From a virus: a stretch of 64,000 nucleotides of DNA. The notes below the pieces were generated by a model. It had not been told where the DNA came from. It worked only from the letters and a program-made list of their open reading frames with translations, and did not search any database. The stretch lies in IMG/VR virus record IMGVR_UViG_3300019487_000026, positions 25,344 to 89,343 of that record, one strand, 5' to 3'. The position numbers were made by a program, and so were the translations under genes. Position 1 is the stretch's first letter; every line of letters starts with the position of its first letter. Shown one piece after another: positions 1-64,000 of the stretch.

Positions 1-104
1 CGTCCGTCAATACGGATGATCACAGGCGTTCGACGCAAAAGTGCGCCTTGGGTTGTGGCTTCGTACTCTTTCATACGATCGCCGAGAGTGGTTTTGTCTG
101 TCAT
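1..104 (-). CDS. Thg1-like 3'-5' RNA polymerase (tRNA-His guanylyltransferase family), N-terminal part
   Basis: The first 34 codons are visible and the gene runs off the window edge. The N-terminus (LGDRMKEYE, then LLRRTPVIIRIDG) matches the start of the Thg1/TLP family, where the Asp of the IRIDG strand (residue 33) binds catalytic metal. Family members add nucleotides to tRNA 5' ends in the 3'-5' direction, either G-1 of tRNA-His or templated repair of a damaged acceptor stem. An AGGAGGT ribosome site lies at 111-117. The tRNA-His in this window already encodes G-1, so repair rather than G-1 addition may be the role (inference). Confidence 0.8.
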   Translation of the reverse strand, partial: MTDKTTLGDRMKEYEATTQGALLRRTPVIIRIDG

Positions 105-189
105 GGGTTTACCTCCTTCGAGATAGACAAAACATTCTCACATGGAACGGGTTGGTTGTCAAGGGGAAACCCAGTTGGACCCTCAAAGG

Positions 190-197
190 CATAAATA
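190..197 (+). promoter_or_regulatory. T4-type late promoter (CATAAATA)
   Basis: This octamer belongs to the T4 late consensus TATAAATA, read by a gp55-type sigma factor. In T4 the start site is about 6 nt after the last A, here near 203. It precedes the gene starting at 216. Confidence 0.6.
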
Positions 198-215
198 TCG
201 CAGGAGGAAAACACT

Positions 216-569
216 ATGAGCGACTATGATCCAGAGCATGATTTCGATCGACGAAGCGATGTAGAAAGCCGTCTTGACGCTCTTGAAATCGCTCGGGCAA
301 CCCAAAATCTTCAGCTGAAACAGACGACTGAGGAGCTCAGTACGGGTAAAGTCAAGTTCCAGACAATTGTTGATGCTCTCCACGATCAGCGAATTGAAAT
401 TGAACTACTCAAAACAATGCGAGAAGACATTGTTCAGATCAAAGAATGCGTTACGAAACTGAAGACCGCCGAACTTGAACGGAGAGGTGTGTGGAAGGTT
501 GTTGCTGTTGTTTCAGCTGTAATCACCTTCATCGTTCAGGGCTTGATTATGTACTTTACGTCGAAGTAA
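216..569 (+). CDS. coiled-coil protein with C-terminal membrane anchor
   Basis: 117 residues. Residues 15-90 are rich in Leu, Glu and Lys heptads (coiled coil), and a single hydrophobic helix near residues 93-113 (VVAVVSAVITFIVQG) ends the protein, so it is a tail-anchored membrane protein. Start chosen from the GGAGGAA site 8 nt upstream. The 3' end overlaps the convergent phoH-like gene by 14 bp. No family recognised. Confidence 0.75.
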   Translation: MSDYDPEHDFDRRSDVESRLDALEIARATQNLQLKQTTEELSTGKVKFQTIVDALHDQRIEIELLKTMREDIVQIKECVTKLKTAELERRGVWKVVAVVSAVITFIVQGLIMYFTSK

Positions 570-1329
570 TCTCTTCACACGCTACGATCCAATTCTTAAC
601 AAAATCGCTTCGAACGATGTCGTGATGTGTGAAGTGAATCACACTGAATTCTGGCATGCGTGAAACTACCTTGATATAATCTTCCATTCCGCTTGTATCG
701 AGTTTGCTTTTTCGAAGATCTGTCTGTGGCAAGTCGCCTACAAAGATCATTCGAGAGTGAACACCCAACCGCGTCATAATTGAATTGATTTCGTGGAAGT
801 TCATGTTCTGACCTTCGTCGACGATCACAATAGAGTGATCCCAAGTCAAACCACGAATGAAGGATGTCGTACAGAACACGACTCGTCCACCTGCCTTCAT
901 ATCCTCGTAGGACGATTGACGGCCTAGAAAATCCGCAAACATCTCTTGGTACGGAAGCTCATATAACATGGACTTTTCTTCAAGTGTACCGGGTAGGAAG
1001 CCTTGATCTCGTGTCGGAACAGCTGATCGAACAATGATGATTTGATCGATTGGGCTATCCTCACGGAGGAGTTCGTTTAGGGCCAGATAGATGGCGATGT
1101 AGGTCTTACCGGTTCCAGCAGAGCCGTGGGCACAAATGTGTTTGCCGGCGAGAAAATCGTGAAAGAATTCGTTTTGTGTAGGTGTTAGTGGTTTAATGTG
1201 TCTCAAATCGTGCTTACTCCATTTCTTGCGATGAGGTCCATCTTCTATAGCTTTTCCATTAAGAATAAGTGCGCGGGACAATTCCGCGATCCGTTCATTC
1301 CGGACGGATTTTCGGCTTCTTTTGGACAT
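556..1329 (-). CDS. phoH: PhoH-like P-loop ATPase
   Basis: 257 residues. The Walker A GSAGTGKT lies at about residues 69-76 and the Walker B VDEGQN at about 170-175, in the order and spacing of the PhoH/RhaB family (RNA-linked NTPases common in large phages and often phosphate-regulated in hosts). The start is the ATG after an AAGGAGG site; an upstream in-frame extension lacks one. A perfect late promoter lies about 90 bp upstream on this strand. The exact role in phages is not established. Confidence 0.85.
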   Translation of the reverse strand: MSKRSRKSVRNERIAELSRALILNGKAIEDGPHRKKWSKHDLRHIKPLTPTQNEFFHDFLAGKHICAHGSAGTGKTYIAIYLALNELLREDSPIDQIIIVRSAVPTRDQGFLPGTLEEKSMLYELPYQEMFADFLGRQSSYEDMKAGGRVVFCTTSFIRGLTWDHSIVIVDEGQNMNFHEINSIMTRLGVHSRMIFVGDLPQTDLRKSKLDTSGMEDYIKVVSRMPEFSVIHFTHHDIVRSDFVKNWIVACEEITST

Positions 1330-1420
1330 AGTGAGCCTCCTTGGTAAGAAAGATACGGCGGGTTTACAGCAGGATGGAACTGCAGAAAAAACTTTGAACA
1401 AGTGCAATCAGTCATGTTTG

Positions 1421-1428
1421 TATTTATA
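1421..1428 (-). promoter_or_regulatory. T4-type late promoter (TATAAATA)
   Basis: Perfect match to the T4 late consensus on the minus strand, with predicted start near 1415. It is followed by an 85 nt leader and then the phoH-like gene. Confidence 0.65.
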
Positions 1429-1469
1429 ATTCGCAGGGAAAAAGTCCCCTTTCCCTTTGTAAACAATGC

Positions 1470-1766
1470 TCACTTGTTCCAGTTGTCTTTTGCTCCCAAG
1501 GAATAAATATTACCAAAGCCAAGCTGAACAGCATAGTTCAGTGCAGCTCGTAAGTCTTCGTCGTCGTTTGTGTCGGCGAAAAAAATCAGTTGTGTGTTTT
1601 TGGGATGTTTTAGGAGAGACGAAATTTGTCGGAGCGAGATATTGATCGCACCCGGCAACGTGCCATCTCGAAACGAGGTCGGTGGACGAACGTCAATAAG
1701 AAGCCCACCTTTCTTTTCGATGAGCTTCTTTGCCTTCATTCCATTAATTTTTTGTCCAACAAACAT
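1470..1766 (-). CDS. rhodanese-like domain protein lacking the catalytic Cys
   Basis: 98 residues. It has the rhodanese fold signature (GGLLIDVRPPTSFRDGTLPG, residues 20-39, and a later strand-loop), but where active sulfurtransferases have a Cys loop the sequence reads LIFFADTNDDE, with no Cys. It is probably a binding or regulatory version. The ATG overlaps the stop of the upstream MazG-like gene (TGATG), so the two are likely translationally coupled. Confidence 0.7.
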   Translation of the reverse strand: MFVGQKINGMKAKKLIEKKGGLLIDVRPPTSFRDGTLPGAINISLRQISSLLKHPKNTQLIFFADTNDDEDLRAALNYAVQLGFGNIYSLGAKDNWNK

Positions 1767-2407
1767 CAATAGTCCAAATTGTCATGGGGAAAATCGGTCC
1801 CCCCAAATGCATAGCTTTCTTCAACCTTTGCTCTAGCATCACCACCCTCTAGGATTTTTCTTTCGGCATCAACATTTCGGTCAATTGTAGCTGTCGCATT
1901 GAATTGACGACCTTTGTTGCGAGCACGAAGCTTTGCTTGATTTGTTTCTAGGATTTGTTCCCACGATACACCAAGCGTATCGACCATGATAGCTTGATAC
2001 CAGGCGAGATCACCAAGTTCTTCTTGGAGATTGACTGGGTCCATTTGGGGCCATGACTGTAGTTGTTTATGCATTACGTTAAGAAGCTCTGTGGCCTCTG
2101 TTGCGATGCCGATGATTGCGTGAAACAAGCGAGGATCAATAGGTTGCTTATAGTCTTCATTGCGGAGGGGCCGATATTCACCAGCACTGAGACGATTTGC
2201 ATTTTCTGCGAGCAGCCCAACTTCATGATTCCATTTTTCAGGTGCAACAGGCTTTCCGTAGAAAACATTCTTTTTGACCATGTCAAGCAGATTTCCGGCG
2301 GAAATCATTGCTCCAAGAACTCGTGAGAGAATTACAGGATCGGCTTGAACTGCATCAATGCGACTTTCGGTTTCAATCGCACCTTGAACGTATTCTTGTA
2401 GATTCAT
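1766..2407 (-). CDS. mazG: MazG-like nucleotide pyrophosphohydrolase
   Basis: 213 residues. The central region has TEATELLNV followed by LQEELGDLAWYQ, the paired acidic motif (ExxE and ExxD) of the all-alpha NTP pyrophosphatase family, which binds Mg and hydrolyses (d)NTPs or ppGpp-like nucleotides. It is longer at both ends than minimal MazG domains. The start has a GGAGAAC site. Phage MazG is usually linked to nucleotide pools or alarmone control. Confidence 0.75.
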   Translation of the reverse strand: MNLQEYVQGAIETESRIDAVQADPVILSRVLGAMISAGNLLDMVKKNVFYGKPVAPEKWNHEVGLLAENANRLSAGEYRPLRNEDYKQPIDPRLFHAIIGIATEATELLNVMHKQLQSWPQMDPVNLQEELGDLAWYQAIMVDTLGVSWEQILETNQAKLRARNKGRQFNATATIDRNVDAERKILEGGDARAKVEESYAFGGTDFPHDNLDY

Positions 2408-2480
2408 TTTTATTGTTCTCCTTGGTTGTTCAACATTATAAGTTGTTCAAGCAAGGTTCACAACTTGAGCCATTTATCTT

Positions 2481-2582
2481 TGGAGCGGATACCGAGAGTC
2501 GAACTCGGGACTGGACCTTATTATAAGCACTTTGTCAAATGCTCATAGGCAAGGTTCCGTTTTACCACTAAACTATATCCGC
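2481..2582 (-). tRNA. trnG: tRNA-Gly(GCC) with a 28-nt hairpin inserted after the anticodon
   Basis: The acceptor GCGGATA/TATCCGC, the D-arm, the T-arm CCGAG-TTCGACT-CTCGG and encoded CCA are all normal. The anticodon arm reads GGAACC-TTGCC, then 28 extra nt (2520-2547), then AA-GGTCC. Removing the 28 nt restores the standard loop TTGCCAA. The insert forms an 8-bp stem (TATGAGCA with TGCTTATA, one G-T). It is either a small intron-like insert or an extended, non-decoding arm. A normal Gly(GCC) tRNA exists at 38437. Confidence 0.8.
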
Positions 2583-2609
2583 CTAGTATGTTTCGAAAGA
2601 GGTTTGCAG

Positions 2610-2616
2610 TATTTAC
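2610..2616 (-). promoter_or_regulatory. possible late promoter (GTAAATA) for tRNA-Gly
   Basis: A weaker variant of the late octamer on the minus strand, 28 bp upstream of the tRNA-Gly 5' end. Confidence 0.35.
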
Positions 2617-2643
2617 GATCTAACGTATAATGTCAACGGGATA

Positions 2644-2651
2644 CATAAATA
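2644..2651 (+). promoter_or_regulatory. T4-type late promoter (CATAAATA)
   Basis: Late octamer with predicted start near 2657, just before the plcP-like gene at 2671. Confidence 0.6.
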
Positions 2652-2670
2652 TGGGTCAAAAGGACCAAAC

Positions 2671-3423
2671 ATGCGGTATCGAACGATTTGGTTGAGCGAC
2701 ATACATCTCGGCACTCGCGGCTGCCAAACAGAACAGCTTCTCGATTTCCTGAAGAGCAACGAAAGCGAATACCTCTTCCTTGTTGGTGATATAATTGATT
2801 TCTGGTCGCTAAAAAGAGTCCCATACTGGCCAAGGTCGCACAATACAATTGTTCAAAAAATTCTCCGTAAAGCTCGCAATGGTACCTCGGTGATTTTCAT
2901 TCCAGGCAACCACGATGAAATTCTTCGAAACTATTTGAATCACTCTTTCGGCGACATTCGATTATTTGAAGAATACACACACGTGCTGGCTAATGGAATG
3001 AAGGTACATTGTTTGCACGGCGATATCTTTGATATCATCACAAAATATCATAAGTGGGTGGCCGTTCTTGGTGATGTTGCCTACGATTTTCTTTTGTGGC
3101 TAAATCGCAACTTTAATTGGTTCCGAAAAAAGCTCGGAATGGGCTACTGGTCGATTTCGGCCGCAATCAAACTTGCCGTCAAGCAAGCTGTGAGCTACAT
3201 TAGTGATTTTGAAAACAGTGTGATTGAGTATGCAGAGATCAACAACGTTGAGGCGATCCTGTGTGGTCATATTCATCACGCTGAAATCCGACAAAGTGGA
3301 AAAGTTTTATACATTAACACAGGCGACTGGGTCGAGAGTTGTACGGCAATTGTCGAACACTTTGATGGTCGTTTAGAACTAATACGGTGGACAGATGAAG
3401 CAAAAGATATTGATAATAACTGA
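2671..3423 (+). CDS. plcP: PlcP-like metallophosphoesterase (phospholipase C of lipid remodelling)
   Basis: 250 residues of calcineurin-like phosphoesterase: DIHLG (10-14), GD (39-40), GNHDE (79-83), HGD (116-118) and GHIHH (199-203) supply the metal ligands. Overall it resembles rhizobial and marine PlcP, often annotated as UDP-diacylglucosamine diphosphatase, which cleaves phosphatidylcholine and -ethanolamine to diacylglycerol when phosphate is short. The next gene overlaps it by 29 bp and is an Agt-type glycosyltransferase, the same order as in bacteria that replace phospholipids with glycolipids. LpxH-type activity is the alternative. Confidence 0.75.
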   Translation: MRYRTIWLSDIHLGTRGCQTEQLLDFLKSNESEYLFLVGDIIDFWSLKRVPYWPRSHNTIVQKILRKARNGTSVIFIPGNHDEILRNYLNHSFGDIRLFEEYTHVLANGMKVHCLHGDIFDIITKYHKWVAVLGDVAYDFLLWLNRNFNWFRKKLGMGYWSISAAIKLAVKQAVSYISDFENSVIEYAEINNVEAILCGHIHHAEIRQSGKVLYINTGDWVESCTAIVEHFDGRLELIRWTDEAKDIDNN

Positions 3424-4399
3424 TGCGTGGGAGCCACAGGTCAATGGTGTTGTTCGAACACTAAAGACAACAGTTCAACATCTAATTGAAAAAGACTATG
3501 ATGTTTTTGTGATTCATCCTCAGATGTTCTGTAGTGTTCCGCTGCCGGGCTATAACGAAATTCGTTTATCACTCTTTCCTCGTCGAAGAGTCGGGAAACT
3601 GATCAAAGAATTTTGTCCGGATTATATCCACATTTCAACGGAAGGTCCTCTTGGTTGGGCTGCACGCAACTATTGCGTGAAGCATAAACTCGGCTTCTCA
3701 ACCGCATATCACACAATGTTTCCAGAGTACGTTAACATTCGGTGGGGCCTACCAGCATCATGGGGCTACAGTGTTGTTCGTAAATTTCACAAGCCGGCGG
3801 GGCGAGTGATGGTTGCCACACAAGCATTGAAAGAACAACTTCAGCTTCATAGTTTCAAGAACTCATTTGGGGAGTGGACTCGGGGCGTCGATCATGAAAT
3901 GTTCCACCCAAAACGTCGAACGGCGAGTGCTCGACCGTATGCTCTATATGTTGGTCGTGTGTCTCACGAAAAGAATCTCGAAGCATTTCTCTCGTTAGAT
4001 CTTCCCGATCTCGACAAGATTGTTATTGGCAAGGGACCACATCTTGAAGCGTTGCGAGCGCGGTTTCCCAAGACGTTCTTTATTGGTGAGCGAAAAGGTG
4101 AGGAGCTTGCAACGTACTATGCGTCAGCAGAAGTATTTGTGTTTCCAAGCAAAACAGACACGTTTGGTCTTGTTATGATTGAATCGCTTGCTTCCGGAAC
4201 ACCTGTAGCTGCTTATGATGTAGCTAATACGAGGGCAATTCTGTATAAAACAACTGGAGCATGCGAAGAGGATCTTGGCGTAGCGATTACCAATGCTCGA
4301 AAGCTATCCAGAAATATGTGTAGGCTTGCAGGAACTACGTTGACGTGGCAACGTGCAACGGGGCAGTTTTTGGCGAACTTGGTTCCTGCCTATCCGTAA
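3395..4399 (+). CDS. agt: Agt-like GT4 glycosyltransferase (glycolipid synthesis)
   Basis: 334 residues, GT-B fold of family GT4. The N-terminal domain begins ILIITDAWEPQVNGVVRTL, typical of SqdX/Agt-type diacylglycerol glycosyltransferases. The C-terminal domain has the nucleotide-sugar site FPSKTDTFGLVMIES (around 252-266). The likely reaction is sugar transfer from a UDP-sugar to diacylglycerol, the product of PlcP. It starts inside plcP (coupled). Its last 65 bp overlap the convergent deformylase gene, and the final ~40 residues look atypical for the family. Confidence 0.75.
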   Translation: MKQKILIITDAWEPQVNGVVRTLKTTVQHLIEKDYDVFVIHPQMFCSVPLPGYNEIRLSLFPRRRVGKLIKEFCPDYIHISTEGPLGWAARNYCVKHKLGFSTAYHTMFPEYVNIRWGLPASWGYSVVRKFHKPAGRVMVATQALKEQLQLHSFKNSFGEWTRGVDHEMFHPKRRTASARPYALYVGRVSHEKNLEAFLSLDLPDLDKIVIGKGPHLEALRARFPKTFFIGERKGEELATYYASAEVFVFPSKTDTFGLVMIESLASGTPVAAYDVANTRAILYKTTGACEEDLGVAITNARKLSRNMCRLAGTTLTWQRATGQFLANLVPAYP

Positions 4400-4808
4400 A
4401 CAAAATTCCGTCGAGATGGTCAATCTCGTGTTGAATACAAGCGGCATCAAGACCCTTGAGAAATGTTGTGTGTTCTTCGCCCGACGATTCAAAAAATTTC
4501 ACCCGAACCTCTTGAGCTCGTCTCACGTAGCAAAATTTACCAGGGGATGAAAGACAACCTTCGTAAGACAGTTGCTCACCAATCCGCTCGAGAATTTCAG
4601 GATTGACAAGAACGTATGGCCACTCAGCCGTTACGATAAGTCGAATTGATTTACCAACTTGTGGCGCTGCCAGTCCGATGCCATTATGCATGTACATTGT
4701 TGTGGCCATGTCAACTGCAAGATTCCATAGCTCGTCGTCGAACTCCGTCACAGGTTGTGCGACAAGACGGAGGATCGGATCAGTGTCAGGGAGCAAGGCT
4801 TCAATCAC
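4335..4808 (-). CDS. def: peptide deformylase
   Basis: 157 residues with all three family motifs: GIGLAAPQ (43-50), EGCLS (83-87, metal Cys) and QHEIDH (126-131, metal His pair and catalytic Glu). It removes the formyl group from new proteins, co-translationally. GTG start overlapping the stop of the upstream small gene. Phage deformylases are known, mainly from cyanophages, and usually resemble short versions like this one. Confidence 0.9.
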   Translation of the reverse strand: MIEALLPDTDPILRLVAQPVTEFDDELWNLAVDMATTMYMHNGIGLAAPQVGKSIRLIVTAEWPYVLVNPEILERIGEQLSYEGCLSSPGKFCYVRRAQEVRVKFFESSGEEHTTFLKGLDAACIQHEIDHLDGILFTDRQEPSSPKTAPLHVATST

Positions 4809-5016
4809 GGGGAGCGATTTTGAAAGGTGGGAGTTGTGACATCAATTTGTTGAATTCTTCATGAACACCGAGCATCTGAGCCAATTCAACAACGATAAGG
4901 ACATTTTTCATATCGTCCTCGGCGTTCCCACAACGTTTGAAGTCACGAAGTAAAATCAAAGCAAGGGCGAGTTGTTCTCGCCCTGCTTCGTTCAGATCAT
5001 TTAACGTCTTTGCCAT
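4801..5016 (-). CDS. small protein of unknown function
   Basis: 71 residues, mostly helical and rich in Leu and Glu. It sits directly upstream of and overlaps def by 8 bp, so they are probably translated together. No family recognised. Confidence 0.65.
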   Translation of the reverse strand: MAKTLNDLNEAGREQLALALILLRDFKRCGNAEDDMKNVLIVVELAQMLGVHEEFNKLMSQLPPFKIAPRD

Positions 5017-5020
5017 TGAT

Positions 5021-5605
5021 CTAGTGTGGCTTTGGCGGGTTGAGCAGACGTGAAATCGGCTTGACCTGCTTCAACAAGAATTCCATCTGATCCGCAAGAA
5101 TGTTGCGATTCATAAGAATCAAGTATTCAGCGCGGTTCGGCGCATACGGCACGTAGAGCAACTTCATGTGAGCTTCTTCCGGAGTACGGTTGTCCTTCAC
5201 CTTGTTGCAACCACCACAAGCAGTTACGACGTTTTCCCAACGGTCCTTACCACCACGCGAGCGCGGCGTCACGTGATCACGTGTCAAGTCTTCGTACTTG
5301 AACATGCCACCACAGTACGCACACATCTGATGGTCGCGACGGAAGAGGGCACGGTTGGTCAGCACTGGCGTGCGGTGAATGTGCGTATCAGCAACTTCAC
5401 CAGCAACAGCAATGATGGAGTTCAGGTCCATAAACGAACGGTCGCCCGTTAGTCGTGAACGACCACCGTAGACAGTGTATCCGTCGGTACCGACTGCCCA
5501 CGCAACGAGATCTTTCGCGTAGTAATACACGGCGTCTTCGTACGTAATCCAACGGCATGGATTTCCAGCCTTGTCGAGCTGGAGAATCAGCGGATGTTCA
5601 GCCAT
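5021..5605 (-). CDS. HNH endonuclease family protein
   Basis: 194 residues. The HNH core has CAYCGG and CGGCNK zinc pairs flanking LTRDHVTPRSRGG, with the catalytic His in the DH pair. The N-terminal ~90 residues are outside the core. This layout is a stand-alone HNH protein widespread in bacteria and phages. Start fixed by an AGGAGGT site just upstream; a GTAAATA late-promoter variant lies at 5633-5639 on the same strand. Confidence 0.85.
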   Translation of the reverse strand: MAEHPLILQLDKAGNPCRWITYEDAVYYYAKDLVAWAVGTDGYTVYGGRSRLTGDRSFMDLNSIIAVAGEVADTHIHRTPVLTNRALFRRDHQMCAYCGGMFKYEDLTRDHVTPRSRGGKDRWENVVTACGGCNKVKDNRTPEEAHMKLLYVPYAPNRAEYLILMNRNILADQMEFLLKQVKPISRLLNPPKPH

Positions 5606-5679
5606 AATACACCTCCTCACTTGTTTCACAAGTATTTACGTGTGAATCTGTGGAACTGTACACAGAATATGTAATAAGG

Positions 5680-6003
5680 TCAACTAATTGTCTCTTCATT
5701 TTCTTTCTCCTGTAAAAGCTTGAATTTCCGAAGTGGTTTACGTTGTTGATCATACAAAGGCTGTGTGGCAATTGCCGTATTGCCTGTGTCATAATCTGGT
5801 TCGAAAAACAATTCAAATTCAATTCCATGTCGTCCAAGATATTGTGCAACATTCATTAGGTGGTGCTGATCCTTCACACCACACAGCACAATGTGCAATG
5901 GTTGTTCGGGTTTTTCGAATCGAAAGCTCGCTTCACTTGCTGCATGAGAAGCTTGCACGATTTGTTGTGGGTGCGACAAATCTTCTCGGACGAAAATATA
6001 CAT
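5680..6003 (-). CDS. PTH2-like protein (peptidyl-tRNA hydrolase type 2 fold)
   Basis: 107 residues. It starts YIFVREDL and has QIVQASHAASEA (18-29), like the K-x-AAQ-x-AHAA motif of archaeal/eukaryotic Pth2, and a late FEPDYDTGNTAIA segment comparable with the Pth2 active-site loop. Pth2 releases peptides from stalled peptidyl-tRNA. The invariant Lys of true Pth2 is not evident, so activity is uncertain. It fits the tRNA-rich setting. Confidence 0.55.
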   Translation of the reverse strand: MYIFVREDLSHPQQIVQASHAASEASFRFEKPEQPLHIVLCGVKDQHHLMNVAQYLGRHGIEFELFFEPDYDTGNTAIATQPLYDQQRKPLRKFKLLQEKENEETIS

Positions 6004-6017
6004 ATATGGAATCTAGC

Positions 6018-6398
6018 TCATTTGTGTGCCTCCAAAACTGTAAGGATGTTTGTCCAATGTTCTTCGGTGAGTGTTTCACCATAGCGCATGCAGAACGGAA
6101 CCGCCCAGCCATACTTCTGGCCTGACCTTTCGTGATGCTCACGCTGTGTTTTGCGATGTTTGATGTTGAATTTGAGATTGTTTACTGCGTACTCAAACGT
6201 ACGCCATGGATTTTTATTGTAGTGGCTGTTGATTTTCTTTTCGTTCACGAATGGCGAAAACCCGCAACGTAAATCACGGCCTCGAATCAGATTGTAAAGA
6301 ACGTGATCTTGCGTCGTGGCGATCTTACCACGCGAAAGTTGGCGGAATGCTTCTTGGTACTGCTTAAATTGCTGTTTGTCAGGAATGACGTAATTCAT
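6018..6398 (-). CDS. conserved phage protein of unknown function
   Basis: 126 residues, basic, with no clear motif. An AGGAGT site precedes the start. A 13-codon upstream reading frame (6504-6545) and a strong hairpin (around 6469-6489) lie in its leader, hinting at regulated expression. Confidence 0.7.
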   Translation of the reverse strand: MNYVIPDKQQFKQYQEAFRQLSRGKIATTQDHVLYNLIRGRDLRCGFSPFVNEKKINSHYNKNPWRTFEYAVNNLKFNIKHRKTQREHHERSGQKYGWAVPFCMRYGETLTEEHWTNILTVLEAHK

Positions 6399-6503
6399 TT
6401 TGTAAACTCCTAGTCAATGGTTAAAGGTAAAAACCGCGGAAAATGCCGACTAGGGCGTTTACGGAGGGATCCTAGGTCTACAAACCTAGGTGAACGGGCG
6501 AAT

Positions 6504-6545
6504 CTACCCGCGTTTGACTGGCTGAATCATTGTTTCTTTAGTCAT
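6504..6545 (-). CDS. possible 13-residue leader peptide
   Basis: Encodes MTKETMIQPVKRG with a good AAAGGAA site 8 nt upstream. It stops before an inverted repeat (CCTAGGT ... ACCTAGG) that precedes the gene ending at 6018. The arrangement resembles an attenuator leader, but this is inference only. Confidence 0.35.
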   Translation of the reverse strand: MTKETMIQPVKRG

Positions 6546-6602
6546 GTGAAAATTCCTTTCGACGAAAGTATATATGTCTTGTCCCTCTTTGTCAACGAGG
6601 CC

Positions 6603-6610
6603 GATAAATA
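6603..6610 (+). promoter_or_regulatory. T4-type late promoter (GATAAATA), leaderless
   Basis: The predicted start (+6 from the last A) is 6616, exactly the A of the next gene's ATG, and no Shine-Dalgarno sequence is present. Confidence 0.6.
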
Positions 6611-6615
6611 TCTAC

Positions 6616-6921
6616 ATGAAACTCAACGAGATTACCCGCCGCGCCTTCTTGGGCGCCATTCTAGGAACCGCTGCAACAGTCGCAATGGGGCAGCCTCATC
6701 GTCCGTATGACCCGAACAACGATCCTTGGGATAAGCTTCATCAAGGTATGACATACGGAGAAGTTCACGCGTTGCTTGGTGAGCCGACCCGCATAAAAAC
6801 ATGGGGTGAAATAACGAACTGGGAATACGGGATGGCAACAGTTCGATTCTGGAAAGGCAAACTGACCGATTGGTCTTATCCTGGTGCTAAAAAGAATCGG
6901 GGTCCGTCGCATCCGAAGTAA
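6616..6921 (+). CDS. exported SmpA/OmlA(BamE)-like small protein with Tat-type signal
   Basis: 101 residues. The N-terminus TRRAFLGAILGTAATVA looks like a twin-arginine or Sec export signal. The mature part (GMTYGEVHALLGEPTRIKTW, then an aromatic strand) resembles the SmpA/OmlA fold of outer-membrane assembly lipoproteins, though there is no lipobox Cys. Predicted to be made from a leaderless late message. Role in the phage unknown; possibly envelope modification. Confidence 0.65.
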   Translation: MKLNEITRRAFLGAILGTAATVAMGQPHRPYDPNNDPWDKLHQGMTYGEVHALLGEPTRIKTWGEITNWEYGMATVRFWKGKLTDWSYPGAKKNRGPSHPK

Positions 6922-7126
6922 TCACGACCATGTCGTCGGTTCGAACATTGCGAACGAGTGCATGTGGTCTTGTGCCCTTAACAATGAAGCAGGTGCAATG
7001 ACACTGTGGTCGAAACATACATCCTAGAATTTCAAGTGCTTTATCAACTGCTTCGTCAATTCTTTTGAAGGGGTGGGCTTGGTAATTCTTTCCAGTTGAG
7101 CGTTCTACACGAAAAAAGAAATCCAT
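6887..7126 (-). CDS. small protein of unknown function
   Basis: 79 residues, with CMFRPQCHCTCF (three Cys and one His) in the middle, a possible metal site. AAGGAG site upstream. Its 3' end overlaps the convergent gene by 35 bp. Confidence 0.65.
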   Translation of the reverse strand: MDFFFRVERSTGKNYQAHPFKRIDEAVDKALEILGCMFRPQCHCTCFIVKGTRPHALVRNVRTDDMVVITSDATDPDSF

Positions 7127-7200
7127 TGGATGGTCTCCTTATTGTTTTGCAATAGTTTAAATTGTTAAAACAGGTAAAACAACTACAAGAAAGATTTTAT

Positions 7201-9846
7201 TTATGTTGCGTTAGGAATGACGGACTTAAGCGTGACATAACCCAACCAAACCCAGTTTTCAGCCGCAACACCTGTAACAGTAATTGCTAGAGCTTCATTG
7301 GTATTGTCGGCGGTAATATTTGCATCCGTGGTTGCATCAGACTCCGCCAGTACTGTTTTGGTTGGCGCGACGAGTAGTGTTGTATTATTTGCGTTGTCAC
7401 GGAAAAGCACCCCGTCCGTAAACTTGTAAACAGCGTAATCATTATTAGCAACAGTTTGGCCTTGACCAATAACCACGGCGTCAAAATGCCACACCCTACT
7501 TGCCGAGATTGTAAGTCGAGCGCTGTCAAAGGTGCGTAGTTCCGATGGAGTTGCACTAGTCGTACGTAGACGCATTTGAACAACAGCTTCGTGCGAAGCA
7601 AAATCACCACCAGCAGCGCCAGTCGTTAGCTGACGCTCCACAGCGCTTCCAAACTCGGCGATACGAGCTGTGGCAGCACCTGTGCCAGTAAAGAAGGTTC
7701 GTGGTTGTGCGTTCGTAACGGTATAACCCATTGTAATGGCTTGTGATTCATTACTAATCGCCAAGGTACCAATAGCAATCGAATCACCCGCAGTTACGCC
7801 AGTTTCAGCACTTGGGCCTAAAGCAACAGAAAATTGACCACTTGCATTTGCGGAATTACCGATGGCCAGTGGCGATTGAATCCCATCTGCTACAGCACCA
7901 GCACCTATCGCTATTGCGCTTGGTCCGTCAATAATGGTACTTACTCCGATCGCAATGGAATTGGCTTCGCCGGTACCAGTCCCATTGGCGGATTTTCCGA
8001 TTGCAATTATGTTTGTGCCCTGTGCGTTTGCACTACTACCTATAGTAATCGCTTCTATTCCATTTGAAGTAGCAGCAATACCAATTGCTATAGCTCCGAA
8101 TTGGTTTGAGCCTGAACCTGTACCAATTGTGATTCCAAAGGTTGCATTTGACTGAGAATTTGGACCAATTACAACGCTATTCGTTGCTGTGCCAAATTGT
8201 CCTGCACTTGCACCAGTACCCCACACGACAGCGTCATCGGCTTGATTGATCGCTCCCGAGCCGATTGCAACTGCATTATTGCCTGACGCATTAGGTGGTG
8301 TCGCCGCAACAGGATTAGCATCGTAGAGTGCCGGGGAAACTGAAGACCATGACGGTGCAACGCCTGGGCCACCCGATACGATTGCTTGACCAGCCGTTCC
8401 CGATGCACCCTCGACCAACCACTCACCTGTTGAAAGAATAGTAAGTCTTGGCAAACCTGTAGTGGACAACGCAATACTAGCTCCAACTTCTAGTGTATCA
8501 CCATTACCACCTGTGATTGTAACGATACCGTCAGTGCCACCACCAGAACCAGCTGTGATATTGATATCACCACCAGCCCCAGAAAGGCTTGTACCACCAT
8601 TAATGTTGACAATACCAGCAGCACCCGGTCCTGATGAATTACCACCCGCAAGAGTAGTTATTCCTGCTGTTCCAACAAACGTGGCACCGGATGTTATATT
8701 GATACTGCCCGCATTAGTTCCAACACCATTTGTACCACCCGTTATATTAACGTCGCCTGGACTACCACTACCACCCGCAGTCCCCGTTGCTATATTAACA
8801 TCACCGCTATTACCAGTACCAAAAGCACTTTGACCACTGGTTATGAAAACAGAACCCCCCTCGGCACTGTTTGGCGTACCAAAACCATCTCCTCCTGCGA
8901 GATACAGATCCCCACCAGTAAATCCAGAACCACTGGTAAGACCAGCTCGAAGGACAGCATAAGCTCCATTCATACCAAATGAATCTGCTGCCACAAGAAG
9001 AACACCCGTACCTGGAGATACTGCAAAGTTTCCAAACAACGAAAGGGCGCCATTTATTGGATCGAATGTAAAGTTTGGTGAACTATCAATACCAGCGCCC
9101 GTTCCGTATACGATTTGGTTTGCTGGTTCCGCTGGTGTTGGTGCGACGGTATTAATCCAATTCGTTCCATTGAATGACAAGAATTGGCCTGATGATGGTG
9201 CTGTGAGAACAACATCTTGAAGTTGATCCAAAGAAATACCACTCTCGCCTTCAACAAACAACACACTGAAGTGATCTACGTCTAGCGTTGCACCAACACC
9301 ACTTGTTGCACCTTTTGATACTTGTGCAATCGGAGCACCTGAGCCACCAGGAAGATTCGTTGAGATTGTATGAACGAGAATACCATTGTTATAGAACTGC
9401 CAGCTTGCACCTGTATTGACGGCACGGAGAGGTCCGGCGATGATAAAGGCTGGACCTGTTGTCTGGCCGCCTCCATTACTACAAAAAGGAACTGCAGTCG
9501 TTGTCGTGATCATCCAGCCAACGGCATCTATGTAGCTCGGTGAGCCGCTGTCAGCAATCATTATCAATCCATTATCACCTGGTCCTGCGGATGTGATTGC
9601 AGCTATCCACGAAAATTCGTCAACGCTTGTAAAATTGATTGGTGTTGGAAGTAAACCACCAGCAGAAATGCCTGTTGAATGACCACCCGTGATTCCAGTG
9701 GTAATTCGCACTGCACCAAACGAAGCATTCGCAACGTTCGTAACAGTTCCGCTTCCGACTGCATTGAAAAGTGTCCAACCTAGACCCGTTCCTGTTACGA
9801 AATCATCAAACAAACCACGAGTTGCTGTGTCAAATGGTACGGCCAC
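7201..9846 (-). CDS. large tail-fibre-like protein with YadA-type head repeats
   Basis: 881 residues, Gly/Ser/Thr/Ala rich, almost free of Cys. Residues ~270-450 hold Gly-rich repeats with an NITGG/NINGG pattern, and ~520-700 hold about ten AIG-x-x-A head repeats of the trimeric autotransporter type (for example IAIGIAATSNG, LAIGNSANASG), which form a left-handed beta-roll in trimers. The N-terminal ~210 residues may bind the virion; the C-terminal ~150 look like a receptor-end domain. GTG start after GGGAGA. It is the most likely host-recognition protein here. Confidence 0.8.
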   Translation of the reverse strand: MAVPFDTATRGLFDDFVTGTGLGWTLFNAVGSGTVTNVANASFGAVRITTGITGGHSTGISAGGLLPTPINFTSVDEFSWIAAITSAGPGDNGLIMIADSGSPSYIDAVGWMITTTTAVPFCSNGGGQTTGPAFIIAGPLRAVNTGASWQFYNNGILVHTISTNLPGGSGAPIAQVSKGATSGVGATLDVDHFSVLFVEGESGISLDQLQDVVLTAPSSGQFLSFNGTNWINTVAPTPAEPANQIVYGTGAGIDSSPNFTFDPINGALSLFGNFAVSPGTGVLLVAADSFGMNGAYAVLRAGLTSGSGFTGGDLYLAGGDGFGTPNSAEGGSVFITSGQSAFGTGNSGDVNIATGTAGGSGSPGDVNITGGTNGVGTNAGSINITSGATFVGTAGITTLAGGNSSGPGAAGIVNINGGTSLSGAGGDINITAGSGGGTDGIVTITGGNGDTLEVGASIALSTTGLPRLTILSTGEWLVEGASGTAGQAIVSGGPGVAPSWSSVSPALYDANPVAATPPNASGNNAVAIGSGAINQADDAVVWGTGASAGQFGTATNSVVIGPNSQSNATFGITIGTGSGSNQFGAIAIGIAATSNGIEAITIGSSANAQGTNIIAIGKSANGTGTGEANSIAIGVSTIIDGPSAIAIGAGAVADGIQSPLAIGNSANASGQFSVALGPSAETGVTAGDSIAIGTLAISNESQAITMGYTVTNAQPRTFFTGTGAATARIAEFGSAVERQLTTGAAGGDFASHEAVVQMRLRTTSATPSELRTFDSARLTISASRVWHFDAVVIGQGQTVANNDYAVYKFTDGVLFRDNANNTTLLVAPTKTVLAESDATTDANITADNTNEALAITVTGVAAENWVWLGYVTLKSVIPNAT

Positions 9847-9870
9847 GTGAAATCTCCCGAAATGTGTAAA

Positions 9871-9878
9871 TATTTATC
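9871..9878 (-). promoter_or_regulatory. T4-type late promoter (GATAAATA)
   Basis: Minus-strand octamer with predicted start near 9865, 20 nt before the fibre gene, consistent with late expression of a virion protein. Confidence 0.6.
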
Positions 9879-9893
9879 GTTTTCGAGGAGAAA

Positions 9894-10640
9894 CTACTGA
9901 AGTTCAGTATCAAGAAAAGCCAGCAGGGTTTTTGCTTCTCGAAAACTCATCCGTAATAGTCGATACTCACATTGCCGGGCGAATTGTGTTTTTGTTTCAT
10001 CATGAATCTTGAATCTTTCAAACCGATTGTTCTTATGAAAGAGGGGGGATTGCTTGAAGTGTTGCTCACCATCATATTCCAATAACAAATTTTTGGAAGG
10101 AATGTAGAAATCGAAAACAAGCTTTCGGTTTGTGAATGGTGATCGACAATTGTCGAATTTCTTTTGACGGATAAAGACAATATTGCGTTCGGTAAGTGCC
10201 TTGGCAATGCGTTCCTCAACAAATGATCCCTTTGACGAACAGGTAGGGCAGGCTTGACCGGTGAGATGTTTTTCGGCTCGAGCAATACGAAACAATCCGT
10301 GTGTGGGACAAAGAATTTCAATCGGCTTATGACTTGCAATATAACAAACGTTTGTGTAATCATAAACCTTTCCGTGTATCACTTCCGCTCGCTGTTGAAA
10401 TTCTTTTTTCGTCAACACCGTCCTTTCTCGATTTCGTTTTGCTTTTGCAAGACGTTCACATTGTGGACAGCCTTGTTTGTGTGATGTGTGATTGTTTGGT
10501 CTTTGAGAGAATGATCCGTGTTGTTTACAAATAATCTCAATCTTTGTAGCGGCATTTTTGTAAATAACACGCGAATAATCATAATGCTGACCGTGCACTT
10601 TTCGCGCCTTGTTTATAAAAAGAGTTGTATTGAGTCTCAT
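9894..10640 (-). CDS. free-standing homing endonuclease-like protein (DUF723 repeats plus Vsr/EDxHD-type nuclease)
   Basis: 248 residues. Two N-terminal repeats of the type KARKVHGQHYDYS ... I-x-C-x-x-HG-x-F ... GCPQC are zinc-containing DNA-binding modules. The C-terminal part (FDFYIPSKNLLLEYDGEQHF) is a Vsr-like PD-(D/E)xK nuclease core with E and D in place. Such proteins are selfish elements of large phages. It lies between the fibre gene and the endolysin. Confidence 0.8.
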   Translation of the reverse strand: MRLNTTLFINKARKVHGQHYDYSRVIYKNAATKIEIICKQHGSFSQRPNNHTSHKQGCPQCERLAKAKRNRERTVLTKKEFQQRAEVIHGKVYDYTNVCYIASHKPIEILCPTHGLFRIARAEKHLTGQACPTCSSKGSFVEERIAKALTERNIVFIRQKKFDNCRSPFTNRKLVFDFYIPSKNLLLEYDGEQHFKQSPLFHKNNRFERFKIHDETKTQFARQCEYRLLRMSFREAKTLLAFLDTELQ

Positions 10641-10669
10641 ATGTTCATATTTAGGAGGAGCTACAAACT

Positions 10670-11239
10670 ATGTCAAATTTCGATGTTGCAATAGAAGTCA
10701 TTCTCAAAAACGAGGGGGGATTCGTGAATCACCCCAATGATCCAGGTGGAGCAACCTCCTATGGTATCAGCCTACGATTTTTGGCCGAACATCCAGAGCT
10801 TGGGGATTTTGATTTAGACGGTGATGTAGATATTGAAGATATTGCGAATATGACACGTGAACAAGCGATCGAAATTTACCGTATCTGTTGGTGGGACCAA
10901 TATGGCTACGGGCGCATCATTGACCAAACAATTGCTACAAAGGTCTTTGATCATTCTGTGAACATGGGTGCAAAACGAGCTCACATTCTTCTCCAGACAG
11001 CGTTAAACAAAGCATTTGGTTTGAACCTATCAGTTGATGGTGTTTTGGGCAATGCGTCTTGTAATGCGATCAATCATTGCCTAGATGGCGACCAAGAACA
11101 GATACTGTTGTCAGCATATTGCGAAGAGATTTGGGGCTTTTATTCACGCCTTATCGCTGGTAATCCGAAGTTTAAAGTGTTCGAAAGAGGTTGGAAGCGA
11201 CGAGCGTTTGAACTCTGCGGAGCAAATGAATTAGGTTGA
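10670..11239 (+). CDS. endolysin, GH108 (N-acetylmuramidase) family
   Basis: 189 residues. NEGGFVNHPNDPGGATSYG (14-32) is the GH108 signature, with Glu15 the expected catalytic acid. A DLDGDVDIEDI insert (~46-56) looks like an EF-hand/dockerin-type Ca loop. C-terminal region resembles the usual peptidoglycan-binding helix bundle. Strong AGGAGG site. The next small membrane protein may be its holin partner. Confidence 0.85.
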   Translation: MSNFDVAIEVILKNEGGFVNHPNDPGGATSYGISLRFLAEHPELGDFDLDGDVDIEDIANMTREQAIEIYRICWWDQYGYGRIIDQTIATKVFDHSVNMGAKRAHILLQTALNKAFGLNLSVDGVLGNASCNAINHCLDGDQEQILLSAYCEEIWGFYSRLIAGNPKFKVFERGWKRRAFELCGANELG

Positions 11240-11265
11240 CCTTTGACCCCTTTTAGGAGATGGTA

Positions 11266-11373
11266 ATGGAACTTGTACGCTATGTTGTGGCTTTTGCACT
11301 TGAAAACCCATATACTTTTGGAGCAATACTATTTGTTATTGGTGGTTTGATTGCCGCCTTTACTGCCAAATGA
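11266..11373 (+). CDS. 35-residue membrane protein, possible holin-like
   Basis: One hydrophobic helix (TFGAILFVIGGLIAAFTAK at the C-terminus) after a short amphipathic start. TAGGAG site 6 nt upstream. Its place 26 bp after the endolysin suggests a lysis role, unproven. Confidence 0.6.
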   Translation: MELVRYVVAFALENPYTFGAILFVIGGLIAAFTAK

Positions 11374-11379
11374 GTTAAC

Positions 11380-12180
11380 ATGAAACTCCGGATTTTTTCC
11401 GATTTGCACATTGAATTTACCGATTATCATTTCGAGAAGCTCGATGATGATAAAGAGACTATTTGTATCCTTGCTGGCGATATTGGTGTTCCGTTGAATC
11501 GACCGGGCGAGCCGAGTCCATTAATGGCGTTCCTTGGTCGTGCTAGTGAACAATTCAAACGTGTTCTGTATGTTGTTGGCAACCATGAATACTATCATGG
11601 CTGGTTTCCAGCAACTCGACGACATATTGCTGAGGACATTGAAGATGCTAAATTTGGCAACGTGATCCTTCTCGAGGATGCAATGCATGTTGAAGACAAC
11701 GTTGCATTCATTGGTGCTACACTATGGACATACTTGAATCCAATTGGTGCTCATCACGCAATGGCTTACATGAATGACTTTCGCATCATCAAGAAACAGG
11801 ACGGAGCTCTTGTTCGTCGTTTCCGTCCGGAAGATGCGAATATTGTCCATGAAACTTCGAAGCATTTTATCAAGACTGCGGCTCAGTTGGCACACGAGAA
11901 TGGTCAGAAGGTTGTTGTGATCACTCATCATGGCCCTTCGTACCAGTCTGTTCATGCTCGCTATAAAGACAGCATGATGAATGATGCATTCGTTTCGAAT
12001 CTGGAACCACTGATTGAAACAATTCATCCTGTTTTGTGGATTCATGGTCATGTGCACGATCCATTCGATTACATGGTCGATGAGACTCGTGTAATTGCGA
12101 ATCCTCGTGGCTACCCACAAGAGCAGATTCGTTCGAGAGCTGAAAAACGCCACGACCCTCTTTTGGCCGTAGAAGTCTAG
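11380..12180 (+). CDS. calcineurin-like metallophosphoesterase
   Basis: 266 residues. The motifs FSDLHIEF (6-13), GDIG (33-36), GNHEYY (66-71), THHGPS (186-191) and GHVHDP (222-227) give a complete dinuclear metal site. Substrate unknown; related phage and bacterial proteins act on nucleotides or nucleic acids. Starts 6 bp after the small membrane gene. Confidence 0.85.
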   Translation: MKLRIFSDLHIEFTDYHFEKLDDDKETICILAGDIGVPLNRPGEPSPLMAFLGRASEQFKRVLYVVGNHEYYHGWFPATRRHIAEDIEDAKFGNVILLEDAMHVEDNVAFIGATLWTYLNPIGAHHAMAYMNDFRIIKKQDGALVRRFRPEDANIVHETSKHFIKTAAQLAHENGQKVVVITHHGPSYQSVHARYKDSMMNDAFVSNLEPLIETIHPVLWIHGHVHDPFDYMVDETRVIANPRGYPQEQIRSRAEKRHDPLLAVEV

Positions 12181-12200
12181 GCCGAGTTTATCTACACAAG

Positions 12201-12208
12201 CATAAATA
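12201..12208 (+). promoter_or_regulatory. T4-type late promoter (CATAAATA)
   Basis: Predicted start near 12214, before the gene at 12230. Confidence 0.55.
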
Positions 12209-12229
12209 GCTGAAATATGGAGAGAACCC

Positions 12230-12535
12230 ATGAGTAAGCTACTTGAAGAAATGCGTAAATTTGCTGGTATTCCTGTTGCGGCGCCGCCAGAAGGATTAAA
12301 GCGTCTTCCACCAATTAAACTCACGGAAGAAGATGTTTCAGCCGAACACATTGCGAAGGAGCGTGAAGTGTTTAACGCTTGCATCAAGTCTTGCGAAGAA
12401 ATCCTCAAGATGTGTGAGGCCCGCCTGAAAGAAAAAGGCCTAAGCGATGAACACCGCAAACAATACACAGAGATGTGTGCTTGCACAAAAGAACACGTCG
12501 CAGGGCTGAAAAAGCACCTCGCAAGTTATAAGTAG
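12230..12535 (+). CDS. Cys-containing helical protein, unknown function
   Basis: 101 residues. Starts MSKLLEEMRKFAGI, reminiscent of T4 capsid-targeting N-termini, then charged helices with CIKSC, MCEA and MCACT (five Cys), perhaps a metal or disulfide site. Late promoter just upstream. Confidence 0.65.
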   Translation: MSKLLEEMRKFAGIPVAAPPEGLKRLPPIKLTEEDVSAEHIAKEREVFNACIKSCEEILKMCEARLKEKGLSDEHRKQYTEMCACTKEHVAGLKKHLASYK

Positions 12536-12543
12536 GTCATCCT

Positions 12544-12654
12544 ATGAAGCTGGAAACGCTTCACAATCAAACACGAGATGCGCTGGACTTCCGCTATCAC
12601 CATCTTTATGGACAACTAATGTCTTGTACAAACAAATGCGAGCGGATTATGTGA
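12544..12654 (+). CDS. 36-residue peptide, unknown
   Basis: Begins MKLETLHNQTRDAL 8 bp after the previous stop and overlaps the next frame. It could be a small gene or the start of a frameshifted longer one. No clear ribosome site. Confidence 0.4.
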   Translation: MKLETLHNQTRDALDFRYHHLYGQLMSCTNKCERIM

Positions 12655-12965
12655 AAGAATATGACGAGTGGCCTGAGATGTTTACTTCAGACACGTTCGG
12701 TCGCGTGCGTTATCCTATCATTGTTGAAAGAAAATTTGGTCAAGCAACCAAACGTGTTGGTGAGTGGGAAGACAAAGAGAAAGAGAAAGAGAAACTGAAT
12801 CTCGGTATTTCATCAGAAGGATTTCATATTTGGTTGGATTGGCCCGGGCATGAAAAATTTCAGCCATTAGTTGTGCAATTAACAAAAATCGTCCAAGCCA
12901 CGGTTGAGCATGGAATTGTAGCCGATAATCCTTCTTCGTGGTGGGAGAAGTTACTAAACTGGTAA
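12636..12965 (+). CDS. protein of unknown function
   Basis: About 109 residues from ATG 12636 (a TTG at 12624 is also possible). It contains a run of Lys/Glu (EDKEKEKEK) and many Trp. It overlaps the small preceding frame, so the true N-terminus may lie there after a frameshift. Confidence 0.55.
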   Translation: MRADYVKEYDEWPEMFTSDTFGRVRYPIIVERKFGQATKRVGEWEDKEKEKEKLNLGISSEGFHIWLDWPGHEKFQPLVVQLTKIVQATVEHGIVADNPSSWWEKLLNW

Positions 12966-12967
12966 CC

Positions 12968-12975
12968 AATAAATA
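12968..12975 (+). promoter_or_regulatory. T4-type late promoter (AATAAATA)
   Basis: Drives a structured ~85 nt leader before nadM-nudix (predicted start near 12981). Confidence 0.55.
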
Positions 12976-12990
12976 CATATGTTGACCTTT

Positions 12991-13066
12991 TACGATTGCT
13001 TATCGTAGAATGGCCATAGGTGGAGGGATAGACCCTCAACCACTAATTTTGGAAGGATTTTCCAAA
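12991..13066 (+). promoter_or_regulatory. structured leader of nadM-nudix with sequestered ribosome site
   Basis: Three stems are visible: TACGAT/ATCGTA (12991-13007); GAGGG-ATAGA-CCCTC extended by GGT/ACC (13019-13041); and TTTGGAA-GGATT-TTCCAAA (13048-13066), which encloses the GGAAGGA ribosome site and the A of the start codon. The layout suggests translational control. The ATAGA loop recurs in the nadV leader (55271-55291). Confidence 0.5.
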
Positions 13067-14043
13067 TGCCTACGTATCAATACGACTACATTGTTTTCAT
13101 TGGCCGATTTCAGCCATTCCATAACGGACACAAATATGCCCTTGATCGAGCTCTAACACTTGCTGAGCGAGTGATTGTGTTTGTTGGTAGTGCCTTTCAG
13201 CCTCGTACAATCAAGAATCCGTTCACGGCTGAAGAGCGTATCGAAATGCTTCATTCCGTATATCCGGACAACAAACAACTTATTTCTCTACCTATTCGCG
13301 ATCAACTGTACAACGATCAGCGCTGGATTGCGGAGATTCAGGAGAAGACGCGTACCGTGATCGCCGCTGCTGGTTGGCGCCCGGGCCCAACGAAAATTGG
13401 AATCACGGGGTTCAGCAAAGACGAAAGTTCATATTATCTCGATCTGTTCCCCCAGTGGGAATCTGTTCCGCATGAACCAATCGATATGATCAATGCGACC
13501 GACATTCGGCGATTGCTGTTTGAAGGAATCAGCGCCTCGTTCGTTAAGAGTACGATGCCTGAAGTTGTTTTCGACTATGTGTCGAAATTCAAGAATTCAG
13601 ACGACTTCAAACAACTGCGTCGTGAGTACGACTTTATCAAGCAGTATAAGGCTGCTTGGAGTGTTGCTCCATATGCGCCAACCTTTCTTACCGTCGATGC
13701 AGGTGTTATTCAGTCGGGACACATTCTGCTCGTTCAACGCAAAGCGTCTCCAGGGGAGGGATTGTGGGCTCTGCCGGGTGGTTTTGTTAATCAGAACGAA
13801 ACGATTGTTGATGCGATGGTTCGTGAGCTTCGCGAAGAGACTAAACTTAAGGTTCCTGCTCCCGTGTTGAAGGGTTCGATCAAAGCAATGAAAGTATTCG
13901 ATCATCCTGATCGTTCTTTGCGTGGACGAACTATTACTCATGCACACCTGATCGAGCTGCCGGCAGGTCCGCTACCTGCTGTCAAAGGTGGTGATGACGC
14001 AAAGAAAGCAAAATGGTTTCCGATCAGTGAAATCCGGAGTTAA
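13066..14043 (+). CDS. nadM: bifunctional NMN adenylyltransferase / Nudix hydrolase
   Basis: 325 residues. The N-terminal nucleotidyltransferase domain has GRFQPFHNGH (13-22) and a later TDIRR; the C-terminal domain has the Nudix box GG-x5-E-x7-RELREET (about 240-260). Fusions of this order occur in bacteria and many large phages. The first domain makes NAD from NMN and ATP, the second likely cleaves ADP-ribose or oxidised nucleotides. With NadV (55316) it completes the two-step salvage of nicotinamide to NAD. Confidence 0.9.
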   Translation: MPTYQYDYIVFIGRFQPFHNGHKYALDRALTLAERVIVFVGSAFQPRTIKNPFTAEERIEMLHSVYPDNKQLISLPIRDQLYNDQRWIAEIQEKTRTVIAAAGWRPGPTKIGITGFSKDESSYYLDLFPQWESVPHEPIDMINATDIRRLLFEGISASFVKSTMPEVVFDYVSKFKNSDDFKQLRREYDFIKQYKAAWSVAPYAPTFLTVDAGVIQSGHILLVQRKASPGEGLWALPGGFVNQNETIVDAMVRELREETKLKVPAPVLKGSIKAMKVFDHPDRSLRGRTITHAHLIELPAGPLPAVKGGDDAKKAKWFPISEIRS

Positions 14044-14062
14044 AATCTTTTCGAGGATCACT

Positions 14063-14476
14063 ATGACATTATTCAGTACTTTTTGGGCCAAGTGTAAGCC
14101 AACCCTTTGGTGGGAGTGGTTGCCCGGACGACAAACGAACGGGGCGTATTACAAAATGCGTTTGTGGCAGTCCAAGTGGCCCTTCATGCATGACGTATGG
14201 TTGATTCATTATCCGGAAGGCTCATACATTCCTCCTCATATTGATGAGGTTGATAGATATCGACACTATCGGTTGAATATTGTTCTCCGCGAGGCTGTTG
14301 AAGGTGGAGATTTTGAGCCCTCTGGCCTGATGCAACCTTTTATTAACACCCGTCGGGTGAAATTCTTTCGGCCTGATCGAATCGTGCATGGCGTAAAGAA
14401 GATCGTTAAAGGTACTCGATTAGTGTTGAGTATTGGATGGGCGTTGAAAAAGAAACGACCGGGGCCACCATGGTGA
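14063..14476 (+). CDS. 2-oxoglutarate/Fe(II) oxygenase-like protein
   Basis: 137 residues. HIDEVD (around 53-58) gives the HxD metal pair, HG near residue 109 the distal His, and KGTRLVLSIGW the 2OG-binding Arg. This is the core of prolyl-hydroxylase-like dioxygenases, at the small end of the family size. Start chosen at the ATG after GAGGATC. Substrate unknown. Confidence 0.75.
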   Translation: MTLFSTFWAKCKPTLWWEWLPGRQTNGAYYKMRLWQSKWPFMHDVWLIHYPEGSYIPPHIDEVDRYRHYRLNIVLREAVEGGDFEPSGLMQPFINTRRVKFFRPDRIVHGVKKIVKGTRLVLSIGWALKKKRPGPPW

Positions 14477-14832
14477 AAAACCTCAGTGCAACTCCAGACG
14501 GATGTAGTGATTACGCCTGGCAGAGGTACAATTATTTTTGTGACCGATTGGTGGATTTGCATAACACTTGTGTGTTTGCTTTTGAAAAGAAGTATGGATT
14601 TAGGCTCGCAGACCTTGAAAGAGGCAACGAATTTCCTTTGCGGATGACAGATTTCGCTGTTATTGAAGTTATTGCTGTGCTAGACTCCTCGACGAACTTG
14701 AGTAGAGATTGCCCCATGCGTGTGTGGACGGAGTGGACATTTGCTGAGGACCTGCTTAGAATGATCGATGAAGTGAATAACTCATCAAGGGGTCTCTATA
14801 ATGAAAGAAAACAAAAGACTAAAGGGAGCTAA
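14470..14832 (+). CDS. protein of unknown function
   Basis: About 120 residues from ATG 14470, overlapping the oxygenase stop by 7 bp. Helical, acidic, with no motif recognised. Confidence 0.6.
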   Translation: MVKNLSATPDGCSDYAWQRYNYFCDRLVDLHNTCVFAFEKKYGFRLADLERGNEFPLRMTDFAVIEVIAVLDSSTNLSRDCPMRVWTEWTFAEDLLRMIDEVNNSSRGLYNERKQKTKGS

Positions 14833-15012
14833 TCTTTTGACACTGGCCGCAACGAAACACTTGAGCAGGCGATAAAACTTGACTTGATGCTCTTGCAATT
14901 GTTCGATCGACACAATATTCCGTACAGAACATTTCGCGTCAACGAAGAAATCGAGAAGCAAGTGTTTGACTACATCTGGGAAAGGTTTGAACGCGTTTCA
15001 GCCGTAAGTTGA
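14801..15012 (+). pseudogene. possible frameshifted gene remnant
   Basis: An ATG at 14801 opens a 24-codon frame. Near 14836 another frame continues to a TGA at 15012 with a protein-like sequence (LEQAIKLDLMLLQLF, then RTFRVNEE), but lacks its own good start. The pieces look like one gene broken by a -1 shift, or a small 40-residue gene starting at the inner ATG. Confidence 0.35.
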
Positions 15013-15051
15013 CTTTTGCGGTTCGACCATATATAGTTAACCCTTACAATT

Positions 15052-15126
15052 GCGGGTTAGAGCAGAAGTAGCTCGCCTGGCTCATAACCAGGAGGCCGTG
15101 GCGTGCAATTCCCACACCCGCTACCA
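15052..15126 (+). tRNA. trnM: tRNA-Met(CAT), elongator or Ile2 type
   Basis: Acceptor GCGGGT/ACCCGC with a 7-66 mismatch, anticodon arm CCTGG-CTCATAA-CCAGG, CCA encoded. The T-loop is unusual (GTGG ... CCAC around CGTGCAATTC), lacking TTCGA. C34 could be lysidine-modified for Ile. It is followed at once by a structured non-coding stretch. Confidence 0.7.
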
Positions 15127-15395
15127 ATCAGTTGCGCAGGTTAGTGATACTTCATCACTCGTGCGAACTAGAGAGGCAACTCTTTAGCGTGTGCCGAACA
15201 CGTGAGTTAGTAGTCGCAAGGCGAAAGCAGAAGGTCAGTGGTAGTGCTGTTCACTATCCCCTTCAGGAGGGAGAGAATGATTATGCTCTGGAAATCAGGG
15301 CCGTGGCTGACACGTTATAAGCGGCTTGGGGTACAGAAATAATTCTGGATCACAAAGCGACGGCACTAGCCGACCTATACTCTGATTGAATTTTT
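15127..15395 (+). ncRNA. structured non-coding region between tRNA-Met and bS21
   Basis: No credible gene in ~270 nt. It is a chain of small hairpins: AGTGAT/ATCACT, AGAGAG-GCAA-CTCTTT, CGTGT/ACACG, TCCC/GGGA, GCTCTG/CAGGGC, CGTG/CACG, CAGAA/TTCTG, CGGC/GCCG, and then a T7 run at 15389. It begins with GTTGCGCAGG, a motif also found right after two other tRNAs. It may be a leader controlling the bS21 gene or a stand-alone RNA. Confidence 0.45.
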
Positions 15396-15404
15396 TTGAG
15401 AAAT

Positions 15405-15629
15405 ATGCCAACAGTCCATCTAAATCCAGAACGACAATCTCTCAAAGATGTCGAAATTGCTCTCCGCAAGCTGAAGAAGCTTGTCGAAAAATGTGGGACA
15501 TTGAAAAAGCTTCATGAGAAGGAATTTCATGAGCGTGCCGGTGTCAAACGCAATCGTAAACGTGCTGCTGCCATTATGCGGTGGCGTCGAGAAACCCAAA
15601 AGCACCAACTCCCGCCAAAACTTTACTGA
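15405..15629 (+). CDS. rpsU: ribosomal protein bS21 homologue
   Basis: 74 residues. ALRKLKKLVEKCGTLKKL (about 19-36), followed by a basic KRNRKRAAA helix, matches bS21, the small-subunit protein near the mRNA 3'-end/anti-SD region. Phage bS21 copies are known from pelagiphages and huge phages and may bias host ribosomes toward phage messages. A late T-rich region and long structured leader precede it. It overlaps the next gene as TGATG. Confidence 0.85.
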   Translation: MPTVHLNPERQSLKDVEIALRKLKKLVEKCGTLKKLHEKEFHERAGVKRNRKRAAAIMRWRRETQKHQLPPKLY

Positions 15630-16039
15630 TGGCCTCCAATCCTGATATCTTGTTTGCCAATTATCGTATTGGTGATGACTTGTGGAGAGATCGTCCGGTC
15701 GAGGATCGTATTAAACACCTCGAAGAGCAACTCAAGAAAGTTTTGCTCCAGCGAGAACATTTCCGAAGAAATTCGGAACCATCTGTAGACGCCAACGAGA
15801 AAGTTCTTCGAAGTGCTAGCTGGTTGTGGGCTAAACAATCAAATCAATCAACTGCATTTCCAGCGGTACACCATCCGTTCTATCTTTGGCGTGGTGATAT
15901 GTGTGTCCTTATTTGTCACCAAAACATCATTAATGCTGTGCAAGGACGAGCTCGTGAAGCATGGGAAGAGGAGTGTCAGCGAGCACTTGAAAAAGAACAG
16001 GGAAGGAAAAATCGGGAGGAAAAATGTGTCGATTCGTAG
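15629..16039 (+). CDS. protein of unknown function
   Basis: 136 residues, starting at the ATG overlapping the bS21 stop. Contains a charged coiled-coil segment (RIKHLEEQLKKVLLQRE) and a C-terminal helical, basic/acidic tail. It overlaps the next gene by 16 bp. Confidence 0.65.
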   Translation: MASNPDILFANYRIGDDLWRDRPVEDRIKHLEEQLKKVLLQREHFRRNSEPSVDANEKVLRSASWLWAKQSNQSTAFPAVHHPFYLWRGDMCVLICHQNIINAVQGRAREAWEEECQRALEKEQGRKNREEKCVDS

Positions 16040-16870
16040 TGTATCATGGTCATCCAGTATTGATTGCGGATCTGCTTTACAGACCTAAGCATGGTCTGGT
16101 TGAACAGAGCATGCGATCCGAACAAAGCTTTCAAAGCTACAATGCTGATGGTTTTGGGATTGGCTTTTATACAGAAGGGTTTCCGAACCCCTGCGTGATT
16201 CGTTCAACGACACCCGCCTGGGCAAATACAGGTTTACAGGAGTTGTCGAATCGAGTCTATTCGACACGAATCTTCGGCCACGTTCGAGCCGCCTCACCGG
16301 GACTCGAAGTGCAAACAACAAACTGCCATCCATTTACAGCAGGTCGGTATCAGTTTATGCACAATGGAGCGATTGGTGATTTCCGTAAAGTGAAACGCCA
16401 AATCCAAAATGCACTGTCAGACGTGGGAATGTATTCGCGGTTCAACTGACACGGAACATGCATTTGGCTTGTTCTTACACGGTGTTGGTAGTCTTGACAA
16501 GAGACTGAGTACAAGTGAGATGCGCACCCTGCTCGTGATGACAATTGCAACACTAGTCCATATTGCTCAACTGCAAAAGAATCCACTGACATTGAACTTC
16601 GCAGTTTCGGACGGCTACTCAACAGTTGTCTCTCGCTTTGCTGCCAATGCTGAACAATCGCCAACATTGTACTATTCTTCTGGACAAAGATACGTACTGA
16701 ATGGAAATGACTGCGACATGATCCCATCATCTAACGGACACACAGGAGCAACGCTAATCGCGAGCGAACCTATCACGCGGCAACCTAATGAGTGGACTTT
16801 GGTTCCTCAAAACCACACGGTTTCTGTAGATCCAGACGGAATGTGCTCTGTTGAAAAAATCACCATATAA
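16024..16870 (+). pseudogene. class II glutamine amidotransferase, split by a frameshift
   Basis: The N-terminal part (MCRFVVYHGHPVLIADLLYR; Cys2 nucleophile after Met removal; then NADGFGIGFY and GHVRAAS) ends early at 16449. The rest (RGSTDTEHAFGLFLHG ...) continues in the +1 frame from about 16430 to 16870. Joined, they give a normal YafJ/EgtC-type protein of ~280 residues. One base is out of register near 16424-16433, so it is a pseudogene, a sequencing error or a recoding site. Confidence 0.75.
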
Positions 16871-16935
16871 TACTGAAATGTTGGAGAGTGGGAGGGGACA
16901 GATTTGTAAGGGGAAAAACCGACCCCTTTCTGGAA

Positions 16936-16943
16936 TATAAATA
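16936..16943 (+). promoter_or_regulatory. T4-type late promoter (TATAAATA)
   Basis: Perfect consensus. Predicted start near 16949 gives a 100 nt leader containing the hairpin at 16965-16991. Confidence 0.65.
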
Positions 16944-16964
16944 CAAGATTACGTAATAGGCTTC

Positions 16965-16991
16965 GAGAGTTGGACATTGTGTCGAATTCTC
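16965..16991 (+). promoter_or_regulatory. leader hairpin
   Basis: GAGAGTT/AATTCTC with inner GACA/TGTC and loop TTG, between the late promoter and the gene at 17051. Possible 5' stability or control element. Confidence 0.4.
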
Positions 16992-17050
16992 AACTAACTG
17001 ACTTTAATTAAAGGGATCTTAGTCAGTGATCCGTTAGAAAGAGGAATGCT

Positions 17051-17935
17051 ATGATGTATGGAAATAAATTGGCAATTGCAGTAAAACATAACGGCAAAGT
17101 CCTTCGTGAATTCAATAAGGACACAGTCTATCTGCCCTTCGGTGCAGAATATTCAATCTTCATCAAAAACCTCGACACAGTTCGTGCGTCTGTCAAAGTA
17201 ATGATCGATGGTAAAGACATCGGTGATGGCACAACGTTCGTTGTCAATGGTAGTAGCTCGATCGAACTCGAGCGATTCCTTCGGGCGGGCAACCTGAATG
17301 AAGGAAATCGTTTCAAGTTTATTGAGCGAACGGCGTCGGTTGAAAACCATCGTGGTGTTGGTGGTGAGGATGGCCTAGTGGTGATTGAGTATCAATTTGA
17401 GAAACGAGTTCCGAAAGTGGAGTACGTTGATCATCACATCTATCATCGTTATCACGATCATTGGTTGCTACCACGACATCGCAGACCGTATTGGTATGGA
17501 GATGACACATACACTGTGTGCAACTCCGGCGACTCGTACGGCCTATCTGGTGGTGTTTCGAGTAATACGGTCGGCAGCACTGTCTCAGATTCGTTGTTGA
17601 ACACAGAGCCCAAAGTGCAAATGAAAGGCAAGAAGCAAGCAATGCGTGCTCATTCAATAAATCTTGCGCATGTTGAGCCACAAGCAACGCTGATCAACGA
17701 TGCTGGTATTACGGTGGCTGGTTCCAAATCAGACCAACAGTTTCATCAATCTGCTTGGTTTGCAACCGAAACGGAAAAGTTCAGTCTTGTCCTTAAACTT
17801 CTCGGTCAAGTTGAAAGTGGTCGCGCTGTTCGTACAGCAATCACTGTGAAACACAAACAGAAGTGTGATACGTGTGGTCATGTGAATAAGGCAAATGCCA
17901 AATTCTGTGCTAATTGTGGCAGGCACTCGAGCTAG
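17051..17935 (+). CDS. zinc-ribbon-ended phage protein, possibly virion
   Basis: 294 residues. N-terminal ~115 residues form beta-rich sequence; residues ~117-145 are His/Tyr/Arg rich (HHIYHRYHDHW); the C-terminus has CDTCGHVNKANAKFCANCG, a four-Cys zinc ribbon. It has its own perfect late promoter and a strong downstream hairpin, so it is a single-gene late unit. Similar zinc-ribbon proteins occur in T4-like giants; function unknown. Confidence 0.75.
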   Translation: MMYGNKLAIAVKHNGKVLREFNKDTVYLPFGAEYSIFIKNLDTVRASVKVMIDGKDIGDGTTFVVNGSSSIELERFLRAGNLNEGNRFKFIERTASVENHRGVGGEDGLVVIEYQFEKRVPKVEYVDHHIYHRYHDHWLLPRHRRPYWYGDDTYTVCNSGDSYGLSGGVSSNTVGSTVSDSLLNTEPKVQMKGKKQAMRAHSINLAHVEPQATLINDAGITVAGSKSDQQFHQSAWFATETEKFSLVLKLLGQVESGRAVRTAITVKHKQKCDTCGHVNKANAKFCANCGRHSS

Positions 17936-17945
17936 TGTAAGTATG

Positions 17946-17973
17946 CTGGGGGCTACTAAAGGGTAGCCCCCAG
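17946..17973 (+). terminator. strong GC hairpin after the zinc-ribbon gene
   Basis: CTGGGGGCTAC/GTAGCCCCCAG, 11 perfect pairs, loop TAAAGG. It lacks a T run (TCTCCC follows), so it may be a processing or 3'-stability hairpin rather than an intrinsic terminator. Confidence 0.6.
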
Positions 17974-17978
17974 TCTCC

Positions 17979-17986
17979 CATAAATA
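17979..17986 (+). promoter_or_regulatory. T4-type late promoter (CATAAATA)
   Basis: Predicted start near 17992, before the gene at 18010. Confidence 0.55.
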
Positions 17987-18009
17987 TCGTCTGCATTTAG
18001 GAGTTTATC

Positions 18010-18513
18010 ATGGCAGACGAACAAAACGAGTGTAGCACAGGCGCAACCGAAGGTGAGTTGCAATTTGTCTCGGAAAAAGTTGACAAGGTTGAACGAGATC
18101 TCAAGGAAGAATTGGGCAAAATTTCATTCGAGAGCTTGTTTGGCAGGTGGGTTAGTAGCCACGTAATGACCGTCAGTGTCAGCACCATTGCTACCGTTCT
18201 TGGCTTTGTTGGCACGATCTTTGTTGGTTCCTTCTGGGTGAGTGATCGTTTTGTAGAAGCTGCTGAACTCGATAAAGCCACACAGCAAATTCAGCGTGAT
18301 CTAACCAAGTTTCGGCACCAAGGCTCGGTTGATAATCTTGAAATGCGTCGGTGGTACGCTGAGCAGCGACTCGCCGACATGGAAAGTAAGCGAAGCCCAT
18401 CAGCTGATGATCGAGCACGTATTCAGCAACTGCGTCGAGAGATTGAACGACTAGACGGACAAATTCGTGCGACACAAGACAAGATCGAAAAGCTTGAAAA
18501 ACCAGGTCAATGA
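18010..18513 (+). CDS. membrane protein with C-terminal coiled coil
   Basis: 167 residues: a soluble helical start, one membrane segment (TIATVLGFVGTIFVGSFWV, ~60-78), then a long charged coiled coil to the end. AGGAG site. The next gene starts in its stop (ATGA). Confidence 0.7.
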   Translation: MADEQNECSTGATEGELQFVSEKVDKVERDLKEELGKISFESLFGRWVSSHVMTVSVSTIATVLGFVGTIFVGSFWVSDRFVEAAELDKATQQIQRDLTKFRHQGSVDNLEMRRWYAEQRLADMESKRSPSADDRARIQQLRREIERLDGQIRATQDKIEKLEKPGQ

Positions 18514-19067
18514 GCGACGATAAAATAATTGACTTTCAGAAACGACGGCACGAAAAGATCCTTCGAAGTGTTGAACAGGGACTTGAACCGCTGGGTGCCG
18601 CGTTTGATGCTCGTCTGGCCGATCGTGATCGCACTCATGCTATCGCAAAGAGTGAATTCCAACAGATTCAAAACATCGTCAATAAATTACGAATTGATTC
18701 GTATGTTCCAGGGTTCACTGACCTGGATGATATTTTGCATTGGTTGACCGTAGACAAACGTGGTACACACCGCAATCAAACGGCTTTAAAGGCTGAATAT
18801 TCTCCTCAAGATGTTTTCAAACTGCGTATGATTGCCCACCACTCGCCGCGATTACTAAGCCGTCTCAATGAAATGAAGCGTGTTGTTCATACTTTTCTTG
18901 ACAAGTGGCAAAAGAAAGTTGTTTCTGGGGAAATTCCTGCGGACCCAGAAGCAGTCGAACAAGCAGCCTATCTTGATAGCGAAATTGCGAATGATATTCA
19001 CACGCTCGATGAGGTGCGACGATTGTTTAAGGTTGAACCAACGAAGGACTGGCGGGATTTTGTGTAG
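18510..19067 (+). CDS. helical protein of unknown function
   Basis: 185 residues, highly charged and helical, translationally coupled to the upstream membrane coiled-coil gene. No motif recognised. Ends in a 41 bp convergent overlap with a protease gene. Confidence 0.7.
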   Translation: MSDDKIIDFQKRRHEKILRSVEQGLEPLGAAFDARLADRDRTHAIAKSEFQQIQNIVNKLRIDSYVPGFTDLDDILHWLTVDKRGTHRNQTALKAEYSPQDVFKLRMIAHHSPRLLSRLNEMKRVVHTFLDKWQKKVVSGEIPADPEAVEQAAYLDSEIANDIHTLDEVRRLFKVEPTKDWRDFV

Positions 19068-19683
19068 GCACTGATAGGAAAGTTCGTATTGTTGGAAGTG
19101 GAACACTGTAAGCAATCCAGTGAACGGGGATAGCAGTCGATCGATTAACTGGAATTGACAGAATTGCTTTTGTGATTGCAACTAACTCCCAACGATTATT
19201 TCGAAACACAAATATTCCACCGCCGGACATACCTGGGGCAACGTTGGCGGAGAAAATAAGCTGCCCGCCCTTATCGACGCCTTGTGAATGTCCAGTTGTT
19301 GCGAATTGTGTTCCAACAATTGTCCCGTGGGGAAATCCAACAGCCAGAATTTCTTCGTCAATGACTGCAGATGCCGCCGCCATAGTCGCACAAGGACACG
19401 AAGCTTTTGCTTGAACAAGTGCTAGATCGTTCTTTGAATCAATTTTAATTAGGCGGCCTTCTTGTTTTCCGTCTCGTGTGTGTATTTCGATCGAGCCGCG
19501 AATCGTAAAGAGGTGTGCTGAACTTAGCCATGTATCTTCGGCGATCAAAACGGCCGAACCGGTACTTGCAGAAATTGGCGTTTGCACAAGGACCTGTGCA
19601 ACGACGCCACGTGCGCTGGTAAAGTTTGCCCCACTCACAACCGTCGATGCGAGAAATAGAAGGGCAAAAAGAATAGATCGCAT
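19027..19683 (-). CDS. exported trypsin-like serine protease
   Basis: 218 residues. Signal peptide 1-18 (MRSILFALLFLASTVVSGA). Catalytic triad visible: SSAH57, SKND86LALV and APGMS153GGG. The chymotrypsin-fold layout with a GMSGG serine is like bacterial S1/S46-type secreted or periplasmic proteases. Start chosen at the signal-peptide Met. It could act in the host envelope or during superinfection; target unknown. Confidence 0.85.
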   Translation of the reverse strand: MRSILFALLFLASTVVSGANFTSARGVVAQVLVQTPISASTGSAVLIAEDTWLSSAHLFTIRGSIEIHTRDGKQEGRLIKIDSKNDLALVQAKASCPCATMAAASAVIDEEILAVGFPHGTIVGTQFATTGHSQGVDKGGQLIFSANVAPGMSGGGIFVFRNNRWELVAITKAILSIPVNRSTAIPVHWIAYSVPLPTIRTFLSVPTQNPASPSLVQP

Positions 19684-19751
19684 TTGGGTATTTAGTGTTG
19701 ACCCATCGTTTACATCTAATATATACTTTGGTATTCGATGGAGATTATCAG

Positions 19752-20150
19752 ATGACAATTCGTCACATTCTCACAGCCGTGCTTACCATTATTCCAGTAG
19801 CAATCGTATTTGCACAAGAGTTGGAAGCGGAAGTCGCGCACCGTGGACGCCCAGTTCCAGTTGTTCCGATAACCGATCGTCAAATGAATTCTCCTGATAA
19901 CAAGGACTTAATGATTCTTGAAACAACACGATGCACTAATACTGTGATTCTTGAGGCGATTCGTGAGGATTTTCATTCGTCGATGTATACTGGGTTTGCA
20001 ACAGTCGACGGTCCGGGCACAAATATGCCATTGTGCTACATTGAGTACATGCGGGCTGGTGGTCTAGTTGTTTTTGTTCATTATCTTCACGAGGGACGAA
20101 CTGGCATGATACAGATCCCCTCCAACAAATTTAAGAAACGAACCAATTAA
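19752..20150 (+). CDS. exported protein of unknown function
   Basis: 132 residues with a signal peptide (TIRHILTAVLTIIPVAIVFA). The mature part has two Cys (about 60 and 93) that could pair in the periplasm. GGAGA site. Confidence 0.65.
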   Translation: MTIRHILTAVLTIIPVAIVFAQELEAEVAHRGRPVPVVPITDRQMNSPDNKDLMILETTRCTNTVILEAIREDFHSSMYTGFATVDGPGTNMPLCYIEYMRAGGLVVFVHYLHEGRTGMIQIPSNKFKKRTN

Positions 20151-20156
20151 ACGTAC

Positions 20157-20230
20157 GCGCGATTAGCTCAATGGGAGAGCAATTGTCTCTAAAACTTTGG
20201 TTGAGGGTTCGAGTCCCTCATCGCGCACCA
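20157..20230 (+). tRNA. tRNA with CTA anticodon (amber suppressor type), imperfect anticodon stem
   Basis: Acceptor GCGCGAT/ATCGCGC, D-arm GCTCAATGGGAGAGC, T-arm GAGGG-TTCGAGT-CCCTC and CCA are all good. The anticodon loop CTCTAAA puts CTA at 34-36, reading UAG. The stem ATTGT/ACTTT has two T-T mismatches. Several genes here end in TAG, so it either causes partial readthrough or is decaying. Confidence 0.65.
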
Positions 20231-20247
20231 AGACGATCTCTTATACG

Positions 20248-20385
20248 GTGGACTACGAACGTGGCTACAAGGACGGTCGTAGCAAAAAGGCAAACCTTGC
20301 TCGATCGGGTGCGTATGGTGGCAATGCGACTGCCTATCTGGAAGGCTTTGCTGATGGTAAGGCAAAGAAAGCACGTAGGATGTAA
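20248..20385 (+). CDS. 45-residue basic protein, RMF-like repeat pattern
   Basis: GTG start 18 nt after the tRNA CCA. Two copies of a Y-x-x-G-[YF]-x-DG pattern (YERGYKDGR and YLEGFADGK), similar to small phage and bacterial proteins of the ribosome-modulation-factor type. Overlaps the next gene as TAATG. Weak ribosome site. Confidence 0.5.
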   Translation: MDYERGYKDGRSKKANLARSGAYGGNATAYLEGFADGKAKKARRM

Positions 20386-20657
20386 TGGACGATAGCAACG
20401 AAATGATCGGCTTGGGGCATGCGGCAAAACGCACGTCCCTTGCCGTTTATAAACACGGTAACCTTGCCCTAGTCCCCCACTACACAAATAGTGGGGATTA
20501 TGGCTATTTCATAGTTGAAGAACACCCTATTCGAATTGCTGACAAAATGGGGTTTCTCTATCGCAATCAACGATTTTTTATCAAGAAAATCGACGAAACG
20601 GCTTTTCAAAAAGCTCTGTCAAAACTTAAAGAGATAGTGCTGGCGGAAAAACAATAG
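20385..20657 (+). CDS. small protein of unknown function
   Basis: 90 residues, coupled to the previous gene (TAATG). Mixed alpha/beta; no motif recognised. Confidence 0.65.
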   Translation: MDDSNEMIGLGHAAKRTSLAVYKHGNLALVPHYTNSGDYGYFIVEEHPIRIADKMGFLYRNQRFFIKKIDETAFQKALSKLKEIVLAEKQ

Positions 20658-20672
20658 CCTTCTTTGGACTCC

Positions 20673-20680
20673 CATAAATA
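20673..20680 (+). promoter_or_regulatory. T4-type late promoter (CATAAATA)
   Basis: Predicted start near 20686. Drives the block of likely virion proteins from 20713. Confidence 0.6.
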
Positions 20681-20712
20681 GGTGTACTGATCGTACACAC
20701 GGGAGATCCCAC

Positions 20713-22278
20713 ATGAAACAAGGCTTTGTCATTGCTAGAAATCGGTCTAACAAGCAGTTTTTTAGCGCAAAAGGTTCCTACGAACGTCCACACTGGACAC
20801 ACAAGGTCGAGGAAGCTACAGTTTATTATAGTGACGGGATGGCCCAAGCTGCCGTCAAAAAATTGTGGGTCAATGGTAATTTTCCAGCTAATGTCATAGT
20901 TCTTTCAGAACTCAGCATCGATTTCCAAGCACCAACTCATACATCGCCTCCTGCATCACACGAAGAACAGCCTTCTATGTCGGATGAGGTATCAGATCAC
21001 GATGCACCACACGGCTCATCAGAAGACCTACCGTCAGCCGATGACGCTTCGTCAGGTGCCAGCGAAGAGCCACTAGATCATGAAGAGCCAGATGGTGACG
21101 AGGACCTCGACGACGAAGACATGGATGGTGATGGTGATAATGTTGAGGCTTCGGACGAAGACCTTGGCGATGACCACGAAGAAGATCTTGACGATGAAGA
21201 TCTTGACGATGAAGACTTTGGTGATGAGGATCTAGAAGGCGAAACAGATCACGAGGAAGGTCCCGAAGCAAGCCACGGTGATGAAGAAGTCCCAAGCGAA
21301 GAGCCAAGTGTAAGTGGCGATGACATCCCAGATGAAGAGATTAGTCGCGAAGAAGAATGCGCCTCGATGTATGCAGAGGGGCAGTTTGTCGTCTGGAAGG
21401 AACAAATCGCAGAAGTTATCCATGCTCGTCGCAACGCTACATCGGTCATTATTCGTGTTGATGGCAAGGACCAGCGAGTACCTGTATCCGAGCTGAGCGA
21501 AAGCACAGAAGCCGTAAATCCACAAATGCGTGATGCAGCTTATGCAACAATGGGTTCGGTTCACGCTGGACATGGCGATGAGCCGTCGGTTCAAGAACTC
21601 TCACGCGGTGCGCGACGTGTTGGTATTCGTGTGGGCGAGAAAATGTACGACTTCGGCCGCAATTATCCAGCAGCCATGGGTTTCTATCGCTCATTGACTC
21701 CTGACGAACAAAAAATGGCAAAGTTTGTCGGAGAAACATTCCGTATGCCAGCTCGTCCCGATAAACAAGGCAATGCTAAGCCAACAGAGAATACAAATCT
21801 GATTCCAAACCTGAAAGAACCGAAATACATGGAGATCGACCTGGATGATCCAGTCGGTGCTGTGTCGAAACCCTTTACAGATCTAGACTATGCAACTGCT
21901 TACCAGCACGGCGAGAAAGTTCCAGTTCCAGGTAATGTTAAGGCAGCTCTTCGTGATTCGATTGAGACATTCCGTAAAGCAGCAGACTACAACAACGGTC
22001 GTGATGATGCACAAGCATCATTCTGCATGACCGTATGCAGTGCTCTCGAAGAACTTCAAGACCATCTCAACCAAGGAACCGTTGACGGCGTTAAGCAAGC
22101 TCAAATCAAGGTGTCGTCGTGGATGAATCCGATCACGACAAACATTCCTGAAGTTGTGCGAGACTTTGTTTACTACGGTGGTCGTAAGAAATCGCTTCGT
22201 GATCTTTTCGATATCAAGAAGGGTGAAGCCATGTTGGCAAAGGTTCGCGGAGGCTTGAATTATCCAAAGGGGAAGTAA
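20713..22278 (+). CDS. large protein with acidic repeat linker, probably virion-associated
   Basis: 521 residues. The N-terminal ~75 residues are globular. Residues ~80-215 are extremely acidic and repetitive (units such as DLDDED, EDLGDD, EEPS), a flexible linker that could mimic DNA. The C-terminal ~300 residues are mixed alpha/beta with no recognised family. It has its own late promoter. Scaffold or internal virion protein are plausible roles. Confidence 0.7.
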   Translation: MKQGFVIARNRSNKQFFSAKGSYERPHWTHKVEEATVYYSDGMAQAAVKKLWVNGNFPANVIVLSELSIDFQAPTHTSPPASHEEQPSMSDEVSDHDAPHGSSEDLPSADDASSGASEEPLDHEEPDGDEDLDDEDMDGDGDNVEASDEDLGDDHEEDLDDEDLDDEDFGDEDLEGETDHEEGPEASHGDEEVPSEEPSVSGDDIPDEEISREEECASMYAEGQFVVWKEQIAEVIHARRNATSVIIRVDGKDQRVPVSELSESTEAVNPQMRDAAYATMGSVHAGHGDEPSVQELSRGARRVGIRVGEKMYDFGRNYPAAMGFYRSLTPDEQKMAKFVGETFRMPARPDKQGNAKPTENTNLIPNLKEPKYMEIDLDDPVGAVSKPFTDLDYATAYQHGEKVPVPGNVKAALRDSIETFRKAADYNNGRDDAQASFCMTVCSALEELQDHLNQGTVDGVKQAQIKVSSWMNPITTNIPEVVRDFVYYGGRKKSLRDLFDIKKGEAMLAKVRGGLNYPKGK

Positions 22279-22587
22279 ATGCTTCCGCTGTTGAAACAAC
22301 TCAACGAGACAATTCAATCCCTCGAAGAGGGGCGCGAGAAAGAAGAGTACATCGCTAAAAAAGCAGGACAGCTGCTATCGGAGATGATGTATCTTCATGC
22401 TCGAACACAATTTGAAAAGGACCCGTCTCTAAAAAATCGATATGATGATTGGATGGAGTACTTGCAGTATGAGTATTCGATTATTAAGCAACATCATCTT
22501 GATATTTTTGCTCAAAAAGTAGCGCAAGCTGTCGCTGGCACAGTGCGTGACCTCGAAAACGGAGTCTATTATAGGCACAACAAATAA
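22279..22587 (+). CDS. small helical protein
   Basis: 102 residues, starting right after the previous stop. Glu/Lys-rich helices. No family recognised. Confidence 0.65.
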   Translation: MLPLLKQLNETIQSLEEGREKEEYIAKKAGQLLSEMMYLHARTQFEKDPSLKNRYDDWMEYLQYEYSIIKQHHLDIFAQKVAQAVAGTVRDLENGVYYRHNK

Positions 22588-22605
22588 TCGAAGACGGAGC
22601 GAAAC

Positions 22606-24261
22606 GTGAAATTAAATACCCTTTTCGAAGCCAAGACCCCACGCGAACAGCTCGCCGATCTCAAGCAACAGCGGATCGACAATAAAAAAGAGCGGTTGGA
22701 CCTGTACAATCAGATTGAAGCGCTTGCTAAGGTTGACGCGAAAGCAGTAGGTATTAACACTACCCACTCAGACTGGATCGCAAAATTCAACAGCGCCGTC
22801 CCAGGCGCTGTTCACGTTTACTCATATCTGAAGGAACAACCGATCCGGTATTTTTATTTCAGGCCAAGTTCGCCTAACCTCCGAACTGCTGAAGACCTTC
22901 GAAAGAAAATGCATGGTCTTCGATGGGATGACCGGAAGCTTCGGCGTTCGGTAATCCACAAGAAAAGGGAAGTCGAAGCAAGCGATCCATCGAAGCCAAA
23001 AGGCTTTTTCATGCCGACAACTACTACGGCGGCCGAGCAGCAGGAAATGAAGGAACACGTTGAGCGACTCTTCCACTCTGTTGAACAGTTGCAACATCAC
23101 CTGTACCGATTCGAAAGGTCTAGACCCACTGGGGGTGGCGTTGAATATGTATCCGTCCTATCCCAGCACCGTTACACCAAGATGCGAAAACTGTTGGATG
23201 AAGTTAAAACCCTTCTCAATCTTGACTGGGCATACGTGCCCGTTCACTGGCGCCACAATTTGCTTCGGAACGTTTACGTTTCGCCCAGCCTAAAGGATAA
23301 GGTCGAAGTGCTCGTCCAAGCATATAATCACACACTCGACAAACTGGATCGCAAATTTAAAGAGTACAAATACGTTGCTGTCAAGGGTGCAGTCTCGGAA
23401 GAAGATGAAGAAACAGACGACGAACTTGTCAATCCATCCGCACTGAAGGGGGAGTTGGCCGAGCTTAAAAAAAAACATAAGGAGCTTGGAACACAAGTAA
23501 CAAAACTAGCCAACGACCTTCATGATGTTGCGTTCAAGGAAGAACGGGCTAATGGATGGTCGTACCTCGCAGCACCCAGTGGCCGGCCGCACCCATACGG
23601 ATTTGTTCTTCGAATCACCAATCGATATGCAAAGCGTCATGAATATTATTTCACGAATCGAACTACTTACGACGAAGCTGTAAAGATTGCTCGTGAGATG
23701 AATAAGAATCGTCGAATGCAACACGATACCTTTAAGGCATATAAAAGTAAGAAGCGGGAACTTGAAGGGTCAGCGGCAACAGCTGGTCTGACAGTAGGAA
23801 AGAAACCAAAAGGTATGGCTCTAGATCCCAATATGCCTTTCGCAGATCTTGACGCCTTGGCGAAGGATCGTCGCGAACATTTGTCGAAAGTGTATGATTC
23901 GGTTGCATTCTTGCACGCTCATCTTGGTCGGCTTGAGGATAAATTCAAAGATATACACGTCATCGCCGGCGGAAGTGCAACACACATTGACATATTATCG
24001 TCAGCGAAGCATACAGCGTTGCGAAAGGCTATTTTCTTTGTTGACAAGGAGCTTGCGCTGTCAGCAAGTGATGTGATCGGCTGGCCTGTGAAAACAGCCT
24101 ATATTGTTGACACGCATGCTGCAGAATTCAGAGAAGCTGCAAAGCATTTTGAGCATCGAGCCGACCAACTTATTAAGGCTGTCAAGCAATATGAGTACAT
24201 TCGTGATGAGTGGTTCAAGCGTAGGGTTGAAGAGAAGCGCAAGGCTACGGCAACCCCATAA
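22606..24261 (+). CDS. long coiled-coil protein with capsid-targeting-like N-terminus
   Basis: 551 residues, GTG start. N-terminus MKLNTLFEAKTPREQL resembles the T4 internal-protein targeting signal (x-x-E-A cleavage context). The rest is mostly charged coiled coil with three similar YSYL / YLAAPSG segments. Probably a packaged or core protein. Confidence 0.65.
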   Translation: MKLNTLFEAKTPREQLADLKQQRIDNKKERLDLYNQIEALAKVDAKAVGINTTHSDWIAKFNSAVPGAVHVYSYLKEQPIRYFYFRPSSPNLRTAEDLRKKMHGLRWDDRKLRRSVIHKKREVEASDPSKPKGFFMPTTTTAAEQQEMKEHVERLFHSVEQLQHHLYRFERSRPTGGGVEYVSVLSQHRYTKMRKLLDEVKTLLNLDWAYVPVHWRHNLLRNVYVSPSLKDKVEVLVQAYNHTLDKLDRKFKEYKYVAVKGAVSEEDEETDDELVNPSALKGELAELKKKHKELGTQVTKLANDLHDVAFKEERANGWSYLAAPSGRPHPYGFVLRITNRYAKRHEYYFTNRTTYDEAVKIAREMNKNRRMQHDTFKAYKSKKRELEGSAATAGLTVGKKPKGMALDPNMPFADLDALAKDRREHLSKVYDSVAFLHAHLGRLEDKFKDIHVIAGGSATHIDILSSAKHTALRKAIFFVDKELALSASDVIGWPVKTAYIVDTHAAEFREAAKHFEHRADQLIKAVKQYEYIRDEWFKRRVEEKRKATATP

Positions 24262-24264
24262 ATA
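24257..24264 (+). promoter_or_regulatory. T4-type late promoter (CATAAATA)
   Basis: Overlaps the upstream stop; predicted start near 24270, for the gene at 24289 and the operon through 31042. Confidence 0.55.
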
Positions 24265-24288
24265 CCGGACAAGTGAGGCCCAAATAGC

Positions 24289-24492
24289 ATGAAAATACAA
24301 GAAGTTGTCAAGCCTATTCCGCCGATGCCGCCCGAAGAGCCCCAACGCTTGACTGAACAAGCTGTATTAGGGGATATTGTACTCTATGGTCTCGATCCGG
24401 CGGATCCTGATTACCGTAAGATTGCTGCAAAAATTAAACGATTTGAGCAAACAGACCCCCGTCTGTTTCACAAAATCATTTCGCTGGGTTGA
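24289..24492 (+). CDS. small Pro-rich protein
   Basis: 67 residues. MKIQEVV followed by a Pro-rich run and RLTEQAV, another LTE-containing N-terminal segment like those seen on neighbours. Confidence 0.6.
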   Translation: MKIQEVVKPIPPMPPEEPQRLTEQAVLGDIVLYGLDPADPDYRKIAAKIKRFEQTDPRLFHKIISLG

Positions 24493-24503
24493 GGATGAGT
24501 AAA

Positions 24504-25427
24504 ATGCGTCTCCTAAAGGACATCTACGAAATGGCACGAACAGCACAAGTATGCGCGAACTGTGGTCGTGAGCTTGGTGTAGGAAAGAACCATTTCTACT
24601 ACAAAGATAAAACCACAGGTACAGCCAAATACAAGTGCAAGGGAACAGGTACTTTCTTCTCAGCTGCAGCTCCTGGAACTGCTCCAAGCACTCCTGGTGC
24701 TTCGACTGCTCTTCCAACAGCACCAGCCGCGACACCAGCACCGACAACTCCACGAGTTCCAACACCAGCAAAAGCACCCAGGGCGCCGATTCCGGGGGGT
24801 TCGGGCACCGATCGAATCAAGCAGTGGCTCGACGAGCACAAGATTACTGGATATACGATTCGAAGTGATGGTCTAGTTGATGTTTCGGGCCATGTGATTC
24901 TCAATGGATACGGAGAGTCGACGCTTCCGGTCAAATTTGGAAAGATCACTGGTGAATTCCATGCTGGTGCAACTGCTCTGACAACAATGGATGGCATGCC
25001 TTCACACACAACCGGCGACTGCATGCTTGACACATCGAAATTCACATCATGCCACGGTCTACCAGCCAATATGGAATGTGAAGGATCGTTTGCTTTGTTT
25101 GGCAACAAACAGATGACGAGCTTGGATGGGATGAACATCAAAACAGTTGGAAAGATTCTTTATCTTTCAAAGCTACCTCTGATCAAAGACCTGAAAGATA
25201 TTCACGAGCGTGTTCATCATGTTGGGGAAACGATCGTCCTCGCAAAGACGCCAATCGAATCACACGTCTTGGGACTTATGTTGATTCCTGGTCTGAAGAA
25301 CGTTGAGGGACTAGAACCAAAAGGCGTACTGGACATTTTAAACAAATACCTAGCTGGAGATCGAGATCTTTATATGTGTCAAGATGAGCTGATCGACGCC
25401 GGGTTTCTACCGTTTGCGAAGCTCTAA
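24504..25427 (+). CDS. zinc-site plus low-complexity plus leading-edge repeat protein
   Basis: About 307 residues (start ATG 24504, after GAGGATG; ATG 24495 is possible). MRLLKDIYEMARTAQ N-terminus, CANCGRE half zinc site, then an Ala/Pro/Thr linker (~55-95), then repeats LPVKFGKITGEF / MTSLDGM typical of a family common in T4-like giants. Overlaps the ATPase gene by one base. Confidence 0.7.
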   Translation: MRLLKDIYEMARTAQVCANCGRELGVGKNHFYYKDKTTGTAKYKCKGTGTFFSAAAPGTAPSTPGASTALPTAPAATPAPTTPRVPTPAKAPRAPIPGGSGTDRIKQWLDEHKITGYTIRSDGLVDVSGHVILNGYGESTLPVKFGKITGEFHAGATALTTMDGMPSHTTGDCMLDTSKFTSCHGLPANMECEGSFALFGNKQMTSLDGMNIKTVGKILYLSKLPLIKDLKDIHERVHHVGETIVLAKTPIESHVLGLMLIPGLKNVEGLEPKGVLDILNKYLAGDRDLYMCQDELIDAGFLPFAKL

Positions 25428-28400
25428 TGGACAAGAAGAATCAAGTCGTAAAACTGATGGGTAAGACGATGCGCCACATGGCGGGCCGTTCACAAGGCCG
25501 CTACAAAGGTGCAGGTCTTCTACTCGCAGGTGATCCGGGGGTGGGGAAGGCCCAACCATTGTATTCAAAAGTGTTAACGCCAACTGGTTGGAAGACAATG
25601 GGCGAGGTTGTTATCGGTGATGATGTTATTACACCGTCTGGGGATGTTGCGAAAATTACGGGCGTGTTTCCGCAGGGTAAGAAAGACATTTATACTATCA
25701 CGTTTCACGACGGCAGTCAAACGCAATGTTGCAAAGAACACCTCTGGAAGTGTTATTATTCACCATATTCTACACAACCAGCGGAAGAACATATTGTTTC
25801 AACGGAGCAACTTATAGACTTGCTCAACACAATGAAAAATAAAGGTTATAACAACAATATTTCAATTCCTCTCACAACAGCAGTTGAATATTCGACTCAA
25901 AATTATGAGATTGATCCATATGTTTTGGGAGCACTATTGGGTGATGGATCACTATGTGGTAGCACGATCCGGTTTACATCTGTCGACAGGGAAATTGTCG
26001 AACGTATCCAAACGTTTTTGCCAGAGCAAATGCAAATTAATAACATTTCTGGATCCGTAAAAGAACATTTGATTGTGCGGAAACCAGAATTTTTTAGAAC
26101 ACGCCAAGAAAGCAAATTTGTTTCTATACTGAAAAAACTTGAATTATACGATAAACATTCACACGAAAAGTTTATCCCTGATGTCTACAAACACGGTTCT
26201 GTTGACCAGCGGTTTGCTCTTTTACAAGGTTTGATGGATACAGACGGGACAGCCACCACACAACAAGGACGACCCTCCTTTTGCTCAACAAGCTATCGTC
26301 TTGCAAGAGACGTGCAAGAATTAGTGTGGTCGCTTGGTGGTTGCGCATCTATTAGCACAACACACCCAACTTACACCTATAGGGGTGAAAAACATCAAGG
26401 AAAAACAGCATATGTTGTGCTGATAGCACATCCAACACCAAAAATGCTTTTCTCGTTGTCTCGCAAGAAAGACCTGTGTCGTGAGACACACGGTAATGAT
26501 CGTATTACCTTACGACGACGTGTTGTTTCTATTCAACAAACTGGATATGAAGAAGCCCAATGTATTTTAGTTGATCATCCCGATCATCTGTATATAACTG
26601 ATGGTTATATCGTTACACACAACACGACATTCGTTGAGCTCATGTCGGGCTTGCTTGGCCTTCCAGCAGTCATCATTGAGATTCCCCACATTACGGAAGA
26701 ACACTTGATCAATATTCCGTTCATCGTTTATAACGATGTCGACAACACTACAAAGCAAGGTGTGTCGCAAATGAAACCAGCAGGCCAGGGATCTGACGAA
26801 TATGAGTTGGTTCTGGCACAGTCGAATTTGTACACGCAAATTATGGCTGAGAAGAAAACTCCTGATGCGGAGTATCTCAAGAAGATGAAAACAGCTCCTC
26901 GCTATGTGCAAGATATGTTCCGCTTTTACGGTGGAAACGAAACAACAATTCCGCCGGTAATTCATGCTCTTCGTTCGAAATATGAAAACCTTCTCTTCTT
27001 GGATGAATATTATCGCAATACGTCAATGCGTATTCGAAACATCTTGCGTTCGCTGCTGAACCGTAAGATCGGTAGCCACCCACTACCCAAAACAACGTAC
27101 ATTATCTATGCATCAAACATGAACGATGCTGGTCTTGAAGATATTCCGGACAATCATCAATTCAAAGAAATGGAATATAAGACTCCTTCAAAGAATGACT
27201 GGTTTGACTGGTTAGAATCCAACGTTGTCCACAAAACTGGGAAGCCCCTACAACCTGAAGTTCTTCAGACCTTTCGGACGCTTCTAAAAGACGAAGACAT
27301 GAGTCATACGGATGTCGACACAGGGATTCGCACCTCACCTCGACGCTGGGAACAGTTGATTCTGTACGTGAATGCAGCGTTGCCAGTTGACAACCAAGCA
27401 GAGGCAAAGGCTTTGCTGACGAACGTACGAAACAACTTCATTGGTTTTGAACATGGAGCTGATGACAAGTGGCGTCACAGTAGTATTGAAAAGAAAGTTG
27501 TCAAGGCAGTGGCAAAACTGATTCAAACAACTTCTAGTATCACGACAGCACCCACCGACGTGCATGAAATGCATGATTGGCGAGAAACTCTAACACATCA
27601 ACTTCGTATGCGAATGCGGTTGGGTGATCATCGTAAGTATGTGCCGGTCGTTTCGGGTCCTCCAGGTATTGGTAAGACAACACAAGCTGAAATCATTGCA
27701 ACTAAAATTGCGAATGAACACGGCTGCAAGTTCGGTCTTCGGGTGATTGACATCGACATTGGGGAAATCTTTTCAGAAGATGCAACAGGTCTGCCTCTTC
27801 CTGGTCGTCGTTTTGAAGAGCACGGACAACGTCAAATCACTGTGAAATTCTCATTTCCTAAACTGTATCATCAAATCATGACGATGATTAAGGAAAAGGA
27901 TCATGATTTTATTGAGTCCTTGAAAGACGAACACGGAGACGAAGCACCGAAATATATTCAAGAATACGAAAAACAACGCTGGAAGTACCTGATCTTCTTT
28001 GACGAAATTAACCGTGTCGACGAAAACACGTTTAATGCGTTGCGGCGTGTCATTCTCGAAAAGAACTTCGGTCCTGCTGGTGATGCTCACGGTTCGATGC
28101 TAAAACTTCCGAAGGAAGCAATTATCTTTGCTGCAATGAATCCAGAAGGAACTGGTACAATTCCATTAACGGCTCACTTTCGTGATGTTGTTGATCTGGT
28201 TCCGTCAAAGGGCTCATGGCAAATGACGAGAGCATACCTCCGTACGCTTTCATCCGGCAAAGGCAATCTTCGTGATGTTGCTCTAAACATTGCGGACGCG
28301 TTCGTCGATAAATTCAAGAGTCGCGATTCGAAATATCATTCTCAAGAAACAGCATTTTGGTTGGATATTGGAACGCCCGTGTATATTTCACCTCGTGAAT

Positions 28401-29137
28401 ATGAAGACGTTATTGAGACGCTTGTTGATGAAATGGAAGCTGGAATCAAGGACGCCCTTGATGATCCTGATATGAAGGAGGAAGGCTTACGAGATGCGAT
28501 GGACGATGTTGTTGGTGAAGCACTAGAAGATTCCTTGGCATTCTCGTTCCGAAAAGGTCATACGAATAAAGAGGAATTCATGGCAAAGGTACGGCCGTGG
28601 GTTGCTTCTCTTGATGATCGCGTGTTTGGCGGCCTTGTCTCGAAGAAAACCAAGGCACCGACAATGGCAGAGTCGCTGGCTCGATACTTCGAAGGGACCG
28701 ACTTGACGCACATGAGTGACGACGCGAACTTTGCGCACATCAATTTAAGCGCCAATAATGCTCAGTTTGTTGAAGAAGTTAAAGAACTGCTCACAACACG
28801 CTTTACCGATGATGCATCCGTGCAGAAGTATTTGCTTGAAAAAACGCACTCCAAGATCGTTCTTGATAAAGCTGGTCGCCAACTGAAGACCAACCCAGGC
28901 GAAAAGGTTTCCCTCTTTACGAATTTCGTGTATGCTGTCCTTTATACGCTGCACATTCACAATCATCAGTTCGATCGCCTTGTAGCGCTCGGAAAGGCAA
29001 TTTCACAGTCGTTCTCCAACATTGTGAAAACCTTGGAGCAAAAAGGTCGCTTGAGTGCTGACATTAAACGTCAGACTGACCGTGAGGTGACGCGGATCCG
29101 AACAGAAGTACCTGAACTTGTTCAAAGCTTGACGTAA
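25427..29137 (+). CDS. tandem MoxR-type AAA+ ATPase interrupted by an intein
   Basis: 1236 residues as read, 878 after intein removal. The first P-loop (GDPGVGK) is split from TTFVEL by the intein at residues 42-399. A second module near residue 740 has GPPGIGKTT, Walker B IFFDEINR and sensor AAMNPEG. This is a MoxR/CbbQ/NorQ-like tandem AAA+ unfoldase arrangement. The VWA protein directly downstream is the usual partner of such ATPases. Translationally coupled to the upstream gene. Confidence 0.85.
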   Translation: MDKKNQVVKLMGKTMRHMAGRSQGRYKGAGLLLAGDPGVGKAQPLYSKVLTPTGWKTMGEVVIGDDVITPSGDVAKITGVFPQGKKDIYTITFHDGSQTQCCKEHLWKCYYSPYSTQPAEEHIVSTEQLIDLLNTMKNKGYNNNISIPLTTAVEYSTQNYEIDPYVLGALLGDGSLCGSTIRFTSVDREIVERIQTFLPEQMQINNISGSVKEHLIVRKPEFFRTRQESKFVSILKKLELYDKHSHEKFIPDVYKHGSVDQRFALLQGLMDTDGTATTQQGRPSFCSTSYRLARDVQELVWSLGGCASISTTHPTYTYRGEKHQGKTAYVVLIAHPTPKMLFSLSRKKDLCRETHGNDRITLRRRVVSIQQTGYEEAQCILVDHPDHLYITDGYIVTHNTTFVELMSGLLGLPAVIIEIPHITEEHLINIPFIVYNDVDNTTKQGVSQMKPAGQGSDEYELVLAQSNLYTQIMAEKKTPDAEYLKKMKTAPRYVQDMFRFYGGNETTIPPVIHALRSKYENLLFLDEYYRNTSMRIRNILRSLLNRKIGSHPLPKTTYIIYASNMNDAGLEDIPDNHQFKEMEYKTPSKNDWFDWLESNVVHKTGKPLQPEVLQTFRTLLKDEDMSHTDVDTGIRTSPRRWEQLILYVNAALPVDNQAEAKALLTNVRNNFIGFEHGADDKWRHSSIEKKVVKAVAKLIQTTSSITTAPTDVHEMHDWRETLTHQLRMRMRLGDHRKYVPVVSGPPGIGKTTQAEIIATKIANEHGCKFGLRVIDIDIGEIFSEDATGLPLPGRRFEEHGQRQITVKFSFPKLYHQIMTMIKEKDHDFIESLKDEHGDEAPKYIQEYEKQRWKYLIFFDEINRVDENTFNALRRVILEKNFGPAGDAHGSMLKLPKEAIIFAAMNPEGTGTIPLTAHFRDVVDLVPSKGSWQMTRAYLRTLSSGKGNLRDVALNIADAFVDKFKSRDSKYHSQETAFWLDIGTPVYISPREYEDVIETLVDEMEAGIKDALDDPDMKEEGLRDAMDDVVGEALEDSLAFSFRKGHTNKEEFMAKVRPWVASLDDRVFGGLVSKKTKAPTMAESLARYFEGTDLTHMSDDANFAHINLSANNAQFVEEVKELLTTRFTDDASVQKYLLEKTHSKIVLDKAGRQLKTNPGEKVSLFTNFVYAVLYTLHIHNHQFDRLVALGKAISQSFSNIVKTLEQKGRLSADIKRQTDREVTRIRTEVPELVQSLT
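25550..26623 (+). mobile_element. intein with LAGLIDADG homing endonuclease, in the Walker A motif
   Basis: 358 residues in frame. Starts AQPLYSKVLTPTGWKTM (Ala at position 1, not Cys/Ser), includes LAGLIDADG motifs VLGALLGDGS and LLQGLMDTDG, and ends ITDGYIVTHN before Thr+1 of the host protein. Splicing rejoins GDPGVGK-TT. Ala1 inteins use a modified splicing route. P-loop insertion is a favoured homing site. Confidence 0.88.
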
Positions 29138-29146
29138 GGGTGGATC

Positions 29147-31042
29147 ATGGGACGAGCAGCGTTTGCACGATTTGAGCGGCTGACGGAAGCGTCATCTCCA
29201 CCTTTGTATAGAAAACGTGCCGCGCCTGGCGAGGTCAAGTTCTCTAAGTCTTCGTTCACAGATCCCTTCATTCAAAAAATGCTGACACTGATCGGTGGAG
29301 TGGCAAAAAAGACTCCTGCAGAACTTGAAAAAGAGATTCAGGCGTATATCGACACCGAGCTTGCGCCGGCGGCAAAGAAAGCGCCTCTCTTGTATCATAC
29401 GATGATGGACAATGCTATCGAAGGTGAAGTCTTCAAGAAGTTTGAAGAGATAGCGTACGATAGTGGTGCGCCAACACTCAATCTACCAACGTTTTTGCTT
29501 CTCGTAAACTGGATTGCGGCGGATCACGACGAGGTTTGGCCTCTGCGTGGTTATATCGATCGGCGTCGTCTAGCAAACCCACGCTATACATGGTCAGGAA
29601 CACCACTTGCTGGATGTAATATCGTTCCCCAAAAGGGACGTCCGTATGATTCAATCAAAACTGCTGCGGCAACACCAGGTGGTGAATTTATCTTCAACTT
29701 GCAGTTCGTTCAGAAGTGGCTCGACTGGGCTCATCTGAAAGGTGTTCGCGGGCCAGGCAAGAAATATATGTCCAACGGTGGAAAGATTCCGGACGCATAT
29801 GTGTTTATCGAATTCCTGATCCTTCACGAATTCTTCCACTATTCAAATGATGACTTTTACTACCAGAAGGTCATCCCGAAAGCCAATCCAAAGATTATCA
29901 ACTGGGTTGGGGATTTCCGGTCGAATTATTTTCTTGTGAAGAGTGGTTATCCACAACCACCAATTGGTCTGTTTAATGATTTGATCAATTACGATCGACA
30001 ACCCGATTACGTTACGATGTACAACCTCGTCAAGGAGCAAATGGAAAAGCTCCGAGATCCCGATCTCGAGAAAAAGATCCAAGACATTATGGATGGGATG
30101 TCCGACGATCACGGACCTGGGTCGGAAGAGGGCGAAGAGGCTGAGGTCGATCCAAACACGACTGCAGAAGATCTCGACAAACACGGAAAGCAAGTTCAGG
30201 ACAAAGCTTCCAAGTCCGAAGACACCAGCGCCGAAGAGCGAGAGGCAAAAGAAAAAGAAAACGCAGAGCAGGACCAAAAGGAACGCGAGCGTGCTGAAAA
30301 AGGTCGTCGAGAAAAAGGCGGAAAAGCACAAGGTGTTGACTATTCGAAGATTGCCCCCGACTATAAGTGGGATCAACTCGTCGACCGATTTGTCAAGTCT
30401 TCAAAGATACTGAAACAGTTCAGTTATCGTCGTCCTAGCCGACGAAACGTGACGGGATTAGATGTCCTTCGCCAACAAAAAGCTGCTGCCCTGAAACCAT
30501 CTGAAGTAGCGATGGAACACGTTGATCTAAACTTGTGTTTCGTTCTGGACTGCTCCGGATCGATGCTTGGAAATGTCAAGAAAGTATTCGTCAATGCTCG
30601 ATCGCTTTTGACAGACCGTAAATTTGAAAAGTCTGAGGTGTACGTGTTGAAATTTAGCGATCAACATGAACTATACAAGGGTGTGTTCAAGACGAACAAG
30701 GCGCGAAAGATTGAAGACATTGCAAAAGATCGATTTGGTCCTTACAACACGACGATGGATACCGTGTTTGCGACGGCTCGTGGGGGTGGTACGGAAATTA
30801 ATGCGGCGTCGGCAGCCGATATGGCAACGCTGATGAAGTTAGGCTACAATTGTCTAGTGTGTACCGATACCGATATTTTGTGGGAGCACAACTTAACGTT
30901 GATGATGGATCTTTTCAAGAAATTTCCGCGCCATATGTTTCTAATCATGGTTGATCGTCGCTGCTATATTCAATGGCGCCAAAAAACTGGCATTGCAACA
31001 CCAAATATTTCTCACTTCCCTGGTGGTCGATCCGATTACTAA
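29147..31042 (+). CDS. metallopeptidase-like plus VWA domain protein
   Basis: 631 residues. N-terminus FERLTEASSPP is capsid-targeting-like. A zincin-type LILHEFFHYSND lies near 226; an acidic/charged linker spans ~325-410; a VWA domain follows with MIDAS DCSGSM (~467) and CTDTD (~582). Layout matches the putative metallopeptidase/VWA partners (DUF2201-like) of MoxR ATPases. It lies 9 bp after the AAA+ gene. Confidence 0.8.
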   Translation: MGRAAFARFERLTEASSPPLYRKRAAPGEVKFSKSSFTDPFIQKMLTLIGGVAKKTPAELEKEIQAYIDTELAPAAKKAPLLYHTMMDNAIEGEVFKKFEEIAYDSGAPTLNLPTFLLLVNWIAADHDEVWPLRGYIDRRRLANPRYTWSGTPLAGCNIVPQKGRPYDSIKTAAATPGGEFIFNLQFVQKWLDWAHLKGVRGPGKKYMSNGGKIPDAYVFIEFLILHEFFHYSNDDFYYQKVIPKANPKIINWVGDFRSNYFLVKSGYPQPPIGLFNDLINYDRQPDYVTMYNLVKEQMEKLRDPDLEKKIQDIMDGMSDDHGPGSEEGEEAEVDPNTTAEDLDKHGKQVQDKASKSEDTSAEEREAKEKENAEQDQKERERAEKGRREKGGKAQGVDYSKIAPDYKWDQLVDRFVKSSKILKQFSYRRPSRRNVTGLDVLRQQKAAALKPSEVAMEHVDLNLCFVLDCSGSMLGNVKKVFVNARSLLTDRKFEKSEVYVLKFSDQHELYKGVFKTNKARKIEDIAKDRFGPYNTTMDTVFATARGGGTEINAASAADMATLMKLGYNCLVCTDTDILWEHNLTLMMDLFKKFPRHMFLIMVDRRCYIQWRQKTGIATPNISHFPGGRSDY

Positions 31043-31575
31043 AGGTCGGTAGATCGAACGTATTCCATGACCCCTTTACATTCGGGGCATTCTGGAAGTT
31101 TCAACTTACCCTCGAAAGCTCCATGCTTTTTTTGACCGAAAACTTTTGGCTTCAAGCAATCCAAGCAACGATACAAGTGCAGTCGCTTTGCCTGTGAAGG
31201 AGGCATATGGACGTGAACGTCTGTATAAATCTCTGGCTTTACGCCAAACTGTTTCATAATCTGAATCCACTCGATTCCATGTGGCTTGGAGTTTGGATGC
31301 ATGATATTCTGTGCTAGGTGTGCTACTTCGTGTGGTACGATTGTTTCGATGAACTCTTGAGAATCCTGTACAATATAATATGGATTGAAACTGATACGAG
31401 TTTTAACGATTGCCCCTTCCGCATCGCTATACGTGAACGTTTGGGCAGCAACCGTACCTCGTTGTGTGTAATCGATTTCGGGGGAAGGAATTTGAACATC
31501 AAGCAAGGAATTTGCCTTGTTCACCCAGTACGTGGTGTGGTCCTCGATTTTGTCTTTAAGCAATGGATCAATCAT
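31039..31575 (-). CDS. SprT-like zinc metalloprotease
   Basis: 178 residues. PHEVAHLAQ (81-89) is the HExxH site, and a C-terminal zinc ribbon (CLDC ... CPEC) follows, the architecture of SprT/Spartan, which cleaves DNA-protein crosslinks in eukaryotes. ATG preferred over a GTG one codon earlier. A GCTAAATA late-promoter variant precedes it on the minus strand. 4 bp convergent overlap. Confidence 0.85.
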   Translation of the reverse strand: MIDPLLKDKIEDHTTYWVNKANSLLDVQIPSPEIDYTQRGTVAAQTFTYSDAEGAIVKTRISFNPYYIVQDSQEFIETIVPHEVAHLAQNIMHPNSKPHGIEWIQIMKQFGVKPEIYTDVHVHMPPSQAKRLHLYRCLDCLKPKVFGQKKHGAFEGKLKLPECPECKGVMEYVRSTDL

Positions 31576-31673
31576 CACAGTTCTCCCCCTATATTTAGCT
31601 GTTGTTGGTTGACAACCCTTTCCACTTTTGTTTATGCTTGAACACGAAATAGGTTCCGCAAATAGGAGATCTC

Positions 31674-32447
31674 ATGGACGAAGTCAAACGGAAGAAAATT
31701 GAAACACTAGCGAAGTGGGGCATTGCACTCGTTGGTGCTGCGGTGATTGCGCCTGTAATCTTTCTTTCGATTAAAGGTTTAATCGGTCTGATTATTGCTT
31801 TCGTCATCGGTTCAACTGCAATCGCATTTGCTCCGTGGTTTGCGATGAAACTAGCAAACTGGAAAGTTAAGGCTATCATGCACGAGGCACACGAAAGCCC
31901 AATCCCAACCCTGCTGAACCAGGTTCAAGAAAAATACCAAGCCCTCTCTCGATTTAAAGACAGCATCACAAACTTTCGCACGGAAATTGCAAATTTCGAA
32001 GAGAAAGTCAAATTGTTTTCCCAGCAGTATCCAGCAGAGGCTCCAAAGTTTGAGCAACAACTCGAGGGGATGAAACGACTGCTACTCTACCGTGTCGACA
32101 AATACAAAGCCGCCAAGAAACAAACAGAAGAGTTCGAAATGGCTGTGGGTAAGGCTCGTGCACTGTGGGATATGAGTCAGGAAGCACAGCGAATGAACAA
32201 ACTCGCTGGGATGCAAACAGGCGATCCATTTGAGAAGATCAAAACCGAAGTTGCTCTTGAGAGTGTTGTTTCATCCGTAAATCAGGCCTTCAGTGAACTG
32301 GAGACTGCTCTGATGGATGATGACACTGCCAAACAGCTCGCCACTAACCACACAACGGCCCTGGAATACAAACCAGTTCCGGCAACCGAAACAGTTGATT
32401 TTTCGCAACTTCCTGCTCAACCAGCCAAAATCAAGGTGCGTGCGTGA
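31674..32447 (+). CDS. membrane protein with PspA-like coiled coil
   Basis: 257 residues. Two adjacent membrane segments (about 14-62, IALVGAAVIAPVIFLSIKG and GLIIAFVIGSTAIAFAPW), then a long coiled coil. AGGAGAT site. The next small gene starts in its stop codon (GTGA). Confidence 0.7.
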   Translation: MDEVKRKKIETLAKWGIALVGAAVIAPVIFLSIKGLIGLIIAFVIGSTAIAFAPWFAMKLANWKVKAIMHEAHESPIPTLLNQVQEKYQALSRFKDSITNFRTEIANFEEKVKLFSQQYPAEAPKFEQQLEGMKRLLLYRVDKYKAAKKQTEEFEMAVGKARALWDMSQEAQRMNKLAGMQTGDPFEKIKTEVALESVVSSVNQAFSELETALMDDDTAKQLATNHTTALEYKPVPATETVDFSQLPAQPAKIKVRA

Positions 32448-32596
32448 AATTTCGAATCATTGCTATTGTGATCCTTCTTGTCGTCTTGGGGGGATTAGCA
32501 GTTCTTGTCAGCCAAGACGACAGTAGACCTGTGCCTCAAAGTGCACCATCGTCTAATCCAGATGATTCTGCATTGAAAGGGTTGAGAATTAATTAA
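32444..32596 (+). CDS. 50-residue single-span membrane protein
   Basis: GTG start overlapping the previous TGA. KFRIIAIVILLVVLGGLAVL then a short Pro/Ser/Asp-rich tail, so it is likely inner-membrane with a periplasmic tail. Confidence 0.6.
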   Translation: MKFRIIAIVILLVVLGGLAVLVSQDDSRPVPQSAPSSNPDDSALKGLRIN

Positions 32597-32606
32597 AGGA
32601 GATTTT

Positions 32607-33527
32607 ATGAAGAACGTAATCGTAGCACTCATTGCAGCACTTGCTGTGGGTACCGCGTCGGCCCAGCAACTGATCGTTGCTACAGGTAGCGCCGAAGGTA
32701 CTTACTCGAAGCTGTTCAAAGAAATGATTGGTCAGTGTTCGGGATCAGGCCTCTCGATGATTGAGAGAAACTCGACCGGATCGATCGAAAACCTGAACAA
32801 CCTTCTCGGCAACCAAATCAACGCTGCGTTCATCCAAACCGACGTGTTGTTCGCTCGTGCCAATCGCGACGATCTCGGCAACGTCAAAACGCTTGTTGCT
32901 CTTCATCCGGAAGAGGTGCACTTCGTTGCACCTGTAAATTCTGGAATCAAGTCGGGTGGTGTTGTGGGCTTTGGTGGTTCGGCTATCGTGTTTAGCAACA
33001 TTGCCGACCTGCAAAACTACAAAGTTGGTGCAGCTGGTGGTTCGGTTGTCTCTGCAAACCTGATTCGTCTTCAAAGCGAAATTGCTTATCAGGTTGTCGA
33101 GTACGCTGACAACAAGGCCGCTCTGACCGGGCTCGCTGCAGGTGAGATTCAAGCCGTCGTGATGGTTGGTGGTGCTCCGCTTGGTGCTGTTGAAGCGCTT
33201 GGACCGAGCTACAAACTGTTGTCGATCAATGAGTCGACGTACAACAAGCTCAAGGGCGTCTATCGTCAAGCTCGCCTGTCGTACAACAAGCCGAACTCGC
33301 TCAAAGCGGATGGTGTGTCCACGATTGCCACAGACGCGCTTCTCGTCACGAGGGAGTACAAGACCGAGAAATTCATCACCGGTCTTTCGAAGTTCCGCAG
33401 TTGCGTTCTAAATGCCCTTCCTGAGCTCCAAGAAACAACCGGTACCCACCCGAAGTGGCAAACGATCAAGGCCGACAACAAAGGCAAGTGGGCCTGGTAT
33501 GATCTACCAGTGGTCGGAAAGAAATGA
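32607..33527 (+). CDS. TAXI-family periplasmic solute-binding protein
   Basis: 306 residues, signal peptide to about residue 19 (VALIAALAVGTASAQ). Mature protein has ATGSAEGTYSKL near the start and AAGGSVVSANLIRL mid-protein, hallmarks of TAXI receptors of TRAP transporters that bind dicarboxylates or amino acids. No membrane TRAP subunits are nearby, so it would work with host permeases or act as a scavenger. AAAGGAG site. Codon use does not stand out from neighbours. Confidence 0.8.
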   Translation: MKNVIVALIAALAVGTASAQQLIVATGSAEGTYSKLFKEMIGQCSGSGLSMIERNSTGSIENLNNLLGNQINAAFIQTDVLFARANRDDLGNVKTLVALHPEEVHFVAPVNSGIKSGGVVGFGGSAIVFSNIADLQNYKVGAAGGSVVSANLIRLQSEIAYQVVEYADNKAALTGLAAGEIQAVVMVGGAPLGAVEALGPSYKLLSINESTYNKLKGVYRQARLSYNKPNSLKADGVSTIATDALLVTREYKTEKFITGLSKFRSCVLNALPELQETTGTHPKWQTIKADNKGKWAWYDLPVVGKK

Positions 33528-33901
33528 GCAAAAAGACTACATCGTTAGTAGTGTGGATGGATCCGCGCGACTGTGATCCTCCACACGAAGTTCGAAAGCA
33601 CGAGAGGCTCGAGCCTCTCGTGTATGCTTTTGCAACCGAAGGTTTTGACAAGTCTCGTCCTGCGCTCGTCGGCTACATTCTCAATGGACGCATTCAGTTG
33701 CTCAGTGGAACACACAGACACGCGGCTGCAAAGAAAGTTGGAATTCAGATTCCCGTCACGATCTGGCTAGGATCACAAATTGAAGAGTCCTGGGGTGTTT
33801 CACTCGAGGAGTGGCGAAGAATTATGGAGGACATTCCTGTCTCTGATCTCGAAACGGTTGACCTCGAGTACTTCCGTGAGCATGGATTGGTAGAGAAGTG
33901 A
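33524..33901 (+). CDS. ParB/sulfiredoxin-fold protein
   Basis: 125 residues. GYILNGRIQLLSGTHRHAAA (51-70) resembles the ParB N-terminal GxHR box, with THRHAAA the nucleotide-binding segment. The helix-turn-helix of true ParB is absent, so it may be a stand-alone ParB-type CTPase or nuclease. ATGA coupling with the TAXI gene. Confidence 0.65.
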   Translation: MSKKTTSLVVWMDPRDCDPPHEVRKHERLEPLVYAFATEGFDKSRPALVGYILNGRIQLLSGTHRHAAAKKVGIQIPVTIWLGSQIEESWGVSLEEWRRIMEDIPVSDLETVDLEYFREHGLVEK

Positions 33902-34001
33902 TTCTTCACCCTGTTTTCTTTTCTGTTGTCTTTCTTTGAACCTCCATATATACTTTCATCCTTGCCTGTTTGAAAGCAGGTTTGGAATTGTTGACCTAGC
34001 A

Positions 34002-34009
34002 TATAAATA
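34002..34009 (+). promoter_or_regulatory. T4-type late promoter (TATAAATA)
   Basis: Perfect consensus, predicted start near 34015, ahead of the small gene at 34056. Confidence 0.65.
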
Positions 34010-34055
34010 GGTCGATGATGTGTGAACATTGTTTGTTTTGAACGAAGGATTTGAA

Positions 34056-34187
34056 ATGCATAACTCGCAACGACATAGCTGGCGCCAACTGAGCAACTCG
34101 CTCGGGTTGAGCTCCGTCTGCTCAGAGCGAGATTATATGCGCTTTGAACAGCCTAGCAGCGCCCTTCGTGGAGGACCTGGAATCTAA
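34056..34187 (+). CDS. 43-residue protein, unknown
   Basis: Polar, Ser/Arg rich, ending GGPGI. GAAGGA site 7 nt upstream. A single-gene unit between a perfect late promoter and an intrinsic terminator, which supports expression. Confidence 0.5.
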   Translation: MHNSQRHSWRQLSNSLGLSSVCSERDYMRFEQPSSALRGGPGI

Positions 34188-34214
34188 AGTTCTCAAAAAA
34201 GATAGACAAACACG

Positions 34215-34250
34215 AAGGGCCTTGAGAGAAATCCAAGGCCCTTTTATTTT
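34215..34250 (+). terminator. intrinsic terminator
   Basis: AAGGGCCTTG/CAAGGCCCTT, 10 pairs, followed by TTATTTT. Confidence 0.8.
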
Positions 34251-34385
34251 GGTGTACGTGTTGATGCGGAACGTGACTGCGACCCAACACGCAAAAGATA
34301 GTCGGTCGAATGGGCGGGTGTCCGGATGAAACCGTGGCGGGAACGCGGGAGTACAAAAGGCACTTGCGTATTCGTATGAGTACGC
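34251..34385 (+). other. gene-free spacer before tRNA-His
   Basis: No credible gene. It holds a GCGTA ... TACGC hairpin near 34365-34385 and leads into the long hairpin at 34386. Confidence 0.5.
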
Positions 34386-34421
34386 ATTTTCTTGATCATT
34401 TCTAAGAGTGATCAAGAAAAT
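34386..34421 (+). terminator. 13-bp hairpin directly before tRNA-His
   Basis: ATTTTCTTGATCA pairs perfectly with TGATCAAGAAAAT, loop TTTCTAAGAG. It ends 4 nt before the tRNA-His 5' end. Either a two-way terminator or a 5'-leader structure guiding pre-tRNA processing. Confidence 0.6.
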
Positions 34422-34425
34422 CAAT

Positions 34426-34499
34426 GGTGACTCTAGTGTAGTGGTAGCACAATTCGCTGTGAACGAGTTAGCCAGGGTTCAATTCCCGGAGCCACCCCA
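34426..34499 (+). tRNA. trnH: tRNA-His(GTG) with encoded G-1
   Basis: Counting from G-1 (paired with C73), acceptor GTGACTC/GAGCCAC has an A-C mismatch at 4-69. Anticodon arm ATTCG-CTGTGAA-CGAGT. CCA encoded. Since G-1 is in the DNA, bacterial-type RNase P processing would suffice without Thg1. Confidence 0.85.
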
Positions 34500-34512
34500 C
34501 AATTGGGTTCAA

Positions 34513-34520
34513 TATAAATA
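34513..34520 (+). promoter_or_regulatory. T4-type late promoter (TATAAATA)
   Basis: Perfect consensus, predicted start near 34526, before the endonuclease gene at 34555. Confidence 0.6.
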
Positions 34521-34554
34521 CGCCTGTTCGGCGAACCGCCGCAAGGAGAATATA

Positions 34555-34971
34555 ATGAACACCAAAGATCAAGGAAGTCTCGGAGTGCTAGTTGTAATGC
34601 AGCAGGCAGTACAAAAAGGGTATATAGTTTGCGTTCCGTATGGTGATAACCAACGATACGATCTTCTGTTTGATAGAAACGGTCAATACCAACGTGTACA
34701 AGTCAAATATATAACACCCAAAGATGGAAGAATAAAACTAAAGCTCTTCACTGTAATGCATGACAAAAATAGAACCACTGAAAGAAAGTATCGTCGGGTA
34801 AAATATACAGCAAAAGATATTGACTTTTTTGCAATTGTGAACGCAAACACACATGAAGTGTATATGATCCCGTTGAGTGAAATAAATGGGCACTCAGAAA
34901 TGGTACTTCGAACAGACGAAGATTTGCGTAAAAGTAGCAAGGCTCGTCTAGCTAAGAATTATTTGATGTAA
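34555..34971 (+). CDS. PD-(D/E)xK homing-type endonuclease
   Basis: 138 residues. YDLLFDRNGQYQRVQVKY (about 36-53) is the D ... QVK core seen in intron-associated PD-(D/E)xK endonucleases (I-Ssp6803I-like). It is free-standing, between tRNA-His and tRNA-Ser, without intron boundaries. AAGGAGA site. Confidence 0.7.
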   Translation: MNTKDQGSLGVLVVMQQAVQKGYIVCVPYGDNQRYDLLFDRNGQYQRVQVKYITPKDGRIKLKLFTVMHDKNRTTERKYRRVKYTAKDIDFFAIVNANTHEVYMIPLSEINGHSEMVLRTDEDLRKSSKARLAKNYLM

Positions 34972-34977
34972 TAAAAT

Positions 34978-35068
34978 GGAAGGTAAACTGACAAGGCGTC
35001 AGGCTCGTTTGCTAAACGAAGAGAGCGACCTAACGTTGCTTGAGTTTCGATTACTCTGCCTTCCTCCA
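34978..35068 (+). tRNA. trnS: tRNA-Ser(GCT)
   Basis: Acceptor GGAAGG/CCTTCC, loop TTGCTAA, long variable arm AGCGAC/GTTGCT, CCA encoded. U73 rather than the usual G73. Confidence 0.85.
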
Positions 35069-35131
35069 AATATCACCATAGTGAAATTGGAGATCATCTA
35101 ACCCTGCGAAGGTTCGTTTTGGTTTCGCAAG

Positions 35132-35139
35132 CATAAATA
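35132..35139 (+). promoter_or_regulatory. T4-type late promoter (CATAAATA), leaderless
   Basis: Predicted start 35145 is the A of the HNH gene's ATG; there is no Shine-Dalgarno site. Confidence 0.6.
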
Positions 35140-35144
35140 GTGAT

Positions 35145-35585
35145 ATGAAAACAAAATATTGTCCTCGTTGTGAAGAAGATAAAGCACTCGCTGAGTTCTC
35201 ACATAAGAACAAAGCGAAAAAGATATTAGCTGATCATTGTAAGGTGTGTGTTCGTTCTTATGCTAAGGAACACTACGAAGCGAACAAGAAACAGTATAAG
35301 GAACGAGCAGCTCGTAATCATCAGAAAACGATAGAGTGGTATCGTAAATTGAAAGAGTCGTTGCAGTGTTGCTGGTGCGGTGAAAAAACTAGTTGTACAT
35401 TAGATTTTCATCACGTGGATGCCAGCAAAGAGTTTGAGATTGGGACGGGCTTTTACAAAGTATCTAGGAAAACATTGATTGCAGAATTAGCAAAATGTGT
35501 GTGCTTGTGTGCGAATTGTCATCGCAAAGTTCATGCTGGATTGATTGATCTTCCAGCACACATAAAGCGCATTACTATAAAGTAA
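35145..35585 (+). CDS. HNH endonuclease with N-terminal zinc site
   Basis: 146 residues. N-terminal CPRCEE ... CKVC; then CCWCGEK, DFHHVD (the HH pair, ~85-90) and CANCHRKVH. It is a compact HNH nuclease of the type that homes into phage genomes. It sits between tRNAs and is predicted to be translated from a leaderless late mRNA. Confidence 0.85.
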   Translation: MKTKYCPRCEEDKALAEFSHKNKAKKILADHCKVCVRSYAKEHYEANKKQYKERAARNHQKTIEWYRKLKESLQCCWCGEKTSCTLDFHHVDASKEFEIGTGFYKVSRKTLIAELAKCVCLCANCHRKVHAGLIDLPAHIKRITIK

Positions 35586-35586
35586 T

Positions 35587-35658
35587 ATCGCGTCCGACGG
35601 ATTCGGGCCTGTGTTTGCGAAACACGGTGAAACCGTTCGACTCGGTTACGCGGTGCCA
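35587..35658 (+). tRNA. trnR: tRNA-Arg(GCG), reduced D-arm
   Basis: Acceptor ATCGCGT/ACGCGGT, anticodon arm TGTGT-TTGCGAA-ACACG, T-arm AACCG-TTCGACT-CGGTT, G73 and CCA. The D region (CCGACGGATTCGGG) leaves no room for normal positions 8-9. Confidence 0.75.
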
Positions 35659-35667
35659 AAATATAAC

Positions 35668-35741
35668 GGTGGCATGGTGTAATGGTAGCATAGGAGTCTG
35701 TCTAACTCTTGGCAGGGGTTCAATTCCCCTTGTCACCGCCA
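35668..35741 (+). tRNA. trnD: tRNA-Asp(GTC)
   Basis: Acceptor GGTGGCA/TGTCACC, loop CTGTCTA, G73, CCA encoded. Confidence 0.9.
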
Positions 35742-35742
35742 T

Positions 35743-35829
35743 GGATGACGACTGGCATTGGCGACCAGAGCAGTCTGTAAAACTGTATCCCTTCGGGGAG
35801 ACTAGGTTCGATTCCTAGGTCATCCACCA
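35743..35829 (+). tRNA. trnY: tRNA-Tyr(GTA)
   Basis: Acceptor GGATGAC/GTCATCC, loop CTGTAAA, long variable arm with ATCCCTTCGGGGAG, A73, CCA encoded. One base after tRNA-Asp. Confidence 0.92.
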
Positions 35830-35871
35830 ATTTTATGGTATGCTGTTGTTTTACCTGTTTTGGAGAACAAC

Positions 35872-36741
35872 GTGAACCGTCTTTTACTGCTTGGTTTTAT
35901 GATGTTTTTTGTCTCGAGCGTTTCAGGAAATCAACAATTTGAAACATTTGCTCGACACATGGAACGTGAACATGGTTTCGATAGAAGCGAGATTCATGTT
36001 CTGCTCAAGGGCACGGAACCACTTCAAGACGTGTTGCAAATGTTTCGGCGACCGTCAACTGACAAGTCGTTCGATGAATTTGAACGTTGGTTTATTAATG
36101 AACGTCGAATCAATAATGGTGTAATGTTTTTGATCGAACATCATGACCTGCTCGAACGAGCAGAAAGAGTATACGGAGTACCAGCCCCAATGATTGTCTC
36201 GTTTCTTGGTATCGAAACGAGCTATGGGACGAATATAGGCAAGCACAAGGTGGTTGAGTCACTGATTACGTTGGGCTTCTATGGACATCGTAGGCAAGAA
36301 TATTTCCGCTATGAATTGGAACATTTCCTGGTCACGGCTCGAGAGTTGAATTGGGACCGCAATCAGATCGTTGGATCGTTTGCAGGTGCAATTGGCATTC
36401 CGCAATTTATGCCAAGCAATATTCGTAAGCTTGCTGTCGATTTTGATGGAGATGGTCAGATTGATCTTATCGGAAACAAAGCCGATGCAATTGGTAGTGT
36501 TGGAAATTATCTTCAACAGGCGGGCTGGCGTCGAGGAGAACCAGTAGCAACAAGAATTAAAATCACTGATAAGCGTGGTGGATCATTTGTATTGCGGACC
36601 TTACCTGGTCCAGATCCAGTTCGTTTTCGGATTGAGCATAATTACAAAGTCATCAAACGGTACAATCCGAGCGATAATTATGCAATGACAATTTTCATCC
36701 TTGCTGAAAAAATCAAGGAACGTAGGAAAGGTGAAAACTAA
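35872..36741 (+). CDS. lytic murein transglycosylase B-like (GH103)
   Basis: 289 residues, GTG start after GGAGAAC. Signal peptide (LLLLGFMMFFVSSVSG). Catalytic region GIETSYGT (Glu115) and IPQFMPSN are MltB hallmarks; a DFDGDGQIDLIG Ca-like loop follows. It cleaves peptidoglycan from the periplasm. Lacks a lipobox, so soluble rather than outer-membrane anchored. Role could be lysis or virion entry. Confidence 0.88.
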   Translation: MNRLLLLGFMMFFVSSVSGNQQFETFARHMEREHGFDRSEIHVLLKGTEPLQDVLQMFRRPSTDKSFDEFERWFINERRINNGVMFLIEHHDLLERAERVYGVPAPMIVSFLGIETSYGTNIGKHKVVESLITLGFYGHRRQEYFRYELEHFLVTARELNWDRNQIVGSFAGAIGIPQFMPSNIRKLAVDFDGDGQIDLIGNKADAIGSVGNYLQQAGWRRGEPVATRIKITDKRGGSFVLRTLPGPDPVRFRIEHNYKVIKRYNPSDNYAMTIFILAEKIKERRKGEN

Positions 36742-36746
36742 ACAAA

Positions 36747-36821
36747 GGTGGATTGGTGAAATGGCTATCACACGACTCTCATAAGGTTGAGTAAACGGAT
36801 CGTAACCGTTATCCACTACCA
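36747..36821 (+). tRNA. trnM: tRNA-Met(CAT), elongator or Ile2 type
   Basis: Acceptor GGTGGAT/ATCCACT with G1-T72, D-arm GTGA/TCAC, loop CTCATAA, T-arm AACGG-ATCGTAA-CCGTT, A73, CCA encoded. Confidence 0.85.
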
Positions 36822-36844
36822 ACCACGCACGACCAAAAGTATAT

Positions 36845-36920
36845 GTACTGGCATGCAAACTGGCTAGCGAACAGGCTTTCAACCTGTAATTTGCGGGTTC
36901 AATTCCCGTCCAGTACTCCA
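36845..36920 (+). tRNA. trnE: tRNA-Glu(TTC)
   Basis: Acceptor GTACTGG/CCAGTAC, anticodon arm ACAGG-CTTTCAA-CCTGT, U73, CCA encoded. Confidence 0.88.
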
Positions 36921-36928
36921 AATTTTAT

Positions 36929-37006
36929 GCCCTGGTGGATAAATCGGCAAAATCGCCTCGTTTAGACCGAGGAGTTGTGAGGGTTCGAATCCCTCTCGGG
37001 GCACCA
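36929..37006 (+). tRNA. trnL: tRNA-Leu(TAG) with short variable arm
   Basis: Acceptor GCCCTGG/TCGGGGC, Leu-like D-loop with GGC, anticodon arm CCTCG-TTTAGAC-CGAGG, A73, CCA. Only ~6 nt lie between anticodon and T stems, whereas Leu tRNAs are normally class II. Confidence 0.82.
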
Positions 37007-37010
37007 AGTT

Positions 37011-37091
37011 GTTGCGTAGGAAACACAGTTACTTCATTTCTGCAAAAAATGAGTTAGGAGTTCGATTCTCCTCTTGAATCCTGGACGGAAC
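37011..37091 (+). ncRNA. tRNA-like element (Cys GCA anticodon arm), abnormal acceptor
   Basis: A perfect anticodon arm CATTT-CTGCAAA-AAATG and T-arm AGGAG-TTCGATT-CTCCT are present, but no normal acceptor pairs with them. The ends can pair as GTTGCGTAGG with CCT-GG-ACGGAAC. It starts 4 nt after the previous CCA and shares GTTGCGTAGG and ACTTCAT with elements at 15131 and 40011. A normal tRNA-Cys is at 40952. Confidence 0.45.
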
Positions 37092-37129
37092 TTATGTCAC
37101 TGTATCCGACTTCATCTCAGCTTGATTAT

Positions 37130-37202
37130 GGAGAAGTAGCTTAAGAGAGAGCACGCCCACTCGGAGGGCGCCGCGATGGTTTAAACCCATCCTTCTCCAC
37201 CA
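37130..37202 (+). tRNA. trnR: tRNA-Arg(TCG) with C33
   Basis: Acceptor GGAGAAG/CTTCTCC, stem CGCCC/GGGCG, loop ACTCGGA (C at 33), T-arm GATGG-TTTAAAC-CCATC, A73, CCA. D-loop lacks GG. A normal Arg(TCG) exists at 45141. Confidence 0.75.
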
Positions 37203-37219
37203 ATTTTTAGGAGCGTGTT

Positions 37220-37398
37220 ATGAATGACCAAGAATTTAGAAACTAATTGAAGACGCATGCACAAAAGTGTCTGACATTGATCTTGCTGATATGCTCAAAG
37301 TCAGTAGACCTACAATTGATCGTTGGAGATGTGGTGTTACTTCACCGCACCCCTTCGCGCGGGCGAGTGTTGCAAGGATTGTAAACGCTCTGAAATAA
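37220..37398 (+). pseudogene. small helix-turn-helix protein, frameshifted
   Basis: Reads MNDQEFR then hits a stop; in the -1 frame it continues LIEDACTKVSDIDLADML, then VSRPTIDRWRCGV and VARIVNALK, a Cro/XRE-like HTH of the kind found in many phages. Adding one A in the AGAAACTAA stretch near 37247 would restore a 59-residue gene. GGAG site upstream. Confidence 0.65.
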
Positions 37399-37401
37399 AT
37401 A
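37394..37401 (+). promoter_or_regulatory. T4-type late promoter (AATAAATA), leaderless
   Basis: Predicted start 37407 coincides with the A of the next ATG. Confidence 0.6.
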
Positions 37402-37406
37402 CCGGT

Positions 37407-37778
37407 ATGAAACTCCTAGAAGTCATTACCGACGACGAAATTGAACAATTCAAGCAAGCATTCCATATGTTTATGAACAGTAAACTACGGAATCAATGGC
37501 TTGGAGGTGATGTCATTCAGGTATACATGCGGAAGGGCATTCACGTTATTGGTCGTCAAGCATTCAAGACGCTTGATATCGCAAACATTCAGATCGACGA
37601 AAGTGAGCGGGGAAAAGGCGTTGGGATGAGACTGATTGACTGGTTGCATGAACAGAATCCCTTTGAAGTTACATACGTAGAGAGCTTGCAGAATCTACGT
37701 TTGTATGCAAGTCTTAAGCAACGTGGTTGGATTGATGTTCCAAATTCTCAACCACCTAGTGTGTATAAAACAAAGTAA
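37407..37778 (+). CDS. GNAT-type N-acetyltransferase with capsid-targeting-like start
   Basis: 123 residues. MKLLEVITDDEIEQF N-terminus, then ESERGKGVGMRLIDWL (about 65-80), the acetyl-CoA pyrophosphate loop R-x-x-G-x-G. Substrate unknown. Predicted leaderless late mRNA. Confidence 0.75.
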   Translation: MKLLEVITDDEIEQFKQAFHMFMNSKLRNQWLGGDVIQVYMRKGIHVIGRQAFKTLDIANIQIDESERGKGVGMRLIDWLHEQNPFEVTYVESLQNLRLYASLKQRGWIDVPNSQPPSVYKTK

Positions 37779-37791
37779 ATTTCTCCGTAGA

Positions 37792-37853
37792 GCGTGAGGG
37801 TTAGCGTACAACGTTTGGGGCGTTGTGGATCAGGTTCGAGTCCTGCTCACACA
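37792..37853 (+). tRNA. trnP: tRNA-Pro(TGG), abnormal: no paired D-arm or acceptor as usually built
   Basis: Anticodon arm CAACG-TTTGGGG-CGTTG and T-arm CAGG-TTCGAGT-CCTG are clear. Pairing GCGTGAG with CTCACAC (one mismatch) leaves only 10 nt for the D region; assigning a D-arm (GCG ... CGT) leaves the acceptor unpaired. The 3' end reads AGCA, not CCA. Confidence 0.55.
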
Positions 37854-37863
37854 GCAGAATAAC

Positions 37864-37937
37864 AGGTCGCTAGTGTAATGGCAGCATGACAACCTCCAAA
37901 GTTGTTGGTGGGAGTTCAAGTCTCTCGCGACCTGCCA
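37864..37937 (+). tRNA. trnW: tRNA-Trp(CCA)
   Basis: Acceptor AGGTCGC/GCGACCT, anticodon arm ACAAC-CTCCAAA-GTTGT, G73, CCA encoded. Confidence 0.92.
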
Positions 37938-37946
37938 AATTGTAAT

Positions 37947-38025
37947 GCAGCTCTGGCAGAGGTGGTCCTACATGCGTGTGCCTGAAGAGCACAAGATCTC
38001 AGTTCGATTCTGGGGGGCTGCACCA
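37947..38025 (+). tRNA. trnF: tRNA-Phe(GAA)
   Basis: Acceptor GCAGCTC/GGGCTGC, anticodon arm TGTGC-CTGAAGA-GCACA, A73, CCA. D-loop is long (GCA ... TGC around ~14 nt). Confidence 0.82.
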
Positions 38026-38045
38026 AAGTTTCGAAGTGAATTGTT

Positions 38046-38133
38046 TCAAGCCGTCTGAAGGGGTTGCAACTCCGACAGATGTATAATGGATTAGCTCACG
38101 ACGCGTCCGGGCTTGTTATGAAACGGCGCTTGA
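38046..38133 (+). ncRNA. structured stretch between tRNA-Phe and tRNA-Leu
   Basis: No gene. TCAAGC-CGT pairs with ACG-GC-GCTTGA across ~88 nt, and inside CGTCTG/CAGATG encloses GGGG-TTGCAA-CTCC, a T-arm-like hairpin. Could be a degenerate tRNA or a processing element. Confidence 0.35.
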
Positions 38134-38170
38134 TCAGCGTTTCTGGCCAAGAACGAGCGAAAAGATTATT

Positions 38171-38254
38171 GGGCAAGTGGGGGAATTGGCAGACCCACCA
38201 CTTTGAGAGGGTGGCGCGTAAAGCGTGCAGGTTCGAATCCTGTTTTGCCCACCA
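38171..38254 (+). tRNA. trnL: tRNA-Leu(GAG)
   Basis: Acceptor GGGCAAG/TTTGCCC, anticodon arm CCACT-TTGAGAG-GGTGG, variable arm GCG-TAAA-GCG, A73, CCA. Confidence 0.85.
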
Positions 38255-38257
38255 AAT

Positions 38258-38353
38258 GGAAGATTGGGTGAGTGGCTTAAACCACCTATCTCGAAAATAG
38301 GAGGGTCGGGGACTAGCTCGGCTCCGTAGGTTCGAATCCTACATCTTCCGCCA
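38258..38353 (+). tRNA. trnS: tRNA-Ser(CGA)
   Basis: Acceptor GGAAGAT/ATCTTCC, anticodon arm CCTAT-CTCGAAA-ATAGG, long variable arm, G73, CCA. Confidence 0.92.
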
Positions 38354-38355
38354 AT

Positions 38356-38433
38356 GCGTTGCTGATGGGAATTGGCAGACCTCATACGCTCAAACCGTAT
38401 GGTTTCTCGGTTCGACTCCGAGGCAACGCACCA
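38356..38433 (+). tRNA. trnL: tRNA-Leu(CAA) with short variable arm
   Basis: Acceptor GCGTTGC/GCAACGC, anticodon arm ATACG-CTCAAAC-CGTAT, Leu-like D-arm, but a 5-nt variable region. A73, CCA. A second Leu(CAA) with a long arm is at 45296. Confidence 0.82.
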
Positions 38434-38436
38434 TTC

Positions 38437-38510
38437 GCGGGTATAGTATAATGGTATTATGCGACATTGCCAGTGTTGAGACGTGGGTTCGATTCCCACT
38501 ACCTGCTCCA
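38437..38510 (+). tRNA. trnG: tRNA-Gly(GCC), normal form
   Basis: Acceptor GCGGGTA/TACCTGC, anticodon arm CGACA-TTGCCAG-TGTTG, U73, CCA. It lacks the insertion seen in the copy at 2481-2582. Confidence 0.9.
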
Positions 38511-38523
38511 GTTGTTGACCCTT

Positions 38524-38531
38524 TGTAAATA
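38524..38531 (+). promoter_or_regulatory. late promoter variant (TGTAAATA)
   Basis: Predicted start near 38537, ahead of isocitrate lyase. Confidence 0.4.
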
Positions 38532-38568
38532 GGTGAAAATGTTGCCATACGACAAAGGAGAGATTCAG

Positions 38569-39843
38569 ATGAAAAAGTTTGGTGCACTTGCAATCGACCT
38601 CGAATGGAAAGATGATCCTCGTTGGAATGGCGTAAAACGACCGTATACTGGCGAAGACGTGTACAAATTACAAGGGTCGATGCCCATCCAGTACACACTA
38701 GCAACTCACGGTGCATATAAACTTTGGAATATGTTGCATGAACGTCCATTCGTCCATGCACTTGGTGCTGTCACGGGCATGCAAGCTTTGCAACAAGTTA
38801 AAGCAGGCTTGCCAGCAATTTATTTGTCGGGTTGGCAAGTTGCAGCTGATGCAAACGACAGCTTGAATATGTATCCTGATCAATCATTGTACGCTACGAC
38901 AAGTGTGCCAACGGTTGTTGAACGTATCAACAACACATTGAGTCGTGCGGACCAAATCCAGCACATGGAAGGGCGAGACGAGATTGATTACTTCGCCCCA
39001 ATCGTTGCTGATGCTGAGGCTGGCTTTGGAGGAGTGCTAAACGCACACGAGCTGATGAAAGCAATGATTCGTGCAGGTGCTGCGGGTGTCCATTTTGAAG
39101 ATCAACTTGCCTCTGTCAAGAAATGTGGGCACATGGGTGGTAAGGTTCTTGTGTCGACCCGTGAAGCTGTTGAAAAACTGGTTGCAGCTCGTCTCGCAGC
39201 CGACATTATGGGTGTGCCTACAGTATTGTTTGCACGAACCGATGCAGAGGCGGCGAACTTGATTACAAACGATGTCGACGAAAATGACAAACCATTCTTG
39301 ACAGGTGAACGAACTGTTGAAGGTTTCTATCGTGTGCGAAACGGTCTCGAACAAGCTATCTCGCGCGGTCTTGCTTATGCACCGTATGCAGATCTTGTGT
39401 GGTGTGAGACGGGAAAACCTGATCTCGAGTTCGCGAAGAAATTTGCGGAAGCGGTGCTGCGTGAAAATCCAACTAAGATGTTGGCGTACAATTGTTCGCC
39501 ATCGTTTAACTGGAAAAAGAATCTTGACGACGCAACGATTGCAAAATTCCAGCACGAGCTTGGAGCGATGGGATACAAGTTCCAATTCATTACGCTGGCA
39601 GGATTCCATGCGTTGAACTACTCGATGTTTGACCTTGCACATGGATATGCTCGACACAATATGTCAGCGTTTGTCGAGCTTCAAGAGAAAGAATTTAAGG
39701 CTGCTGCGGTTGGCTTCACTGCTGTGAAGCATCAGCGCGAAGTTGGGACGAGTTATTTTGATGAGATCACGCAGGTGATCCAGTCGCGCATGTCCTCAAC
39801 AACTGCGTTGAAAGGTTCGACCGAAGAAGAGCAGTTTCACTAA
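38569..39843 (+). CDS. aceA: isocitrate lyase
   Basis: 424 residues, full bacterial length. KKCGHMGGK (184-192, catalytic Cys186), metal-binding [10 protein letters not shown] (147-156), [10 protein letters not shown] (88-97) and the C-terminal TEEEQF are all present. Splits isocitrate to glyoxylate and succinate, the first step of the glyoxylate shunt. Start chosen at the ATG after AAAGGAG. Apparently intact and not truncated. No malate synthase gene in the window. Likely redirects host carbon (inference). Confidence 0.95.
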
Positions 39844-39848
39844 ACAAA

Positions 39849-39925
39849 CGCAGGGAAGGTGCTGGATTTCCTCGACTGGTTTCATACGCCAGTTCACGTC
39901 GGTTCAATTCCGACCCCTGCAACCA
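39849..39925 (+). tRNA. trnfM: initiator-like tRNA-fMet(CAT)
   Basis: CGCAGGG against CCCTGCA leaves a C1-A72 mismatch, the bacterial initiator hallmark, then A73-CCA. Anticodon arm CTGGT-TTCATAC-GCCAG; the three G-C pairs next to the loop of classic initiators are only partly present. Confidence 0.8.
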
Positions 39926-39928
39926 TTT

Positions 39929-40007
39929 CAGAGTGTAGGAAAGCCTGGCTTAATCCGTCGCGTCCGGAGCGCGAAGACCGTTGGTTCGAATCCAACCACT
40001 CTGACCA
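39929..40007 (+). tRNA. trnP: tRNA-Pro(CGG) with C33
   Basis: Acceptor CAGAGTG/CACTCTG with the Pro-type C1-G72, stem TCGCG/CGCGA, loop TCCGGAG (C at 33), A73, CCA. Confidence 0.78.
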
Positions 40008-40010
40008 ACA

Positions 40011-40134
40011 GCTGCGTAGGTATGGAGTTCTTCATTCCAAACTGCGAACGGGAGTTCGATTCTCTCTTTATCGTCTAGTGGTAAGACAGCAGTCAACAAA
40101 GATGCCAAACCGTTTTAAACTCTGTTGATTAATA
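40011..40134 (+). ncRNA. tRNA-like element with shared GCTGCGTAGG motif
   Basis: Begins 3 nt after the tRNA-Pro CCA. Holds TGGAG-TTCTTCA-TTCCA, a T-arm GGGAG-TTCGATT-CTCTC, a D-arm-like GTCT-AGTGGTA-AGAC and TCAACA ... TGTTGA. Arms are in the order T then D, with no room for an acceptor, so it is not a normal or simple permuted tRNA. Confidence 0.4.
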
Positions 40135-40143
40135 TTTAACAAT

Positions 40144-40219
40144 TGCCTCGTGGTGTAATGGTTAGCATGCTTGCCTTTGAAGCAAGTCGGTGTTGGTTCG
40201 AATCCAGCCGGGGTAGCCA
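40144..40219 (+). tRNA. trnQ: tRNA-Gln(TTG)
   Basis: Acceptor TGCCTCG/CGGGGTA, anticodon arm CTTGC-CTTTGAA-GCAAG, G73, CCA. Confidence 0.92.
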
Positions 40220-40231
40220 TAGGAGATTAGT

Positions 40232-40402
40232 ATGTCCAAGAAAGATGAAAAGAAGAAGCAAAGGCTTCAAGAGAGACTGACCCAACTTGAACAAGAACTG
40301 ACAACTGCACTGACAAAGAAGTCATCTGCAACGACGGAAATCAATGTTCCTGAGTATACGCGGAGGATTCAAGAACTGCGTGAGCAACTAGCGAAAATGT
40401 AA
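40232..40402 (+). CDS. 56-residue coiled-coil protein
   Basis: Lys/Glu/Leu heptads throughout (QRLQERLTQLEQELTTAL). AGGAGA site 8 nt upstream. Confidence 0.65.
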   Translation: MSKKDEKKKQRLQERLTQLEQELTTALTKKSSATTEINVPEYTRRIQELREQLAKM

Positions 40403-40437
40403 TTCGTCAGGTATAATGTTGTCATTAGGAGAAATCA

Positions 40438-40665
40438 ATGCCGAATCCAACATTGAAAGACATGGTGATTGACAATAAAAAGGTTCACTTCATTTTCTAT
40501 CGTGAGAAGGAACTGTGGTACAAGACGGAAACTGGCTTTGAGTTTCCCGTTCCTATCGAAGACGTTGGGAACGCTATCTTTCTTGCGGAAGATAAGGCTC
40601 TGCTGTTCATGCGTTATATTCGCAAGCAGTTGCAAACAATTGAAAAAGCAAAGCAAGAGCAATAA
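40438..40665 (+). CDS. 75-residue protein, unknown
   Basis: Mixed beta then helix (LLFMRYIRKQLQTIEKAKQE). AGGAG site. Between two tRNA-Gln genes. Confidence 0.65.
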   Translation: MPNPTLKDMVIDNKKVHFIFYREKELWYKTETGFEFPVPIEDVGNAIFLAEDKALLFMRYIRKQLQTIEKAKQEQ

Positions 40666-40669
40666 CAAT

Positions 40670-40743
40670 TGGGATGTGGTGTAATGGTAGCATTGCTGGT
40701 TCTGACCCAGTAGGCCAAGGCTCGATTCCTTGCATCCCTGCCA
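40670..40743 (+). tRNA. trnQ: tRNA-Gln(CTG)
   Basis: TGGGATG/CATCCCT leaves a T1-T72 mismatch (weak first pairs are usual for Gln). Anticodon arm GCTGG-TTCTGAC-CCAGT, G73, CCA. Confidence 0.85.
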
Positions 40744-40750
40744 CTAAATA
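40743..40750 (+). promoter_or_regulatory. late promoter variant (ACTAAATA)
   Basis: Overlaps the tRNA 3' end; predicted start near 40756, for the gene at 40781. Confidence 0.4.
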
Positions 40751-40780
40751 CAAGCAATGATTTCTGAGGAGGTGCATGCC

Positions 40781-40936
40781 ATGGAACATATCAGAAAGTT
40801 GCTTGATCGATTATTTGGTAATACGAAAAAACCTGCACCGCGTGTCAAGAAGCCTTTGACAAAGATGGAAATCATGAATCACCTTCGAAAGGAGCGTCTC
40901 AAACGAGAGGCACTTGAAAAGGGCTCCAAAAAATAA
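40781..40936 (+). CDS. 51-residue basic protein
   Basis: Very Lys/Arg rich with a helical end (MEIMNHLRKERLKREALEKG). GAGGAGG site. Possibly nucleic-acid binding. Confidence 0.6.
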   Translation: MEHIRKLLDRLFGNTKKPAPRVKKPLTKMEIMNHLRKERLKREALEKGSKK

Positions 40937-40951
40937 GATAGTTGTAAGCAC

Positions 40952-41026
40952 GACGTGGTGGCAGATTGGACATGCGTCAGCCTGCAAAGCTGTTCTAAAA
41001 GGGTTCGATTCCCTTACACGTCTCCA
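40952..41026 (+). tRNA. trnC: tRNA-Cys(GCA)
   Basis: Acceptor GACGTG/CACGTC, anticodon arm CAGC-CTGCAAA-GCTG, T-arm AAGGG-TTCGATT-CCCTT, U73, CCA. Confidence 0.88.
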
Positions 41027-41041
41027 CTATTTGGAGGAATT

Positions 41042-41197
41042 GTGCGACTCATTTTTGGAATGATCTTATTGTTCATTGTCGATCTGTTGACTCCATTCAT
41101 TCCGCTAGGTTCGCTGCTGTTGGTGTTTGCCGTACTGCACGAACCGACAGCACGACGGCTTGTTAATTACATTGCTGCTGTCCACAACCGACAGTAG
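41042..41197 (+). CDS. 51-residue membrane protein
   Basis: GTG start after GGAGGAA. Two close hydrophobic stretches (LIFGMILLFIVDLL and LGSLLLVFAVLHE). Confidence 0.6.
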   Translation: MRLIFGMILLFIVDLLTPFIPLGSLLLVFAVLHEPTARRLVNYIAAVHNRQ

Positions 41198-41233
41198 TTG
41201 CCCTCAAAGCCCCTTTAGGGTATGGTGGGGTAT

Positions 41234-41241
41234 TCTAAATA
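41234..41241 (+). promoter_or_regulatory. late promoter variant (TCTAAATA)
   Basis: Predicted start near 41247, ahead of clpS. Confidence 0.4.
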
Positions 41242-41259
41242 CCCTTTTTGGAGATATAG

Positions 41260-41694
41260 ATGATTACGGCAAAACGTTGGAAAAGTTCACCTGCACGACC
41301 AGGTCCGTCAGGCACGCAGTGGCCGCCCACGGGAATCGAAGCAATCAAGCTCAATGAAATCGACCGCGACGGTGGCGGTGGTACGGTCATTGATCGTCCA
41401 GGCACGATCGACCTCGAAAAAGAAGATACAAAGACCAAGCAGCCGCCGATGTATGACGTCGTGATCTATAACGACGATTTCACACCGGCTGAGTTCGTTG
41501 TTGAAGTGCTTCAAAAGTTTTTCAGCTACGATCTCCAACGTGGGATTGCTCTGATGATCACCGTGCATCGTTCGGGCAAAGGCGTCATTGGAACGTATCC
41601 GAAAGATGTCGCTGAAACAAAAGTGCAGCAAGCAAATAGTTATGCAACGGCTCACGAGCATCCGCTGCAACTAATTGCAGAGAAGAGAGACTAA
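41260..41694 (+). CDS. clpS: ClpS-like adaptor with N-terminal extension
   Basis: 144 residues. The ClpS core starts PPMYDVVIYNDDFTPAEFVV (~63-82; the NDD segment shapes the N-degron pocket) and includes MITVHRSGKG and YATAHEHPL. The first ~60 residues are a Gly/Pro-rich extension longer than in host ClpS. ClpS delivers N-degron substrates to ClpAP and can block other substrates, so the phage may redirect host proteolysis. Confidence 0.88.
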   Translation: MITAKRWKSSPARPGPSGTQWPPTGIEAIKLNEIDRDGGGGTVIDRPGTIDLEKEDTKTKQPPMYDVVIYNDDFTPAEFVVEVLQKFFSYDLQRGIALMITVHRSGKGVIGTYPKDVAETKVQQANSYATAHEHPLQLIAEKRD

Positions 41695-41704
41695 TTTTTT
41701 AACT

Positions 41705-41779
41705 GCGGGTGTCGTATAGTGGCTATTATCTCTGCCTTCCAAGCAGAGGAGGAGGGTTCGAATCCCTCTACCCGCTCCA
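41705..41779 (+). tRNA. trnG: tRNA-Gly(TCC)
   Basis: Acceptor GCGGGTG/TACCCGC, anticodon arm TCTGC-CTTCCAA-GCAGA, U73, CCA. Confidence 0.92.
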
Positions 41780-41793
41780 ATAAGGATTGTGTC

Positions 41794-42234
41794 ATGTACT
41801 ACCACAGTGGAAGTGGGGTCATTGCTTATGACCCTTGGCGTGGCGACATGAAAAGTCGCACCGACTGGTGGTGTATCGTTGATGTCGACAAAGAGATTAC
41901 CCGTTATTATCGCTGGTGGCTTCAGCGGGAGAAACACATCTACCTTCAAAAACCAGCTTGGGATGCACACATCTCAATCATTCGTGGTGAGTACGCTTGT
42001 GCTTCAAACCCCCAACTATGGCGAAAGTATCAGGGGCAGACTGTTAATTTCCAATACGAACACGGACATATCCGTTGTGAACCTGACAAGGATGGAGGAG
42101 TGTATTATTGGATAGATGTAGAGGCCCCATTGCTCAATCAGATTCGTGCCGAGTTTGGACTTCCTCGAGGGTGGCGTTTTCACATCACAATTGGTCGAAC
42201 GTACGACTACGTGGCCCGTGTGCCAAAAAGATAG
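41794..42234 (+). CDS. 2H phosphoesterase (LigT-like)
   Basis: 146 residues with two H-x-[ST] motifs, AHIS (about 58-61) and FHIT (about 129-132), spaced as in the 2H superfamily that opens 2',3'-cyclic phosphates or ligates 2'-5' RNA ends. AAGGA site. Such activity could process tRNA or RNA ends made by nucleases, relevant to the odd tRNAs here (inference). Confidence 0.72.
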   Translation: MYYHSGSGVIAYDPWRGDMKSRTDWWCIVDVDKEITRYYRWWLQREKHIYLQKPAWDAHISIIRGEYACASNPQLWRKYQGQTVNFQYEHGHIRCEPDKDGGVYYWIDVEAPLLNQIRAEFGLPRGWRFHITIGRTYDYVARVPKR

Positions 42235-42243
42235 GAGAAATAT

Positions 42244-42831
42244 ATGAAAGCTTTAGCCGCCCTGGCAGTAGCTCTTACAATGTTCATTGGAACTGCAGTT
42301 GCACAAGATAAATTGACCGTGCTTGTTGCAAAACCGGATCTAGGAGAATTCTATCAAAAGACGGTCATTGTTGTCGCCGGTGATATTGGTGTTGAGATCG
42401 GTTTCATCATTAATCGTCCAGCAACACTGACGGGACGAAAACAAACGAGGTTGGGTGAACTGTTTCCTACCGACGAACCAAGTAAGAAACTTAATGCACC
42501 CGTTTGGCTCGGTGGCCCAGTGAACACGACGACTGTTTGGGCGCTTGCGAAGGACACAAAAGGCGCAAAGGCGACGATACCCGTTGGTGGAACTGGATAC
42601 CACATGGTGATGTCAGTTGATGCTGTCGATGCTCTGATCGCCGAAGGTGCTGCAACGACATCATTCTATGCGGGTTTCATTATTTGGCAGCCAGAAGAAC
42701 GTGAAGCCGAAATGCAGAAGGGATTCTGGTTCAAGACTGAAATGACAATGGATGAACTTCAGAAACTTTCGAAAGATGAGAAGGGCTGGGAGATGTTGAT
42801 GAAGCGACTAAAGTCGCAGACGTCCATCTAG
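42244..42831 (+). CDS. AlgH/YqgE-like protein with signal peptide
   Basis: 195 residues. Signal peptide (ALAALAVALTMFIGTAVAQ), then GFIINRPATL, WLGGPVN and FYAGFIIWQ, the UPF0301/YqgE pattern. Host YqgE is cytosolic, so an exported phage version is unusual. AGGAGA site. Confidence 0.8.
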   Translation: MKALAALAVALTMFIGTAVAQDKLTVLVAKPDLGEFYQKTVIVVAGDIGVEIGFIINRPATLTGRKQTRLGELFPTDEPSKKLNAPVWLGGPVNTTTVWALAKDTKGAKATIPVGGTGYHMVMSVDAVDALIAEGAATTSFYAGFIIWQPEEREAEMQKGFWFKTEMTMDELQKLSKDEKGWEMLMKRLKSQTSI

Positions 42832-42840
42832 GGGAGTAGA

Positions 42841-42848
42841 AATAAATA
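42841..42848 (+). promoter_or_regulatory. T4-type late promoter (AATAAATA)
   Basis: Predicted start near 42854, only 3 nt before the next ATG (nearly leaderless). Confidence 0.55.
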
Positions 42849-42856
42849 GGTCCACT

Positions 42857-43165
42857 ATGGACATTGGCAATAATCTCTACGTGAAATACTTGTGGCCTGA
42901 ATGGATGTTCAAGGATGCCAACAAAGGCACTTCCCTTGAACGTGCTGCCGCATATAGGCATAATATGAGTATGGCAAACTATTTGCCGACTTATATCCGC
43001 CGATGGACGGTTTTAACAGGGATTGCTTATACGTTGGTTGTATTAACCGAAGCAATATTGCCAAAGATTGTTGCTGGTTTCTTCGGAGTGATTGTTGGTT
43101 GGGCTGTCGCGACGATTTTTGTTCTTATTGCAATGTACTTGTTATTAAAACGTGCTGGAGATTAG
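42857..43165 (+). CDS. membrane protein, two spans
   Basis: 102 residues; hydrophobic segments near 53-95 (GIAYTLVVLTEAIL and GFFGVIVGWAVATIFVLIAM). Its last 10 bases are the first bases of tRNA-Val. Confidence 0.65.
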   Translation: MDIGNNLYVKYLWPEWMFKDANKGTSLERAAAYRHNMSMANYLPTYIRRWTVLTGIAYTLVVLTEAILPKIVAGFFGVIVGWAVATIFVLIAMYLLLKRAGD

Positions 43166-43231
43166 CTCAGTTGGTAGAGCGCCGCCCCTACAAGGCGGAT
43201 GTCGGGGGTTCGAGCCCCTCATCTCCAACCA
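43156..43231 (+). tRNA. trnV: tRNA-Val(TAC) with C33
   Basis: Acceptor TGGAGAT/ATCTCCA, stem CCGCC/GGCGG, loop CCTACAA (C at 33 where U is near universal), A73, CCA. Overlaps the upstream gene's end. Confidence 0.85.
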
Positions 43232-43241
43232 GGAGGATCAT

Positions 43242-43619
43242 ATGAAACTTATCGATAGATTACATCCCTTGCGGCTTGCGCCAGCATTATTCTTCATTAC
43301 GTTGCTATCTTTTGCAGCATCATTTGCTTTTGCATTACCAAACGTAGCCATTTTCGTGCATGAAAACGGCAAGGAACGATGGCTATTCGGTAATGCAAAA
43401 TGTCAAAGTGAAGAAATCAAAGAGCAACAAAGTGGAGCAATCGTAAGCGATGATGGTGTGGCATATGTATTTCATGGTATTTTCTGTTGGACAGAACTTG
43501 GTGATGGAAAAATAAGAATAACGAAACAGAACGGTGAAATCCGATTCTTTACGAAGGATCAACTTCAAGATAAACGCGAAGAGCTTCGTCGACAGGGATT
43601 ATTGCGAGAGCCGATCTAA
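43242..43619 (+). CDS. exported protein, unknown
   Basis: 125 residues with a signal peptide (LAPALFFITLLSFAASFAFA). Two Cys (about 52 and 78) suggest a disulfide. GAGGA site. TAATG coupling to the next gene. Confidence 0.65.
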   Translation: MKLIDRLHPLRLAPALFFITLLSFAASFAFALPNVAIFVHENGKERWLFGNAKCQSEEIKEQQSGAIVSDDGVAYVFHGIFCWTELGDGKIRITKQNGEIRFFTKDQLQDKREELRRQGLLREPI

Positions 43620-43900
43620 TGGAACTTACACGTGTTGGTGAGTTATTTACCGTGCAGATTATAGCTGCCAACAAGCAGAATAGCCGTCCTTATCTTTATT
43701 TTTTCGTAAAGGATAGCGAAAAACACGTTCGCCTCATGTACTTGGCTGATGCAACGTATAATGATTTGTTTAGAAGTATTGCGCAGCAGTATTCAGAGGA
43801 CGGTGATTGTTATCTCGGTAGTATACGGTTGTATAACGATGCGATTCTTGCCGGCAACAAGCTAACATTTCCTATTCTTGCGAGTGTGAAAGATGATTAA
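43619..43900 (+). CDS. small protein, unknown
   Basis: 93 residues, beta-rich, overlapping both neighbours. Confidence 0.6.
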   Translation: MELTRVGELFTVQIIAANKQNSRPYLYFFVKDSEKHVRLMYLADATYNDLFRSIAQQYSEDGDCYLGSIRLYNDAILAGNKLTFPILASVKDD

Positions 43901-44390
43901 ACGCTCATTTGTAGCAAGTGTGTTCCTTCACTTGATGGTGTTGTGGCTGTTTTCGGGTGGTGGACCCGGTGAAGGTGAATCGAAAGAAAAAATTCAGGCG
44001 AAGGAGAACCGCGGTAAGTCGTTCGATAATCGCAGTATACAAGACATCCATCGACCTCTAGAGATTACAGTTGTCCCTCCCCCGAAAAAGAGTGGTGAGC
44101 AACTTGCTTACGAAAAGTTTCAAGAAGACCTCACAAAGTGTGAACCATCGTTTGGTGGTATCGGAATATCTCTGATGGGTGTTGATCTAACATTAATCGT
44201 GCTCGAAGCACACAAATACTACCCTGCTGAACGAGCAGGCATTCGAGCAGGAGATCTCCTCAAGGGAATTTCTCTGAGTGAGATTCGAGGAGAAGTTGGA
44301 ACCCCCGTCAGGGTTGAGGTCATCAGAGATGGTGTCCCTTTGACATTTAATCTAATACGTGGGAAGATTTGTTTAAAGAGCACACAGTAG
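43893..44390 (+). CDS. membrane-anchored PDZ domain protein
   Basis: 165 residues. N-terminal anchor FVASVFLHLMVLWLFSGG, a charged linker, then a PDZ-like domain (AGIRAGDLLKGISLSEIRG; VRVEVIRDGVPLTFNLIRG) as in HtrA/TonB-type envelope proteins. Topology suggests the PDZ is periplasmic. Confidence 0.72.
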   Translation: MIKRSFVASVFLHLMVLWLFSGGGPGEGESKEKIQAKENRGKSFDNRSIQDIHRPLEITVVPPPKKSGEQLAYEKFQEDLTKCEPSFGGIGISLMGVDLTLIVLEAHKYYPAERAGIRAGDLLKGISLSEIRGEVGTPVRVEVIRDGVPLTFNLIRGKICLKSTQ

Positions 44391-44396
44391 TATCAT

Positions 44397-44482
44397 GCCC
44401 GGGTGGCGTAATGGCAGCCGCGCCAGCCTAGGAGCTGGTGGGTTCTCCTGCCCCGTGGGTTCGAATCCCACCTCTTCCGCCA
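44397..44482 (+). tRNA. Leu-type tRNA with Ser-like 3' end and mismatched acceptor
   Basis: The 5' half is Leu-like (GCCCGGG-TGGCG, D-stem GCG/CGC). The 3' half ends CTCTTCC-G-CCA like the Ser tRNAs here, leaving C2-C71, C3-T70 and C4-T69 unpaired. The anticodon arm GCCAG-CCTAGGAG-CTGGT has an 8-nt loop. Looks like a recombination product. Confidence 0.65.
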
Positions 44483-44492
44483 AGGAGAAATT

Positions 44493-44798
44493 ATGACTAA
44501 GATCGAAAAAATGTGCCGTGAACATTTCAATGAGCCAGTGCTCATGGTCTTTGATCTTGCTCGTCTAATTGGCTATGGTGAAGATGCTGATGATTGTTAT
44601 TTGATTGTCAAGTATCCAGATCGTGGTGTTGTGTGGCATACAGCAGTGGGTGGCTATGTGTTTCTTGATCGGTTGAGAATCGCTGGCGATTGGGATGACT
44701 TCAAGCGATTAGACGAAGCATTAGAATTGAACAACGTTCCAAAAAAGAGCAAGAAGTTCGCGTTGAAATTCGCCCAACGGAAACAATGTTTAGTTTGA
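44493..44798 (+). CDS. small protein, unknown
   Basis: 101 residues, starting after AAGGAG. No motif recognised. Confidence 0.65.
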   Translation: MTKIEKMCREHFNEPVLMVFDLARLIGYGEDADDCYLIVKYPDRGVVWHTAVGGYVFLDRLRIAGDWDDFKRLDEALELNNVPKKSKKFALKFAQRKQCLV

Positions 44799-44812
44799 AA
44801 GATAGGTGAAAT

Positions 44813-44989
44813 ATGGAAACAGTTTGGATGTTCTTGATGACCAGCGTGTCGTGTACCGGGCATTGGCAGAGTTTAAGGCTGTGGACCGTTTTCAAGCAAA
44901 GAGTCTTGCGAAGCCGCTATGATGATTCAGCCAAAACCAGAAAACAATCTCAATACTACGAGTGTAAATCGTCTAGGAGACCTCTATGA
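44813..44989 (+). CDS. 58-residue protein, unknown
   Basis: Arg/Ser-rich tail, no motif. Overlaps the next short gene as ATGA, which has a strong AGGAGA site. Confidence 0.4.
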   Translation: METVWMFLMTSVSCTGHWQSLRLWTVFKQRVLRSRYDDSAKTRKQSQYYECKSSRRPL

Positions 44990-45054
44990 CACCACTTGAG
45001 TGCACATTACTCGAAGAAGTTGTTTATTGGCGAATGATGGTATTGCCGCGTTAG
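44986..45054 (+). CDS. 22-residue peptide
   Basis: AGGAGA site 6 nt before the ATG. Ends inside the following tRNA-Arg. Confidence 0.35.
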   Translation: MTPLECTLLEEVVYWRMMVLPR

Positions 45055-45117
45055 CTCAATGGATAGAGTATCGGTCTACGAAACCGAAGGTTACACGTTC
45101 GACCCGTGTACGCGGTA
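45045..45117 (+). tRNA. trnR: tRNA-Arg(ACG), CCA not encoded
   Basis: Acceptor GCCGCGT/ACGCGGT, anticodon arm TCGGT-CTACGAA-ACCGA, A73 followed by CAG. A34 would need deamination to inosine. Confidence 0.88.
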
Positions 45118-45140
45118 CAGTGTAAATAAAGAATGGTTAC

Positions 45141-45216
45141 GCCTCCATAGCTCAGTGGACAGAGTGCCTGTCTTCGAAACAGGACGCCGGGAGTTCGAAT
45201 CTCTCTGGAGGCGCCA
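45141..45216 (+). tRNA. trnR: tRNA-Arg(TCG)
   Basis: Acceptor GCCTCCA/TGGAGGC, anticodon arm CCTGT-CTTCGAA-ACAGG, G73, CCA. Confidence 0.92.
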
Positions 45217-45218
45217 AT

Positions 45219-45290
45219 TGGCGATTAGCTCAAAGGCAGAGCGCCCGCTCGACACGCAGGAGGTTAGAGGTCCGAGTCCTCTATTGCCAA
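45219..45290 (+). tRNA. trnV: tRNA-Val(GAC) with C33, CCA not encoded
   Basis: Acceptor TGGCGAT/ATTGCCA, stem CCCGC/GCAGG (one mismatch), loop TCGACAC (C at 33), T-arm AGAGG-TCCGAGT-CCTCT, A73 then CAA. Confidence 0.78.
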
Positions 45291-45295
45291 CAACT

Positions 45296-45377
45296 GGCCA
45301 AGTGGCGTAATCGGCAGCCGCGCGAGTCTCAAAAACTCGTACCGAAAGGTGTGTGGGTTCGAGTCCCACCTTGGCCA
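45296..45377 (+). tRNA. trnL: tRNA-Leu(CAA), CCA not encoded
   Basis: Acceptor GGCCAAG/CTTGGCC, anticodon arm CGAGT-CTCAAAA-ACTCG, long variable arm, A73 then CTC. Confidence 0.9.
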
Positions 45378-45385
45378 CTCAATCT

Positions 45386-45393
45386 CATAAATA
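45386..45393 (+). promoter_or_regulatory. T4-type late promoter (CATAAATA)
   Basis: Predicted start near 45399, for the operon at 45418. Confidence 0.6.
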
Positions 45394-45417
45394 CCTTCTC
45401 TAATTAGGAGGTATGTT

Positions 45418-45876
45418 ATGGCAACCGTCTCTTCACCAGAATACGATCTTATTATAGGCGCACCTGGCCCAGCTTTTGATGCCGCTGTTGCAGCCAATAT
45501 CGCCCTTGGTTTTGCGCCGTTGGGTGTCCCGTATGTTAATTCAGGAAGTGGTGATCTTGAACAAGTAATGTTCCGAGGAGCCATTGCATCTTTTATTGCT
45601 CTCCATGCTATTACCAGCGAAACCGCTGGAACTGCTGGAACTGGTGCATTCCTTATCGCGGGCGACTTTGCTCGTGATTTCAATGCTGGTTATCGCTTTA
45701 CGGTCGACGGTTCAACGAGCAATGACGGAACGTATTCTGTCAAGGATGGTGGTTCGACATTTAGTGCTGGCTTCACAACGATTCCTGTCAATGAGACAGT
45801 TGTTGCTTCGGCAACAAACGGCTCGATTCAAGCTTACGCCCCAAGCATTCTGCAAGTTAATCCGGATCACGTCTAA
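45418..45876 (+). CDS. beta-rich protein, possible virion decoration
   Basis: 152 residues, Gly/Ala/Ser/Thr rich, few charges, in the style of phage structural proteins. Strong AGGAGG site and late promoter. No family recognised. Confidence 0.65.
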   Translation: MATVSSPEYDLIIGAPGPAFDAAVAANIALGFAPLGVPYVNSGSGDLEQVMFRGAIASFIALHAITSETAGTAGTGAFLIAGDFARDFNAGYRFTVDGSTSNDGTYSVKDGGSTFSAGFTTIPVNETVVASATNGSIQAYAPSILQVNPDHV

Positions 45877-46085
45877 TGGCTGGTGCAAAAACAGGGCAGA
45901 AGAAGACGGTTGGCCTTCGAGTTCGCATGTTGGATGGGAAGAGAGTTATCCCTTGCCTTTATTCTGGTCGAGCAGTGGGCCACGGAAAATATTTTGCCGC
46001 TATGATTAACGATCAGCTCATTGTTGATGAAACCGGCAAGCCATATCCGTTTGATGCAGTTGGTGAATTGGTTGAGCAAGCATGA
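45876..46085 (+). CDS. small protein, unknown
   Basis: 69 residues, TAATG coupling with the previous gene. Beta-rich, basic start. Confidence 0.65.
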   Translation: MAGAKTGQKKTVGLRVRMLDGKRVIPCLYSGRAVGHGKYFAAMINDQLIVDETGKPYPFDAVGELVEQA

Positions 46086-46348
46086 GCAACGGAACTGACG
46101 ATCTTGTTATTGTCAATGGTTTACCCCTTCCAACGCGTCGTCAACGTAAACGTCTTGTTGTGATTACCCTTGTGTTTTGTGCTCTTACCATCGGTTATGT
46201 GGTAGGATGGGGTGATCCAGCAAATAGTTTGCATACATCAGCTCTCGCGTGGTCGTTTGGCACAGCAGTAGCTACATTGTTTGCATATGTATTTGGAGCG
46301 GTTGCTGACAACCTGAATGTAATCAGGAATGTTTTGCAACAGAAATAG
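46082..46348 (+). CDS. membrane protein, two spans
   Basis: 88 residues; hydrophobic segments near 26-43 and 55-74 separated by a short loop, holin-like in shape. Basic N-terminus RRQRKR. ATGA coupling. Confidence 0.65.
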   Translation: MSNGTDDLVIVNGLPLPTRRQRKRLVVITLVFCALTIGYVVGWGDPANSLHTSALAWSFGTAVATLFAYVFGAVADNLNVIRNVLQQK

Positions 46349-46351
46349 CAT

Positions 46352-46425
46352 CTCCCGGTGGCGCAATCGGCAGTCGCAACACCCTTAAAAGGTGAAATGT
46401 GAGGGTTCGAATCCCTCTCGGGAGA
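46352..46425 (+). tRNA. trnL: tRNA-Leu(TAA) with short variable arm, CCA not encoded
   Basis: Acceptor CTCCCGG/TCGGGAG, anticodon arm ACACC-CTTAAAA-GGTGA, ~6 nt variable region, A73 then CTT. Confidence 0.82.
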
Positions 46426-46444
46426 CTTATGTTGGAGAGTGTGA

Positions 46445-46795
46445 GTGGAAGATCCTGTACCAGTATTGATGTATATGAACGAAGATGAGATCGTTGCTCA
46501 TCTTCTTCGATATAATCTCACCAAAACTGACAAAGACTTGTTGCGGGGGAAGCCTGCGGAAGAACTTTGCAAACTCGATGATACGTTCGGTCAGTGGATT
46601 CGTACGACATATCGTATGTGGGAGTCAAACAATCCTTTCTATGATCCGTCCACTGCAAAAGACGGAACACTGCGAATTATTGAAAAGGTGTGGTGTGTGT
46701 TAACTGGGCAATCCATTATTCGCCCTGTTGTCGAGGCAAAAGCAGAAGAGAAAGAGTATACATACGTTTATCAACATCCAGATTATTGTTGTTAG
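46445..46795 (+). CDS. protein of unknown function
   Basis: 116 residues, GTG start after TTGGAGAG. Helical, acidic; ends in TAG 3 bp before tRNA-Ser. Confidence 0.65.
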   Translation: MEDPVPVLMYMNEDEIVAHLLRYNLTKTDKDLLRGKPAEELCKLDDTFGQWIRTTYRMWESNNPFYDPSTAKDGTLRIIEKVWCVLTGQSIIRPVVEAKAEEKEYTYVYQHPDYCC

Positions 46796-46798
46796 AAT

Positions 46799-46889
46799 GG
46801 AAGTGTGGCAGAGCGGCTGATTGCGCTTGTCTTGAAAACAAGTGATCGTGATGAGCGATCCGTGGGTTCGAATCCTACCACTTCCGCCA
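46799..46889 (+). tRNA. trnS: tRNA-Ser(TGA)
   Basis: Acceptor GGAAGTG/CACTTCC, anticodon arm CTTGT-CTTGAAA-ACAAG, long variable arm, G73, CCA. Confidence 0.93.
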
Positions 46890-46905
46890 TATTATAGGAG
46901 ACCAT

Positions 46906-47169
46906 ATGTTTGACTTAGACGAGAAACAGAAGCAGCGACTTGACGCATGGAACGCAGAGCAAGATAAGATCGTTCTAGAATATCAACGCCGAACGTGGAC
47001 GCCTGTAGAATTCGAGGAAATGACGCTAGATGGTCAGTTTCCTTACTATGGCGCTATAGGCGGTCATCTGACCTATAAATTCACGCCAACTGGTATCGGG
47101 ACAATCGTTGCTGTTTACCATTCCGGCACACAAGCAGAAATCAATCTAACCGATTACGAGAGCTGGTAA
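46906..47169 (+). CDS. small protein, unknown
   Basis: 87 residues; charged helix then beta strands. TAGGAG site. Confidence 0.65.
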   Translation: MFDLDEKQKQRLDAWNAEQDKIVLEYQRRTWTPVEFEEMTLDGQFPYYGAIGGHLTYKFTPTGIGTIVAVYHSGTQAEINLTDYESW

Positions 47170-47170
47170 T

Positions 47171-47395
47171 ATGCCGCAACAAGATAAACCTTTTGTGTTT
47201 GATCAGGCCGCTTGGTCAACAGTACTCATTGAACCCAGCCTTTGGTGGCGCATCAAAGCTCTGTTTAAACAACAGCCAATCATTTTCTGTTGGGGACAGG
47301 ATCGGTACATTACACGCGGTTTCAAAGGTGAGTGGCTCCACAGCGTCGGTGGCGTTCCAACAAAGATTCGTGAGGAGCTGGAGCGGAATGCCTAA
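47171..47395 (+). CDS. small protein, unknown
   Basis: 74 residues, Trp-rich (WWRIKALFKQQP). One base after the previous stop, overlapping the next gene. Confidence 0.6.
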   Translation: MPQQDKPFVFDQAAWSTVLIEPSLWWRIKALFKQQPIIFCWGQDRYITRGFKGEWLHSVGGVPTKIREELERNA

Positions 47396-47639
47396 TTTCG
47401 GTTATCGCTTTATCAACGAGATGATCCAGCGCTGGCAAGACCGGCCTTGGATCAAGTTTGACGTGTCAACACCGTATCACCTTGGCCATCGTCGCGAGCG
47501 AGGCCACCTTCCGTTCGTTGGTCAGTACCACTTCAAGAGGTACTGCAAATTCGGGCATACTCGCTGGCAATCATACAAGCACAGCAAGATGAAAAAGCTG
47601 TATTGGCGCCTACACCCCGAATACAAAAAACATCACTAA
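47388..47639 (+). CDS. small basic protein, unknown
   Basis: 83 residues, His/Arg/Lys/Tyr rich (HHRRER-type composition), starting inside the previous gene. Possible nucleic-acid binder. Confidence 0.6.
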   Translation: MPNFGYRFINEMIQRWQDRPWIKFDVSTPYHLGHRRERGHLPFVGQYHFKRYCKFGHTRWQSYKHSKMKKLYWRLHPEYKKHH

Positions 47640-47642
47640 ATA
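47635..47642 (+). promoter_or_regulatory. late promoter variant (ACTAAATA) before tRNA-Arg
   Basis: Predicted start near 47648, at the tRNA 5' end. Confidence 0.35.
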
Positions 47643-47646
47643 CTAG

Positions 47647-47720
47647 ACCTCGTCCAGTGGATTCTGGCGGCAGGTTTCCTAAACCAGCATGAAGAGGTCC
47701 GATTCCTCTACGAGGTACCA
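47647..47720 (+). tRNA. trnR: tRNA-Arg(CCT)
   Basis: Acceptor ACCTCGT/ACGAGGT, anticodon arm CAGGT-TTCCTAA-ACCAG (one A-A mismatch), A73, CCA. The next ATG follows the CCA directly. Confidence 0.8.
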
Positions 47721-48866
47721 ATGAAACTGAGTGAGATCTTAGCAGAAGCAGTAATCAAGCCTGAGGCAACCTCAGAGATTATGACTGGACTGCTCGATCT
47801 TCGTGATCAAGTGATAAGTCGTGGCTTGCTGAGTCGCCTTTCGTCACTCTGGAATACAGCTCGTATCCTTTCTATTCTAAACAATGCTCCCTTTGCAAAG
47901 AAGTATGGCATTGAATTTCGGGCACTACCACCTGAAAGTAGTATACGCATTAAGGCTCGTCGCGTTCTCGGTCTCGTTGGTGGTGGTGGATCGTATATGT
48001 ACAATAAGTTCACGGGACAACCAATGGGAATTGAAGTTTTGCTTTCTCGAGAGCTGGGCCGCTTGATGAAATCGAAAGAATCTTGGCACAACGCTGTTAT
48101 TGAAATCATTCATACAATTGACCACGAGTTAGTTCATCGTGAACAACATCGTCGAGGGCGAGCAAAGAATCCTCTCGCGATTCCAAAACCAACCTCTTCG
48201 AAAGGAGATCAACAAAAATACTATGGTGATCCACGAGAGATCATGGCATATGCTCGAGAAGCCGCGCAACAACTTATGCTCAACGGTGTATCACGTCGTG
48301 CTTTGATCCGTTTAATGCAAGACCCGTCCATGCTCGCCGAACCTTCACTGCTAAGCTTTTCCCCAGCTGTCTATCAATATCGGAAAACGTTCTCACCCAA
48401 CCATCCTGTTTATCGCAAATTCGTCCGCTATGTTGTTGACTATTTGAAGGACGAAGAACCAATGGCAGAAGCTACAGATGCTCTGCAAGCATTCCGTACA
48501 ATGATGTATCCCGGAAAAGCGGACTACGATACTCGACCACTTGCCACACGCAAAGGACCAGGAATTTTTATATGGGACGACGAGGGAGATGTTGTCATAC
48601 GATTGATTGACGTTCCTTCGATTGAGAATTATTACGCCCGTCTCGATAGAATTCAGAAACAAAGCACGTCGGGCGAAAAAGCAATTGATGCGTTGTTCAA
48701 TACGGGTAGCGGACATCCTCTGGGTGCCGAAGAGTTGCTGCGCCATAAAGATAAGGTCGAAAAAGCCGAATACGTTCCTTTCACTACGTGGTATAATAGC
48801 GTTCATAACTGGTATAGGTCAGGCCAAGATGATTACGAGCCCTTGCATCAACATTTGCACTTATGA
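47721..48866 (+). CDS. HExxH metallopeptidase-like protein with capsid-targeting-like N-terminus
   Basis: 381 residues. MKLSEILAEAVIKPE closely resembles T4 internal-protein targeting peptides (cf. FIAEA). TIDHELVHREQH (~132-143) is a zincin motif. The start codon abuts the tRNA-Arg CCA, so its message would be cut at the start codon by tRNA 3' processing. Function unknown; possibly packaged and injected. Confidence 0.75.
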   Translation: MKLSEILAEAVIKPEATSEIMTGLLDLRDQVISRGLLSRLSSLWNTARILSILNNAPFAKKYGIEFRALPPESSIRIKARRVLGLVGGGGSYMYNKFTGQPMGIEVLLSRELGRLMKSKESWHNAVIEIIHTIDHELVHREQHRRGRAKNPLAIPKPTSSKGDQQKYYGDPREIMAYAREAAQQLMLNGVSRRALIRLMQDPSMLAEPSLLSFSPAVYQYRKTFSPNHPVYRKFVRYVVDYLKDEEPMAEATDALQAFRTMMYPGKADYDTRPLATRKGPGIFIWDDEGDVVIRLIDVPSIENYYARLDRIQKQSTSGEKAIDALFNTGSGHPLGAEELLRHKDKVEKAEYVPFTTWYNSVHNWYRSGQDDYEPLHQHLHL

Positions 48867-49050
48867 TAAAAACACTTGGACCTGCACAGGCTGTTTTCGT
48901 ACAGCCGATGAGATTGCTCAATGGCCAACGATGACTGAGCACGAGCGCACAGAAACACTCAAGCGTTGTCAGCAAAGAGCCATTGCCGTAAAATACCCTC
49001 TTTCAACTGGTCAATCTCATGGAAATTTGGTGGACAATCACGGTCGTTGA
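48829..49050 (+). CDS. DUF1289-type Cys-rich protein
   Basis: 73 residues. SPCINICTYDKNTWTCTGC (4-22), then RTADEIAQW and MTEHER, match the small proteobacterial DUF1289 family (likely metal-binding). Overlaps the previous gene by 38 bp. Confidence 0.78.
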   Translation: MITSPCINICTYDKNTWTCTGCFRTADEIAQWPTMTEHERTETLKRCQQRAIAVKYPLSTGQSHGNLVDNHGR

Positions 49051-49252
49051 CTGCAACCAGATAACTTGGGAGCATCGAATATGCTTTGATGCTGGAGAGT
49101 TCTGGGGTGTGGAGAATTTGACCCGATTGTTTCCAGATACAGGCGCTTGGACGTTGTTTTTAGCGCAACTTTTCACGTCTAAAACCGGCCAAATAAATAG
49201 ACTTACAAATAGAGACGGTGAGACTAGCCAGTTGTCATGGGAACAGGATTAG
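49019..49252 (+). CDS. small protein, unknown
   Basis: 77 residues, Trp/Phe rich, overlapping the DUF1289 gene and ending 1 bp before tRNA-Thr. Supported mainly by an intact frame. Confidence 0.5.
   Translation: MEIWWTITVVDCNQITWEHRICFDAGEFWGVENLTRLFPDTGAWTLFLAQLFTSKTGQINRLTNRDGETSQLSWEQD
49192..49199 (+). promoter_or_regulatory. T4-type late promoter (AATAAATA) within the preceding gene
   Basis: Predicted start near 49205; could drive tRNA-Thr and the gene at 49386. Confidence 0.45.
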
Positions 49253-49253
49253 G

Positions 49254-49356
49254 GCTGGCTTAGCTCAGTTGGTAGAGCTCCTGATTTGTTGAATGTCTTT
49301 TTTGAGGACATTGAACAATCAGGAGGTCGAGGGTTCGAGTCCTTCAGCCAGCACCA
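49254..49356 (+). tRNA. trnT: tRNA-Thr(TGT) with a 27-nt hairpin inserted after the anticodon
   Basis: Acceptor GCTGGCT/AGCCAGC, D-arm GCTC/GAGC, T-arm GAGGG-TTCGAGT-CCTTC, A73 and CCA are normal. The anticodon arm is CCTGA-TTTGT, then 27 extra nt (49290-49316), then AA-TCAGG. Removing them gives the standard loop TTTGTAA. The insert has a perfect 6-bp stem AATGTC/GACATT, and TTGTT/AACAA can pair across the insert boundary. Only Thr tRNA in the window. Confidence 0.85.
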
Positions 49357-49385
49357 ACTTTTTCCACCGTCTGGGAGAGCAGGCG

Positions 49386-50051
49386 GTGCGCAATAATATC
49401 GAAATTGACGTCAAAAAGCTTCCCAAGCGTTGCCGGTCGTTCGTTGAGGATACAATCACGTATGCTAACGAGAATGGCTGTGCCGTTCGACTCCTCAATG
49501 CAGATACCCTATACAGCGATGTTGCGGAGACTATGCCTGTCGAGGGATACCTGGAGGGAGACGGCAAGTTCCTCTCCGTTGCATGCGGCTCCCTACAACC
49601 ACTTTACGCATGGATCGGTGTTCTATGTCATGAAAGCTGCCATCTCGATCAATTCCTTCAAAACAAGCCACTCTGGAACAAAATGGATTATTATAACAGC
49701 GATGCGTTGAATATGTTTGATGACTGGATTGCTGGCAAGAAATACAAACCTCGTACGATTTCGTCATGTGTCTCAAAGATTCAACAGATCGAACTAGATT
49801 GCGAAGAACGAACGGTTGAAAAGATTCTTTGCTACGATCTTCCAATTGATCTCAACTATTACATTCCTAGCGCTAATGCGTATATCATGCTGTACAGAGC
49901 CGTTTCCCATCTTCGCCGTTGGTATACTCCCGGCAAGGAACCGCACAACAACTTGAAAATTGTCCGTGCAATGCCCGGCAGTTTTCTCTCCCTGACCACA
50001 TTCGCTAATATTCCCAAAGACCTGTTGACCCTTTACGACCAAGCAATGTAA
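49386..50051 (+). CDS. HExxH metallopeptidase-like protein
   Basis: 221 residues, GTG start after GGGAGAGCAGG. VLCHESCHLDQF (~77-88) is a zincin-type HExxH with a nearby His. Several Cys. No family recognised; third HExxH-type gene in the window outside SprT. Confidence 0.65.
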   Translation: MRNNIEIDVKKLPKRCRSFVEDTITYANENGCAVRLLNADTLYSDVAETMPVEGYLEGDGKFLSVACGSLQPLYAWIGVLCHESCHLDQFLQNKPLWNKMDYYNSDALNMFDDWIAGKKYKPRTISSCVSKIQQIELDCEERTVEKILCYDLPIDLNYYIPSANAYIMLYRAVSHLRRWYTPGKEPHNNLKIVRAMPGSFLSLTTFANIPKDLLTLYDQAM

Positions 50052-50060
50052 GATTTGTGC

Positions 50061-50477
50061 ATGAGCTATGCAAACACCGAAACCTGGTTTGATGAAGACG
50101 ATAGGTGGGGCCGTCGGACTTCCTGCGTGAAACACATTGGAGACGTTGCGGCACTAATAGAAATGTACAATCTAGCACAGAAACGGCTCCGACATTACTA
50201 CAATCGTGCAACTGATCTCAAGCAGGTCCAGGCCGAATGGAGGAAGTATAATTGGCCGAGAGGAAGTCAAGGGACAGGTTCCTGTCCAATCCACGAGCAT
50301 CTTGCTGAGGTACCAAAGAATTTTGACTGCACGACGTATTCCGGTTTTCCCCTCGAAGAAGAATTGCGCCGAATGTTCGATGAAATTTTTGCCACTCTCG
50401 ATGTGCTTACTCGCTGTAGGGCGAAAGTCGATTATCTAAAAAGCAAAAATGGACTTCCCGCCTCGTTTCATATATAA
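50061..50477 (+). CDS. protein of unknown function
   Basis: About 138 residues, helical and charged, with HYYNRATDLKQVQAEW. Starts 10 bp after the previous stop. Confidence 0.6.
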   Translation: MSYANTETWFDEDDRWGRRTSCVKHIGDVAALIEMYNLAQKRLRHYYNRATDLKQVQAEWRKYNWPRGSQGTGSCPIHEHLAEVPKNFDCTTYSGFPLEEELRRMFDEIFATLDVLTRCRAKVDYLKSKNGLPASFHI

Positions 50478-50539
50478 TGATTGTGTATCGCTCATTGTGA
50501 GGGTACGCTTTAAATTTTATTGCTCATTGGAGAATAAAC

Positions 50540-51025
50540 ATGACGCTCAAACTACCTAAATTCCCTTCGTGGAATGCCTCAAAAGCTGAAGTGTTCAAAG
50601 GTGTTGAAGACCTTTTGACTGAAGCAAACAACGTCTGGCTTGACGCCGAAAGAATGTTCGATGAATTCGAACAGCAATTCCCCCTTGGCGTTCGACATTC
50701 GAACTTTCCTCCTCGCAACATTGTAAAAACTGACACAGGCTACGAGCTTGCTTTCGCCGTTGCTGGTTTCAAGCGTGATGACTTATCGGTCGAAGTTGAT
50801 TCGAACAATGTGTTGAAAGTTGCTGGCGACAAACCGGTGCGACCGGGTACCCAAGACGCCGACTATCTATTCCGAGGAATTGCAACACGTCAGTTCGAAA
50901 ATCGAATGCAGCTGCTTGATGGTGATAAAGTCAAGAACGTTAAGTTCGCTGACGGTATCCTGTCAATTGTTATCGAACGCACGCCAGCTGTAGAGCCAAC
51001 AACGACCAAACTGACAATCGAGTAA
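50540..51025 (+). CDS. Hsp20-type small heat-shock protein
   Basis: 161 residues. Alpha-crystallin domain about 53-150: YELAFAVAGFKRDDLSVEV, then R-Q-FENRMQL and the FADGILSIVIER strand (cf. the GVL motif). N-terminal arm ~50 residues. GGAGAA site. sHsps hold unfolded proteins; phage versions are common in T4-like cyanophages. Confidence 0.9.
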   Translation: MTLKLPKFPSWNASKAEVFKGVEDLLTEANNVWLDAERMFDEFEQQFPLGVRHSNFPPRNIVKTDTGYELAFAVAGFKRDDLSVEVDSNNVLKVAGDKPVRPGTQDADYLFRGIATRQFENRMQLLDGDKVKNVKFADGILSIVIERTPAVEPTTTKLTIE

Positions 51026-51029
51026 AGCC

Positions 51030-51125
51030 ATGTGGAAAAATATCAAACCACTTTTGTGGTACCTGGCAACTATTGTCTTTCTTGTTGGATTGCTGCACTT
51101 TTTGGTGCATTCTGCCGCTGTCTAA
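51030..51125 (+). CDS. 31-residue membrane peptide
   Basis: Single hydrophobic helix (WYLATIVFLVGLLHFLV). Starts 4 bp after the hsp20 stop; ends in the terminator stem. Confidence 0.55.
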   Translation: MWKNIKPLLWYLATIVFLVGLLHFLVHSAAV

Positions 51126-51156
51126 GAAAGGGGCTTGTGGCCCCTTTCTTTTTCAT
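51124..51156 (+). terminator. intrinsic terminator
   Basis: AAGAAAGGGG/CCCCTTTCTT, 10 pairs, loop CTTGTGG, then TTTC. Ends the hsp20 unit. Confidence 0.85.
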
Positions 51157-51169
51157 TTACACTAGGGAG

Positions 51170-51373
51170 ATGAAATCAATCACCATCACCCTTCCGGCCG
51201 ATCAAGCGAGTGCATACATCGCTTCGCTTCAATTCGTCATTCCTTTTCTGGAACAAGATTGGGTTTGCATGAGTGCTTGTAATTTTCTTGATCAACTTCG
51301 AGCTGATTTGACCACTGCCTATGCCAAAGAGCAAAACGCTAGCCAGCCTGGCGAAGAAATTTCAAGTTCTTGA
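51170..51373 (+). CDS. small protein, unknown
   Basis: 67 residues, start after AGGGAG. Overlaps the next gene by 53 bp. No motif recognised. Confidence 0.6.
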   Translation: MKSITITLPADQASAYIASLQFVIPFLEQDWVCMSACNFLDQLRADLTTAYAKEQNASQPGEEISSS

Positions 51374-51620
51374 TCTTGCCGATGAGCTCCCGAGCGGCAA
51401 GTACAAGGGCACGACTGTGTTCTGTGTTCTGACCGAGAATCCGAGCTATCTTGTTTGGTTTCATAACAACACGAAATACAAGCTCAAGGAACGAATCTTT
51501 GAGACAGCCCAGCGTTTGATTACAGACGACCGTCCGAAAAAAAGCCCATTCGATGCTACGTTCGAGGATCTCAGCGATGAAGAACGACGAGCAATACTCA
51601 AACTCTATCATGGAACGTAG
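51321..51620 (+). CDS. small protein, unknown
   Basis: 99 residues. Conserved-looking beta part FCVLTENPSYLVWFHNNT. No family recognised; resembles small T4-like phage proteins that describe exonuclease-type folds only loosely. Confidence 0.65.
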   Translation: MPKSKTLASLAKKFQVLDLADELPSGKYKGTTVFCVLTENPSYLVWFHNNTKYKLKERIFETAQRLITDDRPKKSPFDATFEDLSDEERRAILKLYHGT

Positions 51621-51657
51621 TTGTCAAACTGTAAATAATAGGGTATCATATTGAAAT

Positions 51658-51873
51658 CGTAGTCCTGGTTCATCGCTGTGCATTCGTTGCATAGAGGAAA
51701 GTCAGGACTGACACGGGCAAATGTTCAAGCTCTGTGGGCGAGGAAACTCGTTAACACCTCAACTTGACTGTCAGCAACCCAAACAGGTAGCAATGACTTG
51801 GCACCGACGAGCTACCGGGTCGGGGCGCAGATGAATGATGAACTAAAACAGAATCCTGCTTACGGGGACTACG
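51658..51873 (+). ncRNA. rnpB: RNase P RNA, compact phage version
   Basis: Ends pair as P1 (CGTAGTCC with GGACTACG). CR-I AGAGGAAAGTCAGGAC at ~51692-51707 and CR-V (AGATGAATGATGAAC, then ACAGAATCCTGCTTA) at ~51830-51863 match the conserved bacterial core, including both P4 strands. A P3-like TGCA-TTCGT-TGCA hairpin follows P1. At ~216 nt it is far shorter than bacterial rnpB (about 350-400 nt), so several peripheral helices are missing. It would cut tRNA 5' leaders, possibly with host RnpA. A GTAAATA element lies upstream at 51631-51637. Confidence 0.85.
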
Positions 51874-51880
51874 ATAAATA
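51873..51880 (+). promoter_or_regulatory. T4-type late promoter (GATAAATA)
   Basis: Starts at the last base of RNase P RNA helix P1; predicted start near 51886, for the gene at 51904. Confidence 0.6.
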
Positions 51881-51903
51881 CCCTCTTGAAATGAGGGAGA
51901 TAA

Positions 51904-52653
51904 ATGCGACTTCTTGAAGTGCTCACTGCACCCGTTCATATCAACAAACGAGGTACACTTGTTGTCCTTCCGAGTTTTGTTGAAAAAGACTTTCGTCTCG
52001 ACATGGTCGAATATGCATGCTTGTACAAACAAGTCGTGTATACGATTAGTGGTCTTACTAATGTCCCCCGACAAATTATTGCCGATGCTCTTAATGTTCC
52101 CGCAAAGGGATTTTACGGCCACAAGCTTGCAGAGATTATTGATAACGTAAACCGAACACCCGTCGATCATGATGGTGTTCGGTATCGGTTTCGTGTTGGT
52201 GTGCAAACATACTCGACGGTTCAACAAGCGATCGATGCAGTGCAGAGTGGACAACCCGTGATTGCTTTTACGAACATTCATGATGCGCTCTCTTACCACC
52301 TCAGTGATCTTGATCGGGACGCCGCCGGCGGGTGGTCCACTCGAAAACAACGTCAGGGAATTGTTGACTTTAAAGACTCCCGCCGAATACATAATCAGCC
52401 CGCCACCAGAGCGGGCCATCATGTACTTTTGCTAATTGGGTATGATCGACGAACGAAACATTTGATTTTTCGCGAGACGGGAGCGACGTATGCATTCAAG
52501 GGCTACGCAAAAGTTTCTCGAGAAATTCTAGAAACCCACCCACATTTCGTCCGTTTATTCCTTGCAATTGTTGTTCAAGACCTAAAAAAGAAACCGATAA
52601 ATACGAGCCACAAAGGAAAAACCGATGAAATTCCTCCAACAACTCGAAGGTAG
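51904..52653 (+). CDS. papain-like fold protein with capsid-targeting-like N-terminus
   Basis: 249 residues. MRLLEVLTAPVHINK start; C-terminal RAGHHVLLLIGYDRRTKHLIF resembles the His loop of C1/C39-type cysteine peptidases (GGHAVLAVGYD). No catalytic Cys motif is obvious upstream, so activity is doubtful. Possibly packaged. Confidence 0.55.
   Translation: MRLLEVLTAPVHINKRGTLVVLPSFVEKDFRLDMVEYACLYKQVVYTISGLTNVPRQIIADALNVPAKGFYGHKLAEIIDNVNRTPVDHDGVRYRFRVGVQTYSTVQQAIDAVQSGQPVIAFTNIHDALSYHLSDLDRDAAGGWSTRKQRQGIVDFKDSRRIHNQPATRAGHHVLLLIGYDRRTKHLIFRETGATYAFKGYAKVSREILETHPHFVRLFLAIVVQDLKKKPINTSHKGKTDEIPPTTRR
52596..52603 (+). promoter_or_regulatory. T4-type late promoter (GATAAATA)
   Basis: Inside the upstream gene; predicted start near 52609, for the gene at 52625. 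Confidence 0.55.
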
Positions 52654-53692
52654 TCGCCTTCAACTTGTAAGTCGCGAGAAGGCTTACTCGAATGTCAAAT
52701 TCCATGAACGGTTCGGAACGTTTCTTGAAGCTTTACGCTGTGAGAATTTAATTACCGAATCCGAACGGTTTACAGTCGAGCGCGGCTACTGCTGGGCCGA
52801 CGACGTTCGTCAAGACGGTATTCTGCTGATTACCGAAGACCTTCCAACGATTACAAAACAAACAAAGCGGCTTATTGTTGCTGGAACACCAACACTACTT
52901 CAAATATTTGAGCACGTCCTGTCTCGATATGCAACGTACTGCATCGAAGAAGATATTGAACCGTCCGATATTGAACTAGATCCACAATACCACGAGAAGC
53001 TCAACCCAACTCTGTGGGATGAATACGAAGATGAGTTTCGATTGAAAACAGATGTCCGTAAGGCACTATGGGAAATCGCGGAACAATTCTTGAAGAATCT
53101 CAAGATGCCATCAATGGAAATCATTGACGCTCTGTTCACTGGAAGTAATGCAAACTACAACTGGACGGACGATAGTGATATTGACCTCCACATTGTTGTC
53201 GATGTCGCTCAAGCCACACGTCGATACGGTGATATAACTCCTGAATATCTTCAAGCCAAGCAGCGTCTTTGGAGTGAACAACACGACATCAAGATTCACG
53301 GTAAGCCTATTGAAGTCTATGTACAAGATGTTCACGAGCCACACGTTTCCACCGGCATGTATTCGTTGAAAGAAGAACAGTGGGCTACCGAGCCAAAACA
53401 CGAACAACCAACTATTCATACTGTTGACGTTCGTACAAAAGCAGCTTCGCTCGCAAATCGTATCAACGACATGACCGACCACAACTGTAATCCAAAGCGT
53501 GCTGAAGAGATGCTTGACAAACTACGCATCTATCGTCGAGCAGGACTTGCAAAGGGTGGTGAGTTTTGTGTCGAAAATCTTGTATTCAAGTATCTGCGCT
53601 CCAATGGTTATCTCGAGAAGCTTTCACAATGTAAACGGCAGGGCTTTGATTCGGCTTTGTCGGTTGAAGACGAAGAGTGGTGGAAGGAATGA
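52625..53692 (+). CDS. nucleotidyltransferase (pol-beta superfamily)
   Basis: 355 residues. FTGSNANYNWTDDSDIDLHI (about 174-193) has the GS and D-x-D of pol-beta-type NTases; a further Asp/Glu strand follows (PIEVYVQD). N-terminal ~150 residues unknown. Such NTases in T4-like phages are of unknown substrate; RNA or protein nucleotidylation are options. Confidence 0.75.
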   Translation: MKFLQQLEGSRLQLVSREKAYSNVKFHERFGTFLEALRCENLITESERFTVERGYCWADDVRQDGILLITEDLPTITKQTKRLIVAGTPTLLQIFEHVLSRYATYCIEEDIEPSDIELDPQYHEKLNPTLWDEYEDEFRLKTDVRKALWEIAEQFLKNLKMPSMEIIDALFTGSNANYNWTDDSDIDLHIVVDVAQATRRYGDITPEYLQAKQRLWSEQHDIKIHGKPIEVYVQDVHEPHVSTGMYSLKEEQWATEPKHEQPTIHTVDVRTKAASLANRINDMTDHNCNPKRAEEMLDKLRIYRRAGLAKGGEFCVENLVFKYLRSNGYLEKLSQCKRQGFDSALSVEDEEWWKE

Positions 53693-53883
53693 TTTCTTTT
53701 GTTCTTGAGGGACGTCGAGACCGCGTTCTCGCGATCATGCAGCAGCTCCATACCTTTCATTCGTATGAAGATCGTCTTGCTTTCGTTTACGAACTTATCC
53801 GACATCAACAAATTAGTCTGAAAGACTATCTTGCTGTTATGGAGCATCTCTACACATCGCGGACCTATCTTGGAGGTCGCTAA
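53689..53883 (+). CDS. small helical protein
   Basis: 64 residues, ATGA coupling with the NTase gene and TAATG with the next. No motif recognised. Confidence 0.6.
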   Translation: MISFVLEGRRDRVLAIMQQLHTFHSYEDRLAFVYELIRHQQISLKDYLAVMEHLYTSRTYLGGR

Positions 53884-54374
53884 TGGATAGCAAACTCGTT
53901 CTTGACTATTTCACACAACAAGAACAACGACTTGAAGAACGGTTAGGATTCTTGCACAAGCGGTTAAAGTATGCAATCGACCAAATAGCTGATTTGTATG
54001 CTGAAAATGTTGCCAATGTTCGATTCGTGCGCGAGCCCGAATTGCGTTTTGCATCTGATCGTCCATTATTGGTATTTGAGATTGATTCGCAGCATTATAA
54101 ACTGCACGGTAAGGCAATACGTCAGTCTCACATTCAGTCAAACGATTTCCCATTTCATCTCGCCTCACGCATTGTCGCTGCGAAGAATCTTATTCATTAT
54201 CGAAGAGGAGTGGCAACGATTAAAACCGAACCGCGTTTTGACGAAATAAGCGCATTACTGAAAACTGTTCACACAGACCTGTCAGCTTATCGAAAAGCAT
54301 ATGAGTTAATGAATAAATACAGAAAGACACGTTATTTCGTTCAGAACGAGTTGACAGACTATGAAGCTACTTGA
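53883..54374 (+). CDS. protein of unknown function
   Basis: 163 residues; coiled-coil start (EQRLEERLGFLHKRL). Overlaps the next gene by 14 bp. Confidence 0.65.
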   Translation: MDSKLVLDYFTQQEQRLEERLGFLHKRLKYAIDQIADLYAENVANVRFVREPELRFASDRPLLVFEIDSQHYKLHGKAIRQSHIQSNDFPFHLASRIVAAKNLIHYRRGVATIKTEPRFDEISALLKTVHTDLSAYRKAYELMNKYRKTRYFVQNELTDYEAT

Positions 54375-54672
54375 TATTCTTACGGAAGACATGGTTGACA
54401 AAAGCGAGTTTGTCAACCAGATTGATCAAATGATGACGTTCTTGTCCTTTGCTGCAAAGGGCGACGAACTAACGTCATCTGTGTTCAAACGATACACAGG
54501 TGTAAATCCCGATGAAATTCAAGACGAAGAATACTATAGACTACTATACAATCTATCTCCAGAAGATCTTGCTGGCTTGATGCACAAGCTGCAAGGCCTC
54601 TTGCAACAACATCATGAGCTGCATCAAATCGCCACCAAGGCGAAGCAGCAGCGACAGCGATGGTTGCATTGA
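54361..54672 (+). CDS. small protein with capsid-targeting-like N-terminus
   Basis: 103 residues: MKLLDILTEDMVDKSE, then helices and a Gln/Arg-rich tail. Probably packaged (inference). Confidence 0.65.
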   Translation: MKLLDILTEDMVDKSEFVNQIDQMMTFLSFAAKGDELTSSVFKRYTGVNPDEIQDEEYYRLLYNLSPEDLAGLMHKLQGLLQQHHELHQIATKAKQQRQRWLH

Positions 54673-54696
54673 TAACTCTTTTGAAAGGAGAATAAC

Positions 54697-54807
54697 ATGG
54701 ATCTAGTAGCGCTTGTAGTGGGTATCGCAGTTGGTGCCGTTTTCTCACCATTTTGGATGAAAGTATGGGAAATGGTAAAGGCGTTTGTTCAGTCAAAAGT
54801 GGGGTAA
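54697..54807 (+). CDS. 36-residue membrane protein
   Basis: AAAGGAG site; single span (LVALVVGIAVGAVFSPFW). Confidence 0.65.
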   Translation: MDLVALVVGIAVGAVFSPFWMKVWEMVKAFVQSKVG

Positions 54808-54816
54808 GGACGTGAA

Positions 54817-55164
54817 ATGAATTCCCTGGTCCGGCTTGTGTTTTGGGGGACATTATGGCTAGTCGCTTGGATTGCGACTACGATTGTCCGTGGCCTCACC
54901 AAACAACCCCGGCTGGACAATTGCTTGACGTGGGCATTACGTCGTTGGGACGAAAAGGGTGGCTATCTCGTTGTTAGGTGGTGTCGAAGCTCGACATTTC
55001 ACTGGATGAGGTGGCCACATTTTTTATGGCTTCCGGAAGAGAAACATCAAGAACTTCGTCATTTTCTTCCACGTGATGATGATGGGAGTCCAGACCTTTG
55101 GCCTGACCCGTGGTTTGAGGGTTATGTCCAAACAGGCGATGACGAAGACGTGAGGGAAAATTGA
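54817..55164 (+). CDS. membrane-anchored protein, unknown
   Basis: 115 residues: N-terminal span LVFWGTLWLVAWIATTIV, then a Trp-rich soluble part with an acidic C-terminus. Confidence 0.65.
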   Translation: MNSLVRLVFWGTLWLVAWIATTIVRGLTKQPRLDNCLTWALRRWDEKGGYLVVRWCRSSTFHWMRWPHFLWLPEEKHQELRHFLPRDDDGSPDLWPDPWFEGYVQTGDDEDVREN

Positions 55165-55176
55165 AAACATGATTAG

Positions 55177-55184
55177 ACTAAATA
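55177..55184 (+). promoter_or_regulatory. late promoter variant (ACTAAATA)
   Basis: Predicted start near 55190, giving a 125 nt structured leader before nadV. Confidence 0.4.
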
Positions 55185-55223
55185 CTGTTGACAAGCAGGT
55201 GTAAACCCTGTAAGTTGAATGTA

Positions 55224-55313
55224 CGCGGATGGAGTATCCGCGAGATTGTAGTAAAGAGTTGTTTGATTTACCAAACAGATAGACTGTTTGGGCATTTTGG
55301 CAAAGGAGCTTTG
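55224..55313 (+). promoter_or_regulatory. structured leader of nadV with sequestered ribosome site
   Basis: CGCGGAT-GGAGT-ATCCGCG (55224-55242); CCAAACAG-ATAGA-CTGTTTGG type hairpin (55271-55291); and CAAAG-GAG-CTTTG (55301-55313), which buries the AAAGGAG site before the ATG at 55316. Parallels the nadM leader. Confidence 0.5.
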
Positions 55314-55315
55314 TC

Positions 55316-56722
55316 ATGCGTAGTAATCTGATTTCTAACCTTATTCTCAACACCGACAGCTATAAAGCCTCACATTGGCTCCAGTACCCTCCTGGTACGC
55401 GCAATGTGTATTCGTACATTGAAAGCCGAGGCGGCAAATGGCCCAAGACCGTGTTCTTCGGTCTCCAGTATCTTCTGAAAGAGTACCTCACCAAGCCAAT
55501 CACACAAGAGGTGATTGACCAGGCTGAAAAGTTTTGGAAGGCTCATGGCGAGCCGTTCAATCGACCAGGTTGGGAGTACATTCTCAAAGAGCACAACGGC
55601 TACCTGCCTGTTCGTATTCGTGCTGTCCAAGAAGGGACGATCGTTCCTACTCACAATGTCCTCGCGACAGTTGAGGCAACTGACGAAAAGTGCTACTGGC
55701 TCGTTTCATACATTGAGACAATGCTGATCAGAGCTGTGTGGTATCCAACAACGGTCGCTACCAACAGCTATCACGTCAAAGAAACTATCAAGAGGTATCT
55801 CGAAGAAACGGGGACGCCTGAACTGATCAATTTCAAATTCCACGACTTTGGTGCACGCGGCGCAACTGTTTTCGAACAAGCCGGAATCGGTGGTGCTGCT
55901 CACCTTGTCAACTTCATGGGAACAGACACTGTCGCAGGTGCTCTGTTTGCGATGGAGTATTACAACGCTGATGAGCCTGTTGGCTACAGTATTCCTGCCG
56001 CTGAACATTCAACAATGACGTCGTGGGGCGGTCGAGACGGTGAATGGAAAGCTATGGAAAACATGGTTGACCAATATGGTGGCGATGGCAACCTGTATGC
56101 GTGCGTTAGCGACAGCTACGATATCTATCATGCAATCACTGAAATCTGGGGCCGGAAACTGAAAGACAAAGTCCTCAAGAAGGGCGGAACGTTGGTTGTT
56201 CGTCCTGACAGTGGAGATCCAGTCGAAGTGACTCTCAAGTGCGTCGAGCTTCTCGGTGATGCATTCGGCTACACCGTCAACAGCAAAGGTTACAAGGTCC
56301 TGCATCCGTCAGTACGCCTGATCCAAGGCGATGGCATTACTGGAGAAGAAGTTGAGAAGATCCTTGAGAGCTACAAACGTCATGGCTGGTCTGCTGACAA
56401 CATTGCATTCGGTTGCGGTGCGGGTCTCCTGCAAAAAGTTGATCGCGACACGCTGAAGTTTGCAATGAAAGCCAGCTCAATCAACATCGACGGTGTGTGG
56501 CACGATGTATACAAAGATCCGGCTACAGACAAGGGGAAGAAATCGAAGCGAGGTCGTATTACGCTGTACAAAGACCCTGCGGAAGGTTTCCACTATAGTA
56601 GTCTGCTAGTTGAAGGACCATCCACACATGGGGTGAAGGATGAGTTGATTACCGTGTTCGAAAATGGGAAAATTTTGAAGGAATGGAACTTCGCCGAAGT
56701 GCGTGCGAAGGCCAATGAGTAA
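55316..56722 (+). CDS. nadV: nicotinamide phosphoribosyltransferase
   Basis: 468 residues, full length for NadV/NAMPT. TDSYKASHWLQYPPGT near the start, RDGEWKAM mid-protein, RPDSGDP (about 302-308) and GDGITGEEV match the family's nicotinamide and PRPP sites. Makes NMN from nicotinamide and PRPP; NadM-Nudix (13066) takes NMN to NAD. Phage NAD salvage rebuilds NAD that host defences deplete or that ADP-ribosylation consumes. Confidence 0.95.
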   Translation: MRSNLISNLILNTDSYKASHWLQYPPGTRNVYSYIESRGGKWPKTVFFGLQYLLKEYLTKPITQEVIDQAEKFWKAHGEPFNRPGWEYILKEHNGYLPVRIRAVQEGTIVPTHNVLATVEATDEKCYWLVSYIETMLIRAVWYPTTVATNSYHVKETIKRYLEETGTPELINFKFHDFGARGATVFEQAGIGGAAHLVNFMGTDTVAGALFAMEYYNADEPVGYSIPAAEHSTMTSWGGRDGEWKAMENMVDQYGGDGNLYACVSDSYDIYHAITEIWGRKLKDKVLKKGGTLVVRPDSGDPVEVTLKCVELLGDAFGYTVNSKGYKVLHPSVRLIQGDGITGEEVEKILESYKRHGWSADNIAFGCGAGLLQKVDRDTLKFAMKASSINIDGVWHDVYKDPATDKGKKSKRGRITLYKDPAEGFHYSSLLVEGPSTHGVKDELITVFENGKILKEWNFAEVRAKANE

Positions 56723-56733
56723 AGGAGAAAGTT

Positions 56734-57390
56734 ATGAACAACCTTCTAGGTAGTGACAAACTGATGAATCGCTTCTTCCGTCGTGTTGACGGGGTTGTGT
56801 GGGATTTGATGAGTGGTCGTGTTGGGGTTCGAAGCAAGGATGGCATTGCCACCCTTGATCTTTCGGGTGACGCCCCTCAAGTCGTCATCAACTTGTTTGA
56901 CCAGTTCGGTATGGAGATGCCTGCTTTTGCACAAAGCACTCCAGTTGACAGTGTCAATGTTGGCGATCTGATTTATGGTGCAAGTGGTATTCTTGGTTGG
57001 GTTATCGAGAAGAAAGAGAAGTCGTTCCGACTTCTGAAACTCGATGGCACGCATTCGTCGTGGTCTCCGCCGAAAGTTCAAATGCTTGGACTTGACAGTG
57101 GTGTCATGGTTCTGCGCAGTCTTGTCAACATGCTTCCGGGTGGATCTGCTGGTCTTGGCAATATGCAGAATGCTCTTCTGCCGCTGATGATGATGGATGG
57201 TGGTGGCAGTGGACTGAATCTGGAAAAGATGTTGCCGATGTTGCTGATGTCGCAAATCAATCCAACGGGCGGTGATGCGTCTGGAAACAACATGAATCAA
57301 ATGTTGCAAACAATGTTGATGATGCAACTGCTCGGCAAGGGGTCGGGCACAGATTCACGATTCAACAAGAATCATTTTGACCGAGATTAA
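56734..57390 (+). CDS. Met-rich protein, unknown
   Basis: 218 residues. N-terminal beta-barrel-like domain (~10-120), then a Gly/Met/Leu-rich tail (LLPLMMMDGGG, QTMLMMQLLGKG) of low complexity. AAGGAGA site. Similar proteins occur in other giants; function unknown. Confidence 0.7.
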   Translation: MNNLLGSDKLMNRFFRRVDGVVWDLMSGRVGVRSKDGIATLDLSGDAPQVVINLFDQFGMEMPAFAQSTPVDSVNVGDLIYGASGILGWVIEKKEKSFRLLKLDGTHSSWSPPKVQMLGLDSGVMVLRSLVNMLPGGSAGLGNMQNALLPLMMMDGGGSGLNLEKMLPMLLMSQINPTGGDASGNNMNQMLQTMLMMQLLGKGSGTDSRFNKNHFDRD

Positions 57391-57401
57391 GGAGAAAGAT
57401 C

Positions 57402-57581
57402 ATGGGAGCCCCAGCAAGCGATTACACAGCAAAAGTAGATATCAATAATCTCGCGCAACGATTTGCAGTGGGCACTCTGACACGGGACACTATTGTCGCA
57501 CTGTATAGTGAAGACGTTGCTGTCCAAGTTGAAGAGGCCTCGAAGGCTTATATTGTCGCGGAGGACACGAAAGGAGAATAA
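57402..57581 (+). CDS. 59-residue protein, unknown
   Basis: AAGGAGA site. Helical; between the Met-rich and VWA genes and in the same operon. Confidence 0.65.
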   Translation: MGAPASDYTAKVDINNLAQRFAVGTLTRDTIVALYSEDVAVQVEEASKAYIVAEDTKGE

Positions 57582-57583
57582 TC

Positions 57584-58471
57584 ATGGGACACGCAGTATG
57601 GGATGGAGATAGCCGAGAAACTTATCGTGCTTTCAGCGATACGGCAAAGAGTGCAACACACGTTCGGGAAGTCTTCAAGAGCACACAAATCAACGAAGCT
57701 CTGAATCCAAAAGGGATTCTTCTTCGCGAAAGTTGTGACAGCAAACACAATCCGGAATCGAATGCAATCATTGTAGGTTTAGATGTCACGGGTTCGATGG
57801 GCATCATTGCTCACACAATGGCGAAGGAAGGCCTTGGGACACTGGTTGAGGGAATTCTTGATCGTAAGCCTGTTGTTGATCCACACATTATGTTTATGGC
57901 GATTGGTGATGCTCGTGGTGATGATGCACCTCTGCAAGTATCACAGTTTGAAGCTGATATCCGCATCGCTCAACAACTTCAAGACATTTATGTTGAGGGC
58001 CACGGTGGGGGCAACAACACAGAGAGCTACGACTTGCCATGGTATTTTGCGGCGAACAAAACGAAAATTGACTGCTTCGAAAAGCGTGGCAAGAAAGGCT
58101 ACCTATTCACAATCGGTGATGAAATGCCGCCTGTTGGTCTCACAAAGACACACATTAAGTCGATTTTTGGATCGGACGACCAGCGTGGCTATAATGCGAG
58201 TGAGCTTCTTGCAATGGCGGAAGAGAAGTACAATGTCTTTCACGTAATTGTCGAGCAGGGCAACTTTGCGCGGCGTGATCCAGTTGGCGTTGTCGGTGAA
58301 TGGCGACAGCTGCTTGGTAAGCGTGCAATTCCGCTATCGAACTATGAACATATTTCACAGGTGATTCTCTCTGCAATTGAAGTACAAGAGGGAGCTGATC
58401 CAGAAGATGTGTTGGCTTCGTGGCAAGATGCAGCAGTGCGCAAAACTGTGAAACACGCGTTGTTTGATTAG
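57584..58471 (+). CDS. VWA-like domain protein
   Basis: 295 residues. IVGLDVTGSMG (~63-73) is a MIDAS-type D-x-T-G-S motif, and FTIGDEMPP the late Asp strand. It lies with the Met-rich and 59-residue proteins, a recurrent cluster in giants. Adaptor role likely. Confidence 0.75.
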   Translation: MGHAVWDGDSRETYRAFSDTAKSATHVREVFKSTQINEALNPKGILLRESCDSKHNPESNAIIVGLDVTGSMGIIAHTMAKEGLGTLVEGILDRKPVVDPHIMFMAIGDARGDDAPLQVSQFEADIRIAQQLQDIYVEGHGGGNNTESYDLPWYFAANKTKIDCFEKRGKKGYLFTIGDEMPPVGLTKTHIKSIFGSDDQRGYNASELLAMAEEKYNVFHVIVEQGNFARRDPVGVVGEWRQLLGKRAIPLSNYEHISQVILSAIEVQEGADPEDVLASWQDAAVRKTVKHALFD

Positions 58472-58479
58472 GAGAGGAT

Positions 58480-58911
58480 ATGAAAGAACTACACGATAGT
58501 TTTATGGCCGATGCACCAAAGATCATTGTCACCGCGTACAAAAACAAAACACCGTTGCTGTACAAGGGCAAACCCGTAATCGTTAATGGACACGGATGGA
58601 AACTTGATCCGTATTACAAGGCAGTCGTCAGCATCCAAGATGGTGATGAAGTCGAATATGTTGCTAAGGATTGGAAAAAAGCGCCCAAAGGCACCAAGGT
58701 CAAGCGAAAGCTTCATCGCAGCTCAAATCGCAACGATCCGCGTTATCAGTGGGGGCTCTATGATAGTGGACCAAAAAAAGGCCATGTTGTTCCACCCATC
58801 GGCCCTTTTGAGGAAGGCGATACTTGGTCATATCTAGATCAGATTAGTGGCTGTTCGTGGTGCAACTTTAAGTACCACAACAAAAAGTGGGTTCACATCT
58901 CAACGGAGTAA
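58480..58911 (+). CDS. protein of unknown function
   Basis: 143 residues, beta-rich and basic; CSWC near the C-terminus (~131-134). AGGAGA site. Confidence 0.65.
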   Translation: MKELHDSFMADAPKIIVTAYKNKTPLLYKGKPVIVNGHGWKLDPYYKAVVSIQDGDEVEYVAKDWKKAPKGTKVKRKLHRSSNRNDPRYQWGLYDSGPKKGHVVPPIGPFEEGDTWSYLDQISGCSWCNFKYHNKKWVHISTE

Positions 58912-58914
58912 TCC

Positions 58915-60078
58915 GTGAAAGCACAAGCTGTCATTGGTAGTAATTTCGGTGATGAGGGCAAAGGTCTCATCACCGATTACCTTGTCTCTAAGGCCGAGAA
59001 GCCTGTCGTCATTCGTTTCAATGGCGGAGCACAGGCTGGACATACTGTCGTTCTGCCCGACCAGCGCCACGTCTTTCATCATTTTGGTTCGGGAACATTT
59101 GGTCAAGCACCAACATTCCTCAGTGAGTTTTTCGTAGTCAATCCTCTCCTGTATTTTCGTGAACTAGACCAGCTTCTTGCGAAGAATGTGCGACCCGTTG
59201 TTGTTTTAGATGTACGAGCCGCTCTTACCACACCGTTTGATATGATGATTAACCAAACGGTTGAAATGGCTCGCGGAACTGCTCGGCACGGAAGCTGTGG
59301 TGTCGGTATTAACGAAACAATTACACGAAATGAACGTCCCGAATATCGAACAATTGTTGCAGATCTCTTCGATCAAAATGCCCTTCGTCAAAAACTGATG
59401 CTGATTCGAGATGGCTATGTGAAAACCCGTATCCACCAATTGCTGGGTCGAGACGAGATTATTCCAGATCTTAAGCATGATGTATTGATCGACAACTTTC
59501 TTTTCTTCGGGAAAGAATTACTTAATGCAACATTTCCTGTTGACAATCTATCGTACATGAAGCGATTCAAGACGTTCGTGTTCGAAGGTGCACAAGGATT
59601 GCTACTTGATGAATTTCATTATTGGTTTCCTCACGTGACAAGATCACGCACGGGAATGGTCAATGTCAATAAGATTGCCCATGAGCTTGGTTTGCAAAAA
59701 GTCGATGCATATTTCGCAACGCGGTCCTATCTCACGCGGCACGGAGCAGGTCCATTACCGTTTGAAGCACCCGGCAAAATATATGACAAGATCGAAGATA
59801 CGACAAACATTACAAACGCATATCAAGGATCGCTGCGATTTGCACCACTGAATCTGGATCTACTCAAAGAGAGCATTGCCAGAGAACTTACGGGATCCCA
59901 CATCACACCACACCTTGTGATCACGTGCCTAGATCAGGTGTCTGGTACTCCACAGTATGTTTTGAATAATCAGCTAATCGTTAAAGACGACCTGACAATT
60001 CAGACGAGCAATCTTCTTCCGTTCAAATCCGTCCTTGGTTCATATGGACCAACAAGGAACGATATTAGAACACTTTGA
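58915..60078 (+). CDS. purA: adenylosuccinate synthetase
   Basis: 387 residues. FGDEGKG (11-17) keeps the catalytic Asp13, and NGGAQAGHT supplies the catalytic His; FVFEGAQG follows. Makes adenylosuccinate from IMP, Asp and GTP. In phage PurZ (2-aminoadenine synthesis) the Asp is replaced, so this looks like ordinary PurA. GTG start. Confidence 0.88.
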   Translation: MKAQAVIGSNFGDEGKGLITDYLVSKAEKPVVIRFNGGAQAGHTVVLPDQRHVFHHFGSGTFGQAPTFLSEFFVVNPLLYFRELDQLLAKNVRPVVVLDVRAALTTPFDMMINQTVEMARGTARHGSCGVGINETITRNERPEYRTIVADLFDQNALRQKLMLIRDGYVKTRIHQLLGRDEIIPDLKHDVLIDNFLFFGKELLNATFPVDNLSYMKRFKTFVFEGAQGLLLDEFHYWFPHVTRSRTGMVNVNKIAHELGLQKVDAYFATRSYLTRHGAGPLPFEAPGKIYDKIEDTTNITNAYQGSLRFAPLNLDLLKESIARELTGSHITPHLVITCLDQVSGTPQYVLNNQLIVKDDLTIQTSNLLPFKSVLGSYGPTRNDIRTL

Positions 60079-60550
60079 TTAGGAAGTACATAAGACTTGT
60101 TGATAGCAATGCACCACCAATGACATCACGCCACCAGTGTTTCTTTGCAACAACACGGCTTACACCCGTGAGCATCGCCAATCCATACATCAACGCCACA
60201 AGAATATCAAAACCAAACAAGAAATGAAGGTATGTTGGCCCGATAAACGCACCTGCTGTGTGCCCGCTAGGAAAGCTGTTTTTCCCACCGTTTGGTCGCA
60301 CACCAAATCGCGTAAAGTTTGATAGAGCTTTGACTACTGATGCGATACCGACAATTAGGAGGGAGGCACCAGCCCAGAAAGCCGCCGTGATCTGCAATAG
60401 GCCTGCTGGCACACTTGAGGGTGCATAGAAAATTGAAAGGAATAAAGCAAGCCAGGGCAAAACGTACTGAAGCACGTCTCCGAGTTTTTCAAGCTTACCA
60501 GCAGCGTCTGGCGCTTTAAGGTGGTCCCAAACATCGTTCAGGTTCAACAT
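60065..60550 (-). CDS. PAP2-family membrane phosphatase
   Basis: 161 residues with several membrane spans. RPNGGKNSFPSGHTAGAF and SRVVAKKHWWRDVIGG are the PAP2 motifs. It dephosphorylates lipid phosphates (phosphatidate, undecaprenyl-PP or similar). Start at the ATG with a GGAGAAC site. May join PlcP/Agt in lipid changes. 14 bp convergent overlap with purA. Confidence 0.82.
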   Translation of the reverse strand: MLNLNDVWDHLKAPDAAGKLEKLGDVLQYVLPWLALFLSIFYAPSSVPAGLLQITAAFWAGASLLIVGIASVVKALSNFTRFGVRPNGGKNSFPSGHTAGAFIGPTYLHFLFGFDILVALMYGLAMLTGVSRVVAKKHWWRDVIGGALLSTSLMYFLIKVF

Positions 60551-60590
60551 AGTTGTTCTCCTTTGGAAAAGGGTGTAGAATGTTATATTT

Positions 60591-60965
60591 ATGCCGAACA
60601 AACTTCACGAAATTGTGTTTGAATTCAACGTTCATCGTCCCGGACGAGGTGGAACTTATACAATATTTCGGCGAACGTATGTGCTTACATACGAGAAAGA
60701 TACAACGCCTGGATCTCGGAGATTGCTTTATCGAGAACAGCATTGGTCAACGCTTCTAATGATAGCGGAGCGTGTTATTGATATAACACGGGGCGTCTGG
60801 CTCAAGGATCGAAAGGATGATTCTTGTCAGCAGAGGCATTTGTCGCGCCGAGAACTTGCTGTATGGAGAGATACGCCTTGGATGGATATCGAGGACATTT
60901 TTAAAGAACTGTTGGCAGATGGTACACTACGCCTTGTTGATTCTGGACTCTGTCCCTGGTGGTAG
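60591..60965 (+). CDS. protein of unknown function
   Basis: 124 residues, Arg/Trp rich, beta start then helices. The 40 bp to the divergent PAP2 gene hold both start regions. Confidence 0.6.
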   Translation: MPNKLHEIVFEFNVHRPGRGGTYTIFRRTYVLTYEKDTTPGSRRLLYREQHWSTLLMIAERVIDITRGVWLKDRKDDSCQQRHLSRRELAVWRDTPWMDIEDIFKELLADGTLRLVDSGLCPWW

Positions 60966-60978
60966 TCAGAGGAGCATT

Positions 60979-61416
60979 ATGAAAATTACAACGTTTTTTG
61001 GTGAGCATCGCTTCTTGTCGAATTTCTTCCGCGCGGAATTCGTGTGGGATGGGATTGTTTGGCCAACAAGCGAACATGCCTATCAAGCCGCTAAGACACT
61101 TGACGCAAAAGTTCGATTGGAAATCTCACGAACGCCAAAGCCAGGTGATGTCAAGCGGCTCGGCAAAAAAGTTATCTTGCGCACTGATTGGCCTACAGTC
61201 AAGGTTGATGTGATGCGTGAGATTATTCGAGCAAAATTCGAACAAAATCCTGAATTAAAGCAACGTTTGATTGATACCGGCGAAGCTATTCTCGAGGAAG
61301 GAAATACCTGGAACGATTGCTTCTGGGGCATTTCTCCACCCGGTAGCGGACAAGGACGCAATGAACTTGGCAAGATCCTAATGGAATTGCGCATAGAATT
61401 TGGAGGTGGCAAATGA
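60979..61416 (+). CDS. NADAR (YbiA-like) domain protein
   Basis: 145 residues. FLSNFF near the start, WPTSEHAYQAAK (~29-40) and GGKILMELR-type end with WNDCFWG are the NADAR/DUF1768 pattern. Family members remove ADP-ribose or act on N-glycosidic bonds. GAGGAG site. Coupled (ATGA) to the SLOG gene, a pairing seen elsewhere in large phages. Confidence 0.85.
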   Translation: MKITTFFGEHRFLSNFFRAEFVWDGIVWPTSEHAYQAAKTLDAKVRLEISRTPKPGDVKRLGKKVILRTDWPTVKVDVMREIIRAKFEQNPELKQRLIDTGEAILEEGNTWNDCFWGISPPGSGQGRNELGKILMELRIEFGGGK

Positions 61417-61982
61417 AACTTTATTTCGCTGGAATTGGAAGCCGCGAGACTCCTGATCGTGTATTAATTCTCATGGAAGAGTTTGCCCAGGAGGCAGCTC
61501 GTCTTGATCTTATTTTGCGGTCTGGTGGTGCTCCGGGTGCTGATCAAGCGTTTGAACGCGGGTGCGATCGTCATCCAGGTGATAAAGAAATCTTTATCCC
61601 TTGGAAGGGGTTTGAGAATCGCACAGGACACCTTCCATTACCCGAAGCTGGAGATCTTGCCGCTAGGGTTCATCCCTACTATCGTAATATGAAACGACCA
61701 AGTAAACTCTTGGTGTCTCGCAACATGCATCAAATTCAAGGAATTGATTTGCTAACTCCGTGTGATTTTGTCTTGTGTTGGACAAAAGACGGATGCACAA
61801 GCCATCTAACCTACAGTCCTACAAGCACTGGTGGGACTGGTTCTGCAATCGCACTTGCCTCACTCAATAATATTCCCGTCTATAATCTTTATGAACCCCA
61901 AGCATTGTGGAATGCTTATGCTTTCATGACCCAAACCATTCGAATTAGACAGCGGGAAGTTGTTGATAAAAACGATTTGTAG
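61413..61982 (+). CDS. SLOG/DprA-like Rossmann protein
   Basis: 189 residues. FAGIGSRETP (5-14) and RSGGAPGADQAFERG (36-50) form the nucleotide-sugar-binding loops of the SLOG superfamily. Possibly senses or cleaves NAD-derived nucleotides with the NADAR partner. Confidence 0.8.
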   Translation: MKLYFAGIGSRETPDRVLILMEEFAQEAARLDLILRSGGAPGADQAFERGCDRHPGDKEIFIPWKGFENRTGHLPLPEAGDLAARVHPYYRNMKRPSKLLVSRNMHQIQGIDLLTPCDFVLCWTKDGCTSHLTYSPTSTGGTGSAIALASLNNIPVYNLYEPQALWNAYAFMTQTIRIRQREVVDKNDL

Positions 61983-62014
61983 TACACTTCTCCCATAAGG
62001 AGAACCGTTGTTAA

Positions 62015-62836
62015 ATGATAGAACATCCTCTTTTCCCCCGTGGAAACATTTACCTTTCTGGTGGTATGCAGTATGCAAAAGATCTAGGAGCAGCTTGGCG
62101 AGACGATTGCTCCCGGCGACTCCAGGAAATGGAATACTACCCTCTTGACATTACGGTACTCGACAAAGCATATTCTGCAGCTTTCGGACATCCGTATATG
62201 TTCTTGGAGACGACTGATCTCCTGCAATACAAATCCAACATTCGTCGTCAAATTGTTCGAGCGGACATTGAGTTGGTTCGACATCACAGTCATGCGTTGG
62301 TTGTGTATTTTGACGAAGCGGCTCGACGGGGGGCTGGAACTCAAAGTGAGTGTCAGGAAGCATATGACTATGATGTCCCGTATTTCATTGTGAACGGATA
62401 CGATAGTTGGAAAGAGGTTCCAGGTTGGATTCGAGCGAATTCAACAAAAATGTTTACTTCTTTCGATGAATTATACGCATATCTGGAACGATTGCCTGCT
62501 GGTATTTTGAGACGTGATGTCTACGGGAATCGACACGTTGACCACTTCTACCTCTGTTCGCTGTGCGGTGAACCTTTTGAAAAGAGTGGTCTACAGTTTG
62601 TCTCAAAGCTGACACCCATGTATTGTAAAGGATGTGTTGATGTCGTCAAGACAACACACGAGAAGCACGCTGATCGATACGAATTTTTCTTATCGCACAT
62701 TCAGCAAGAAATTCAAGCCGATTTAATGCGTCTCAGGTTGGCCGTGCAGTGGGACCATGAGTCCCGTCAGTTAATGAGCGAAATTATTGCTGACGCGGAT
62801 ACCGTTGAAAAAGATTTTATGAAAGGAGATGCCTGA
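62015..62836 (+). CDS. nucleoside 2-deoxyribosyltransferase-like plus zinc ribbon
   Basis: 273 residues. N-terminal domain (IYLSGGM, W-RDD, RADIELVRHHSHALVVYFDE, G-T-x-SE) resembles the NDT/DUF4406 fold. A zinc ribbon CSLCGE ... YCKGC (~185-208) and a helical tail follow. Likely nucleotide metabolism. TGATG coupling with the next gene. Confidence 0.7.
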   Translation: MIEHPLFPRGNIYLSGGMQYAKDLGAAWRDDCSRRLQEMEYYPLDITVLDKAYSAAFGHPYMFLETTDLLQYKSNIRRQIVRADIELVRHHSHALVVYFDEAARRGAGTQSECQEAYDYDVPYFIVNGYDSWKEVPGWIRANSTKMFTSFDELYAYLERLPAGILRRDVYGNRHVDHFYLCSLCGEPFEKSGLQFVSKLTPMYCKGCVDVVKTTHEKHADRYEFFLSHIQQEIQADLMRLRLAVQWDHESRQLMSEIIADADTVEKDFMKGDA

Positions 62837-63117
62837 TGCCTTATATCATTCAGGAAAAACGAGATGTACTCGATCCATATCTTGAAGGACTTCTAAACGC
62901 ACTTCGAGAACTCGAAAGTGATGATCCAAACAATAATATGGAAGGCAACATTAATTACATTGTTTCACGAATCCTACACCACGTCTATAAAGGTGGTGGC
63001 TATCGTGGTGTAAATGATGGTGTGGGTGCAACAGTTTGTGCTGTGCTTGAGTTTTATCGAAAGGTTGCGGCTCCATATGAGGACCAAAAAGAGTTCGACA
63101 ACGGGCCGGTCTCTTAA
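62836..63117 (+). CDS. conserved phage protein (DUF6899-like)
   Basis: 93 residues. GNINYIVSRIL and YRGVNDGVGATVCAVLEFYRK match a small family widespread in large phages; function unknown. Confidence 0.75.
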   Translation: MPYIIQEKRDVLDPYLEGLLNALRELESDDPNNNMEGNINYIVSRILHHVYKGGGYRGVNDGVGATVCAVLEFYRKVAAPYEDQKEFDNGPVS

Positions 63118-63523
63118 TAAAAGAGGCGTAAATCCCGACCTTTGCTATACACTGGACGAATACTTTAGTTTGTTGAATCAGTGGGGCGACTCTTACCAAC
63201 AACAAAGAGGCGTAAATCCCGACCTTTGCTATACACTGGACGAATACTTTAGTTTGTTGAATCAGTGGGGCGACTCTTACCAACAACCGAAGAAACGGAG
63301 ATCAACGGAACATAAAGCTTTCGACGCGAAGCGACAACGACGGATAGAACAACTCGTGCGAGCACACATTTCTGTCTCGGCAGAGCACTATGAGTTGTTT
63401 AAAGCCTGGCGCCATTACGTCGAATATGCTGGTGTGTTTCCTGATGGAAGATCGATACCAAAGCCTCGAAAGAGTGAGTTTTCGTTTCTAAGTGGCACCC
63501 CACCAAAAACACCGTCTAAATAA
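63077..63523 (+). CDS. protein with in-frame 28-residue tandem duplication
   Basis: About 148 residues from ATG 63077. Two identical 28-residue units (KRGVNPDLCYTLDEYF... through WGDSYQQ) sit near the N-terminus. The C-terminal half is basic and helical. Start uncertain; overlaps the previous gene by 41 bp. Confidence 0.55.
   Translation: MRTKKSSTTGRSLNKRGVNPDLCYTLDEYFSLLNQWGDSYQQQRGVNPDLCYTLDEYFSLLNQWGDSYQQPKKRRSTEHKAFDAKRQRRIEQLVRAHISVSAEHYELFKAWRHYVEYAGVFPDGRSIPKPRKSEFSFLSGTPPKTPSK
63120..63287 (+). repeat. perfect 84-bp tandem duplication
   Basis: 63120-63203 and 63204-63287 are identical. 84 bp is 28 codons, so the frame is kept. Identity implies a recent event. Confidence 0.92.
63515..63522 (+). 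promoter_or_regulatory. late promoter variant (TCTAAATA)
   Basis: Predicted start near 63528, before the gene at 63542. Confidence 0.4.
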
Positions 63524-63541
63524 TCAAAAAGGAGTATTGAC

Positions 63542-63721
63542 ATGCTTACAGAAATCTCGCTAACGCGTTTTGTTGTTAAGGTCAACGGTATCACGGTTTG
63601 CGCCCCACAACTCTCCCGCCAGCTTGCAGAAGCTGCTGTTCTAACACTCACACCAGAACAGCAAGCTTTGGCCGTAATCGTACCAATCACAGACGGCAAT
63701 CAAGAACTACTTCTTGGGTAA
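63542..63721 (+). CDS. 59-residue protein, unknown
   Basis: AGGAG site 9 nt upstream. Beta strand then helix; no motif. Confidence 0.65.
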   Translation: MLTEISLTRFVVKVNGITVCAPQLSRQLAEAAVLTLTPEQQALAVIVPITDGNQELLLG

Positions 63722-63751
63722 ATTTTGTCGTGAGTGTAAATAGCCTCGGTT

Positions 63752-63922
63752 ATGGTGGAGGCTATGGACGTTTCAACGATTGAAGAACTAATTGAACAAA
63801 TTGACGATGTCATCGCTGTTTTGCTGGAGAACGAAGAGGAGTGTTTCGCTCCGTTATCGTCCGCCCAACAGCTTCGAGATGACCTTGTTGATCTGATCCC
63901 TGAAGAAAACGAAGACGAATAA
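63752..63922 (+). CDS. 56-residue acidic protein
   Basis: Strongly acidic (IEELIEQIDD, EENEDE end). ATG 63764 is an alternative start. A GTAAATA variant lies at 63736. Confidence 0.55.
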   Translation: MVEAMDVSTIEELIEQIDDVIAVLLENEEECFAPLSSAQQLRDDLVDLIPEENEDE

Positions 63923-63925
63923 ATA
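63918..63925 (+). promoter_or_regulatory. T4-type late promoter (AATAAATA)
   Basis: Predicted start near 63931, for the gene at 63949. Confidence 0.55.
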
Positions 63926-63948
63926 TCTCCTTGAAGAAGGGAGAAATT

Positions 63949-64000
63949 ATGCGTTTGGGCGATCTTGTGGAGATGTCGCAGGTTGAGCAAGGAACCACTG
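63949..64000 (+). CDS. start of a gene cut by the window edge
   Basis: GGGAGA site; 17 codons visible (MRLGDLVEMSQVEQGTT), another N-terminus of the M-[KR]-L type. Function not readable. Confidence 0.55.
   Translation, partial: MRLGDLVEMSQVEQGTT

Follow-up and report, generated by a model that had tools for sequence, protein, structure and literature searches.

Hairpin inserts in the anticodon loops of phage tRNA-Thr and tRNA-Gly genes: candidate mini-introns in large phages

Introduction

The first report of introns in phage tRNA genes came from Lak phages (Devoto et al. 2019, PMC6784885), and such introns have been called enigmatic since then, because enzymatic tRNA splicing of this sort is not known from bacteria. 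The Lak introns, which include one in tRNA-Thr(TGT), came to light when genes that carry the insert were compared with genes that lack it; some were described as harbouring a possible tRNA, and they were reported to be typically identical across cohorts (PMC6784885). In the literature that we searched, which leaves many subscription papers and preprints outside its coverage, no description of a removal route for phage tRNA introns was found. Group I introns are self-splicing ribozymes of 200 or more nucleotides. Their presence in the anticodon loops of bacterial tRNAs has been reviewed (PMC3984707). Fusions of an HNH domain to an Rnl2-type RNA ligase are also known, with proposed roles in the repair of damaged RNA or in attack on DNA (PMC7824862).

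Here we analyzed a 64,000-nucleotide stretch of DNA (hereafter, the window) from the viral record IMGVR_UViG_3300019487_000026, in which a first-pass annotation had described a tRNA-Thr gene interrupted in its anticodon loop by a 27-nt hairpin and a second tRNA, on the other strand, with an insert of similar size after nucleotide 36.

Interrupted tRNA-Thr and tRNA-Gly genes of the window

The interruption of the tRNA-Thr gene was confirmed. The gene spans 49254-49356 on the plus strand, laid out as exon, insert and exon of 36 + 27 + 40 nt (Table 1), and cmscan matched it at 49254-49353 (+) with 60.4 bits and an E-value of 1.4e-10, skipping 30 nt in the anticodon loop. ARAGORN missed the gene in its ordinary mode and, with the 27 nt removed, called it tRNA-Thr(tgt), in keeping with the earlier claim that removal restores the loop; the joined exons aligned with annotated phage tRNA-Thr genes without a gap over 76 of 76 nt (best matches 88-89%). 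Junctions were placed here and below by requiring a seven-nucleotide mature loop with a sensible anticodon, and those of the Thr gene read ...CCTGATTTGT for the 5' exon, TGAATGTCTTTTTTGAGGACATTGAAC for the insert and AATCAGG... for the 3' exon. The acceptor, D and anticodon stems are perfect and CCA is present, as are G1-C72 and C2-G71, which are known Thr identity pairs. The insert comprises a 9-bp stem, a G.G mismatch, a U-A pair beyond the mismatch and a 2-nt 3' tail, so that its stem is longer than the 6 bp first read. None of 200 shuffles folded as well as the precursor (z = -5.45), and the insert alone was equalled by 0.55% of its own shuffles. The predicted fold of the interrupted tRNA is a near-continuous helix, broken by one bulged U and the G.G mismatch, within which the hairpin hides the anticodon.

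As the first-pass annotation had said of the window, this is the only Thr tRNA found there, and none was found in the remainder of the 89,343-base record; nor did the record yield another complete copy of the sequence with the insert. A search for relatives through the protein encoded downstream of the gene returned none, a DNA similarity search with the whole locus against phages returned a single tRNA fragment and nothing more, and at the Rfam gathering threshold the locus matched tRNA only, with no known intron class.

Table 1. Positions of the interrupted tRNA genes and of associated loci.
Feature	Sequence	Coordinates	Strand	Remarks
tRNA-Thr(UGU) 5' exon, nt 1-36	Window	49254..49289	+	ends ...CCTGA TTTGT
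Putative intron of tRNA-Thr, 27-nt hairpin between nt 36 and 37	Window	49290..49316	+	
tRNA-Thr 3' exon, nt 37-76, including encoded CCA	Window	49317..49356	+	
tRNA-Gly(GCC) 5' exon	Window	2548..2582	-	ends ...GAACC TTGCC
Putative intron of tRNA-Gly, 28-nt hairpin between nt 36 and 37	Window	2520..2547	-	
tRNA-Gly 3' exon, including encoded CCA	Window	2481..2519	-	
Interrupted tRNA-Asn of Agrobacterium phage Atu_ph07	MF403008.1	323893-324023		record carries no annotation for the gene
Interrupted tRNA of Atu_ph07, probably Thr (L275)	MF403008.1	about 335123-335196		
Interrupted tRNA-Asn of Salicola phage SCTP-2	MF360958.1	L289:3730		T-arm-like insert
NAD-salvage, NADAR and Acb1 genes	Window and its record (L124)	55316-56719, 13066-14040, 60817-61413; L124:17103-17762		

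The second tRNA proved to be a tRNA-Gly(GCC) gene (2481-2582, minus strand) whose 28-nt insert forms an 11-bp stem with a 2-nt 3' tail. It too was missed by ARAGORN in ordinary mode and called correctly without the insert. An identical insert-bearing copy is present in an independent contig (L170), so an assembly error is unlikely for the Gly gene; the Thr gene lies outside the coverage of that contig, and the same structure occurs in independent relatives of the Thr gene.

Conservation of the hairpins and their junctions

A scan of IMG/VR with a pattern for the interrupted tRNA-Thr found the same insert type in two other viral contigs (L203 and L208). In these and the window the ends of the insert are invariant (UGA...UGAAC/AA, the slash marking the junction), as is the G.G mismatch. 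All 10 insert pairs are kept in the three sequences, and at four of them both partners have changed. When the entire tRNA structure is counted, pairing holds in 99% of cells, compared with 36-45% in slid controls; shuffled and slid controls stayed well below the observed conservation. Coming from three sequences, the covariation is good, not massive, evidence that the stem is maintained. The Gly insert type occurs in three contigs (L142, L143 and L159) with site and tail as in the window, with changes on both sides at 3 of 9 stem pairs and identical surroundings. Compensatory changes across related genomes, which the first-pass annotation had suggested looking for, are thus seen in both families.

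The geometry at the junctions is also regular. The Thr hairpins of the window, L203 and L208 and four short Gly hairpins have no unpaired nucleotide on the 5' side and two on the 3' side, and the Asn and Lys inserts at 35/36 described below have a constant 1/5 geometry (10 of 10). Exceptions to the 2-nt rule are two Thr inserts (L211 and L213) with an offset of 4 by RNAfold, and the group at 34/35 differs too. Cuts of the RNase III type characteristically leave a 2-nt 3' overhang. While the constant geometry is compatible with a nuclease that reads structure, the overhang is only a suggestive hint of an RNase III-type enzyme.

Interrupted tRNAs in other phages

In a wider search, viral contigs were examined with stricter sequence patterns and a tRNA-shape scan; a broad D-arm/T-arm pattern had given at least 120 stretches, many of them chance matches or of another type, and was set aside. 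Similar inserts were found in many viral contigs, large phages among them, within tRNA genes for Asn, Lys and Thr. One large group consists of tRNA-Asn genes (U1-A72, G73) with inserts of 35-49 nt between nucleotides 35 and 36, mostly carrying a T-arm-like hairpin (e.g., GTTCRAYTC) on a covarying stem, and a Lys tRNA gene (L134) has the same layout. Several of the Asn inserts had been read as His, Tyr, Val or Ile with the anticodon placed straight after U33; U1-A72 and G73 identify them as Asn, a reassignment that moved the insert site to 34/35 or 35/36. Excision of the T-arm-like inserts by RNase P and RNase Z was considered and rejected, because cleavage by RNase Z would not trim its side completely and surplus nucleotides would remain. 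Two cultured phages, Agrobacterium phage Atu_ph07 and Salicola phage SCTP-2, carry interrupted tRNAs; the Thr reading of the second Atu_ph07 gene requires a U-C mismatch at the loop base and is less certain than the Asn reading of the first. A genome scan that took in bacterial chromosomes gave 59 stretches, largely archaeal introns, and those bacterial stretches that passed the stem filter resemble class II tRNAs, tandem duplications or an insert of another kind (L249).

The first-pass annotation had placed the inserts at one exact position. This is true of both hairpin families, Thr and Gly, in which the site is invariably 36/37, and not of the other inserts, whose sites read best as 33/34, 34/35 or 35/36. 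The refuting observation named in the first-pass annotation, inserts that differ in position among relatives, was therefore half borne out, although covariation and the gap-filling described below still favour excision.

Two further kinds of insert were observed. One, of about 40-45 nt (L005, L058, L062, L065, L076, L073, L081, L087 and L101), has a hairpin followed by a CAGCAA-like motif and often lies at nt 29/30 of the anticodon stem; its hosts are Gln, Lys, Asn, Thr and Gly tRNAs, and removal by eye gives good stems. The other, with the motif CGCT..AGC..GTTCCTA (L079, L085, L107, L108, L020 and L051), lies in the anticodon arm at variable positions, including after U33.

Interrupted genes as probable gap-fillers in phage tRNA sets

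For twelve phages with full or partial coverage, we compared the interrupted isotype with the intact tRNAs. In 9 of 13 cases no intact tRNA had that isotype, where 3.2 such cases would be expected (P = 2e-4), under a simple null of random isotypes and with some records partial and related phages not independent. Restricting the count to records with at least 20 intact tRNAs gave 7 of 10 (P = 1e-4). A Val case (L151) was excluded from the main count as it had been assigned knowing the missing isotype; its inclusion gives 10 of 14 (P = 3e-5). All of these counts are to be read with the caveat that junctions were chosen to give sensible isotypes. Intact copies stand beside the interrupted isotype in three phages (G002, G006 and G035) and, for Gly(GCC), in the window phage. 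The published tRNA set of Atu_ph07 covers every amino acid except Asn and Thr (PMC6102473), and the two hidden interrupted tRNAs of this phage, read as Asn and Thr, complete it. Published phage tRNA sets are incomplete because standard tRNA finders miss or misname interrupted genes.

Genome context and candidate enzymes

The 89,343-base record of the window holds about thirty tRNA genes, a tmRNA, an RNA ligase, Thg1 and genes of NAD metabolism, and most likely represents part of the genome of a large phage that infects an alphaproteobacterium. The tmRNA is permuted and of alphaproteobacterial type (L124:16615-16818, minus strand). Genes for NAMPT and a NadM-like protein (NAD salvage), a NADAR domain and the anti-CBASS protein Acb1 suggest several counter-defence functions. 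Genes of the isocitrate lyase and adenylosuccinate synthetase families (38569-39840 and 58915-60075 of the window) were also noted, as were intein domains in a ribonucleotide reductase and an AAA ATPase (L124:31-5109 and L124:7378-9486). Two unusual tRNA genes lie in the window: a suppressor-type tRNA with anticodon CTA (20157-20230, plus strand) and a tRNA-like gene (15051-15123, plus strand) with the loop CTCATAA and an unusual T-loop, which scores 48 bits in Rfam and is missed by ARAGORN.

Of the enzymes that the first-pass annotation had proposed seeking elsewhere in the genome (an RNA ligase, RtcB or an endonuclease), we found an HNH-like/RNA-ligase fusion of 363 aa (L124:17778-18869, in the record and outside the window), and neither RtcB nor an archaeal-type endonuclease. 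The Rnl2-type ligase domain of the fusion matches PF09414 (4.7e-23) and has an intact KLDG, K-x-D-G being invariant; with proteins from Caulobacter and Salicola phages the fusion shares 55-56% identity. In its N-terminal HNH-like region C35, C38, H46, H47, N64, C69 and H73 are invariant in five homologues, two of which match Pfam HNH (4e-05, above the cut-off, and 0.0038, below it) while the window phage's own protein does not. A strict pairing of fusion and insert was rejected, since several insert-bearing phages lack the fusion and Caulobacter phages in which the pattern found no insert have it. A T4 Rnl1-type ligase occurs in 10 of the 10 insert-bearing records of at least 180 kb and in 12 of 19 control jumbo phages (Fisher one-sided P = 0.03, with controls that were not random); it was not found in the incomplete record of the window. 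EndA (PF01974) was found in none of the 22 insert-bearing records, the window's being incomplete, whereas four archaeal controls matched. RtcB was likewise found in none of the 22 phage records, host RtcB lying outside this search, and its controls matched. The ligation step thus has good candidates and the cutting step none that is proven.

A splicing interpretation and its alternatives

On the evidence of sequence comparison, we consider it probable that the window encodes a functional phage tRNA-Thr(UGU) with a mini-intron that is excised from the RNA, the exons being religated by an ATP-dependent ligase. In the transcript the hairpin would prolong the anticodon stem, burying the anticodon, and would come away as a stem-loop whose 3' end overhangs by 2 nt; the exons, held by the tRNA fold, would then be rejoined by an ATP-dependent RNA ligase. 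In the window phage the HNH-Rnl2 fusion is the only dedicated candidate seen for this ligase, and in most large insert-bearing phages a T4 Rnl1-type enzyme could serve. The cutter is a guess: an enzyme that makes staggered cuts in double-stranded RNA (host RNase III, for example) or else the HNH domain would be compatible with the 2-nt offset and would leave the 5'-P/3'-OH ends that the ligase requires. That the insert is removed, that this happens at the RNA level and which enzymes take part is what we infer; excision from the RNA is probable because the hairpin keeps its shape as its letters change and because the uninterrupted isotype is often missing. Splicing as an interpretation is well supported by the comparative evidence, and the first-pass view that the inserts belong to a system is supported by clean removal in silico with exact restoration of a canonical tRNA, by covariation, by recurrence in many phages, often in the only tRNA of its kind, and by the presence of a ligase gene.

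More tentatively, large phages might possess a minimal, protein-based form of tRNA splicing, in which introns of constant geometry are released by a staggered cut of double-strand type and the exons sealed by phage ligases, one HNH-ligase fusion possibly doing both steps in some phages. To our knowledge, bacteria have no known enzymatic tRNA-splicing machinery of this kind, and if true this would be a bacterial route of tRNA splicing unrelated to EndA/RtcB and to ribozymes.

It is unlikely that the insert is never removed and that the RNA acts as a decoy or regulator, such as bait for an anticodon nuclease or a stable RNA that binds tRNA enzymes. The hiding of the anticodon in a near-continuous helix and the intact Gly(GCC) tRNA beside the interrupted one would suit a decoy; however, interrupted isotypes are mostly the sole gene for their amino acid, as in the completed set of Atu_ph07, and the exons retain a full tRNA whose junctions give back a 7-nt loop. 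Protection from anticodon nucleases, as the first-pass annotation had offered, found nothing in its support. Somewhat less likely still is a conditional tRNA, an inert precursor that an infection-linked nuclease would cut and that repair by the phage ligase would switch on. The cut sites are located where anticodon nucleases act and the ligases come from families that repair such damage (PMC7824862), but the sequence gives no sign of conditional cutting, and two cuts rather than one would be required.

Self-splicing, with the insert alone or together with the exons as a small ribozyme, would account for the failure to find a protein splicing endonuclease in the 22 insert-bearing records. We regard it as very improbable for a single plain 27-nt hairpin whose sequence is free to vary except at its ends and which has no match to an Rfam ribozyme or a group I or II intron at the gathering threshold. 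An intron of archaeal or eukaryal type, with EndA cleaving at a bulge-helix-bulge and RtcB sealing the exons, is scarcely credible: the site lies in the anticodon loop near the canonical 37/38 and the same DNA pattern picks up many archaeal tRNA introns, yet the fold contains no bulge-helix-bulge, the site is 36/37 and neither enzyme was found in the 22 records. Gene decay or misassembly can practically be dismissed, for although the window's Thr insert is known from one assembly only, the stems are perfect with CCA, independent phages show compensatory changes and another assembly carries the Gly insert unaltered.

Together, covarying stems, constant junctions and gap-filling make the puzzle of excision testable, and two cultured phages are among those that lend themselves to such tests. 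Phage RNA ligases would have a further role in addition to repair if splicing of the inserts takes place.

Comparison with known systems

The window insert is neither a bulge-helix-bulge intron nor a group I intron. Like the pre-tRNA introns of archaea and eukaryotes, which are processed by EndA or TSEN with RtcB or Trl1, it is a short insert in the anticodon loop; those introns have a bulge-helix-bulge and the canonical 37/38 site, whereas the window insert has no bulge-helix-bulge, lies at 36/37 and is accompanied by neither enzyme in our searches. Group I introns in bacterial tRNAs likewise interrupt the anticodon loop but are 200 nt or longer, compared with the 24-50-nt hairpins of these phages and the 27 nt of the window, which has no Rfam match. 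The ligases of T4-type repair (Rnl1/Pnkp) and the HNH-Rnl2 proteins of jumbo phages are ATP-dependent and join 3'-OH to 5'-P ends, and the window phage has an HNH-like/Rnl2 fusion; their proposed roles are repair or attack on DNA (PMC7824862), in contrast to the removal of an encoded intron suggested here.

The closest likeness is to the Lak introns, which are also inserts in phage tRNAs, tRNA-Thr among them; as with those, removal from the genes described here yields a canonical tRNA, and the Lak introns with a possible tRNA inside are alike to our Asn inserts with their T-arm-like hairpin. By comparison with the Lak introns as described, those of the window are plain hairpins of 27-28 nt that end in 2-nt 3' tails, and their phage is of alphaproteobacterial type; inserts of the window type covary between phages, whereas Lak introns were reported to be typically identical across cohorts. 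Phage tRNA introns have thus been known since the Lak report (2019), and the window case differs from them in size and shape, in host type and in covariation.
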